Origin: Candidatus Omnitrophica bacterium CG11_big_fil_rev_8_21_14_0_20_63_9
Lineage (GTDB): Bacteria; Omnitrophota; Gorgyraeia; Aquiviventales; Aquiviventaceae
Direction: 5' to 3'
Length of the DNA: 36,122 bases
Assembly (NCBI GenBank): GCA_002796105.1
Contig: PCVX01000087.1
Span: forward strand, 1-36,122
The position numbers and the translations under genes are program-made. Below, in pieces: positions 1-36,122 of the stretch. How positions within the stretch are numbered: the stretch's first letter is position 1; every line of letters starts with the position of its first letter. The notes beneath the pieces were generated by a model. That model did no database searches and had not been told where the DNA came from. It saw only the letters and a program-made list of their open reading frames with translations.

Positions 1-2
1 AA

Positions 3-1325
3 ACGTTGCAGTATGCCTGGGACTTGGGTGACGGAACGACGGCAGAAGGCGCGGAGGTAACCCATACCTATGCCCGCGGCGGCGCCTATCCGATCAAGCT
101 CATGGTGGATGACGGCCAGGGAACCGCCTGTTCGCGAGTGCAGGCCGTCGGGGCGATTCGTGTGAACGCTTCACCGATCGCCAAGGCGAATGACGCCATC
201 GTGATGTGCGCCCGCAGTGCCGAAGAGCCGCAGGCGGTGACGTTCAGCGCCGCCGGTTCTCTCGACCCGGACAACAACAAGCTCACCTACCGGTGGGACT
301 TCGGAGACGGAGCGACCGGCGAGGGGGCGAAAGTCAACCATGCCTATAAAAAAGGCGGCCACTATACAGCAAAACTCTCAGTCGATGATGGCTCAGGAAC
401 GGGTTGCGCCCTCTCGACTGCCAGCGTGCCCGTCACGATCAACCACGCGCCTCTTGCGCGTGTGAACCAACAAGAAGTGACGACCTGCGGAGGAGAGGCG
501 CTCACGTTCGATGCCGGGAGCTCCTCGGATCCCGATGGCGATGTTCTCGCCTACCGCTGGGACTTCGGAGACGGCGAAACCGGTACCGGAGCCAAGGTCT
601 CGCACCGGTATGCGAAGGGTGGGACGTACCGCGTCAGTGTCGTGGTGGATGATGGCAGCGGCCTGGCCTGCGCGCTCAGTAGCGCGAATGTCATCGCCCG
701 AGCCAATACCCCGCCACGTGCGGTGATGAGCGCCAAGGCGCAGGGCTGTGTGAATCAGGCCCTGTCTTTCGATGCGACGAACTCGAGTGATCCTGAAGGC
801 CAGCGGCTGACCTATCGTTGGGACTTCGGAGACGGCGCGACCGCCGAAGGGGCCAAAGCGCAACATACCTATGCCAAGGGCGGCAAGTACCCGGTCGCAC
901 TAACGGTGGATGACGGCCAGGAAACGGCTTGCGATCTCGCCGTCGCCAAGGGCGAAGCCAGTATCAACACCCCGCCGAAGGCACACGCGGGTCCTAACTC
1001 GGTGTGCTGTCTCAATGCCGTCACCGCGTTCGATGCCTCCCAGTCCACTGATGCTGACGGTGACCAACTGACCTACCGTTGGGACTTCGGCGATGGGACC
1101 ACGGCCGAGGGAGCCAAGGGGCAACACGTCTACAAGAAAATCGGCATCTACCAGGTGCGCGTGCTTGCCAGCGACAACAGCAGCGGCGCCTGCAGCGTCT
1201 CCTCAGCCGGATTTTTCGCAAAGGTGGAAGCGAAACCGGTGGCCAATATGGAGATCAGCAGCGAAGGGAAAGGTATCACTCCTACCGCAGGGGAACTGGC
1301 GGCTGATCTGAAGCAGAATCGCTGA
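3..1325 (+). CDS. PKD-repeat protein, 5' end missing
   Basis: This is the 3' part of a protein built almost entirely of PKD-type beta-sandwich repeats. Five copies of the W-D-F/L-G-D-G core are visible; the Trp codons lie at 18, 294, 558, 819 and 1080, a period of 261-276 nt. Each repeat also carries an S-x-D-P/A-D-G-type loop, an H-x-Y-x-K-G-G segment and a conserved Cys near its end, so one disulfide per repeat is possible. The frame is open to the window edge and the first codons fall inside a repeat, so the true start is upstream. PKD repeats are usually extracellular adhesion or spacer modules. There is no C-terminal anchor or sorting signal; the tail is a charged, helix-like stretch. 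The function of the whole protein is unknown. Confidence 0.85.
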   Translation, partial: TLQYAWDLGDGTTAEGAEVTHTYARGGAYPIKLMVDDGQGTACSRVQAVGAIRVNASPIAKANDAIVMCARSAEEPQAVTFSAAGSLDPDNNKLTYRWDFGDGATGEGAKVNHAYKKGGHYTAKLSVDDGSGTGCALSTASVPVTINHAPLARVNQQEVTTCGGEALTFDAGSSSDPDGDVLAYRWDFGDGETGTGAKVSHRYAKGGTYRVSVVVDDGSGLACALSSANVIARANTPPRAVMSAKAQGCVNQALSFDATNSSDPEGQRLTYRWDFGDGATAEGAKAQHTYAKGGKYPVALTVDDGQETACDLAVAKGEASINTPPKAHAGPNSVCCLNAVTAFDASQSTDADGDQLTYRWDFGDGTTAEGAKGQHVYKKIGIYQVRVLASDNSSGACSVSSAGFFAKVEAKPVANMEISSEGKGITPTAGELAADLKQNR

Positions 1326-1335
1326 AGGTTCTTAT

Positions 1336-1368
1336 CCAGTCGCCCCAAGCTATGCTTGGGGCGACTGG
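1336..1368 (+). terminator. Perfect 15-bp hairpin after the PKD gene
   Basis: CCAGTCGCCCCAAGC (1336-1350) pairs perfectly with GCTTGGGGCGACTGG (1354-1368) across a 3-nt loop, 10 nt after the PKD stop codon. There is no T-tract, so it may be a transcript-end stabiliser or a terminator that does not need a U-run. Confidence 0.6.
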
Positions 1369-1420
1369 CGAACCTCGTGCAGGTCCGTAACGTGAGTGAG
1401 CAACACGATTGGAGAGGACT

Positions 1421-1759
1421 ATGAACAAGGGCGTGAGAGGGTTGTTGGTGGCAGTGGCGATTGCCAGCGTGGGGGTCATGGCTGGGTGTGCCAAACAGGC
1501 GGCCTCCTCGTCAGAGGCGATTCAGCATGCCAAGACCTTGAAGGCGCCTGAGCAGCAAACCGACTATTTAGTAAGCCAGGCCCAGGCGTTCATGAATTCG
1601 AAGGACTACCAAGAAGCGATCAAAACCGCGCAATACGTGTTGTCAAGCGTCGATGTCCGCTCCCAAGCGGCCACGGATCTGTTGGGACAGGCCAAAGCGA
1701 AGCTGGCTACGGATGCCCAAGCGGTCATTGGTAATACGAAGAAGCAGAAGGGACTGTAA
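1421..1759 (+). CDS. Small lipoprotein
   Basis: A 112-residue secreted lipoprotein. The N-terminus has a basic start, a hydrophobic core and a lipobox ending V-M-A-G-C at about residues 20-24, so the mature protein should begin at the acylated Cys. The remainder is Ala/Gln/Lys-rich and probably helical, with a TPR-like stretch (Y-L-V-S-Q-A-Q-A-F-x-x-S-K-D-Y-x-E-A). I chose ATG 1421 because GGAGAGG sits just before it; an in-frame ATG at 1409 has no such signal. It opens a run of tiny envelope genes. The specific role is unknown. Confidence 0.8.
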   Translation: MNKGVRGLLVAVAIASVGVMAGCAKQAASSSEAIQHAKTLKAPEQQTDYLVSQAQAFMNSKDYQEAIKTAQYVLSSVDVRSQAATDLLGQAKAKLATDAQAVIGNTKKQKGL

Positions 1760-1792
1760 ACGGACGTGCTGTGAATTAAGCGGAGGTCAACG

Positions 1793-1960
1793 ATGGGTGG
1801 TCTTGCGGGGTTGCTCGTGCTGGTGCTGGACGTGATCGCGATCGTCGATGTCGTGAAGAGTGCGGCACCCACTAACCAGAAGGCGCTCTGGGTCATCCTG
1901 ATTCTCGTGCTGCCCGTCATCGGCATGGTGCTGTACTTTCTGATCGGCAAGAAGCAGTGA
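1793..1960 (+). CDS. PLDc_N-type small membrane protein
   Basis: A 55-residue membrane protein with the layout of the phospholipase D/nuclease N-terminal (PLDc_N) family: one hydrophobic helix (L-A-G-L-L-V-L-V-L-D-V-I-A-I), a short polar turn (K-S-A-A-P-T-N-Q-K-A-L-W) and a second helix that ends G-M-V-L-Y-F-L-I-G-K-K. Stand-alone copies of this domain carry no catalytic HKD motif and have no settled function. They often sit among cell-envelope stress genes, as here. The start is supported by GCGGAGG eight nt upstream. Confidence 0.8.
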   Translation: MGGLAGLLVLVLDVIAIVDVVKSAAPTNQKALWVILILVLPVIGMVLYFLIGKKQ

Positions 1961-2020
1961 GCGGAAACATTCAGGTACCGCGCATGACGGAGCGACCAAG
2001 GATCGGGAGGACGGCGAGCG

Positions 2021-2411
2021 ATGTCTTACAGGTTAGACCTTCCTGTGGGCGCGGCGGAACTCAAGCAGCTGCAGCGAGATCACGCAATGATACGGGCAAC
2101 GCTTCAACAGTTGAAGTCCACGCTCAACGGAGGGTCTTCCTACCTACCCGAAGACGGGACAAGAGCTCAACAGGAGACGCGGCAACTCTGCGCCGTGCTC
2201 GCCAGGCAGTTGAGAGCCCATAAGCTTGAAGCATCAGATGGATGCCCAAGAAGCGGACCTGTTTCCCTTCATGGAGCGAGCCTTGGCGGTCAATGGCCAC
2301 AGCAACGGGGCAGTCCGGATGGAAGGAGGTCGTGGAATGAAGCGGGAGGAAGCATGGGAACGACCGGTTGCGAGTCGAGAATCGGCGACGGGTGTGATTG
2401 ACGCACCATGA
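2021..2411 (+). pseudogene. Hemerythrin-like protein, frameshifted
   Basis: Two overlapping frames together make a hemerythrin HHE-like four-helix protein. Frame A (from ATG 2021) gives the N-terminal helix with R-D-H-A-M-I-R-A-T-L and runs to about R-Q-L-R-A-H-K-L. The protein then continues sensibly only in the next frame as K-H-Q-M-D-A-Q-E-A-D-L-F-P-F-M-E-R-A-L, a typical hemerythrin-domain helix, ending at 2411. Removing one base near 2219-2228 would fuse them. Beyond that point frame A is low-complexity Gly/Ser/Arg-rich and not family-like. Intact members bind a di-iron site and sense or store O2 or NO. This may be a real decay event or an assembly error. GGGAGG lies upstream of the start. 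Confidence 0.6.
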
Positions 2412-2459
2412 GCACTTGAGTGCCCAGGGGTGCAAACGAAAGCAACGAAGGAGACACAA

Positions 2460-2705
2460 ATGGAAAACCTCGTGTGGTTTCTCTTGATCGGTTTGGTCGT
2501 TGGGTGGTTGGCAGGGCTCATTATGAAGGGCCGCGGGTTTGGGATCTTCGGCGACATCGTGGTCGGGGTGGTCGGGGCTATGTTGGGCGGGTGGTTGGCC
2601 GGCGTGACGGGGCTCGTTTCCTACAGCGCGCTTGGCGGCTTTGTGACAGCACTCATCGGCGCGGTGGTCTTGGTAGGCCTCATTGGTCTGGTCCAACGAG
2701 CCTGA
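2460..2705 (+). CDS. GlsB/YeaQ/YmgE family membrane protein
   Basis: An 81-residue membrane protein of the transglycosylase-associated (GlsB/YeaQ/YmgE) family. The signature is clear: an N-terminal helix L-I-G-L-V-V-G-W-L-A-G-L-I-M-K-G-R-G-F-G, then G-D-I-V-V-G-V-V-G-A-M-L-G-G-W-L, and a third Gly-rich helix up to V-L-V-G-L-I-G-L-V. Members are small stress-responsive inner-membrane proteins of unknown biochemistry. I set the start at ATG 2460, after AAGGAG, rather than at the longer in-frame ATG 2430. Its neighbours are other tiny envelope genes. Confidence 0.88.
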   Translation: MENLVWFLLIGLVVGWLAGLIMKGRGFGIFGDIVVGVVGAMLGGWLAGVTGLVSYSALGGFVTALIGAVVLVGLIGLVQRA

Positions 2706-2782
2706 TCCGTGCAGAGGCTATGCTGAGAAACGTGGGCGGATGGTTGCCACGCGTGTGAATCGGTTCACAGGAACCATCCGCT

Positions 2783-2809
2783 CGAGTTTCTTATAGAACG
2801 CGAAACTCG
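2783..2809 (+). other. Hairpin in the gap before the secreted protein
   Basis: CGAGTTTC (2783-2790) pairs with GAAACTCG (2802-2809) around an 11-nt loop that contains TTATAG. It lies in the 121-nt gap between the GlsB-like gene and the next gene. It could be a weak terminator or an operator. Confidence 0.35.
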
Positions 2810-2826
2810 CTCACGAGCAGGTCAAT

Positions 2827-3468
2827 ATGAAAAGCGCGAGAATTCTTTTAGCTGTCGTGTCCGTCATGGTATTAGGGCGCATGTCATACGCTCAGAACAG
2901 CACGGCGGTGCTGGCCCCTTCTTCTCAATCGGCGATTGATTTCAGGCTTGCCTTACGAGCGCTCTGGCAGTACCAAGTCACCTGGACGAGGAGCTATGTC
3001 GTTAGCGTGCTGTCTAACCTCGACGACGCCGATTCAGTAGAACGCAAGCTCGTGAAGAACCAGGAGCAGATCGGCAATGTCATCAAGCCGTATTATGGCG
3101 GCCTGGCGGGTAACCGGCTGGCCGTATTGCTCAGAGAGCACATCGTGATCGCCGTCGAAATCGTCAGGGCGATCAAGGCGAACGATCAGGACGCGCTACG
3201 CAACGCGCAGGCAACGGGCCGTGAGAACGCCAACGCTATTGCGAATTTGTTAAGCAGAGCCAAAAACCCTCTGTGGGACAGGCATTCATTAGAACAGGTA
3301 TTCTACAAGCATCTGGAGTACGTCACCATGCAGGTTGACTATCGGCTCAAGCAGGATTGGGCCTCGGAAATCAGCGCCTATGATGCCGGGCTTCAGCATG
3401 TGCTGCTGCTCGCGGATATTTTGGCGGAGGGCGTCGTACGGCAATTTCCTGAGAAGTTTACGGAGTAG
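2827..3468 (+). CDS. Secreted helical protein of unknown function
   Basis: A 213-residue protein with a clear signal peptide (K-S-A-R, hydrophobic core, cleavage near S-Y-A-Q at about residue 22). The mature part looks all-helical. It carries a conserved-looking series: L-W-Q-Y-Q-V-T-W-T-R near residue 50, N-Q-E-Q-I-G-N-V-I-K-P-Y-Y-G near 80-93, L-L-R-E-H-I-V-I-A near 103, and F-P-E-K-F at the end. I recall similar conserved hypothetical proteins, sometimes mislabelled glycosyltransferase, with the same N-Q-x-x-I-G and H-I patterns, but no biochemical function. The repeated His and Asn/Gln positions in a helical bundle could bind a ligand or metal; that is speculation. Confidence 0.75.
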   Translation: MKSARILLAVVSVMVLGRMSYAQNSTAVLAPSSQSAIDFRLALRALWQYQVTWTRSYVVSVLSNLDDADSVERKLVKNQEQIGNVIKPYYGGLAGNRLAVLLREHIVIAVEIVRAIKANDQDALRNAQATGRENANAIANLLSRAKNPLWDRHSLEQVFYKHLEYVTMQVDYRLKQDWASEISAYDAGLQHVLLLADILAEGVVRQFPEKFTE

Positions 3469-3497
3469 GACAAAACCGTGGAAGGGAGGTGAGCACA

Positions 3498-3617
3498 ATG
3501 GCAAAGAAAAGCCGAGGGGGTCGAATAACCGCAGCGAAGCGGCGGGCCGCTAAGGCGCCCGGTGGGCGCGGAAGCGTGAAGAATCGTCGAGCTGGACGAA
3601 CGATTATGGCCACGTAG
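3498..3617 (+). CDS. 39-residue highly basic protein
   Basis: A very short ORF preceded by a strong ribosome-binding site (GGGAGGTGAG, 5 nt before ATG). The product is dominated by Lys, Arg, Gly and Ala (start M-A-K-K-S-R-G-G-R, later A-A-K-R-R-A-A-K-A and K-N-R-R-A-G-R). It has no hydrophobic segment and no acidic residue that I can see. Such a composition fits nucleic-acid binding or a disordered stress protein. I do not recognise the family. It sits between two envelope-protein genes in the same orientation. Confidence 0.6.
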   Translation: MAKKSRGGRITAAKRRAAKAPGGRGSVKNRRAGRTIMAT

Positions 3618-3635
3618 AAACATCGGAGGATAGAA

Positions 3636-3881
3636 ATGAACAAACAATTCCTTGCACTGGTGGTGCTGGGTGCGCTGGCTGCAGGATGCACCAGTGAGTT
3701 CTGGAAAGGCGGAGGCGCGGGCGCCGCGGCAGGGGTCGTCGGTACCGGTGCCGGCTATGAGCTTCGAGCGCGGCAGCAAATGCAACAGCTCGAAGCGGAT
3801 TATAAAGCCGGACGTATCAACCAACACGACTATGAAACTCGGAAAGACCAGATCCAAAAAGGCTCAGTCTTCTATAACTAA
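3636..3881 (+). CDS. Small lipoprotein with glycine-rich segment
   Basis: An 81-residue lipoprotein: signal peptide with lipobox L-A-A-G-C at about residues 14-18, then a Gly/Ala-rich stretch (G-G-G-A-G-A-A-A-G-V-V-G-T-G-A-G-Y-E) resembling a glycine zipper. An amphipathic charged tail follows, with the pattern L-E-A-D-Y-K-A-G-R-I-N-Q-H-D-Y-E-x-R-K-D-Q-I and a final S-V-F-Y. The gene at 20369 encodes a paralogue with the same three-part layout and the same ending (R-K-D-x-x-x, S-V-V-Y). The tail resembles a short SHOCT-like oligomerisation helix pair. It is probably outer-membrane anchored; role unknown. GGAGG lies 10-14 nt before the ATG. Confidence 0.8.
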   Translation: MNKQFLALVVLGALAAGCTSEFWKGGGAGAAAGVVGTGAGYELRARQQMQQLEADYKAGRINQHDYETRKDQIQKGSVFYN

Positions 3882-3917
3882 CGTCGGAAACCGCATCACA
3901 TATGCGCGGAGCAGTTG

Positions 3918-4133
3918 ATGGAGGGTCCCTGGATAAAAACCATCCTGACCGTCTTTGGCGTCCTCTTCGCGATCGGTGGCGCCGTCGGCGCCTTCCTGCA
4001 GGCCAAGTGGCTGCTTGATCAGCGCAGGACCTTGCGAGGGATTCTGGACGTATTGCAAGCCATGCGGGTCGACGGCATCAAGAGGCGGGTCATCTCGAAT
4101 CCGGTGACGCCATCCCCGATGTTCAAGGATTGA
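3918..4133 (+). CDS. Small single-pass membrane protein
   Basis: A 71-residue protein with one N-terminal transmembrane helix (I-L-T-V-F-G-V-L-F-A-I-G-G-A-V-G-A-F-L) followed by a basic cytoplasmic tail (K-W-L-L-D-Q-R-R-T-L-R-G-I-L-D-V-L-Q). ATG 3918 follows GCGGAG; TTG 3915 is the only longer in-frame alternative nearby. I do not recognise a family. It belongs to the run of tiny envelope genes. Confidence 0.55.
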   Translation: MEGPWIKTILTVFGVLFAIGGAVGAFLQAKWLLDQRRTLRGILDVLQAMRVDGIKRRVISNPVTPSPMFKD

Positions 4134-4222
4134 GCTACGACGCGTCTGATGGCTCCAGAGTTCGAAGGGAAACGACTGGCGTAAGAATCGGTGAATGGGG
4201 GAACATGAACTGGAGGTCTGAG

Positions 4223-4444
4223 ATGAGACCGAAGATCTTATTTGGGATGATACTGCTCGTTGTCGGGATTGCGGCATTGGCGTACCAGGGTATTACGTAT
4301 ACCACCAGAGAAAAGGCTCTCGACCTTGGCTCCGTCCAGGTGACGACTGAAACAACCAAAAATATTCCTTTCTCGCCGGTTGTCGGAGTGATCGCGCTGG
4401 TCGGTGGCATCGCGTTGCTGACCCTGAACACCAGGAAGGCCTGA
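4223..4444 (+). CDS. DUF3185-like small membrane protein
   Basis: A 73-residue protein with two transmembrane helices (about residues 6-24 and 50-68) and a short periplasmic loop, Y-T-T-R-E-K-A-L-D-L-G-S-V-Q-V-T. The pattern L-L-V-V-G-I-A-A-L-A-Y-Q-G-I-T-Y-T-T-R-E-K is one I associate with DUF3185-like small inner-membrane proteins. The start is ATG 4223 because GGAGG is placed 6 nt upstream. In-frame codons upstream (from 4130) look non-coding. Confidence 0.75.
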   Translation: MRPKILFGMILLVVGIAALAYQGITYTTREKALDLGSVQVTTETTKNIPFSPVVGVIALVGGIALLTLNTRKA

Positions 4445-4486
4445 CATCGTGTCGCCGGCGTGCCTGAATAGCAACGGGAGGGCGAG

Positions 4487-4837
4487 ATGGATAGAGCAGA
4501 ATTAGAGATGCTCGTAGGCGCACAGGATGATGACCTGTTTGGCTCAGCACCCACCGAAACTACGGTCGTATTAGCACGCAGAGACGGGTCGTTAATGACA
4601 CCGCTTGGGTTGGCGGCGGGAGAAGTGTTGATTGAGATTGAGTGGTCGGGAGCCGCGACGTTGCGTCAGCTCATCCGGAAATTGGACCGGCCAGTGTATC
4701 TGGTCATGATGGCGGTGGGGGTCCTCATCCGGCAAGGTTTGGTGCGGGCCACGCAGCGGGAGCTGGAGGTGCTCGTTGAGCCAATACTGGAATGGGTCAG
4801 AGTACCCCGGGTCAACGCCATGGCATCTCAGGCGTAG
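4487..4837 (+). CDS. Unknown 116-residue protein, possible winged-helix
   Basis: A soluble protein with no signal peptide. After a polar N-terminus, residues 50-95 read as alternating helices and a strand (A-T-L-R-Q-L-I-R-K-L-D-R-P-V-Y-L-V-M-M-A-V-G-V-L-I-R-Q-G-L-V). This resembles the helix-turn-helix plus wing layout of winged-helix proteins. I cannot name a family. GGGAGGG precedes the ATG. The 3' end overlaps the longest possible start of the next gene by 46 nt, so the two may be co-translated. Confidence 0.65.
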   Translation: MDRAELEMLVGAQDDDLFGSAPTETTVVLARRDGSLMTPLGLAAGEVLIEIEWSGAATLRQLIRKLDRPVYLVMMAVGVLIRQGLVRATQRELEVLVEPILEWVRVPRVNAMASQA

Positions 4838-7161
4838 AACCGTGGAATACAGCCAAGGGTTTCTCTTGGGCAGACCGAGCTGACATGCTCCGCAGCCGGA
4901 TCGCATGGTGGGCTGTGCGGTGGCTCGCCCGTTCGCAGGGGTTCCTCGATCCCGTTTCAGTGCTGAAGCAGCTGGAACAATTTGGGCAACCCGCTGACGT
5001 GCTAGCCCCCGGGGAACTGCTTCGGGCTGGTGCGGTGATGCATGCCCGGGGCATGATGAACACCCAGGCCATTCAGCATAACCTGGATTGGGTGTGGCCC
5101 TATTGGGTGGTCCGGCAGTTTGATCCCGCGGACCCCGCGTTTGTGCCGCGGGCTTTCTCGTTAACGCATATCAACCTGACCCATCGGAATTGGACCGCCG
5201 TCGGTCTGCCGGATGTCCCTGAGCTTCCCATCGTTGATCCGCGCGGCCTGGTGACCCCCTGGCTTGCCGGCTGGTCGTTGGATGGATGGATCGTGACGCA
5301 TGACCGCCGGGCGCTCTTCCCCTCGCAGACGCTGACGGGATCTCAGCGATTGCTCCACGAAGGTAGGTTGACCGTGGTCACGGAGACGTGTCAGGGAGCC
5401 CTCACCCTGCGCTCGATGGCGGAGGTGATCGATGTGGGGGGCGTGCCCACCTGCCAGATCCGCCTGCTTGGATGGGCGGACACCGCCGGGTGGCTTGTGG
5501 CGGCCCTGCGCCCGTATAACCCGGAGGGCGTCAGCCCGATCCACCGCATTGACGTCGTATCGGATCGCACCGGCTGGATCGTGAATGGGCAACATCCGGT
5601 CGCATTTGCCGCCCCGCCGCAGCGCTTTGTTTCTTCCCATTACCGATTGGGCGATGTTGCCACCCAGCTTTCGATGACGAAGGAAGAGCCTCGAACCGAG
5701 TGTCCTGTCGGGTTGGCCACGGCAGCGGCGCTCTTTCCACTGGTGCCCGGGACCCCGGTAGAGGTCACGATCCATGTCCCACTGGTGGAGTCTCGCAAGC
5801 ACGCGCACACCACCGCACACCCCATCGGCACGCTCTCCTCATGGGACCACGCGCTGGCCGGGCATTGCCTGTTGCAGGTGCCGGATGCTCACTGGCAGTT
5901 TTTGTATGAAACGGCGGTACGCACGCTGATTCTTCATGGGCCGGGAGATGTCTATGCCGGGCCGTACACCTACAAGCGCTTTTGGTTTCGCGATGCCGCG
6001 TTTATTATCCACGCGATGCTCTGCGCGGGGTTGACGCACCGCGCCGAACGCGCCCTGGACCGGTTTCCAAGCCGCCAGACCCCGCTGGGCTATTTCCGGT
6101 CGCAAGAGGGGGAATGGGATTCAAACGGCCAAGCCCTGTGGATCTTGCAGCGCTTCTGCGAGATGACGGCTCGTCCGCCGAAGCCGCAATGGTCGCACGC
6201 CATCGCCCGGGCCGGACGGTGGATTCAACGCAAACGGCTCTCCCCGCGCCTCACCCATCCACACGCCGGGTTGCTCCCAGCCGGCTTCAGCGCAGAACAC
6301 CTGGGTCCGAATGACTACTACTATTGGGATGATTTCTGGGCGGTGGCCGGGCTGCGAGCGGCGGCATCGCTGACCGAGGCCGATCACCAGCCTTCGCTGG
6401 CCGACTCGTTTCGACGCGAGGCCGATGACCTGCTGACGTGTATTGATCGCAGTCTTGAGTTTGTCCGGCACCGCCTGAGTCATCTCGCCGTCCCCGCCTC
6501 CGTGTATCGGCGGATGGACGCTGGAGCCGTGGGATCATTGGCCGCCAGCTACCCACTCCAGCTGTGGGCGCCGGATGACTCCCGGATACAGACAACGGTC
6601 AATTTCCTGCTGACGAACTGTTTCTTCAAAGGCGGGTTCTTCCACAGCATCAGCCACTCCGGCATCAATCCGTATCTCACGCTCCATGTCGCCCAGGTGC
6701 TGCTGCGCTCAGCAGATCTGCGGCACCAGGAGGTAATGCGGGCGATCACCGAGCTGGCGAGTCCGACCGGCCAATGGCCCGAGGCCGTGCATCCCACAAC
6801 GCGGGGTGGCTGCATGGGCGATGGCCAGCATGTTTGGGCCGCGGCGGAATGGCTGCTGATGGTCAGGAATAGCTTCGTTCGTGAAGAAGGGCGCGATCGC
6901 CTGGTGTTGTGTTCAGGTCTTCCGCCGGCTTGGTGTGATCAGCCGGCGACGTTCTCCTTCGGACCGGCTCCGACGTCCCATGGGACCGTGTCGGTCTCCG
7001 TACGCGCGGACGGCCAGACCATTGTGGTGTCGTGGAGCGGTCAATGGCATGCGTCCGTTCCGGCGATTGACGTGCACCTGCCCGGCTACCCGTGCATGGC
7101 CGCTCGGAGCCATCAGAGCGAAATGACCATCAAGCGGAACGCCCTCCAGGTGGGGGGATGA
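4792..7161 (+). CDS. Glycoside-hydrolase-like (alpha/alpha)6-barrel protein
   Basis: A large cytoplasmic protein (up to 789 residues, no signal peptide). Residues 20-340 form a beta-rich N-terminal region. Residues 365-690 resemble the six-hairpin glycosidase fold of GH15/amylo-glucosidase-type enzymes: R-F-W-F-R-D-A-A-F at 396-404, Q-E-G-E-W-D-S-N-G-Q-A-L-W around 438-450, N-D-Y-Y-Y-W-D-D-F-W-A, and G-Q-W-P-E-A-V-H-P. A small beta domain closes the protein. The acidic residues in these motifs are plausible catalytic acids, but substrate and activity are unknown. The stop codon overlaps the glycosyltransferase start (ATGA), so the pair is probably co-translated. The start is uncertain: 4792 overlaps the previous gene, 4885 avoids this, and neither has a clear ribosome-binding site. 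Confidence 0.75.
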   Translation: MGQSTPGQRHGISGVEPWNTAKGFSWADRADMLRSRIAWWAVRWLARSQGFLDPVSVLKQLEQFGQPADVLAPGELLRAGAVMHARGMMNTQAIQHNLDWVWPYWVVRQFDPADPAFVPRAFSLTHINLTHRNWTAVGLPDVPELPIVDPRGLVTPWLAGWSLDGWIVTHDRRALFPSQTLTGSQRLLHEGRLTVVTETCQGALTLRSMAEVIDVGGVPTCQIRLLGWADTAGWLVAALRPYNPEGVSPIHRIDVVSDRTGWIVNGQHPVAFAAPPQRFVSSHYRLGDVATQLSMTKEEPRTECPVGLATAAALFPLVPGTPVEVTIHVPLVESRKHAHTTAHPIGTLSSWDHALAGHCLLQVPDAHWQFLYETAVRTLILHGPGDVYAGPYTYKRFWFRDAAFIIHAMLCAGLTHRAERALDRFPSRQTPLGYFRSQEGEWDSNGQALWILQRFCEMTARPPKPQWSHAIARAGRWIQRKRLSPRLTHPHAGLLPAGFSAEHLGPNDYYYWDDFWAVAGLRAAASLTEADHQPSLADSFRREADDLLTCIDRSLEFVRHRLSHLAVPASVYRRMDAGAVGSLAASYPLQLWAPDDSRIQTTVNFLLTNCFFKGGFFHSISHSGINPYLTLHVAQVLLRSADLRHQEVMRAITELASPTGQWPEAVHPTTRGGCMGDGQHVWAAAEWLLMVRNSFVREEGRDRLVLCSGLPPAWCDQPATFSFGPAPTSHGTVSVSVRADGQTIVVSWSGQWHASVPAIDVHLPGYPCMAARSHQSEMTIKRNALQVGG

Positions 7162-8438
7162 ATATCCTGATGATGTCCAACACCTACACGCCGCTGGCCG
7201 GCGGCTTAGAGCGATCCATCAAGAGCTTTGCGACGGCCTACCGCAAGCGCGGCCACCGGGTCCTCCTGGTTGCTCCAGCGTTTGATCGCATGCCTCGCCG
7301 GGAGCAGGGCGTGCTTCGTGTCGCGGCTATTCCGCGCATTGGGGGCAGTGCCTTTTCCGCCCGCTTGCCGATCCCGGGCTTGCTGGAGCATGTGTCGGAA
7401 GTATTTCAGCCGGACGTCGTCCACGCACATCATCCGTTTCTCATGGGCGACACCGCGTTGCGAATCGCTTCTCTGAGACAGGTTCCACTGGTCTTTACGC
7501 ACCATGTCTTATTCGAACAGTACACGCGGTGTCTGCTCCCTCTGCGCACAAACGTCGCTCAGCGGTTTGTAATCGATTTGGCTACCGGGTTCTCGAATCT
7601 GTGCGATCAGATCTTCGCCCCAAGCCAGAGCGTGGCCGAGTTGTTGCACAAAAGGGGGGTGACCGCGCCGGTTGACGTGGTGCCCACCGGTGTCGATCTG
7701 GCCCGCTTCAGGGGAGGAAACCGCGCACAACTGCGCAAGGCGGCCAACCTTCCGGCCGATGCCTTCGTCGTGGGGCACTTGGGCCGGCTGGCCCTGGAGA
7801 AGAATCTGCGCTTTCTGGCCACGGCAGTGGCTTCGTTTCTCCGCGAGGAACCGCGCGGGTGGTTTATCATCGGCGGTCAAGGGCCGGGCGAAGCGATGAT
7901 TCGCCAGGTCTGCCGGGATGCTGGGGTGGATGGCCGATTGCGTGTGTTGGGAGAGCTCAAGGGCCACTGGCTCGCGGATGCCTATCATCTGATGGATGTT
8001 TTCGTGTTCGCCTCGCAGAGCGAAACCCAAGGCTTAGTCCTCGTTGAGGCGATGTCGGCCGGCGTGCCCGTGGTGGCCGTGGACGCGCCTGGGGTGCGCG
8101 ATGTCGTCATCGACGGGCACAACGGACGGCTGTTGCCAACAGAGAACAGCCGCCAGTTTGCCGCAGCACTGCACGGGATAAGCGCTCTGACGGTCGGGCA
8201 GCGGGACGCGATGCTCCGGAACGTCTATGCCACCGCAAAACAACTGTCGATGACGCTCTGCGCGGAGCGGGCCCTCAAGTTCTACTCGGTGCTAATTGCC
8301 AGATCCCACAAGAGGCGTATCAAAGATGTGCGGTACTGGGCTCGGGTCAAGCGCAGTTTGCACACCGAGATGCTGATTCTGAAGAAGACCGTTCATGCCA
8401 CACAGGTCCTGATCGAGGAGGCGTGCGCGCATGCGTAA
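7158..8438 (+). CDS. GT4-family glycosyltransferase
   Basis: A 426-residue GT-B fold glycosyltransferase of family 4 (retaining, nucleotide-sugar donor). The N-domain has the Gly-rich acceptor loop (N-T-Y-T-P-L-A-G-G-L-E-R-S, residues 8-20) and V-V-H-A-H-H-P-F at 87-94. The C-domain has G-H-L-G-R-L-A-L-E-K-N at 206-216 and the E-x7-E donor motif, E289 to E297, followed by E-A-M-S-A-G-V-P-V-V. The early H-H-P-F...F-T-H-H region resembles diacylglycerol glucosyltransferases, so a lipid or glycerol-type acceptor is possible; that is inference. GGTGGGGGG lies just before ATG 7158, and the start overlaps the upstream stop by 4 nt. A basic C-terminal helix may bind membrane. Confidence 0.88.
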   Translation: MNILMMSNTYTPLAGGLERSIKSFATAYRKRGHRVLLVAPAFDRMPRREQGVLRVAAIPRIGGSAFSARLPIPGLLEHVSEVFQPDVVHAHHPFLMGDTALRIASLRQVPLVFTHHVLFEQYTRCLLPLRTNVAQRFVIDLATGFSNLCDQIFAPSQSVAELLHKRGVTAPVDVVPTGVDLARFRGGNRAQLRKAANLPADAFVVGHLGRLALEKNLRFLATAVASFLREEPRGWFIIGGQGPGEAMIRQVCRDAGVDGRLRVLGELKGHWLADAYHLMDVFVFASQSETQGLVLVEAMSAGVPVVAVDAPGVRDVVIDGHNGRLLPTENSRQFAAALHGISALTVGQRDAMLRNVYATAKQLSMTLCAERALKFYSVLIARSHKRRIKDVRYWARVKRSLHTEMLILKKTVHATQVLIEEACAHA

Positions 8439-8475
8439 GGGCCGCAACGGGTTTCTCAGATAGTGCTGAGGTTGC

Positions 8476-8610
8476 ATGGTGGCATTTCTGGTAAATTGTG
8501 AAGTAATTGTCTATCATGAGGACAAAATAAGGCTGCTCACCGGCCTCCTCCAGCTCGGGGTCCCAGACGAAAGAGGCTTGCTGGAGGTTGAGTCTGGTCA
8601 GGGACTCTAA
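8476..8610 (+). CDS. Possible 44-residue protein
   Basis: The 198-nt gap after the glycosyltransferase holds an ORF starting M-V-A-F-L-V-N-C-E-V-I-V-Y-H-E-D and ending L-L-E-V-E-S-G-Q-G-L. Its mix of hydrophobic and charged residues looks protein-like rather than random. TGAGG lies 5 nt before the ATG. The stop codon runs into a T-run (TAATTTTTT), and GAGTC/GACTC can pair just before it, giving a weak terminator overlapping the 3' end. I do not recognise it. It could equally be a remnant of a longer gene. Apart from this I see nothing definite in the gap. Confidence 0.35.
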   Translation: MVAFLVNCEVIVYHEDKIRLLTGLLQLGVPDERGLLEVESGQGL

Positions 8611-8636
8611 TTTTTTGCCACCATCTTTCAGCTTCC

Positions 8637-9179
8637 ATGCATCGACTTCTTGCGATAAACCAACCTAAAGATATCCCCGCCGCCTATCGCCGCAATGCCA
8701 TCGGACGGCTGCTGGAGTATCACAACCTCGGCAGACCGTTCGAAACGTACTCCCAGGCCCAGCTCCTCATCGGCATGTGCATGGATAACCGCAAGCATCT
8801 GCGCATCCCGGATAACTTCGCCTTCATCCTTCGTGCGGGAGGCGCCAATTTACGCTACAGCGAGTTCAAAGTTTCCTATGCCATCGCCGTGGGCGACGTG
8901 TCGTCCATCGCGCTCATCGGACACACCAATTGCGGGATGGTCAATCTGGAGTCCAGGAAGAGCCTGTTTATTCAAGGCCTGATCAAACGGGGCGGCTGGA
9001 AGAAAAAGGACGCCAAAGAGCACTTTGCCAAGTTCTCGATGATGTTTGAGATCGGCAGCGAGACCGACTTCATCTTGAGCGAAGTGAAGCGCTTGCGCCG
9101 GCGCTACCCGAAAGTCACCCTCGCGCCGATGCTCTACAAGGTCGAGGATAATCGGCTGTATTTGTTAAAGGAAAAATAG
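8637..9179 (+). CDS. Beta-carbonic-anhydrase-like protein
   Basis: A 180-residue soluble protein with the beta-class carbonic anhydrase signature: C48-x-D50-x-R52 followed by the Rossmann-like core (I-L-R-A-G-G-A-N-L-R) and H96-x2-C99 in G-H-T-N-C-G-M. These are the zinc ligands (Cys, His, Cys) and the Asp/Arg dyad of the family, which interconverts CO2 and bicarbonate. The C-terminal half (R-G-G-W-K-K-K-D-A-K-E-H-F) differs from classical enzymes, so a divergent subfamily is likely. No ribosome-binding site is seen before ATG 8637. The stop codon overlaps one of the two inverted 18-mers. Confidence 0.82.
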   Translation: MHRLLAINQPKDIPAAYRRNAIGRLLEYHNLGRPFETYSQAQLLIGMCMDNRKHLRIPDNFAFILRAGGANLRYSEFKVSYAIAVGDVSSIALIGHTNCGMVNLESRKSLFIQGLIKRGGWKKKDAKEHFAKFSMMFEIGSETDFILSEVKRLRRRYPKVTLAPMLYKVEDNRLYLLKEK

Positions 9180-9195
9180 AACCGTCCCCAATTTT
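9178..9195 (-). repeat. 18-mer repeat, copy 1
   Basis: Read on the - strand this is AAAATTGGGGACGGTTCT. It matches the + strand copy at 13238-13255 at 17 of 18 positions. Its end overlaps the TAG stop of the carbonic-anhydrase-like gene. The two copies are inverted around a four-gene block. Confidence 0.6.
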
Positions 9196-9210
9196 TCTGC
9201 ATAGCCTCTA

Positions 9211-10824
9211 ATGTTGACCAACTTCAAGCGGCTTCGGCAGGTCCCGCGCGTGGTAGGCGAATGGTTCAGCCAGAGCGAATGGATGGTGCGGCTGCTGAAC
9301 CTCTCGCGGGCCGAGGAGCCGCGCACCGAACGCGGCCTTGTGCTTATCCAAATCGACGGGCTGGGATTTGCCGAGTTCCGCCGCGGGTTGCAAAAGGGTG
9401 ACTTGCCGTTCTTAAAGTGGCTAGGCTACAAGCAGCAAGGCTATGTCAGCGCCCCGCACTATTCCGGCCTGCCTTCGAATACCCCGGGCGTCCAAGGCGA
9501 GCTGTTCTACGGCGTCAAAACGTGCGTGCCGGCTTTCAGCTTTGTGGACCGCGCCACCCACCGCGTCTGCCATATGTTTGAGCCGGCCGCTGCCGCAGCC
9601 GTCGAGGCGCGCCTCGAGAAAGCCGGCGAGCCGCTGCTTGCTGCCGGCAGCTCCTATGGCAACATCTTTTCCGGCGGGGCCAAAGCTGCGCATTTCTGCT
9701 CGACGTCGATGGGCTGGACCGGTTTTCTGAAGGCGCTTAATCCCGTATCGTTATCGCTGGCCATCGTGCTGAACCTGCACATTGTCATTCGTGCGGCACT
9801 CCTGGCCGTCCTGGAGCTCGTGCTGGCGGTGGTGGACTGCGCGCGCGGGATGCTGACCAGCCAGCGCCTGCTGAAGGAGCTGGGTTTTATTCCGCTGCGT
9901 GTGGCTATCTGCATCGTGCTGCGCGAGGTCGTGACGGTGGCTGTGAAGGTGGATATCGCGCGCGGGCTGCGCATCATCCACGTGAACCTGGCAGGCTACG
10001 ATGAGCAGGCCCACCATCGCGGGCCCCACTCGGGGCTGGCCCGGTGGTCACTGAAGGGAATCGACGGCACCATCCGCCGGATCTGGAAGGCGGCCCGCCG
10101 TGCCAGCCGGCGCGAGTACGAGGTGTGGATCTATTCCGACCATGGCCAGGAAAACACGCTGCCGTATGCGAAAGAGCATGGCCGCTCGATCCAGGCCGCG
10201 GTGACCGCGGTATTCGAGGGCCAGCTCAAAGAGCGGGGTTGGGGCATCGAGCATCCCCAGGGCGCGTCGCACTGGCGGGCGAACCTGCTGTGGACGTCGA
10301 AATTGGCGACGCCGGGACCCGAAACGGGAGAAAGTGTCGCGCCGCGCGTCATTGTGGCTGCCATGGGACCGATCGGGCACATCTACGCGCCTGAAGAGGT
10401 CTCTGCCGAGGCTCAGCATCAGCTCGCCGAAGCACTAGTGCGCGAGGCCAAGATCCCCCTCGTGATGGCTGCGGCAGCCCCCGGCCGGGCGCGTGCCTGG
10501 ACCGTGGAGGGGACTTTTGAGCTTCCCAACGAGGCGCACAAAGTGATGGGCGAGGATCATCCGTATTTGACTGAGGTTGCCGATGACCTGGTGAGCCTAT
10601 GCCACCATCCGGATGCCGGGACGTTTGTCATTTTCGCCTGGCGCGCGCGCACGCCGGGTACTTTTCCGATGGAATTCGGCTCGCATGCCGGACCAGGGCC
10701 TGAGGAGACAAACGGGTTTGCGCATTTGCCGGCGGACGCCGTCACCTTACCGAAGGATCGCGCATACGTGCGCAACGATGATTTGCGCAAAGCGGCCCGC
10801 CGCATCCTGGTGCACGCGTCATGA
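9211..10824 (+). CDS. Alkaline-phosphatase-superfamily membrane phosphodiesterase
   Basis: A 537-residue protein of the alkaline phosphatase/nucleotide pyrophosphatase-phosphodiesterase superfamily. Metal-site and nucleophile motifs appear in order: L-I-Q-I-D49-G-L-G, P-S-N-T91-P-G-V-Q (likely Thr nucleophile), N-L-A-G-Y-D264-E-Q-A-H268, Y-S-D310-H311-G-Q-E and, near residue 490, G-S-H-A-G-P. A hydrophobic insert of about residues 178-210, with another hydrophobic segment near 225-247, interrupts the fold and probably anchors it to the membrane. Substrate is unknown; related proteins act on nucleotides, phospholipids or phosphonates. The stop overlaps the next start (ATGA), so it should be co-translated with the CPXCG protein. 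Confidence 0.82.
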   Translation: MLTNFKRLRQVPRVVGEWFSQSEWMVRLLNLSRAEEPRTERGLVLIQIDGLGFAEFRRGLQKGDLPFLKWLGYKQQGYVSAPHYSGLPSNTPGVQGELFYGVKTCVPAFSFVDRATHRVCHMFEPAAAAAVEARLEKAGEPLLAAGSSYGNIFSGGAKAAHFCSTSMGWTGFLKALNPVSLSLAIVLNLHIVIRAALLAVLELVLAVVDCARGMLTSQRLLKELGFIPLRVAICIVLREVVTVAVKVDIARGLRIIHVNLAGYDEQAHHRGPHSGLARWSLKGIDGTIRRIWKAARRASRREYEVWIYSDHGQENTLPYAKEHGRSIQAAVTAVFEGQLKERGWGIEHPQGASHWRANLLWTSKLATPGPETGESVAPRVIVAAMGPIGHIYAPEEVSAEAQHQLAEALVREAKIPLVMAAAAPGRARAWTVEGTFELPNEAHKVMGEDHPYLTEVADDLVSLCHHPDAGTFVIFAWRARTPGTFPMEFGSHAGPGPEETNGFAHLPADAVTLPKDRAYVRNDDLRKAARRILVHAS

Positions 10825-11000
10825 CGACGACCGTTGACTGCCCATACTGCGGGGAGTCGCTTGAGATCACCGTGGACACATCAGTGCGCCAGCAGGACTA
10901 TATCGAAGATTGCCAGGTGTGCTGCAAGCCGATTCAGTTCCGGATTCACGTGGACGCAGACGGCCAAGCGCGCATTGACGTGCGTAGCGAGGATGAATAA
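10821..11000 (+). CDS. CPXCG-motif cysteine-rich small protein
   Basis: A 59-residue zinc-binding protein. It starts T-T-T-V-D-C-P-Y-C-G-E and carries a second pair in E-D-C-Q-V-C-C-K-P-I, the Cys4 layout of the CPXCG-containing Cys-rich family (PF14255 type). The remainder is a short beta-rich segment with many acidic residues. Function is unknown. It overlaps the upstream gene by 4 nt (ATGA) and the downstream gene by one nt (TAATG), so three proteins are probably made from one message by coupled translation. Confidence 0.88.
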   Translation: MTTTVDCPYCGESLEITVDTSVRQQDYIEDCQVCCKPIQFRIHVDADGQARIDVRSEDE

Positions 11001-12502
11001 TGACTGAAATGCTATCCAAAACCTTTGCTGAGCGGGTGGCGGCCAGTATCGAGCTGCTGGAAGCGATCAAGGCCGACCGCGGGTTGCTGGCGCAGCTGCC
11101 AGAGGAGACGGTAATTCGATTCCTCACCGCCGCCGGGCAAATCGCGAGACCGGATCGGGTAGGGCAAGAGCAACTGTGGAAAGCGCGGCAGCTGAGAAAA
11201 CAAGTAAAGCGCCGCGCGCAGTTCGAGGCCCTTCAGCGCCAGCTCGACAAGACAGGGATCCGCCGGCAACGGCAACAGCAAGTCTTCCCGACACCATCCC
11301 CCACAGCGGCAATTCCAGCCCCCACACCACCCATCGAACTCAGCGAGCCGGTGGACTGCTACATCTGCAAATACCCCTACCGCCAGGCGCATTCTTTCTA
11401 TGACTGGCTCTGCCCATCCTGCGCGGAGTTCAATTGGCAAAAGCGGCATCAAACCGCGGACCTGTCCGGCCGCGTCGCCCTCATCACTGGGGCGCGTGTG
11501 AAGATCGGCTACCAGGCGGCCATTAAGCTGCTGCGGGCCGGAGCGCGGGTCATTGCGCTCACACGGTTTCCCAAAGATGCCGTGGCGCGCTATGCCAAGG
11601 AGCCGGATTTTGGCGTCTGGGGAGATCGCCTTGAGGTGTATGGGCTTGATTTGCGCCATACCCCGAGTGTCGAGGTCTTTGCCGCGCATGTGAAGACGGT
11701 CTATGACCGCCTGGACTTCCTCTTCAATAACGCCTGTCAAACAGTGCGCCGCCCGCCGGATTTCTATCAGCATCTCATGGATGGGGAAACCCAGTCGCTG
11801 GAAGCACTGCCAAGCGTTGCGCGTCGAGTGCTGGCCAACCATGAGATCCTGCGCAGCCAGAGCCGGGTCCTGGCACCTGAGGCGCGGACCCGAGGGTTGC
11901 AACATTCGGCGGCGCTCTCTCAGCTGCCTTTGCTCGAGGGGGAAGGCGAGCGGGGCAATCAACTGTTTCCCGCCGGCCAACTCGATGCGGATTTGCAGCA
12001 GATCGATTTGCGCAAGCATAACAGCTGGCGGTTGCCCCTAGCTGAAGTATCGGCTATTGAGCTGCTCGAGGTGCATCTGGTGAATGCGGTTGCGCCGTTC
12101 ATCCTGAACGCGCGGCTAAAACCGCTGATGCTGCGGTATCCTTCCAAGGATAAGCACATCGTCAATGTCTCGGCCATGGAAGGGCAGTTTTATCGCACTC
12201 GCAAGACGGATAAGCACCCCCATACGAACATGGCCAAGGCGGCGCTAAATATGATGACGCGCACCTCAGCGGCGGATTATATCAACGATGGGATTCACAT
12301 GAACAGCGTGGATACCGGATGGATCACGGATGAAGACCCGGCTGAGCTAGCGGAGCGCAAACGGGTGACGCAGGGGTTTCACCCGCCGCTGGACCATGTG
12401 GACGCTGCGGCCCGGATATGCGACCCGATCTTTTCCGGATTTCTTACCGGGCAGCATGTGTGGGGGCAATTCTTGAAAGACTACCAGCCCGCACGGTGGT
12501 AG
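11000..12502 (+). CDS. Zinc-ribbon plus SDR-like oxidoreductase fusion
   Basis: A 500-residue protein in three parts: a helical basic N-terminus (1-95), a zinc ribbon with C120-x2-C123 and C138-x2-C141, and a Rossmann SDR domain from about residue 155. The SDR part has a nucleotide loop T-G-A-R-V-K-I-G (163-170), N-N-A (243-245) and the active-site Ser in V-N-V-S391-A. The usual Y-x3-K reads T409-N-M-A-K413, so the catalytic Tyr is replaced by Thr. I recall relatives with a similar P-H-T-N-M-A-K motif, which would make this a subfamily trait; activity may be altered or absent. Translation is coupled to the CPXCG gene (TAATG). Confidence 0.8.
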   Translation: MTEMLSKTFAERVAASIELLEAIKADRGLLAQLPEETVIRFLTAAGQIARPDRVGQEQLWKARQLRKQVKRRAQFEALQRQLDKTGIRRQRQQQVFPTPSPTAAIPAPTPPIELSEPVDCYICKYPYRQAHSFYDWLCPSCAEFNWQKRHQTADLSGRVALITGARVKIGYQAAIKLLRAGARVIALTRFPKDAVARYAKEPDFGVWGDRLEVYGLDLRHTPSVEVFAAHVKTVYDRLDFLFNNACQTVRRPPDFYQHLMDGETQSLEALPSVARRVLANHEILRSQSRVLAPEARTRGLQHSAALSQLPLLEGEGERGNQLFPAGQLDADLQQIDLRKHNSWRLPLAEVSAIELLEVHLVNAVAPFILNARLKPLMLRYPSKDKHIVNVSAMEGQFYRTRKTDKHPHTNMAKAALNMMTRTSAADYINDGIHMNSVDTGWITDEDPAELAERKRVTQGFHPPLDHVDAAARICDPIFSGFLTGQHVWGQFLKDYQPARW

Positions 12503-12524
12503 GATTTCATGTACGGAGGGGGAT

Positions 12525-13244
12525 ATGTATCGACTCTCGTTAGCTTGCTCAACGCTGTGTGTTGCCCTCGTGGTCTTACTTCTAGGGCGGGTGGAGGCAG
12601 CGAGCGACTGGCCCAGTCACAATATTCTCGACTACCCGGATCGCATGACCCAGGAGGGCATCACAACAGCTGGGAAGATCCTCACCTCTGGGGAGGTTGA
12701 GAAGCTCTTTGGCGCTCCTTTGAAAGGGAGCGTTGCCAAGATGGCCTGGATTGTCGTCCAGAGCGATGGCGACGACTCGTTCAGAATTGCGGAGGTGGAA
12801 GGGAAGACTTCGATTTGGAATGTTGCTGTCGCGCTTTCTCGAGGTCAACCAAGGAAGGCGGGTGGAGGCTTGTGGAGCGTGCTTGCCATTCCACGCAAGG
12901 TTATCGGGGCGCCATTTATCGGCATCGGTGGGATCGCATGGTTATTCGCCGGAGGTCCGTCGGACAGCTCAGCTCCATCATTCGGCAAGGGCATCGCATT
13001 GGTCTTGAGCCCATTCGCGATATTAGGAGACTGGATCTACCCCGATGATGCTTCAAGGTTAGCCAGCGCGGCGCTAGACAAGCAATTGACAGGGTTCGCG
13101 ATTGACCATTCCGCTGACAAGGAGTATCCGGCCCATTCCAGCACCCACGGGATGGCGTATCTGGCACCAACAACCGAGCAGGTTGTCTTGCAGATCGTCA
13201 CTGGATCAGGGAAGCGCCTGACATTTAGAGTCATGCCAAAATAG
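12525..13244 (+). CDS. Secreted protein of unknown function
   Basis: A 239-residue protein with a signal peptide (hydrophobic core L-C-V-A-L-V-V-L-L-L-G, cleavage near V-E-A-A at about residue 26). The mature part has a middle hydrophobic region (V-I-G-A-P-F-I-G-I-G-G-I-A-W-L-F-A-G-G, then I-A-L-V-L-S-P-F-A-I-L-G-D-W) that could be membrane-embedded. Its C-terminal part looks beta-rich. The ribosome-binding site GGAGGGGG is placed 3 nt before ATG 12525. Not recognised. The stop codon falls inside copy 2 of the inverted 18-mer. Confidence 0.65.
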   Translation: MYRLSLACSTLCVALVVLLLGRVEAASDWPSHNILDYPDRMTQEGITTAGKILTSGEVEKLFGAPLKGSVAKMAWIVVQSDGDDSFRIAEVEGKTSIWNVAVALSRGQPRKAGGGLWSVLAIPRKVIGAPFIGIGGIAWLFAGGPSDSSAPSFGKGIALVLSPFAILGDWIYPDDASRLASAALDKQLTGFAIDHSADKEYPAHSSTHGMAYLAPTTEQVVLQIVTGSGKRLTFRVMPK

Positions 13245-13255
13245 GGGACGGTTCT
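13238..13255 (+). repeat. 18-mer repeat, copy 2
   Basis: AAAATAGGGGACGGTTCT, inverted relative to the copy at 9178-9195 and differing from it at one position. It spans the last Lys codon and the TAG stop of the secreted-protein gene. Confidence 0.6.
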
Positions 13256-13280
13256 GAGAAGGTTGCGGCGGGTCGGGCTA

Positions 13281-13646
13281 CTAGAAGTTGAGAGTGGAAT
13301 TGAAGGCGTTCATGGAGTCCCCGACGGCCTGCAGCATGCGCATCGTGAGTTGAATCAGTAGGACGGTGTAAACGACCGCAACGAGCGTGAGGGCGATTTG
13401 GATCCCTCGAGACAGCCGGGGGTTCTTCCAGACCAGGGGCAGTGCGAAGGGGCCTAAGACGAAGAACAGCATGAAGAGGACGACCCACACGTTGTGGTAC
13501 CATTTTGGGTTCTGTGAGGCAGGGATGGCGTGCGTCCGGTTCAGTGGGGCTCCGCACTGGCCGCAGTAGTTCGCGCCTGGTGCAGCAACCGCCTCGCACA
13601 TGAAGCAGATTCTCGATGTGACCGGTTCATCCATGATGCCTTCCAT
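13281..13646 (-). CDS. Zinc-ribbon membrane protein
   Basis: A 121-residue protein on the - strand. It begins with a double-CxxC zinc ribbon (C-F-M-C, then C-G-Q-C-G-A-P-L), then has two hydrophobic helices (V-W-V-V-L-F-M-L-F-F-V-L-G-P-F-A-L-P-L-V and I-A-L-T-L-V-A-V-V-Y-T-V-L-L-I) and a short amphipathic tail. It resembles the many bacterial zinc-ribbon domain membrane proteins of unknown role. ATG 13646 is the longer start; ATG 13634 has GGAAGG before it and may be the real one. The frame stays open far upstream of this, but that extension is antisense to DUF2203 and I reject it. It diverges from DUF2203 with only 30 nt between starts. Confidence 0.72.
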   Translation of the reverse strand: MEGIMDEPVTSRICFMCEAVAAPGANYCGQCGAPLNRTHAIPASQNPKWYHNVWVVLFMLFFVLGPFALPLVWKNPRLSRGIQIALTLVAVVYTVLLIQLTMRMLQAVGDSMNAFNSTLNF

Positions 13647-13676
13647 TGTACGCCATGAATCAGCTATCTCGATACA

Positions 13677-14057
13677 ATGACTGACTCTAACCCGGAAGTT
13701 CTCACGCTTGAGGAAGTCAACGAGGCGCTGCCGCAGGTGATTCCGATCCTGGAGCGGCTGCAGAAACTGCAGCGGGCGATTATCGAGGGAGAGGAAGGCA
13801 ACGGCCACACCCGGGTTGCCGTGACGGCGCGGCAGGATCAGCTCGTGGCCGAAGCCCAGGAGACTTTCAATCAGCTCACGAGTTTCGGCGCCATGCTCAA
13901 GGATATGGACAGCGGCCTGGTGGATTTTTACGGGGAGCGTGACGGCCAGCTCATCTTGCTGTGCTGGCGGCTTGGGGAAGAGCCGCGCATCCGGTTTTGG
14001 CACGCGCTCGAGGGCGGGTTTACCGGCCGCCGGCCGGTAGATGAACTGATCCGATAG
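13677..14057 (+). CDS. DUF2203 family protein
   Basis: A 126-residue cytoplasmic protein of the DUF2203 family. It shows the expected layout: L-T-L-E-E-V-N-E-A-L-P near the start, two long helices, then G-L-V-D-F-Y-G-E-R-D-G, L-L-C-W-R-L-G-E-E-P-R-I-x-F-W-H and the ending G-G-F-T-G-R-R-P-V-D-E-L-I-R. Function is unknown. No clear ribosome-binding site precedes ATG 13677. A 14-codon remnant of a second, diverged copy of this ending lies at 19068-19112. Confidence 0.88.
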   Translation: MTDSNPEVLTLEEVNEALPQVIPILERLQKLQRAIIEGEEGNGHTRVAVTARQDQLVAEAQETFNQLTSFGAMLKDMDSGLVDFYGERDGQLILLCWRLGEEPRIRFWHALEGGFTGRRPVDELIR

Positions 14058-14102
14058 CGAAGAAAATTCCGGTGACGCCGTGCCGCCGCCAGTTTGTTTC
14101 GC

Positions 14103-14131
14103 TTGATCCGGCGCATCGTCTCCGATAGAAT
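14103..14131 (+). promoter_or_regulatory. Sigma70-type promoter after DUF2203
   Basis: TTGATC (14103-14108) and TAGAAT (14126-14131) are separated by exactly 17 nt (4/6 and 5/6 consensus). The predicted start point is near 14138, about 20 nt before the first of two hairpins. Confidence 0.45.
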
Positions 14132-14159
14132 TAGGATCACAACTCGTTTTGCCAAAGGG

Positions 14160-14180
14160 TTCGGGCGCCTGCCGCCCGAA
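14160..14180 (+). promoter_or_regulatory. Leader hairpin 1
   Basis: TTCGGGCG (14160-14167) pairs with CGCCCGAA (14173-14180); five T residues follow at 14186-14190. The segment GCCCGA (14174-14179) could instead pair with TCGGGC at 14197-14202, which would break hairpin 2. Confidence 0.5.
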
Positions 14181-14197
14181 GGGTCTTTTTGGTGGTC

Positions 14198-14239
14198 GGG
14201 CCGCCATCTCGCATCAGCTGGATGGCGGTCCGTTTTTTT
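14198..14239 (+). terminator. Leader hairpin 2, intrinsic terminator
   Basis: GGGCCGCCATC (14198-14208) pairs with GATGGCGGTCC (14221-14231) with one G-T wobble, and seven T residues follow at 14233-14239. This is a textbook Rho-independent terminator placed 25 nt before the zinc-ribbon gene. It either ends the DUF2203 transcript or acts as an attenuator. Confidence 0.7.
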
Positions 14240-14264
14240 GTGGCCGGCGAAGGAGTGGCACGGC

Positions 14265-14444
14265 GTGATCCTCGAGGACGGTTCTGACGAAAGCGAGCTG
14301 CCGCTGGAAGAGCCGGAGTCCTGGCGGCCGCCGGTGGCCTGTCCCCAGTGCCGGCAAACCGACACGCGGTTTGTCTCGATGCGGTATGAGGTCTTGGTGT
14401 ACGAATGCGCGTTGTGCGAGATCCAATTCGAGGTAGAGCCCTAG
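14265..14444 (+). CDS. Small zinc-ribbon protein
   Basis: A 59-residue protein with an acidic N-terminal half (E-D-G-S-D-E-S-E-L-P-L-E-E-P-E) and a zinc ribbon, C-P-Q-C, then C-A-L-C, spaced by a beta hairpin (F-V-S-M-R-Y-E-V-L-V-Y-E). I place the start at GTG 14265, nine nt after AAGGAG. The frame is open back to 14094, but that part contains the two terminator hairpins and reads as non-coding. It may be transcribed with hflK and hflC, which begin 54 nt downstream. Role unknown; transcription regulation or protein interaction would fit the ribbon. Confidence 0.6.
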   Translation: MILEDGSDESELPLEEPESWRPPVACPQCRQTDTRFVSMRYEVLVYECALCEIQFEVEP

Positions 14445-14498
14445 GGGATGAGGAGATTGTGCGTTCCATGGTGAAGCGGTCTTACGTGGAGGTGCGGG

Positions 14499-15485
14499 AT
14501 GGATATTGAATCACCGGAGGACATTCTCCGTCAGGGCAACCAGCTGATGCGCCGGCTGCCGAAGATGATTCTCCCGGCGGTCCTGGCGGCGGCGGGTCTG
14601 TGGCTGGCCACAGGGTTCTATATGGTCAGCCCTGGCGAGGTCGGGGTGGTCCGCCAGTTCGGCAAGGAGGTGCGGCGCACGGAGCCGGGGCTGCGCTACC
14701 GCCTGCCGGTGCCCATCGAGCAGGTCAATATCGTCAATGTCGAGCGCATCCAGCGCGCGGAAATCGGCTTCCGGACGGATGACCGCGGCGGCCGATCCGG
14801 GGTGCGGCGCGTCTCCCAGGAAGCGCTCATGCTCACCGGCGATGAGAACATCGTCGAAGCGCAGCTCATCGTCCAGTACCAGGTGAAAGACCCCTCACTC
14901 TACCTGTTCCGCGTGTACAATCCGGATGAGGTGCTGGGTTCCTCCACCGAAGTGGCCCTGCGCAGCATGGTGGGCAATGCCACGATCGACGACCTCCTGA
15001 CCGTCGGGCGGGAGAAAGTGCAAATCGAAACGCGCGACTTCCTCCAGCGGCTGCTGGACGCGTACAACACCGGGCTGCGGGTCACCGAGGTGCGCCTGCA
15101 GGTAGTCGACCCGCCCGAGCAGGTCAAGGACGCTTTTCACGAAGTGGTGCGGGCGCGGGAGGATCGCGAGCGACTCATCAACCAGGCGCAGGGCTACCAG
15201 GAGGACATCATCCCCAAGGCCCGCGGCCGCGCGGAACAGATGATCCGCGAGGCTGAGGCGTTCAAGGAGGAGCGCGTCCTGCGGGCCCAGGGAGATGCGG
15301 CGCGCTTCACGGCGCTCCTCACGGAGTACCGCAAGGCCAAGGAGGTCACGCGCACGCGCCTCTACCTCGAGGCGCTGGAGCGGACCTTGCAGCCCATCAA
15401 GAAAATCATCATCGATCCGCGAGCGACGGGCGGGATTGCGCCGCTCCTGCCGCTCGCCCCCTTGCAGATCGGCGAGATCAAGTAA
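14499..15485 (+). CDS. hflK: HflK, SPFH/band-7 protease regulator
   Basis: A 328-residue band-7 (SPFH) protein. A short cytoplasmic N-terminus is followed by one transmembrane helix (about 25-45), then Y-M-V-S-P-G-E-V-G-V-V-R-Q-F-G-K, the HflK-type opening of the SPFH domain. V-Q-Y-Q-V-K-D-P-S-L-Y-L-F and the E/R/A-rich coiled coil (R-E-D-R-E-R-L-I-N-Q-A-Q-G-Y) follow. HflK assembles with HflC into a ring around the FtsH protease in the inner membrane and limits its access to substrates. The hydrophilic N-terminal region before the helix is much shorter than in E. coli HflK. GGAGG lies 9-13 nt before the ATG. hflC follows after 18 nt. Confidence 0.93.
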   Translation: MDIESPEDILRQGNQLMRRLPKMILPAVLAAAGLWLATGFYMVSPGEVGVVRQFGKEVRRTEPGLRYRLPVPIEQVNIVNVERIQRAEIGFRTDDRGGRSGVRRVSQEALMLTGDENIVEAQLIVQYQVKDPSLYLFRVYNPDEVLGSSTEVALRSMVGNATIDDLLTVGREKVQIETRDFLQRLLDAYNTGLRVTEVRLQVVDPPEQVKDAFHEVVRAREDRERLINQAQGYQEDIIPKARGRAEQMIREAEAFKEERVLRAQGDAARFTALLTEYRKAKEVTRTRLYLEALERTLQPIKKIIIDPRATGGIAPLLPLAPLQIGEIK

Positions 15486-15503
15486 CCCCACGGGAGACTG
15501 TCC

Positions 15504-16388
15504 ATGATGCGAGCGGTCCTGTCTCTGCTGCCCATCCTGGCGGTGCTGGGCATCCTGCTCACACCGCAGGTGTGCTTCATTGTCAACGAAACCGACCATG
15601 TGATCATTACGCAGTTCGGCGAGTACAAGCGGACGATTCAGCAGCCCGGGCTGTACTTCAAGCAGCCGGTCGTGCAGGCGGTGCACCGCTTCGAGCGTCG
15701 GATCCTCTCGAGCGACGCCACTCCGGCGGAGTACCTGACCCTGGACAAGAAACGGATGGTGGTCGACCACGTCACCCGCTGGCGGATCACCGATCCCCTA
15801 ATGTTCTTCAAGACGGTGCGCGACCTCTACGGCGCGCGGGCGCGGCTGGATGACGTGGTCTTCTCCGAGCTGCGGCGGGCCATCGCCGAGCGGGAATTCG
15901 TCAATCTCATCTCCTCGAAGCGCGAGCCGGTGATGGAGGCGGTCGCCAAGAGCGCGGCCGTTCAGGCCAAGCAGTTCGGCATCGAGATCGTCGATGTGCG
16001 CATCAAGCGGGCGGACCTGCCGCCGGAGGTCCAGCAGAGCGTCTTCGCCCGCATGGTGGCCGAGCGCGAGCGCATCGCCAAACGCTACCGGTCCGAAGGG
16101 GAAGAGGAAGCGGCGAAGATCCGCGCCGAGACCGACAAGCAGCGCACAATCATCCTGGCCAAAGCCTACGAGGAAAGCCAGAAGCTTCGAGGAGCCGGCG
16201 ATGCGGAGGCGGCCCGCATCACCGCCGAAGCCTTCGGGCAGGATACGGAGTTCTACCGGTTCACCCGAAGCCTTGAGACCTACGAAACCGTGCTGTCCAA
16301 GGAGGGCCAGCTGATCCTTTCCTCCGAGTCGGAGCTACTCCGCTACCTGCTCGCGGCCCCCGCAGGTTCTTCGGGAGACTCTCGGTAG
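15504..16388 (+). CDS. hflC: HflC, SPFH/band-7 protease regulator
   Basis: The partner of HflK, 294 residues. It has an N-terminal transmembrane helix (about 5-24), then F-I-V-N-E-T-D-H-V-I-I-T-Q-F-G-E-Y-K, Y-F-K-Q-P-V-V-Q and the HflC-typical L-T-L-D-K-K-R-M-V-V-D. It continues with a coiled coil (R-M-V-A-E-R-E-R-I-A-K-R-Y-R-S-E-G) and ends E-F-Y-R-F-T-R-S-L-E-x-Y. It forms hetero-oligomers with HflK that surround FtsH. Adjacent ATG codons at 15504 and 15507 are both possible starts. Confidence 0.93.
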   Translation: MMRAVLSLLPILAVLGILLTPQVCFIVNETDHVIITQFGEYKRTIQQPGLYFKQPVVQAVHRFERRILSSDATPAEYLTLDKKRMVVDHVTRWRITDPLMFFKTVRDLYGARARLDDVVFSELRRAIAEREFVNLISSKREPVMEAVAKSAAVQAKQFGIEIVDVRIKRADLPPEVQQSVFARMVAERERIAKRYRSEGEEEAAKIRAETDKQRTIILAKAYEESQKLRGAGDAEAARITAEAFGQDTEFYRFTRSLETYETVLSKEGQLILSSESELLRYLLAAPAGSSGDSR

Positions 16389-16477
16389 ACCGCGGCGCAC
16401 GGGTTGAGTAGAATCATGGGGGCGGCTGTTCGCCCGCGTAGGCTGCGCAGACTCGACGAGAGGAGCTATATCTGTTC

Positions 16478-17605
16478 ATGAAGCACCACATCGCGATTTC
16501 GGGGTCCTACGGCGGCATGAACCTGGGTGATGAGGCGATCCTTGAGGGAATCCTGAAAGAACTCCGCTCCTCCATGGAGGTGGACGTCACCGTGTTCTCC
16601 CGCAACCCCAAGGACACGGAAGAGCGGCACAAGGTGCGCGCGGTGCCCATCCGCGAGATGCACAAGGACGATGTCTTCGAGGAGCTGAAGCGGCTCGATC
16701 TGTTCGTGCTCGGCGGCGGGGGCATTTTATTCGACGGCGCTGTCGAGGGCTTCCTGCGGGATGTGAACTGGGCCAAAGAGCTGCACGTGCCGGTGATGGT
16801 GTATGCGGTCAGCGCGGGCCCGCTGGAGGCCCCAGCCTCGAAGCAGCTGGTCGCGGAGGTCATGAACAAGGTCGACAAGATCACGGTGCGCGAAGCCGAG
16901 GCCAAGCGGATCCTGCATGACCTGGGCGTGAACCAGGACATCGAGGTCACGACTGATCCGGCGCTGCTGCTGGGCCCGCAGACGTTCACGAAGGAGATGC
17001 TGAAGAAGGAAGGCATCCAGCCGGACGTGCCGCTGGTGGGGTTCTCGGTGCGCGAACCCGGCCTGGCGGCGCCCGAGCTGAACATCGAGCAGTACCACGC
17101 CATCCTCGCCAACGCCGCCGATTTCGTCGTGGAGCGGTTTGACGCGCAGATCCTGTTCGTCCCGATGGAGCGCGGCGAGAACCGCGACCCCCAGCATTCG
17201 CATGCCGTCATTTCCAAGATGGCCAACGCGCAGCGGGCCAGCGTGCTGAAGGGCGAGTATAGCTCGGCCCAGGTGCTGGGCCTGGTGGGGCATATGGCTT
17301 TCACCGTCGGGATGCGGCTGCACTTCCTGATCTTTTCGGGCATTCAGAAGGTGCCGTTCGTGCCGCTGCCGTACGCGTCGAAGGTGTCCGGTTTCCTCGC
17401 GGACCTGGACATGTCCTCGCCGCCGCTCGCGGCGCTTAACATCGGGAAGCTGTGCGCGTTCATCGACCGCTCGTGGGATCTGCGCAGCAACACCCGGAAA
17501 AAGCTCGAAGAAAAAATCCCCATCCTACAGGAGCGGTCCCGCCGGACGAACCAGATCCTGTGCGAGATGCTCCGGTCGATCACCCCGAAACCCCCCGCCG
17601 CCTGA
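16478..17605 (+). CDS. CsaB-like polysaccharide pyruvyl transferase
   Basis: A 375-residue member of the polysaccharide pyruvyl transferase family, related to CsaB. The GT-B-like fold shows I-S-G-S-Y-G-G-M-N-L-G-D-E-A-I-L (about 7-22), V-L-G-G-G-G-I-L-F-D (76-85), G-F-S-V-R-E-P and V-G-M-R-L-H-F-L-I-F-S in the C-domain, including the conserved Met-Arg-Leu-His. CsaB adds a pyruvate ketal to secondary cell wall polymers so that SLH-domain proteins can bind. No SLH protein is visible here. GAGAGGAG lies 12 nt before the ATG, somewhat far. Nine nt separate it from the FAD oxidoreductase. Confidence 0.88.
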   Translation: MKHHIAISGSYGGMNLGDEAILEGILKELRSSMEVDVTVFSRNPKDTEERHKVRAVPIREMHKDDVFEELKRLDLFVLGGGGILFDGAVEGFLRDVNWAKELHVPVMVYAVSAGPLEAPASKQLVAEVMNKVDKITVREAEAKRILHDLGVNQDIEVTTDPALLLGPQTFTKEMLKKEGIQPDVPLVGFSVREPGLAAPELNIEQYHAILANAADFVVERFDAQILFVPMERGENRDPQHSHAVISKMANAQRASVLKGEYSSAQVLGLVGHMAFTVGMRLHFLIFSGIQKVPFVPLPYASKVSGFLADLDMSSPPLAALNIGKLCAFIDRSWDLRSNTRKKLEEKIPILQERSRRTNQILCEMLRSITPKPPAA

Positions 17606-17614
17606 GCCCGTCGC

Positions 17615-19045
17615 ATGCCGGTGCTGCGCCGCCCCGCCCACGAGCGCGCGGTTGAGCTGCCTCCCCGCCAAGGCCTGCTCGCGGCCGAAACGGACGTCTT
17701 GGTGGTGGGCGGCGGGCCCGCGGGCCTGGGCGCTGCGACGGGCGCTGCCGGCGGCGGCGCCGATGTGATTCTAGTCGAGCGCTACGGATTCCTGGGCGGC
17801 AACGCGACCGCCGCGTTGGTGATGCCGCTCATGTCGTTCCACACGCAGCGGCCACGGCCTGAAAAAGAAGGCTCGGTGGATCTCCTGCGCACGGACCACG
17901 GCCGGGGCGAGCCCGTGATTGCGGGCGTCGTGAGCGCGCTGATTGAGCGGCTCGTGAAAGCCGGCGGCGCGATCCCCCCTTCCATGAAAACCGGCTATAC
18001 GGTCCCCTTCGACCCGGAGGTGTTCAAGGCCGTGACGCTGGATCTGCTGGACGACGCGGGCGTGCACTTCCTGCTCCATGCGTTTGCCAGCGGGGTGCTC
18101 AAAGAGGGGTCCCGCGTGGATGGCGTCATTTTTGAAACCAAGTCCGGACCGATCGTGATCCGCGCGCGGGTCGTCGTCGATTGCACGGGCGACGGCGACA
18201 TCGCCTCGTACGCAGGCGCGCCGTTCGAGGTCGGACGCCATGACGACCGGCTGGTGCAACCCATGACGCTGATGTTCCGCATGGCGGAGTTCGAGCGCGC
18301 GGCGTTTGAAGGCTACGTGAAAGCGCACCCGGACCAATGGCGGGGCGTGCACGGGCTTTGGGACCTCATCAAACAGGCGGCCGCGGCCGGGGAGCTCGAG
18401 TTGCCGCGTGAAGACCTGCTATTTTTCGCGACGCCGCACGACCGGGAGGTCAGCGTGAACAGCACGCGCGTGACGCGGGTGCTTGGCACCGACGTGTGGG
18501 ATCTCTCGCATGCGGAGTGGCAGAGCCGCCGGCAGATGCGCCAGATCGTGGCGTTTTTCCGGCGCTACGTGCCCGGCTTCAAGGACGCGTATTGCGTGCA
18601 AAGCGGCGTCAACGTCGGCGTGCGCGAAACGCGGCGGGTCCTTGGCGACTATCAGCTGACTGCCGACGACATCCTGACCGCCCGCAAGTTCCCGGATGTC
18701 ATCGCGCGCAGCGCCTATCCGATCGATATCCACAATCCGGAGGGCACGGGCACGTACTTGAAGCATCTGCCGCCCGGCGAATCGTATGACATCCCGATGC
18801 GCTGCCTCCTGCCGCGCGAGGTGGACGGGCTGCTCGTGGCCGGCCGCTGCATCTCGGGAACGCATGAAGCCCACTCATCGTACCGGGTGATGCCAGTCTC
18901 CATGGCCATCGGCCAGGCGGCCGGGGTGTGCGCCGCGATCGCAGCGGAAGGCGACACCCTGCCGCGTCGGGTGCCGGTGGAGGCCATTCAAAAAGAGCTC
19001 CTGCGCCAGGGCGCTAACCTGCGCGAACTCGGACAGCCGGCATAA
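17615..19045 (+). CDS. FAD-dependent oxidoreductase
   Basis: A 476-residue flavoprotein of the FAD_oxidored (PF12831) type. The dinucleotide-binding loop V-V-G-G-G-P-A-G-L-G-A-A-T sits at about 30-42 and ends in V-E-R-Y-G-F-L-G-G-N. V-V-D-C-T-G-D-G-D-I-A and the C-terminal L-L-V-A-G-R-C-I-S-G-T-H-E-A-H with M-A-I-G-Q-A-A-G complete the family signature. The substrate is unknown; relatives include annotated xanthan-lyase-like and thiazole-synthesis-like flavoproteins. It directly follows the CsaB-like gene, which hints at a shared pathway, though no direct link is known to me. No ribosome-binding site is obvious before ATG 17615. Confidence 0.85.
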   Translation: MPVLRRPAHERAVELPPRQGLLAAETDVLVVGGGPAGLGAATGAAGGGADVILVERYGFLGGNATAALVMPLMSFHTQRPRPEKEGSVDLLRTDHGRGEPVIAGVVSALIERLVKAGGAIPPSMKTGYTVPFDPEVFKAVTLDLLDDAGVHFLLHAFASGVLKEGSRVDGVIFETKSGPIVIRARVVVDCTGDGDIASYAGAPFEVGRHDDRLVQPMTLMFRMAEFERAAFEGYVKAHPDQWRGVHGLWDLIKQAAAAGELELPREDLLFFATPHDREVSVNSTRVTRVLGTDVWDLSHAEWQSRRQMRQIVAFFRRYVPGFKDAYCVQSGVNVGVRETRRVLGDYQLTADDILTARKFPDVIARSAYPIDIHNPEGTGTYLKHLPPGESYDIPMRCLLPREVDGLLVAGRCISGTHEAHSSYRVMPVSMAIGQAAGVCAAIAAEGDTLPRRVPVEAIQKELLRQGANLRELGQPA

Positions 19046-19061
19046 CCCACAGCGCGAGGAA

Positions 19062-19112
19062 TTGTAGGGCGGGTTTGCCGGCCGCCAGCCCGTGGATAAT
19101 TTGGTTCGATAA
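19062..19112 (+). pseudogene. 3' remnant of a second DUF2203 gene
   Basis: Codons 19068-19112 read GGFAGRQPVDNLVR and a stop. The intact DUF2203 gene ends GGFTGRRPVDELIR and a stop (14013-14057). The two 45-nt stretches agree at 35 positions, and several differences are synonymous, so the fragment diverged while still coding. Two codons further upstream still align but one is a TAG nonsense codon (Glu in the intact copy); beyond that the similarity ends. The remnant begins 17 nt after the FAD gene and lies about 5.06 kb from the intact copy. Confidence 0.75.
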
Positions 19113-19160
19113 ATACGAATATCGTTCCGCTATACTAGAAGAAACACACAGGAGGTTCCA

Positions 19161-19643
19161 ATGGGACAACTTGGACGAGAGATCATTAAGGATGTGGACG
19201 TCAAAGCGGTCATCAAGGAGCTGAAGGCCGCGTACGCGGATGAATGGCTGGCGCACTACAACTACCTGCATGCGGCGCAGGTCGCCACCGGGCTCAACGC
19301 GCCGCCGGTCGCCTCGATGCTGACCACGCGGGCTGCGGATGAGCTGATGCACGCTATGCGGCTGAGTGAGCGGATCCAGGAGCTGGGCGGAGCGCTGCCG
19401 GAGGACTGGGCGGAAATCCCCAAGCTGTCCAACACGCCGAAGTTCGTGCTGCCCAAGAACACCTCGGACATGAAGGGCCTGCTCAAGGCGGTGCTGAAGG
19501 CCGAACGATCGGCGATCACGACGTATCAGAAGCTGTCGAATATGACCCGCCACCGGGACACCGTGACGCACGAACTGGCCGAAGAGCTGCTCGCCGATGA
19601 GGTCAAAGACGAGGAGCACACGGAGAACTTGATCGGCGAGTAA
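19161..19643 (+). CDS. Ferritin-like (bacterioferritin/Dps-type) protein
   Basis: A 160-residue four-helix ferritin-like protein. Di-iron ligands appear at expected spacing: E28 in A-D-E-W-L-A-H-Y-N-Y, E61-x2-H64 in D-E-L-M-H-A-M-R, E115 in K-A-E-R-S-A-I-T-T-Y, and the E147/D150-H153 cluster in D-E-V-K-D-E-E-H. Such proteins store iron or detoxify peroxide. GGAGG lies 5-9 nt before ATG 19161, and a TATACT hexamer (19131-19136) could be its -10 box, though no good -35 is seen. It stands alone after the DUF2203 remnant. Confidence 0.88.
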   Translation: MGQLGREIIKDVDVKAVIKELKAAYADEWLAHYNYLHAAQVATGLNAPPVASMLTTRAADELMHAMRLSERIQELGGALPEDWAEIPKLSNTPKFVLPKNTSDMKGLLKAVLKAERSAITTYQKLSNMTRHRDTVTHELAEELLADEVKDEEHTENLIGE

Positions 19644-19661
19644 GTTTGCCGGTCTTTCCTC

Positions 19662-20204
19662 ATGACAAACGCTCCGGATGAGGATTTTATCGTCTATCCG
19701 CCCAAGGCCAAGACGCTCGGCTGGGTGGCTGTGGGGCTGGCATTGACCGTCATGTCCGTGCTCATCGTGATGTTTCACGATGCCATGCGGGTGGGAACGC
19801 TCATCGTTTGGATTTCAGGCTTCGGCGCGCTCTTCTTTGGGCTCGGCACCGTGTACATGGCGTATCGATTCAGCGTGCCAACACCGGCGTTGGTCGTCAA
19901 CCGGCAGGGCATCCTTGACCGTTCCAGTCTGGCCGGCATGGGGATGATCCCTTGGGAAGAGATCGCTGCCGTGGTACCCTACCGGATGAATCACCAAGAC
20001 CTGGTGGGCATTGTGCCGAAGTCGCTGGATGCGCTGCACTCACGCGTCGGACCGCTGCAGCGCATGACGCTGCGCTCCAATCAGGCGTTCGGGCTGCCTC
20101 CCGTGAACATTGCCACAGGTTTATGGGGCGTGTCGGCTGAGCATGTTGTGCAGATCATCCGCTTGAAGCATCCTGCCGTGCGAATCGAGGAGCATCGGTC
20201 GTAA
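19662..20204 (+). CDS. STM3941-like membrane protein with PH-like domain
   Basis: A 180-residue protein with two transmembrane helices (about 19-38 and 43-66) followed by a soluble beta-rich domain. The segment P-A-L-V-V-N-R-Q-G-I-L-D-R-S-S-L-A-G...I-P-W-E-E-I-A-A-V resembles the PH-like fold of STM3941-type proteins. Function unknown. It begins 18 nt after the ferritin gene with no obvious ribosome-binding site, and is followed by a strong hairpin. Confidence 0.7.
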   Translation: MTNAPDEDFIVYPPKAKTLGWVAVGLALTVMSVLIVMFHDAMRVGTLIVWISGFGALFFGLGTVYMAYRFSVPTPALVVNRQGILDRSSLAGMGMIPWEEIAAVVPYRMNHQDLVGIVPKSLDALHSRVGPLQRMTLRSNQAFGLPPVNIATGLWGVSAEHVVQIIRLKHPAVRIEEHRS

Positions 20205-20231
20205 GCGTTTGCGTCGTTAAACTGTAGGACA

Positions 20232-20270
20232 AGCAAGGGACGTTTCTCGCTGTGAGAAGCGTCCCTTGCT
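20232..20270 (+). terminator. 17-bp hairpin after the STM3941-like gene
   Basis: Positions 20232-20248 pair with 20254-20270 over 17 bp with a single G-T wobble and a 5-nt loop (AGCAAGGGACG on the left arm, CGTCCCTTGCT on the right). Only GTTTG follows, so there is no full T-tract. It ends the ferritin/STM3941 unit. Confidence 0.6.
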
Positions 20271-20368
20271 GTTTGATGACACTCCTGTCATGTTCGCGTC
20301 ATTCCCGCGTTAAGTCTTCCTGCTAACCTACCCGCGATACCAAGCACCTGAAGCGCAAGGAGGGTCCC

Positions 20369-20593
20369 ATGAAATCGACAATGATCGCGATGCTCTTCGG
20401 CATAGCGCTGGTGCAGTCCGGGTGCGCTGCCATGTGGGCGGGGGCCGGAGCTGCAGGCGCTGCGACAGGCTACGAAGCCTATAACAAGCGCGAGCTCAAG
20501 AAGCTGGAGGGCCAGCGGGATCGTGGGGAAATCAGTGAAGACGAGTTCGGCCGACGCAAGGATGCGGTTGAGGACCGGTCGGTCGTTTACTAA
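20369..20593 (+). CDS. Small lipoprotein, paralogue of the one at 3636
   Basis: A 74-residue lipoprotein: signal peptide and lipobox (V-Q-S-G-C, about 15-19), a Gly/Ala-rich zipper (A-G-A-G-A-A-G-A-A-T-G-Y-E-A-Y) and an amphipathic tail (L-K-K-L-E-G-Q-R-D-R-G-E-I-S-E-D-E-F-G-R-R-K-D) ending S-V-V-Y. The order of parts, the G-Y-E after the zipper and the R-K-D...S-V-x-Y ending match the 3636 gene. AAGGAGGG sits 4 nt before the ATG. The next gene starts 14 nt downstream and is probably co-transcribed. Confidence 0.8.
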   Translation: MKSTMIAMLFGIALVQSGCAAMWAGAGAAGAATGYEAYNKRELKKLEGQRDRGEISEDEFGRRKDAVEDRSVVY

Positions 20594-20607
20594 CAGGGGG
20601 GTGGGAG

Positions 20608-21567
20608 ATGGGTGATCGAGGACGGGTTGTTGTTATGCTTGCGGCAGCCGGCGCAAGCTTAGTGGCGGCGCAAGCGCTGGTATTCGCCATGGGGCAGTCG
20701 TACGAGTCGAAGCCGGAACAGAAGGCTGAGCAGAAGCAGGCCCAGCGTCAAGCGACGACGGAGGAGAAAGCCGCCGCGGAGCGCCGCGCAGCCCAGCTGC
20801 GCCAGGACATGGCTGATGTTGAGACCAAATTCCGCCAGCAGCAGTCTCAAGCTGAGAGCGAAGCCACGCGGCAGCAAGCCGAGCTGGACGCCAAGTGGAA
20901 AAGCGAACGGGAAAAGCTCCAACAATCCAAGCAGCAGGAGCTAAGCGCTGCGGCCGGCGGTCAGCAGCGCCAAGCGATCGAAGCGAGATTCCGCCAGCAG
21001 GAAGACGTGCTTAACGGCAAGTTCAAAGAACAGAAACAGGACGTTGAGAGCCGGTTGCGCGAGCGGCGCGCGGAGTTCCAGCGGCAAGCCGAGGAGCGCA
21101 AGCGCTCGATCAACGACCAGCTGTCAAGCGTGCGGACCAGCCTGGGAGCGACGGCAGAACAGCCCTTTGAGCGGGTGAGGGAGCAAGCGGACCAGATCGG
21201 GGAGCGCTACGCGCAACGGGAAGAAGAAGCCCGCGCCGCGCAGCCTCAGGAATTTACAGAGAGCGAGGAGGTGGCAGGGACTATCACCGCCATCGATGCG
21301 CAGGAAGGCGTGCTTTCCATCGATCAGGCACCTGATGTGAGCGGGCCCAACGCGCAGGCGCTGGCCGAGGAGTCTCCCGCCAAGCTGATGGTCGACCAAA
21401 AGACGACCGTGATGAACGGCCAACAGCGACTGGCGCTGAACAGCCTCAAGGTGGGCGACCAAGTCAGGATCACAGTGGTCGATTCGCAGGACGGCCGGCT
21501 GCTCGCGCGCACGATTATGATCGAGCAGATCCCCGGCCCCCGGGTCCAGCCGAGAGGCTATCCTTGA
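20608..21567 (+). CDS. Secreted coiled-coil protein with C-terminal beta domain
   Basis: A 319-residue exported protein. The signal peptide is V-V-V-M-L-A-A-A-G-A-S-L-V-A-A-Q-A-L-V-F-A. Residues 30-205 are very rich in Gln, Glu, Arg, Lys and Ala, with repeats such as F-R-Q-Q-x and E-R-x-A; this is a long coiled coil. Residues 220-310 form a small beta domain (G-T-I-T-A-I-D-A-Q-E-G-V-L-S-I, then L-K-V-G-D-Q-V-R-I-T-V) like the DUF5666/OB-type modules in periplasmic proteins. The 3' end overlaps the LysR stop by 10 nt in convergent orientation. Not recognised as a named family. Confidence 0.7.
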   Translation: MGDRGRVVVMLAAAGASLVAAQALVFAMGQSYESKPEQKAEQKQAQRQATTEEKAAAERRAAQLRQDMADVETKFRQQQSQAESEATRQQAELDAKWKSEREKLQQSKQQELSAAAGGQQRQAIEARFRQQEDVLNGKFKEQKQDVESRLRERRAEFQRQAEERKRSINDQLSSVRTSLGATAEQPFERVREQADQIGERYAQREEEARAAQPQEFTESEEVAGTITAIDAQEGVLSIDQAPDVSGPNAQALAEESPAKLMVDQKTTVMNGQQRLALNSLKVGDQVRITVVDSQDGRLLARTIMIEQIPGPRVQPRGYP

Positions 21568-22445
21568 CGGGGAGTCGCCAGCAGCGACTGGATGAACTTC
21601 TCCGCAGGCAGCGGAAGGTCAGCATCCCTGCGCGTCAGAATCTTGATGGGATGCTCAATCGGGCCTTCGATGATCTCCAGCTGCCTGAGCGTGCCGGAGC
21701 GCACCTCACTGGCTACGGTGTCTCGGGGCACGACCGAGACGCCCATTTCCACCTCGACCGCCCGCTTAATGAGCTCGACGTTGTCGAACTCGTGGACGGG
21801 GGTGAGCGACACGCCGGCTTTTCGCAGGACCTGATCCAGCGTCCGCCGCGTCTGCAAGCCGCTGTGCATGGCGATGAACGGCTGAGCCTTGAGCCGCGTC
21901 AGGCTCACGCGCCGCCGGCCGGCCCAGGGATGCTTGGGGGAGACGATGATCACCATCCGGTCGTTCTTAAACAGCTCCGCCTTGAGCAGCGGATGAGGGT
22001 CCGGATACGCGATGACGCCCACATCCGCGCGCCCGGTCAGCAGCGCTTCAGACAGCTCTACCGGGGGCAGGTAGGCGAGTTGCAGGTCGATTTTCGGATG
22101 CTGCTTCAAAAACGCCGTCACGTGCGGAGCCAGCTCGTACAACCCCACCGTCAGCGTTGCCGCGACGCGCAGCGACCCGGCCACTTCGCGCGGGGGTTTC
22201 TTGAGCGCCGCCTCAAGCTGCGCATAGCGGTGCAGAATCTCTCTGGCCGCCACGTACACCATGCGGCCAGCCCGCGTCAACCCCACCTGCCGGTTTCGCC
22301 GGTCGATCAGCGGATGGCCGAGCTTTTCTTCCAGGGCCTTCAGGTGCTGGCTGACGGCCGACTGGGTCATGAAATTCCTGCGGCCCGTCTCCGTGAAGCT
22401 GCGCGTGTCTACCAGGTCATAAAAGATTTGCAGGGAGCGGATCAT
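21558..22445 (-). CDS. LysR-family transcriptional regulator
   Basis: A 295-residue LysR regulator. The N-terminal winged helix-turn-helix reads F-Y-D-L-V-D-T-R-S-F-T-E-T-G-R-R-N-F-M-T-Q-S-A-V-S-Q-H-L-K-A-L-E and continues to N-R-Q-V-G-L-T-R-A-G. A periplasmic-binding-like effector domain follows (about 90-290), with A-Y-L-P-P-V-E-L-S-E-A-L-L-T-G-R-A-D-V-G-V. The overall look is close to CbbR/CysL-type regulators; the effector is unknown. I chose ATG 22445 because AGGAG is 5 nt upstream; the longer frame to 22478 would cover part of the operator. It is divergent from the histidine kinase. Confidence 0.9.
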   Translation of the reverse strand: MIRSLQIFYDLVDTRSFTETGRRNFMTQSAVSQHLKALEEKLGHPLIDRRNRQVGLTRAGRMVYVAAREILHRYAQLEAALKKPPREVAGSLRVAATLTVGLYELAPHVTAFLKQHPKIDLQLAYLPPVELSEALLTGRADVGVIAYPDPHPLLKAELFKNDRMVIIVSPKHPWAGRRRVSLTRLKAQPFIAMHSGLQTRRTLDQVLRKAGVSLTPVHEFDNVELIKRAVEVEMGVSVVPRDTVASEVRSGTLRQLEIIEGPIEHPIKILTRRDADLPLPAEKFIQSLLATPRQG

Positions 22446-22467
22446 GAGCACTCCTGAATTAGGATAG

Positions 22468-22503
22468 CTTATGAACAAGCATAAGATTATTCATTGGAAT
22501 AAT
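22468..22503. promoter_or_regulatory. Two abutting 18-bp inverted repeats, likely LysR operator
   Basis: CTTATGAACAAGCATAAG (22468-22485) and ATTATTCATTGGAATAAT (22486-22503) are each perfect 6-6-6 inverted repeats, and they touch end to end. They lie 23 bp before the LysR start and 46 bp before the kinase start, where a LysR protein would be expected to bind. Confidence 0.55.
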
Positions 22504-22549
22504 ACCATGCCGATATGGGAAACTACAAGCAAGGGCGCAGGAGGTGCGA

Positions 22550-24430
22550 ATGTTTGTGTTCGACCCCGGTCAGTATGCCCTCAGCTTGTACGCGCTGCCG
22601 ACGGCGGTGACGACGGTGCTCGTGCTCGTGCTGGGCATCGCCGTGCTCGCGCAGGAATGGCGCTCGCCGGTGGGGCTGGTGTTTTTCTGCGTCACCCTGG
22701 CGATCGGGATCTGGCAGTTCGCGTTTTCCTTCATGTACTGCGCCACGACCCCTCCCGTCGCGCTGCAATGGGCCAAGCTGGCCTATCTGGGCGTGCCGTT
22801 CATCCCGGTGGCTATCTTTCATTTCACGGTGGCAGTGCTGCGACGCTACGCGCGCTATCAACGCGCGATTTGGCTGGCCTGGATCACGTCGGCGGCGTGC
22901 GCCGCGGCGATCCTGAATACCGACCTGCTGGTCGCCGGCGTGTACCGGTACTGGTGGGGGTATTACCCCCGCTACGGGTGGCTCAGCGCGCCGTACCTGA
23001 TCTACTTCTTCGGTTTGATGATCTTCAGCCTGCGCCTGTTCTGGGTCGAGCACCGGCAGACGATTCCCGGCACGACCCATTGGCACCGGACCCGCGCCCT
23101 CCTCATCGCGTTCAGCATCGTGTACCTGGGCTCCTTCGACTATGTGGCCAAGTACGGCGTGGCGTTCTACCCCTTCGGCTATATCCCGGTGTGCGTGTTC
23201 GTGGTGCTGCTGGCGAGGGTGTTGTGGCGCTACCGCTTCGTCGACATCACGCCGGAGCTGGCCGCAAAACAGATCATCAACACCATGGTCAATCCGCTCA
23301 TGGTGTTGGATCGAGAGGGGTTGATCCGCATCGTGAACACGGCGAGCTGCCAATTGTTCGGCAAATCCGAAGTGGAGCTTGTGGGCCATCCGGTAGCCGC
23401 TGCCCATCCGGCGTTTCTTTCGCCGGACGACCTGCACGCGCTGCTGAAGCAAGACCGCGTGCACGATTACGAGCTCATGCTGCCGATGACGCCGCATGGC
23501 ACCAGAGTCGTGAGCCTCTCGGCCTCGGTCATGCGCGACCAGCGGCAGGAGCCGATGGCGACCGTGTGCATCCTCACCGATGTGACCGAGCGCAAGCGCG
23601 CCGAGCAGGAATTGCAGCGGGCGCATGGGGACCTGACGCAATCGCACGAAGAACTGAAGTCAGCACATTTGCAGTTGATCCAGGCGGCCAAGATGGAGTC
23701 GGTGGGTCGGCTGGCGGCCGGCGTGGCTCATGAAGTGAAGAACCCGCTGGCGGTGATCCTCCAAGGCGTGGATTACCTGTCCCGGCGGATTAACGGCGAT
23801 GGTGATGCCACCCTGGTTTTGCGCCACACCGCCGATGCCGTACGGCGGGCAGATTCGGTGATTCGGGGGTTGCTCGACTTTTCCACTTCGCGGGAGCTGG
23901 AGTTGAGCGCAGAAGATCTCAACAACATCGTGGAACAGGCTCTCCTGCTCGTCAAACATGAGCTGGACCGCTCGCACATCACGCTGCTGAAGCGGTGGAG
24001 CGAGCGGCTGCCGCGCGTCTACGTCGACCGGCATAAGATGGAGCAGGTCTTCGTGAACCTCATCATGAACGCGATTCAAGCCATGCCTGCGGGCGGCACG
24101 CTGGCGATTCGGACCTCGACCAAGCGGCTCACGGCGGCAGGGCATGACGTCGGCCAGCGCGGAGAAGACCGGTTCAAGGTCGGCGAGACGGTGGTCGTCG
24201 CGGAAATCGAGGATACCGGTCCTGGAATCCCAGAGAAATTTTTGGAGAAGGTCTTCGATCCGTTCTTCACGACGAAGCCAACCGGCAAAGGCACCGGATT
24301 AGGGCTGACCGTGACGAAGAAGATCATCGAGCTGCACGAAGGGATGATCGGCGTGGAGAATCGCGCTGAGGGCGGTGTGCGCGTCACGCTGACGCTGAAA
24401 GCCAAAGCGGGGCAGGGCGATGAGCAATAA
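22550..24430 (+). CDS. 7TM-type PAS histidine kinase
   Basis: A 626-residue membrane sensor kinase. Residues 1-228 hold about seven transmembrane helices, as in HisKA_7TM sensor modules (motifs W-Q-F-A-F-S-F and W-A-K-L-A-Y-L-G-V-P-F-I-P). A PAS domain follows (about 238-350, M-V-N-P-L-M-V-L-D-R-E-G), then HisKA with phosphoacceptor H394 in A-A-G-V-A-H-E-V-K-N-P-L-A and a HATPase_c domain: N507 in N-L-I-M-N-A-I-Q-A-M, then D-T-G-P-G-I-P and G-K-G-T-G-L-G-L. ATG 22550 lies 5 nt after AGGAGG, better than the upstream GTG 22544. The stop overlaps the first response regulator by 11 nt. Confidence 0.9.
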   Translation: MFVFDPGQYALSLYALPTAVTTVLVLVLGIAVLAQEWRSPVGLVFFCVTLAIGIWQFAFSFMYCATTPPVALQWAKLAYLGVPFIPVAIFHFTVAVLRRYARYQRAIWLAWITSAACAAAILNTDLLVAGVYRYWWGYYPRYGWLSAPYLIYFFGLMIFSLRLFWVEHRQTIPGTTHWHRTRALLIAFSIVYLGSFDYVAKYGVAFYPFGYIPVCVFVVLLARVLWRYRFVDITPELAAKQIINTMVNPLMVLDREGLIRIVNTASCQLFGKSEVELVGHPVAAAHPAFLSPDDLHALLKQDRVHDYELMLPMTPHGTRVVSLSASVMRDQRQEPMATVCILTDVTERKRAEQELQRAHGDLTQSHEELKSAHLQLIQAAKMESVGRLAAGVAHEVKNPLAVILQGVDYLSRRINGDGDATLVLRHTADAVRRADSVIRGLLDFSTSRELELSAEDLNNIVEQALLLVKHELDRSHITLLKRWSERLPRVYVDRHKMEQVFVNLIMNAIQAMPAGGTLAIRTSTKRLTAAGHDVGQRGEDRFKVGETVVVAEIEDTGPGIPEKFLEKVFDPFFTTKPTGKGTGLGLTVTKKIIELHEGMIGVENRAEGGVRVTLTLKAKAGQGDEQ

Positions 24431-24869
24431 ACGGCGCATTCTGCTGATCGATGACGAAGAGATCTTCACCCAGCTGCTCAAAGCGAATCTCGAGGCTACG
24501 GGCCGCTACACCGTGCAGGTGGAAAATCAGGGCTCGCTCGGACTGGCTGCTGCGCGCGCCTTTGCGCCTGACCTCATTCTGCTGGACGTGGTGATGCCGG
24601 ATATCGACGGCACGCAGCTCGCGATGGCGCTGCAGGCCGATCCCAAACTACAAGGGATGTCGATCGTCTACCTGACGGCGGTCGCTTCAAGCCGAAGCCC
24701 CCAAGCTTCCGCTCTGCGCGGCCAAACGGTGTTGGCCAAGCCAGTCGCAACCGAGGAGGTGCTGGCGTGCCTGGAGCGAATAACGCGCAAACTTGAACGC
24801 GATGCGGATTCGGGAGTGCTGTCCTCCGAGATGGCACCCTCTGTGGAGCTGACACAAGAGGAGGGATGA
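24420..24869 (+). CDS. Receiver-only response regulator 1
   Basis: A 149-residue CheY-like receiver domain without an output domain. D11/D12 form the acidic pocket, D56 is the phosphoacceptor (L-I-L-L-D-V-V-M-P-D-I-D-G), and T86 and K107 are the switch residues (Y-L-T, L-A-K-P-V). A polar tail of about 25 residues follows. It overlaps the kinase gene by 11 nt, so it is very probably its direct phosphorylation partner. Single-domain regulators act through protein contact or as phosphorelay steps. Confidence 0.9.
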   Translation: MSNKRRILLIDDEEIFTQLLKANLEATGRYTVQVENQGSLGLAAARAFAPDLILLDVVMPDIDGTQLAMALQADPKLQGMSIVYLTAVASSRSPQASALRGQTVLAKPVATEEVLACLERITRKLERDADSGVLSSEMAPSVELTQEEG

Positions 24870-24871
24870 CG

Positions 24872-25264
24872 ATGGCCACGACGAGACAGAGACGCATCCT
24901 GGTGGTTGAGGACGACGAGTCGCTGGCGCAGTTGCTGAAAATGGAGCTGCGCTCGGAGGGGTTCGACGTGCGCGTGGAGACGCGCGGCGCCTTGGCGCTG
25001 AGCTACGCGGCGGAGAATCCGCTGGATCTCGTGATCCTCGACCTCAAGTTGCCGGACATCAGCGGCTACGAGGTCGCGAAGGAGCTGCGCAAGCTGTACC
25101 ATCCCTGGGTGTTGCCGGTCCTGATGCTGACCGGCATGGATAAGCCAGCGGACCAGCTGCGCGGATTCGCGCACGGCGCGGACGCGTACCTGGTCAAGCC
25201 TTACGACCCGGAAGAATTCCGCAAGACCGTGGCGCTACTCCTGGGCGAACCGGCAAAAAATTAA
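24872..25264 (+). CDS. Receiver-only response regulator 2
   Basis: A 130-residue CheY-like receiver with all key residues: D14/D15, phosphoacceptor D57 (L-V-I-L-D-L-K-L-P-D-I-S-G-Y-E), T87 (L-M-L-T-G) and K109 (Y-L-V-K-P-Y-D). No DNA-binding domain is attached. I chose ATG 24872, seven nt after AGGAGG; ATG 24866 (sharing ATGA with the upstream stop) is too close to that site. It is the last gene of the kinase operon. Confidence 0.9.
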   Translation: MATTRQRRILVVEDDESLAQLLKMELRSEGFDVRVETRGALALSYAAENPLDLVILDLKLPDISGYEVAKELRKLYHPWVLPVLMLTGMDKPADQLRGFAHGADAYLVKPYDPEEFRKTVALLLGEPAKN

Positions 25265-25266
25265 TT

Positions 25267-25293
25267 AATAAGAAACCACGGTGTTATCTTATT
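25267..25293 (+). terminator. Weak AT-rich hairpin after the kinase operon
   Basis: AATAAGA (25267-25273) pairs with TCTTATT (25287-25293) around a 13-nt loop containing ACC/GGT; CTTATTT provides a short T-rich end. It begins directly after the stop codon. This is a weak candidate. Confidence 0.35.
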
Positions 25294-25365
25294 TCCTGAC
25301 ACTTTGTCTGGATCGTGCCACAGCCGCCTGGGGCGGGAAGTGGGGCCAAAAGGCATTATATTTCC

Positions 25366-25394
25366 TTATGCAAGCTTAAATTGTAAGGTATAAT
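25366..25394 (+). promoter_or_regulatory. Promoter of the FeeM-like gene
   Basis: A perfect TATAAT (25389-25394) lies 17 nt after TTATGC (25366-25371). The -10 box is inside TATAATGC (25389-25396), the inverted partner of GCATTATA at 25353-25360, so a symmetric protein may bind across the promoter. The 143-nt gap is clearly more AT-rich than its surroundings. Confidence 0.5.
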
Positions 25395-25458
25395 GCTTCA
25401 ATAAATTTTGGCACAGGACATGCTTCCTCTGTGTGTGGGAGCACAGAGGAGCAACGTG

Positions 25459-26355
25459 GTGGCAAGGTTGCAACGCCTTTACAACACAATACCAAACGCT
25501 CTTGATGACGCCTCCACCCCACTGGAGAGCGTCAGCTTCCGCGTCGCGGAAACGGTGCACGATTTGAAGGCCGCGACGCGCCTAGTATACCGCGAGTACG
25601 TGCGGCGCGGCTACGTCAAGCCCAACCCCTCCGAACTGAAGCTCTCCTTGTTCCACGCGCTGCCGGAAACGACCACCTTCATTGCCGAGCACCAGGAGTA
25701 CGGCGTGGTCGGCACCGTTGCGCTCATCGAAGATTCTCCGCTGGGATTGCCGATGGACGAAGCGTACCAGCCGGAGCTGAACGCGCTGCGCCGCGATAAC
25801 CAGCACCTTGCCGAAATCTCCATGCTGACCTTCGCCCAGGCCGTGCGGCGCCCGCGGACCGGCCTGGCGGCGTTCCGGGCGACGCAGCTGCTGATGGCCA
25901 TGCATCTGTTCAAAGTGATGTTCGACTACTTGCGCAAATGCACGACGGTCAGCGAATTAGTCGCCTGCTTCAATCCGCGCCACGATATTTTGTACGAGTT
26001 TCTCGGGTTGCGGCGGCTGGGCGGGTTGCGGCCGTATTCCGTGGTCAACGGCAAGCCCTCGACCGCGCGCCGCCTGAACGTCGCCGAGACCGAGCGGCTT
26101 GCCGAGCGTGAGCCGGTGATCCGATTTTTCTACCAGGCGCCGCGGCCGGCGGACGTCTTTGCGAACCGGCTGCAATTGACGGCGGATCACTTAAGCGAAT
26201 TGTTCGTGCGATCGTCCTCAGTGTTTGCCAGCGCTTCGCCCTCCGAGCTGGCATACTTGCAGCAACGCTACGGCTGCCCGCTCATCGAAGAAGCGGACCT
26301 CACGACACCAGCCCCCGAATCACCGTCCTTCGAATCGCTGCCCCTGCCTCAGTAG
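25459..26355 (+). CDS. FeeM-type N-acyl amino acid synthase-like acyltransferase
   Basis: A 298-residue GNAT-fold protein related to FeeM N-acyl amino acid synthases and more distantly to LuxI-type autoinducer synthases. Visible features: A-T-R-L-V-Y-R-E-Y-V-R-R-G-Y near the N-terminus, G-V-V-G-T-V-A-L-I-E-D-S-P-L-G-L-P-M-D, then L-R-R-D-N-Q-H-L-A-E-I-S-M-L, and F-N-P-R-H-D-I-L-Y-E-F-L-G-L. The family joins an acyl chain from acyl-ACP to an amino acid. I placed the start at GTG 25459, seven nt after GAGGAG; in-frame ATG 25420 and TTG 25408 are alternatives without a good site. It has its own promoter and follows the two-component operon. Confidence 0.8.
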   Translation: MARLQRLYNTIPNALDDASTPLESVSFRVAETVHDLKAATRLVYREYVRRGYVKPNPSELKLSLFHALPETTTFIAEHQEYGVVGTVALIEDSPLGLPMDEAYQPELNALRRDNQHLAEISMLTFAQAVRRPRTGLAAFRATQLLMAMHLFKVMFDYLRKCTTVSELVACFNPRHDILYEFLGLRRLGGLRPYSVVNGKPSTARRLNVAETERLAEREPVIRFFYQAPRPADVFANRLQLTADHLSELFVRSSSVFASASPSELAYLQQRYGCPLIEEADLTTPAPESPSFESLPLPQ

Positions 26356-26388
26356 CGCTTTCCGCACAACCCCGCTACAATACGGACC

Positions 26389-26646
26389 ATGGCGCGCGTG
26401 ATTGACGTCCTTGGCCTGTTGGCGGCGGTGGCGATGCCGCTGTGGAACATTCCCCTGATCCTCAGGCTGGAACGCCGCCGCTCCTCCAAAGACATCAGCC
26501 TCACCTGGGCGCTGGGCGTTTTTGGGTGCATCCTGCTGATGCTGCCATCCGGCTTGCTCTCGCCCGATCCGGTGTTCCGCGTCTTTTCCGCGGTCAATAG
26601 TGTGCTGTTCGCAGGCGTGGTGGTGCAGGTGTGGCGCTTCCGCTGA
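26389..26646 (+). CDS. PQ-loop / SemiSWEET-like membrane protein
   Basis: An 85-residue protein with three transmembrane helices, the single triple-helix bundle of SemiSWEET and PQ-loop proteins. The loop motif is P-L-W-N-I-P-L-I-L-R-L-E-R-R-R-S-S-K-D-I-S-L-T-W. SemiSWEETs dimerise to carry sugars, but short PQ-loop proteins with other or unknown substrates are common. A TACAAT hexamer (26376-26381) sits 7 nt before the ATG and no ribosome-binding site is seen, so a leaderless mRNA is possible. Confidence 0.75.
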   Translation: MARVIDVLGLLAAVAMPLWNIPLILRLERRRSSKDISLTWALGVFGCILLMLPSGLLSPDPVFRVFSAVNSVLFAGVVVQVWRFR

Positions 26647-26732
26647 AGGATTTCTGCTGCGCCTACGGCCTGGACAGGCTAGAATAATATGCTTTCGCAC
26701 GGATCCCAGTCACGTTTACCCCAGGCCAGACC

Positions 26733-29700
26733 ATGCCTAACCACCGGACGCACGGACACATAGGACTCTACCGCGCGGCGTACGAGCACGACGCCTGCGG
26801 GGTGGGCTTTGTCGCCTCGATCGAGGGGCAGGCCACCCATGCGATCGTGCAATCGGCAGTGCAGTGCGTGTGCAACGTCACGCACCGGGGCGCGCTCTCC
26901 GCGGATGCCAAGACCGGCGATGGGGCCGGGATTCTCACCCAGATCCCGCACCAGTTGTTCGCCAAAGTGCTGCGGCAACTGAAAGCTCCAGGGGTGGATC
27001 CGGGCGACCTGGGGGTGGGAGTGATCTTCTTTCCCCGGGATGCCAAGGCCCGGGCGAGCGCGAAGAAGATCGTGGAAGCCGAGGTCGCGGCGCGCAAGGT
27101 GCAGCTGCTGGGCTGGCGCGACGTGCCGGTCAACCCCGGTGTGCTGGGCGAGCAGGCGCAAGCCACGCTGCCGGTCATCCAACACCTGCTGTTGGAACGG
27201 CCGCACACGATCGACCCGGAGCATTTCGAGCGCACGCTCTTTTTGATCCGCCGCCGCATCGAGCTGGCCTGGGAGCGCGCAGGCATCGCGGACGCGTACA
27301 TCCCTTCGTTCTCCTGTCGCACGATTGCCTACAAGGGTCTGCTCGTCGCGCCGCAGCTGCCGCTGTTCTATCGCGACCTGTCCGACCTTGATTACACCTC
27401 AGCGATTGCGGTCTTCCACCAGCGCTATTCGACCAACACCTTCCCGAACTGGTTCCTCGCGCAGCCGTTCCGTTTTTTGGGACACAACGGCGAGATCAAC
27501 ACGCTCCAAGGAAACCGCAATTGGATGGCCGCGCGCGAGCCGGAGTTGGCCTCCAAGTTGTGGGGCAAGGAGCTGGCCGAACTGCTGCCGATCGTACAGC
27601 CGGGCGGCTCGGACTCGATGAGCCTGGACAACGTGCTCGAGCTGCTGGTGATGTCAGGCCGCGATTTGCTGCACGCGATGATGATGCTCGTGCCGGATGC
27701 CTGGCAGGGTATGCGCGACATCGATATCGAGCCCGCCGTCAAAGCGTTTTACCAATACCACGCGATGCTCATGGAGCCGTGGGACGGCCCGGCCGCGCTC
27801 GCGTTCACCGACGGCACGGTGGTGGGCGCGACGCTGGACCGTAACGGCCTGCGGCCTGCCCGCTATTGGGTGACGAAGGACCGGCTGGTCATCATGGCTT
27901 CCGAGGTGGGTGTGGTCGAGGTTGATCCGTCCAACATCGTGGAGAAAGGGCGTCTTGGGCCCGGCCACGTGTTTGCCGTGGATACGAAGCGCAAGCGGCT
28001 GCTGCGCAACGATGAGCTCAAGCGGGAATACGCCTCGGTCAAGCCGTACGCGGAGTGGGTGAAACAGAGCGTCGTTCCGGTGCAGGAGATCCTCAACGGC
28101 AACATCGCCGATGAAGTCATCGTGGAGCCCGAGTCGCTCACCCGCCATCAGATCGCCTTCGGGTACACCAACGAAGAGCTGCAGATGGTCATCGAGCCGA
28201 TGGTCAAGAGCGGCAAGGAAGCCATCTGGTCGATGGGCGATGACGCGCCGCTGTCGGCGCTCTCCGGCAAGCCGAAGCCGCTCTTCACGTATTTCAAGCA
28301 GCTCTTCGCGCAGGTGACGAACCCGCCGATCGACCCGATCCGCGAAGAGCTGGTGATGTCGCTCAACACGATCCTGGGCGCGCGGGCGAACCTGCTGCAG
28401 GACGGCCCGGCCTCGAAGCGCGTGGTGCGCGTGACGAGCCCGGTGCTGAGCCCGCAGGAGTTTTCCGCGATCCGCTCGCTGCGCAAACCGGACCTGAAAT
28501 CGGCGGTGGTCTCGCTGCTCTTTGAGACCGCCACGGGCGCGGCAGGGCTGCGCGCGGCGCTGGCCAGGGTCCGTGAGGATGCGGTCAAGGCGGTGGATGG
28601 CGGGGCGACGATTCTCATCTTGAGCGACCGCGGCATCGACGCGCAGCACGCGGCGATCCCCACGCTGCTGGCGACCAGCGCGGTGCACCATCACTTGATC
28701 CGCACCGGCCGGCGCATGAAGGCGACGATCGTCATCGAAAGCGGGGATGTGCACGAGGTGCACCAGGTCGCGTGCCTGATCGGCTATGGTGCCTCGGCGG
28801 TGTACCCTTACCTGTTGTACCAGACGATCAAGGCGATGGAGCAAGCACAGCGCCTGGGCGCTGAAACGTTCGATCAAGCCTTTGCCCACTACCGCAAGGC
28901 GGTCGAGCAGGGCGTGCTGAAGATCATGTCGAAGATGGGGATTTCGACGATCGGCAGCTACCGCGGCGCGCAGATCTTCGAAGCGCTGGGGATCGGCAAG
29001 GACGTCATCGACGAGTGCTTCCCGGGCACGCCCTCGCGCATCGGCGGCGTGGGCTACGAGCAGCTTGCCGAGGAAGTGCTCGCCTGGCACCGCGAGGCCT
29101 ATCAGGCCGAGGGCACGCTCCACCTGGATGACGGCGGCTTCTACAAGTACCGCCGCGACGGCGAGTATCACGCCTTCAATCCGGAGATGGTGCGCTTCCT
29201 GCAGCAGTCCATCAAGGCCAACGACTACGCGATCTACAAGAAATTCGCCGAGAGCGTGAACACCCGGCCGCCGACCGCGCTGCGCGACTTGCTCGACGTG
29301 AAGCCGCTGGGCAAGCCCGTGCCCATCGATGAGGTCGAGCCGGTGGAGGCGATCACGAAGCGTTTTGCGACCGCGAGCATCTCCTATGGCGCGCTCTCGC
29401 TTGAGGCGCATCAGACGCTGACGATCGCCATGAACCGCATCGGCGGCAAGTCCGGTTCGGGCGAGGGCGGGGAAGATCCGGCGCGCTATCACCCCACCGA
29501 CCCGAACATGGACCGCAACTCACGGATCAAGCAGGTCGCGTCGGGGCGCTTTGGCGTCACGCCGGAATACCTCATGTCGGCGAGCGAGCTGGAAATCAAA
29601 ATGGCGCAGGGCTCCAAGCCCGGCGAGGGCGGCCAGCTGCCGGGCCACAAGGTATCGGAGGACATCGCGCGCGTGCGGCATACGATCCCGGGGATTTCGC

Positions 29701-31238
29701 TGATCTCGCCACCCCCGCACCATGACATCTACTCGATCGAAGACCTCGCACAGCTCATCTACGATTTGAAGATGATCAACCCGACCGCGCGCGTAAACGT
29801 GAAGCTTGTCTCCGAGGCGGGCGTGGGCACGATCGCGGCCGGCGTGGCCAAGGGCCATGCGGATACGATTTTGATTTCCGGCCATGACGGCGGCACCGGT
29901 GCGAGCCCCTTGAGCTCGATCAAGAACGCCGGACTGCCGTGGGAGCTGGGCTTGGCGGAAACGCAGCAGACGCTGCGGCTCAACGGGCTGCGCGAGCGCG
30001 TGGTGCTGCGCGCCGACGGCGGCATGAAGACCGGGCGCGACTTGCTGCTGGCGGCGGTGTTCGGCGCGGAAGAGTTCGGGTTCGGCACCGCGGCGGTGGT
30101 GGCGACCGGCTGCGTGATGACGCGGCAGTGCCATCTCAACACCTGTCCCGTGGGGGTGGCCACGCAAGACGCGAAGCTGCGGGCGCGCTACACCGGCACG
30201 CCGGAAATGGTGGCCAACTACATGCGCTTTGTGGCGCAGGAGCTGCGCGAGTACATGGCAGCACTTGGCGCGCGTACGCTGGACGAATTGATCGGGCGCA
30301 CCGAGCTGCTCACGCGGCGCCAGCGCACCGACCTGCCGCCGAAAGCGAAAACGGTGAACCTCGAGAGCCTCATGGCGACGGTCGATGCCGGCCCGCGCAT
30401 GCACACGGTGGCGCGCAACGACCGGGCGCACGATGAGCCGCTCGATGACCAGCTGCTGATCGATGCGAAGCCGGCGCTGGACTCAAAAACGAAAGTGAAG
30501 CTGAGCTACCCGATCCGCAACATCCATCGCACCGTGGGCGCGCGGCTGTCCGGCGCAATCGCCAAGCGCTACGGCGACCAGGGGCTGCCGACCGCGACGG
30601 TCGACGTGACGTTGCGCGGCGTGGCCGGGCAAAGCTTCGGCGCCTTTTGCATCAATGGGCTGCGCCTGGCGCTGATCGGCGAAGCCAACGATTATGTCGG
30701 CAAGGGGATGGCGGGCGGCGAGCTGATCATCCGGCCGCCGGATGAGTCGGGCTATGCGTGGCATCAAAACGTGATCATCGGGAATACGTGTTTGTACGGC
30801 GCGACCGGCGGCGTGCTGTATGCGGCGGGCCGGGGTGGCGAGCGGTTTGCGGTGCGCAACTCAGGCGCCATCGCGGTCGTCGAAGGCCTGGGCGACCACG
30901 GCTGCGAGTACATGACCGGCGGGATCGTGCTGGTGCTGGGGCAGACCGGGCGCAACTTCGGCGCGGGCATGACCGGCGGGCGCGCGTACGTGCTCGACCG
31001 GGAGCGCGTGTTCGAGAAGCGGGTCAACTTGGAGTTGGTGGAGCTGGACCGGCTGGAACACACCGAAGACATCAACAACATCCGCACCTTGCTTGAGCGG
31101 CACTTCATCGCGACCCAAAGCAGCCACGCGCTGAACATCCTGACGGACTGGGATGACTTCCAGGAGCTGTTCTGGATCGTCATCCCGCGCGGAAGCGGTG
31201 CGCGGCTTGACCAGGTGGTCAGCGCCAAAGAAGGCTGA
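26733..31238 (+). CDS. gltB: Glutamate synthase large subunit
   Basis: A full-length 1501-residue GltB. The N-terminal glutaminase domain has C22 in Y-E-H-D-A-C-G-V-G-F; the leader before it is normally removed. The central and FMN domains carry S-I-S-Y-G-A-L-S and G-G-K-S-G-S-G-E-G-G-E-D. The [3Fe-4S] ligands are C1127, C1133 and C1138 in the C-V-M-T-R-Q-C-H-L-N-T-C-P motif. The C-terminal Gly-rich GXGXG domain (G-G-E-L-I-I-R-P, G-A-T-G-G) closes it. It makes glutamate from glutamine and 2-oxoglutarate. No gltD (NAD(P)H subunit) is in the window, so the electron donor may be encoded elsewhere or be ferredoxin. Confidence 0.96.
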   Translation: MPNHRTHGHIGLYRAAYEHDACGVGFVASIEGQATHAIVQSAVQCVCNVTHRGALSADAKTGDGAGILTQIPHQLFAKVLRQLKAPGVDPGDLGVGVIFFPRDAKARASAKKIVEAEVAARKVQLLGWRDVPVNPGVLGEQAQATLPVIQHLLLERPHTIDPEHFERTLFLIRRRIELAWERAGIADAYIPSFSCRTIAYKGLLVAPQLPLFYRDLSDLDYTSAIAVFHQRYSTNTFPNWFLAQPFRFLGHNGEINTLQGNRNWMAAREPELASKLWGKELAELLPIVQPGGSDSMSLDNVLELLVMSGRDLLHAMMMLVPDAWQGMRDIDIEPAVKAFYQYHAMLMEPWDGPAALAFTDGTVVGATLDRNGLRPARYWVTKDRLVIMASEVGVVEVDPSNIVEKGRLGPGHVFAVDTKRKRLLRNDELKREYASVKPYAEWVKQSVVPVQEILNGNIADEVIVEPESLTRHQIAFGYTNEELQMVIEPMVKSGKEAIWSMGDDAPLSALSGKPKPLFTYFKQLFAQVTNPPIDPIREELVMSLNTILGARANLLQDGPASKRVVRVTSPVLSPQEFSAIRSLRKPDLKSAVVSLLFETATGAAGLRAALARVREDAVKAVDGGATILILSDRGIDAQHAAIPTLLATSAVHHHLIRTGRRMKATIVIESGDVHEVHQVACLIGYGASAVYPYLLYQTIKAMEQAQRLGAETFDQAFAHYRKAVEQGVLKIMSKMGISTIGSYRGAQIFEALGIGKDVIDECFPGTPSRIGGVGYEQLAEEVLAWHREAYQAEGTLHLDDGGFYKYRRDGEYHAFNPEMVRFLQQSIKANDYAIYKKFAESVNTRPPTALRDLLDVKPLGKPVPIDEVEPVEAITKRFATASISYGALSLEAHQTLTIAMNRIGGKSGSGEGGEDPARYHPTDPNMDRNSRIKQVASGRFGVTPEYLMSASELEIKMAQGSKPGEGGQLPGHKVSEDIARVRHTIPGISLISPPPHHDIYSIEDLAQLIYDLKMINPTARVNVKLVSEAGVGTIAAGVAKGHADTILISGHDGGTGASPLSSIKNAGLPWELGLAETQQTLRLNGLRERVVLRADGGMKTGRDLLLAAVFGAEEFGFGTAAVVATGCVMTRQCHLNTCPVGVATQDAKLRARYTGTPEMVANYMRFVAQELREYMAALGARTLDELIGRTELLTRRQRTDLPPKAKTVNLESLMATVDAGPRMHTVARNDRAHDEPLDDQLLIDAKPALDSKTKVKLSYPIRNIHRTVGARLSGAIAKRYGDQGLPTATVDVTLRGVAGQSFGAFCINGLRLALIGEANDYVGKGMAGGELIIRPPDESGYAWHQNVIIGNTCLYGATGGVLYAAGRGGERFAVRNSGAIAVVEGLGDHGCEYMTGGIVLVLGQTGRNFGAGMTGGRAYVLDRERVFEKRVNLELVELDRLEHTEDINNIRTLLERHFIATQSSHALNILTDWDDFQELFWIVIPRGSGARLDQVVSAKEG

Positions 31239-31289
31239 TTTCCGGTTCTCCATTCTGTCGTCACTGCACGTTTCCTTCCGAAAGACACG

Positions 31290-32366
31290 ATGACTGTGAC
31301 ATCTGAACATATCCTCAAGGCGCTCCGGGCCGTCCAAGACCCTGACTTGAAGCGGGACATCGTCTCGCTGGGGTTCATCAAACACCTCACGATCGAGGGC
31401 GGCAAGGTCGCGTTTCAAATCGAGCTCACCACCCCGGCGTGTCCGGTGAAAGACCTCCTACGCGAGGAGGCGCGTACAGCTGTAGCGGCGATCCCGGGTG
31501 TGACATCGGTTGAGATCGGCATGACCTCCCAGGTGCGCTCCTCGGTAGCGCTCCCGCCCACGATGGGCCCGCTGGCCATTAAGAACATCGTGCCCATCGC
31601 CAGCGGCAAGGGCGGGGTAGGCAAGTCGACGGTGAGCGCGAATTTGGCGCTGGCACTTGCCCGCAGTGGCGCGCGCGTCGGCTTGATGGATGCGGACGTC
31701 TACGGGCCAAGCATCCCGACCATCCTCGGTATCCCGCACCAGCAGCCTGAGGTGGACGCGCAAAACCGCATCAGCCCGATTGAGCAATATGGCATCAAAG
31801 TGGTCTCGATGGGGTTTTTCATGAAGCCCGAAGAGGCGGTGATCTGGCGCGGGCCGATGTTGCATAAGACCGTCCAGCAATTCCTGGGTGGGGTGCTGTG
31901 GGGCGAGCTGGATTATCTGCTCGTCGATCTGCCGCCTGGGACCGGCGACGTGCAGCTCTCATTGTGCCAGACGATCCCGATTACCGGTGCGGTGATCGTC
32001 TCCACGCCGCAGGATGTGGCGCTCAACGTCGCGCAAAAGGCGGTGGCGATGTTCAAGAAGCTGAACGCGCCGATCCTGGGCGTGATCGAGAACATGAGCT
32101 ACTACGTGTGCGCGCACTGCGGCACGCGAGAGGACATCTTCGGCACGGGCGGGGCGCGGCAGATCGCGCAGCGGCTTGAGCTGCCGTTTCTGGGTGAGAT
32201 TCCGCTGGCGACGCCGATCCGCGTGGCGTCGGATGCGGGCAAGCCGGTGATTCTCACCGAGCCCGCGTCACCCGGGGCGCAAGCGTTTGTGAAGGCCGCC
32301 GAGCAGCTCGCCGCGCAGGTGAGCATCCGTGCGCTGCAGAGCGAGACGGTTAAGGTAACGTTCTGA
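31290..32366 (+). CDS. Mrp/ApbC Fe-S carrier P-loop ATPase
   Basis: A 358-residue Mrp/ApbC/NBP35-family protein. The N-terminal MIP18/DUF59 domain (about 1-80) has D-P-D-L and T-x-x-A-C-P. The P-loop G-K-G-G-V-G-K-S-T spans 106-114, followed by D-A-D-V-Y-G-P-S-I-P and L-V-D-L-P-P-G-T-G-D. The cluster-binding C274-x2-C277 lies in Y-Y-V-C-A-H-C-G. The family holds and delivers Fe-S clusters. It starts 51 nt after gltB (itself an Fe-S enzyme), and DUF971 and a cysteine-desulfurase homologue follow, so an Fe-S context is clear. Confidence 0.94.
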   Translation: MTVTSEHILKALRAVQDPDLKRDIVSLGFIKHLTIEGGKVAFQIELTTPACPVKDLLREEARTAVAAIPGVTSVEIGMTSQVRSSVALPPTMGPLAIKNIVPIASGKGGVGKSTVSANLALALARSGARVGLMDADVYGPSIPTILGIPHQQPEVDAQNRISPIEQYGIKVVSMGFFMKPEEAVIWRGPMLHKTVQQFLGGVLWGELDYLLVDLPPGTGDVQLSLCQTIPITGAVIVSTPQDVALNVAQKAVAMFKKLNAPILGVIENMSYYVCAHCGTREDIFGTGGARQIAQRLELPFLGEIPLATPIRVASDAGKPVILTEPASPGAQAFVKAAEQLAAQVSIRALQSETVKVTF

Positions 32367-32444
32367 TGGAGCATGGCGGGGCTTGTCAAAATCAGATGCG
32401 AAGGCGGCCGGGGCCCCCGCTTCGCGTCACCCGCCCGCTACACA

Positions 32445-32795
32445 ATGATGGCTGAGACGACGCAGCCGCAGCCTCGTGAGATCACGCGCGCCGGAGAGCA
32501 CGACGTCAAAATCATCTGGCAGGATGGACATGAGAGCGTGTACCCGGCCCGCGCGCTGCGCCTTGCGTGCCCGTGCGCCGGCTGCGTGGATGAGATGACC
32601 GGCGTGGTGCGGCTGATCGACACCTCGATTTCTCACGACGTCCATCCGGTGAAGATCGACCTCGTCGGCCGCTACGCGATCTCGATTACGTGGTCGGACA
32701 GCCACCGTACGGGGATTTACTCGTTCGATCTACTGCGAAAACTTTGCTCGTGCTGTCAGGGGCAGGGGGCGAGAGATGTGGGGCGGGGGCAGTGA
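32445..32795 (+). CDS. DUF971 family protein
   Basis: A small protein (116 residues from ATG 32445) of the DUF971 family, the domain also found at the N-terminus of gamma-butyrobetaine hydroxylase. Signature: V-K-I-I-W-Q-D-G-H-E-S-V-Y, the Cys-rich A-C-P-C-A-G-C-V-D-E-M-T-G, and I-T-W-S-D-S-H-R-T-G-I-Y-S-F. DUF971 is often found next to or fused with Mrp/ApbC, consistent with an Fe-S or metal role. An extra C-S-C-C follows near its end. ATG 32373 is a longer alternative start; neither start has a strong ribosome-binding site. Confidence 0.85.
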   Translation: MMAETTQPQPREITRAGEHDVKIIWQDGHESVYPARALRLACPCAGCVDEMTGVVRLIDTSISHDVHPVKIDLVGRYAISITWSDSHRTGIYSFDLLRKLCSCCQGQGARDVGRGQ

Positions 32796-32807
32796 TCGGA
32801 GGTCAGA

Positions 32808-33158
32808 ATGTATGAGATCAGCTTGGAAGGCCCTGGGAAGATTTTTTCCGAAATCAAAGCACAGCCTCCGCTGATGCAAGAGCAGGAAAGATCAATGTAT
32901 GTTGGTAAGGAAGTCGACTGGACACTGCTGTTTGCCGATGGCTATGAAGCCTCGCCAGGTGTTGCGAGAGTTATGTTTCGCAGTGAACCAAACGTGTTGC
33001 AATTCGTTGCCATGAATGTGCGACTTGCTGACTACCCGTGGCTCAAGTCGATGCACCGCGGCGAGGTAGTGAGAGTCCGTGGGCGAATTAGCGGTTTTAG
33101 CGCCTTGAGCGTTGAATTGAAGAACGCTGACCTTTTGCAGCTTGCCGAGGCCGCTTAG
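32808..33158 (+). CDS. Small OB-fold-like protein of unknown function
   Basis: A 116-residue soluble protein with strand-rich pattern: Y-V-G-K-E-V-D-W-T-L-L-F-A-D, V-A-R-V-M-F-R, then G-E-V-V-R-V-R-G-R-I-S-G-F, V-E-L-K-N-A-D-L. The G-x-V-V-R-V-R-G-R-I segment is typical of OB folds, which bind nucleic acid or small ligands. GGAGG precedes ATG 32808. The G+C content is visibly lower than in its neighbours, a sign of possible later arrival. It sits between DUF971 and the cysteine-desulfurase homologue with short gaps. Confidence 0.65.
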   Translation: MYEISLEGPGKIFSEIKAQPPLMQEQERSMYVGKEVDWTLLFADGYEASPGVARVMFRSEPNVLQFVAMNVRLADYPWLKSMHRGEVVRVRGRISGFSALSVELKNADLLQLAEAA

Positions 33159-33167
33159 TACGACACC

Positions 33168-34325
33168 ATGCGCATTTACCTTGATTACGTATCAAGTACG
33201 CCGGTGCTGCCGGAGGTGAGGGCGGCGATGGCGGAGGCGCTGGAAAAGGGCGCCAATCCGTCGTCAATCCATCAGGCTGGGCAGAAGGCGAGAGAGCGGC
33301 TGGAGAAAGCGCGCAAGCAGGTAGCCGCGCTGATCCACGCGAAGCCTGCGGAAATCTATTTCACCTCCTGCGGGACCGAGTCGAACAACTGGGCGCTGCG
33401 CGGGCTGATGGCAGCGAATAAGCGCAAGGGCAATCACATCAGCGTCTCCGCCATCGAGCATCCGTCGGTTTCACTCGTGGCGCGCCGGCTGGAGCTTGAA
33501 GGCGCTGCGAAGGTCACGATTCTTCCGGTGGATGGCGATGGGATCGTCTCAGCGCAAGCGCTCAAACAGTTACTCACGCCGCAAACGGTGCTGGTGTCGG
33601 TGATGCTGGCCAACGGCGAGGTCGGCACGATCGAGCCGATCAAGGAGATGGCCGCGATCGCGCACGAGCAGGGCGCCTTGTTCCATACTGATGCGATTGC
33701 GACGGTCGGGCACAACCCTGTGGACGTAAAAGCGCTCGGGGTGGATGCGCTGAGCATGAGCGCGAACCAGTTCTACGGTCCGCCGGGCGCTGCAGCACTG
33801 TTTGTGCGCGATGGCGTGCGGATCCTGCCGCTGCTTGAAGGGGGCGGGCAGGAAACCGGCGCGCGCTCAGGCACCGAGGCGCTGCCGGCGATCGTGGGGA
33901 TGGGAGCGGCCGCGGAGATTGCGAAGCGCGAGCTGCCAAGTCGCATGGCGCGACTGAGCATGCTGCGCGATCGGTTGCGCGATGGGCTCAAGGAGCGCAT
34001 CGAAGGGCTTCGGCTCAACGGGTCATGGAGTTCGCGACTGCCGCACAATCTGCATATTTGCATCGACGGCGTGTCCAGCGAATCGCTGGTGCTGGGGTTG
34101 GATCAAGCCGGCATCGCCGCCGGCCTTGGCTCGGCGTGCAACTCGAAGTCCATGCGGCCCTCGCATGTGCTCAAAGCCATGGGCTTGACCGATGAACAAG
34201 CCAAGGGCGCGTTGGTGCTGAGCCTCGGTGAGCAGACGACCGAGAAAGAGATCGACCGGGCGCTGGAACTCATCCCGTCCGTCGTGCAGAAGCTCCGCAA
34301 CGTCACGGCATTGACCGCGCGATGA
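33168..34325 (+). CDS. NifS/IscS-like protein lacking the PLP lysine
   Basis: A 385-residue fold-type I protein aligned end to end with NifS/IscS cysteine desulfurases: Y-L-D-Y-V-S-S-T-P, T-S-C-G-T-E-S-N-N, E-H98-P-S (stacking His), D175 in F-H-T-D-A, and the loop Cys C324 in G-S-A-C-N-S. The PLP-bearing S-A-H-K of the family reads S-A-N200-Q201, so the Schiff-base Lys is missing, and the Gln near D175 reads Ala178. The reading frame is intact, so this is not decay by frameshift. Either it is a non-PLP or altered-chemistry subfamily, or an inactive scaffold. Its stop overlaps the next start (ATGA). Confidence 0.85.
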   Translation: MRIYLDYVSSTPVLPEVRAAMAEALEKGANPSSIHQAGQKARERLEKARKQVAALIHAKPAEIYFTSCGTESNNWALRGLMAANKRKGNHISVSAIEHPSVSLVARRLELEGAAKVTILPVDGDGIVSAQALKQLLTPQTVLVSVMLANGEVGTIEPIKEMAAIAHEQGALFHTDAIATVGHNPVDVKALGVDALSMSANQFYGPPGAAALFVRDGVRILPLLEGGGQETGARSGTEALPAIVGMGAAAEIAKRELPSRMARLSMLRDRLRDGLKERIEGLRLNGSWSSRLPHNLHICIDGVSSESLVLGLDQAGIAAGLGSACNSKSMRPSHVLKAMGLTDEQAKGALVLSLGEQTTEKEIDRALELIPSVVQKLRNVTALTAR

Positions 34326-35518
34326 AATATATCATCCTCTTACCCGATGGCGTGGCGGATGTGCCGATCAACGAGCTCGGCAACAAAACGCCCCTGGAGG
34401 TCGCCAAGCATCCGAACATGGACTGGGTGGCGCGCGAAGGTGTCACGGGGTGGAACCATACCATTCCCTCAGGCTTCCCGCCAGGGTCGGACGTGGGCTG
34501 CATGAGCGTTTTCGGCTACGATCCGCGCAAATACCACACTGGCCGTGCACCGCTTGAAGCGGCGGCCCAAGGCATCGCGCTCAAGCCCGGACAAGTGGCC
34601 TTCCGCTGCAACACGCTCACGGTTGAACACGGCGTGATGGTGGACCACTCCGCCGATCACATCACGACTGAAGAGTCCAAACAGCTCATCGAGGCGATCA
34701 GCGGGCGACTCGGCAAGGACGCCGCGCGCTATTATCCGGGTGTCAGTTACCGCCATCTCATGGTGATCGACGGCGCTGAGTACGCGAAGACACAGTGCAC
34801 GCCGCCGCATGACATCCTTGGCAAGCGCATCGATGAGTATTTGCCGAAGGGGCCAGGCGCTGAGCTGCTGCGCCGGCACATGGAGCAATCGGTCGGCATC
34901 CTGAAAGATCATGCGGTCAGCAAGCAGCGCAGCCAGCAAGGCAAGCGAGCGGCGACGATGACGTGGTTTTGGGGGCAAGGGACCGCGGTGCAGTTTCCGC
35001 CCTTTGCGCAGGCGTATAAGAAGAAGGCGGCGTGCATCAGCGCGGTGGACATCGTGCGAGGCATCGCGCGGCTGGCCGGGATGGAGATCCTGCAGGTGCC
35101 GGGGATCACCGGTTACTTCGATACCAACTACGAGAACAAAGCCGACTACGCGCTCAAAGCGCTCGATGAAGGCTTCGACCTTGTGGTCGTGCACGTTGAG
35201 TCCACCGACGAAGCCGGCCACATGGGCGATCCCAAGAAGAAAGTGCAGGCGATCGAAGATGTGGACCGCCGGCTGCTGGGACGGCTGCTCGATGGGCTGC
35301 GCAAGCGCAACGAGCCGTTTGCGGTCCTGATCACGCCGGACCATCCCACCAGCTGTGCGCTGCGCACGCACATCGCCGACCCGGTGCCATTTGCGCTGTA
35401 TGCAACAGGAACTTCCAAAGGCGGCGCGCCGTCGTATAATGAGCCATCGATCAAGGCATCGGCCAAGCGGTTCGAGGAAGGGTATCAGCTCATGTCATTT
35501 TTCTTAAGCCACTCGTAA
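34322..35518 (+). CDS. apgM: 2,3-BPG-independent phosphoglycerate mutase, archaeal type
   Basis: A 398-residue ApgM-type phosphoglycerate mutase, an alkaline-phosphatase-superfamily enzyme that interconverts 3- and 2-phosphoglycerate. Metal and nucleophile motifs: L-L-P-D9-G-V-A-D, P-P-G-S-D-V-G-C-M-S62-V-F-G-Y-D-P (Ser nucleophile), V-E-S-T-D-E-A-G-H-M-G-D, and T-P-D-H-P-T. The length matches the family. It overlaps the desulfurase homologue by 4 nt (ATGA), so translation is coupled. A ribosome-binding site is not evident. Confidence 0.92.
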   Translation: MKYIILLPDGVADVPINELGNKTPLEVAKHPNMDWVAREGVTGWNHTIPSGFPPGSDVGCMSVFGYDPRKYHTGRAPLEAAAQGIALKPGQVAFRCNTLTVEHGVMVDHSADHITTEESKQLIEAISGRLGKDAARYYPGVSYRHLMVIDGAEYAKTQCTPPHDILGKRIDEYLPKGPGAELLRRHMEQSVGILKDHAVSKQRSQQGKRAATMTWFWGQGTAVQFPPFAQAYKKKAACISAVDIVRGIARLAGMEILQVPGITGYFDTNYENKADYALKALDEGFDLVVVHVESTDEAGHMGDPKKKVQAIEDVDRRLLGRLLDGLRKRNEPFAVLITPDHPTSCALRTHIADPVPFALYATGTSKGGAPSYNEPSIKASAKRFEEGYQLMSFFLSHS

Positions 35519-35527
35519 GGAGGCTGC

Positions 35528-36122
35528 ATGCGTTTGACGGTTCGGGCAGGGCAATTGGGACAGGTGCGTGACGGCATCCCGGTCTATGCGGCATTGGAAG
35601 GCGATCGGTATCCCGAGCGGCTGCTGCCGGCTTCATCCGCCCGCGACGGCGAGCTAAAGCGGCTGATCCAGGGGTCAGGATTCCGCGGGGCGCCGAATCA
35701 AATACAGTTCCTGCCCAAGGGCAAGCAGTGGATCTTGGTCGTCGGGCTCGGGAAGGCCAAAAACCTGTCGATGGAAAAAGCGCGGCAATTTGCCGGCACT
35801 GCGGTGCGCGCCGCGCGCGCCCGCGGGTTTACGTCGGTGACGCTGCCGGTCATCAGCGAGCGGGGCCTTGGGCCCATCGAGGTGATGGTCCAGGCGGTGG
35901 CGGAAGGCGCGCTGCTGGGGCTGTATCGCTACAACAAGCTCAAAGCGGTCTCCAAGTACGAGCAGCGGCAGCGTATCGATGCGATCACGCTGGTGGTGGA
36001 ACGCGCGAGCGATGTCGCCGCGGGACGGCGGGCGGCTGCGAAGGCGCAGATCATCGCGGATGCGGTCTATATGACGCGCGATTTGATCAGCGGGCCGTCA
36101 AACCTGATTACACCAACCTATT
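35528..36122 (+). CDS. pepA: Leucyl aminopeptidase (M17), 3' end cut by window
   Basis: The first 198 codons of an M17 leucyl aminopeptidase, starting M-R-L-T-V-R-A-G-Q-L and running off the window edge in T-R-D-L-I-S-G-P-S-N-L-I-T-P-T-Y. That stretch is the classic junction between the N-terminal macro-like domain and the catalytic domain. The G-L-G-K-A-K motif (V-V-G-L-G-K) is also present. The dinuclear-zinc active site lies beyond the window. AGGAGG precedes ATG 35528 by 5 nt, 9 nt after the apgM stop, so it belongs to the same operon. Confidence 0.88.
   Translation, partial: MRLTVRAGQLGQVRDGIPVYAALEGDRYPERLLPASSARDGELKRLIQGSGFRGAPNQIQFLPKGKQWILVVGLGKAKNLSMEKARQFAGTAVRAARARGFTSVTLPVISERGLGPIEVMVQAVAEGALLGLYRYNKLKAVSKYEQRQRIDAITLVVERASDVAAGRRAAAKAQIIADAVYMTRDLISGPSNLITPTY

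Follow-up and report, generated by a model that had tools for sequence, protein, structure and literature searches.

IscS is regarded as the engine that releases sulfur for the assembly of iron-sulfur clusters. The locus described here raises the question of what a protein of this fold does when its PLP-anchoring lysine is missing. The window (the whole stretch of DNA analysed, 36,122 nucleotides) is contig C87 of an Omnitrophota metagenome-assembled genome of 1.86 Mb that is 84% complete. Its forward strand carries, at positions 33168–34325, an intact open reading frame with an ATG start that encodes 385 amino acids. The predicted protein matches PF00266 (aminotransferase class V) at 234 bits (2.8e-69) in a Pfam profile search. 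Its best NCBIfam model is TIGR03402 (NifS), where the score of 439.7 bits falls below the curated equivalog cut-off of 530.75 bits. The AlphaFold model has a pLDDT of 93, and the sole segment below 50 (residues 325–328) is the mobile loop directly after Cys324. Foldseek places the IscS of Archaeoglobus fulgidus (AfIscS) among the best IscS-structure matches to this model (TM 0.92–0.97), and together with the PF00266 match this assigns the protein to the aminotransferase class V fold. Three same-family orthologues (L022, L023 and L034) carry lineage-specific insertions of ~35–65 residues with a high content of Ala, Gly, Pro and Arg, in the region matching residues 250–292 of the window protein.

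The active site was examined by alignment to E. coli IscS, which also serves as the numbering reference. The codons AAC CAG at 33765–33770 encode Asn200 and Gln201 in place of the PLP-anchoring His205-Lys206, giving the motif SANQFYGPP where the family has S-A-H-K. Ala178 (33699–33701) occupies the position of Gln183, which is hydrogen-bonded to the phenolate oxygen of PLP (PMC9978102). Both replacements had been read from the sequence by the first-pass annotation, along with an intact frame and the retention of Cys324, His98 and Asp175, and translation and alignment bear out each of these observations. Two changes are additional to those it named: Val350 (34215–34217) replaces the substrate-positioning Arg354, with LVLSLG where canonical enzymes have xRFSLG, and Gly150 replaces Asn155. 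The retained residues include Cys324 (34137–34139), the persulfide or ligand cysteine, which lies in the sequence GSACNSK and corresponds to Cys328 of the mobile-loop GSACxS motif. The PLP pocket also keeps His98 (His104), Asp175 (Asp180) and Thr70. The canonical group I NifS/IscS proteins, like MisS of the MIS system, thus share the fold, the loop cysteine, His104 and Asp180 with the window protein, but they have the PLP lysine, Gln183, His205 and Arg354, all of which it has lost (Gln201, Ala178, Asn200 and Val350, respectively). In E. coli IscS, K206A and Q183E each lack desulfurase activity (PMC9978102). Loss of all four residues would preclude covalent PLP binding and the processing of cysteine, and the window protein almost certainly has no desulfurase activity.

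A lone non-canonical codon pair in a metagenome assembly would fit a sequencing error or a decaying pseudogene, and the first-pass annotation had proposed that His-Lys in near relatives would point to such an error. The same-family Omnitrophota orthologues (61–79% identity) lack the lysine in 17 of 17 genomes where the motif is covered, and none has His-Lys. Most have N-Q at these positions, with D-Q, P-Q, S-Q, N-T, N-L and N-A as variants. Lys-less members also occur in three further Omnitrophota families, namely a sister family (G027), family f18 (G074, G098 and G361) and that of G049, which belongs to the same class as the window. Among the Planctomycetota, 16 of 294 sampled genomes have a Lys-less member, including Brocadia (anammox-type), and Kuenenia hertensis has one too. 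His-Lys is present in the other homologues read from Omnitrophota and Planctomycetota, those from Omnitrophota being 44–49% identical to the window protein. When trait columns were removed before tree building, the bacterial Lys-less proteins grouped in a single clade, with support of 98 in the quick tree and 100/99 in the careful one. The suggestion that N-Q or N-x might define a clade is therefore upheld, and the bacterial Lys-less proteins have a single origin. Pairwise dN/dS for Lys-less pairs is 0.06–0.26, well below 1, which indicates that these proteins are maintained by purifying selection. Error or decay was rejected as having a negligible probability, given open frames under such selection and a loss common to 17 same-family and 16 Planctomycetota genomes.

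The four losses travel together. All Lys-less proteins also lack Gln183 (A, S or T instead), His205 (replaced by N, D, P, S or G) and Arg354 (replaced by V, L, I or T). Thr76, His104, Asp180 and Cys328 are kept in every Lys-less homologue wherever covered, and the cysteine and its loop are invariant throughout the clade. No Lys-bearing homologue has the full set of four losses. Type I homologues with the lysine all keep the arginine; a single one has another residue for the glutamine (Ala, in the tandem IscS of G049) and a single one for the histidine (Ser, in L096). In-frame stops had been flagged in some His-Lys homologues as a possible loop selenocysteine; G033, G111 and G294 have no stop within the aligned part, and this candidate was rejected.

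Lys-less IscS is already known, from two archaea. The closest likeness is to AfIscS (PDB 4eb5, 4eb7 and 4hvk; D199K mutant 4r5f), which has the same fold and 43–45% identity to the window protein; the sequence used here matches PDB 4eb5 over its whole length. AfIscS has the same four losses (Lys to Asp, His to Asn, Gln to Ala and Arg to Leu), visible as DATAS at the glutamine, SSND at the His-Lys pair and LLLTLG at the arginine, and it keeps the loop cysteine. It is reported to be inactive as a desulfurase and to donate a cysteine ligand to the [2Fe-2S] cluster that IscU carries (PMC7585200). IscS1 of Methanosarcina acetivorans is also reported to lack the catalytic lysine and has been suggested to act like AfIscS (PMC7585200); this protein, likewise archaeal and discussed with its IscU1, is likened to the window protein by its published description. 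AfIscS and the bacterial Lys-less proteins group together in the quick tree (78%) and fall apart in the careful one, and an AU test does not reject a single clade that includes AfIscS (p = 0.246). AfIscS may be an independent case of lysine loss. Literature searches covering anammox bacteria, Planctomycetes and other organisms turned up no Lys-less cysteine desulfurase besides the archaeal cases. They also yielded no description of the bacterial clade or its operons, of a Lys-less gene in tandem with one for a Lys-bearing IscS, or of an IscU-free form beside mrp.

The retention of His98, Asp175 and Thr70 could also indicate that PLP or another ligand is bound non-covalently and that a different reaction is catalysed. 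PLP is shown in the A. fulgidus IscS-IscU structure according to a figure legend in PMC9769115, and all Planctomycetota members have Gln at site 201. However, in Omnitrophota the same site varies between Q, T, L and A (P in G361) and the substrate arginine is lost everywhere, a pattern unlike that of a re-specialised active site. Such new chemistry appears very improbable.

In Planctomycetota, 14 of 16 loci have iscU downstream of the Lys-less nifS gene, and 13 have tusA; the domains of these IscU and TusA neighbours were confirmed. In some anammox lineages (e.g. L049:6180-6734, L079:5485-6039 and several of L180–L187) a gene for a Uma2-family protein (putative endonuclease) separates the Lys-less nifS from iscU, while the two genes are adjacent in others. 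The IscS/IscU pairing of the MIS system (MisS-MisU) is likewise present in Planctomycetota relatives but not in the window genome. The IscU-contacting C-terminal helix of E. coli IscS spans Arg379–Lys391 (PMC2854127), and the SPLY C-terminus is kept in AfIscS and in 12 of 12 Planctomycetota Lys-less members examined. In the anammox Planctomycetota the partner of the Lys-less protein would thus very probably be IscU.

The presence of tusA in this cluster bears on a further possibility, in which the loop cysteine acts as a sulfur carrier, receiving sulfane sulfur that SufS, a canonical IscS, TusA or sulfide chemistry has produced and handing it to the next acceptor. The invariance of Cys324 and its loop agrees with a relay of this kind, as do a SufS encoded in the window genome and an active-type IscS in tandem in G049. 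In the window family, however, no link between the gene and a sulfur-transfer protein was found, and the best precedent, that of A. fulgidus, favours a ligand role. A persulfide relay therefore seems unlikely as the main function, although the relay and ligand readings are close and not mutually exclusive.

In G049 the Lys-less gene comes first in an operon of the order nifSx-iscS(His-Lys)-iscU-iscA-hscA-fdx, where nifSx denotes the Lys-less gene. The tandem Lys-less NifS and Lys-bearing IscS genes that head this ISC operon overlap (L157, about 3316–8627, minus strand). IscU is encoded here, yet the Lys-less protein is without the SPLY motif. Overlapping genes of this type would suit a regulatory or decoy subunit that forms mixed dimers with active IscS, or occupies IscU, and so tunes ISC activity; the canonical, Lys-bearing paralogues also carried by anammox genomes would offer it a target. 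The window family, on the other hand, has neither a canonical type I IscS/NifS nor an IscU to regulate, and a regulatory function for the clade is improbable.

In the window, the Lys-less gene lies in a cluster on the forward strand. An Mrp/ApbC iron-sulfur carrier ATPase with FeS_assembly_P and ParA/NUBPL domains and a CAHC motif (31290–32366), a candidate partner by its domains and synteny, is followed by a protein with a DUF971/GBBH-like N-terminal domain (32373–32795; PF06155, 1.7e-28). Between the latter and the Lys-less gene is a 116-amino-acid protein (32808–33158) that matches no Pfam or NCBIfam model; it is conserved in part of the relatives, with homologues at 39–48% identity in some related loci. 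A cofactor-independent phosphoglycerate mutase of the apgM type (34322–35518) overlaps the stop codon of the Lys-less gene, which makes co-transcription probable. The order in the window family is gltB-mrp-(DUF971)-(116 aa)-nifSx-apgM-aminopeptidase, with mrp upstream of the Lys-less gene in all 10 of the 10 genomes with enough flank read. In the sister family mrp lies directly upstream (mrp-nifSx-apgM), and in family f18 neither iscU nor mrp adjoins the gene. Since mrp, gltB, apgM and the aminopeptidase gene form a general cluster in one lineage, adjacency may not mean interaction. In relatives the cluster continues downstream with folE (GTP cyclohydrolase I) and thiC (radical SAM; L164:12654-15662 and similar loci). 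At the other end of the window (3–1325) is part of a large protein with repeated WDFGDG.. domains resembling PKD repeats, which runs off the contig start.

The first-pass annotation had asked for a second, canonical IscS or SufS in the genome. Family searches for paralogues located a SufS on contig C62, with SufU and two SufB/D proteins; no canonical type I IscS/NifS was found in the window family, where the next-closest paralogue is the distant SufS. This SufS belongs to the same superfamily and is the strongest PF00266 protein of the genome (530.9 bits). It differs from the window protein in keeping the PLP lysine (AFSSHK) and in being encoded with SufU and SufB/D. No IscU-type scaffold was found in the window genome, where the sole NifU_N protein is the SufU beside SufS. 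As the genome is 84% complete, this absence is weak alone, and the point is carried by the family-wide pattern: in 19 of 19 window-family genomes having NifU_N there is exactly one, beside a SufS-like gene. The C-terminus of the window protein (LRNVTALTAR, 34293–34322, forward strand) has also lost the (M/L)SPL(Y/W) motif of the IscU-contacting helix; where other proteins have the segment LRxMSPLY, the window family has VTALT or similar. The window protein differs in both respects from AfIscS, which keeps this motif and binds IscU.

Taken with the genomic context, these features suggest that the window protein likely takes part in assembling or transferring iron-sulfur clusters. Mrp/ApbC acts as a carrier or scaffold for such clusters. 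The idea of a changed role tied to iron-sulfur metabolism, raised in the first-pass annotation, is strengthened by Mrp in the window and by IscU, TusA or an ISC operon in relatives, while no part in it is assigned here to DUF971, also invoked there. Its more specific proposal of a sulfur-binding scaffold stands as one option, but the AfIscS precedent involves a cysteine ligand rather than sulfur, and in the window family IscU is not found and the docking motif is lost. The preferred reading, on balance a probable one, is that the clade supplies a non-catalytic IscS-fold partner in cluster assembly or transfer, working with Mrp/ApbC in the window family and with IscU in Planctomycetota. The protein would form an IscS-like dimer and present the mobile-loop Cys324 to a scaffold or carrier, where this residue would either serve as a cluster ligand, as in the model for A. 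fulgidus IscS, or hold a persulfide in transit. With no IscU-type scaffold found and the IscU-docking C-terminus lost, the partner in the window family would be expected to be Mrp/ApbC, encoded just upstream and taking the place of IscU; identifying Mrp itself as that partner falls just short of an even chance. ApbC and IscU are reported to be partly redundant (title of Boyd 2008, cited in PMC6345978), which makes such a swap plausible. Sulfur would be supplied by the SufS-SufU-SufB/D system encoded elsewhere in the genome. More tentatively, the window family could represent a dead IscS freed of IscU that serves as a cysteine-ligand or persulfide platform for Mrp/ApbC, an ISC-derived, desulfurase-free side arm of a SUF-only cell, with the anammox version forming a dead-IscS/IscU/TusA assembly unit.

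Homology annotation would label the Lys-less proteins as cysteine desulfurases, although that chemistry is almost certainly absent. In the literature searched, the use of IscS as a non-catalytic ligand or platform so far rests on one crystallised archaeal protein. A bacterial clade under selection, with the same four losses and operons that include IscU, TusA or a Lys-bearing IscS, suggests that such a non-catalytic role is recurrent, and it provides a number of natural cases for telling what IscS does structurally from what it does as a catalyst.
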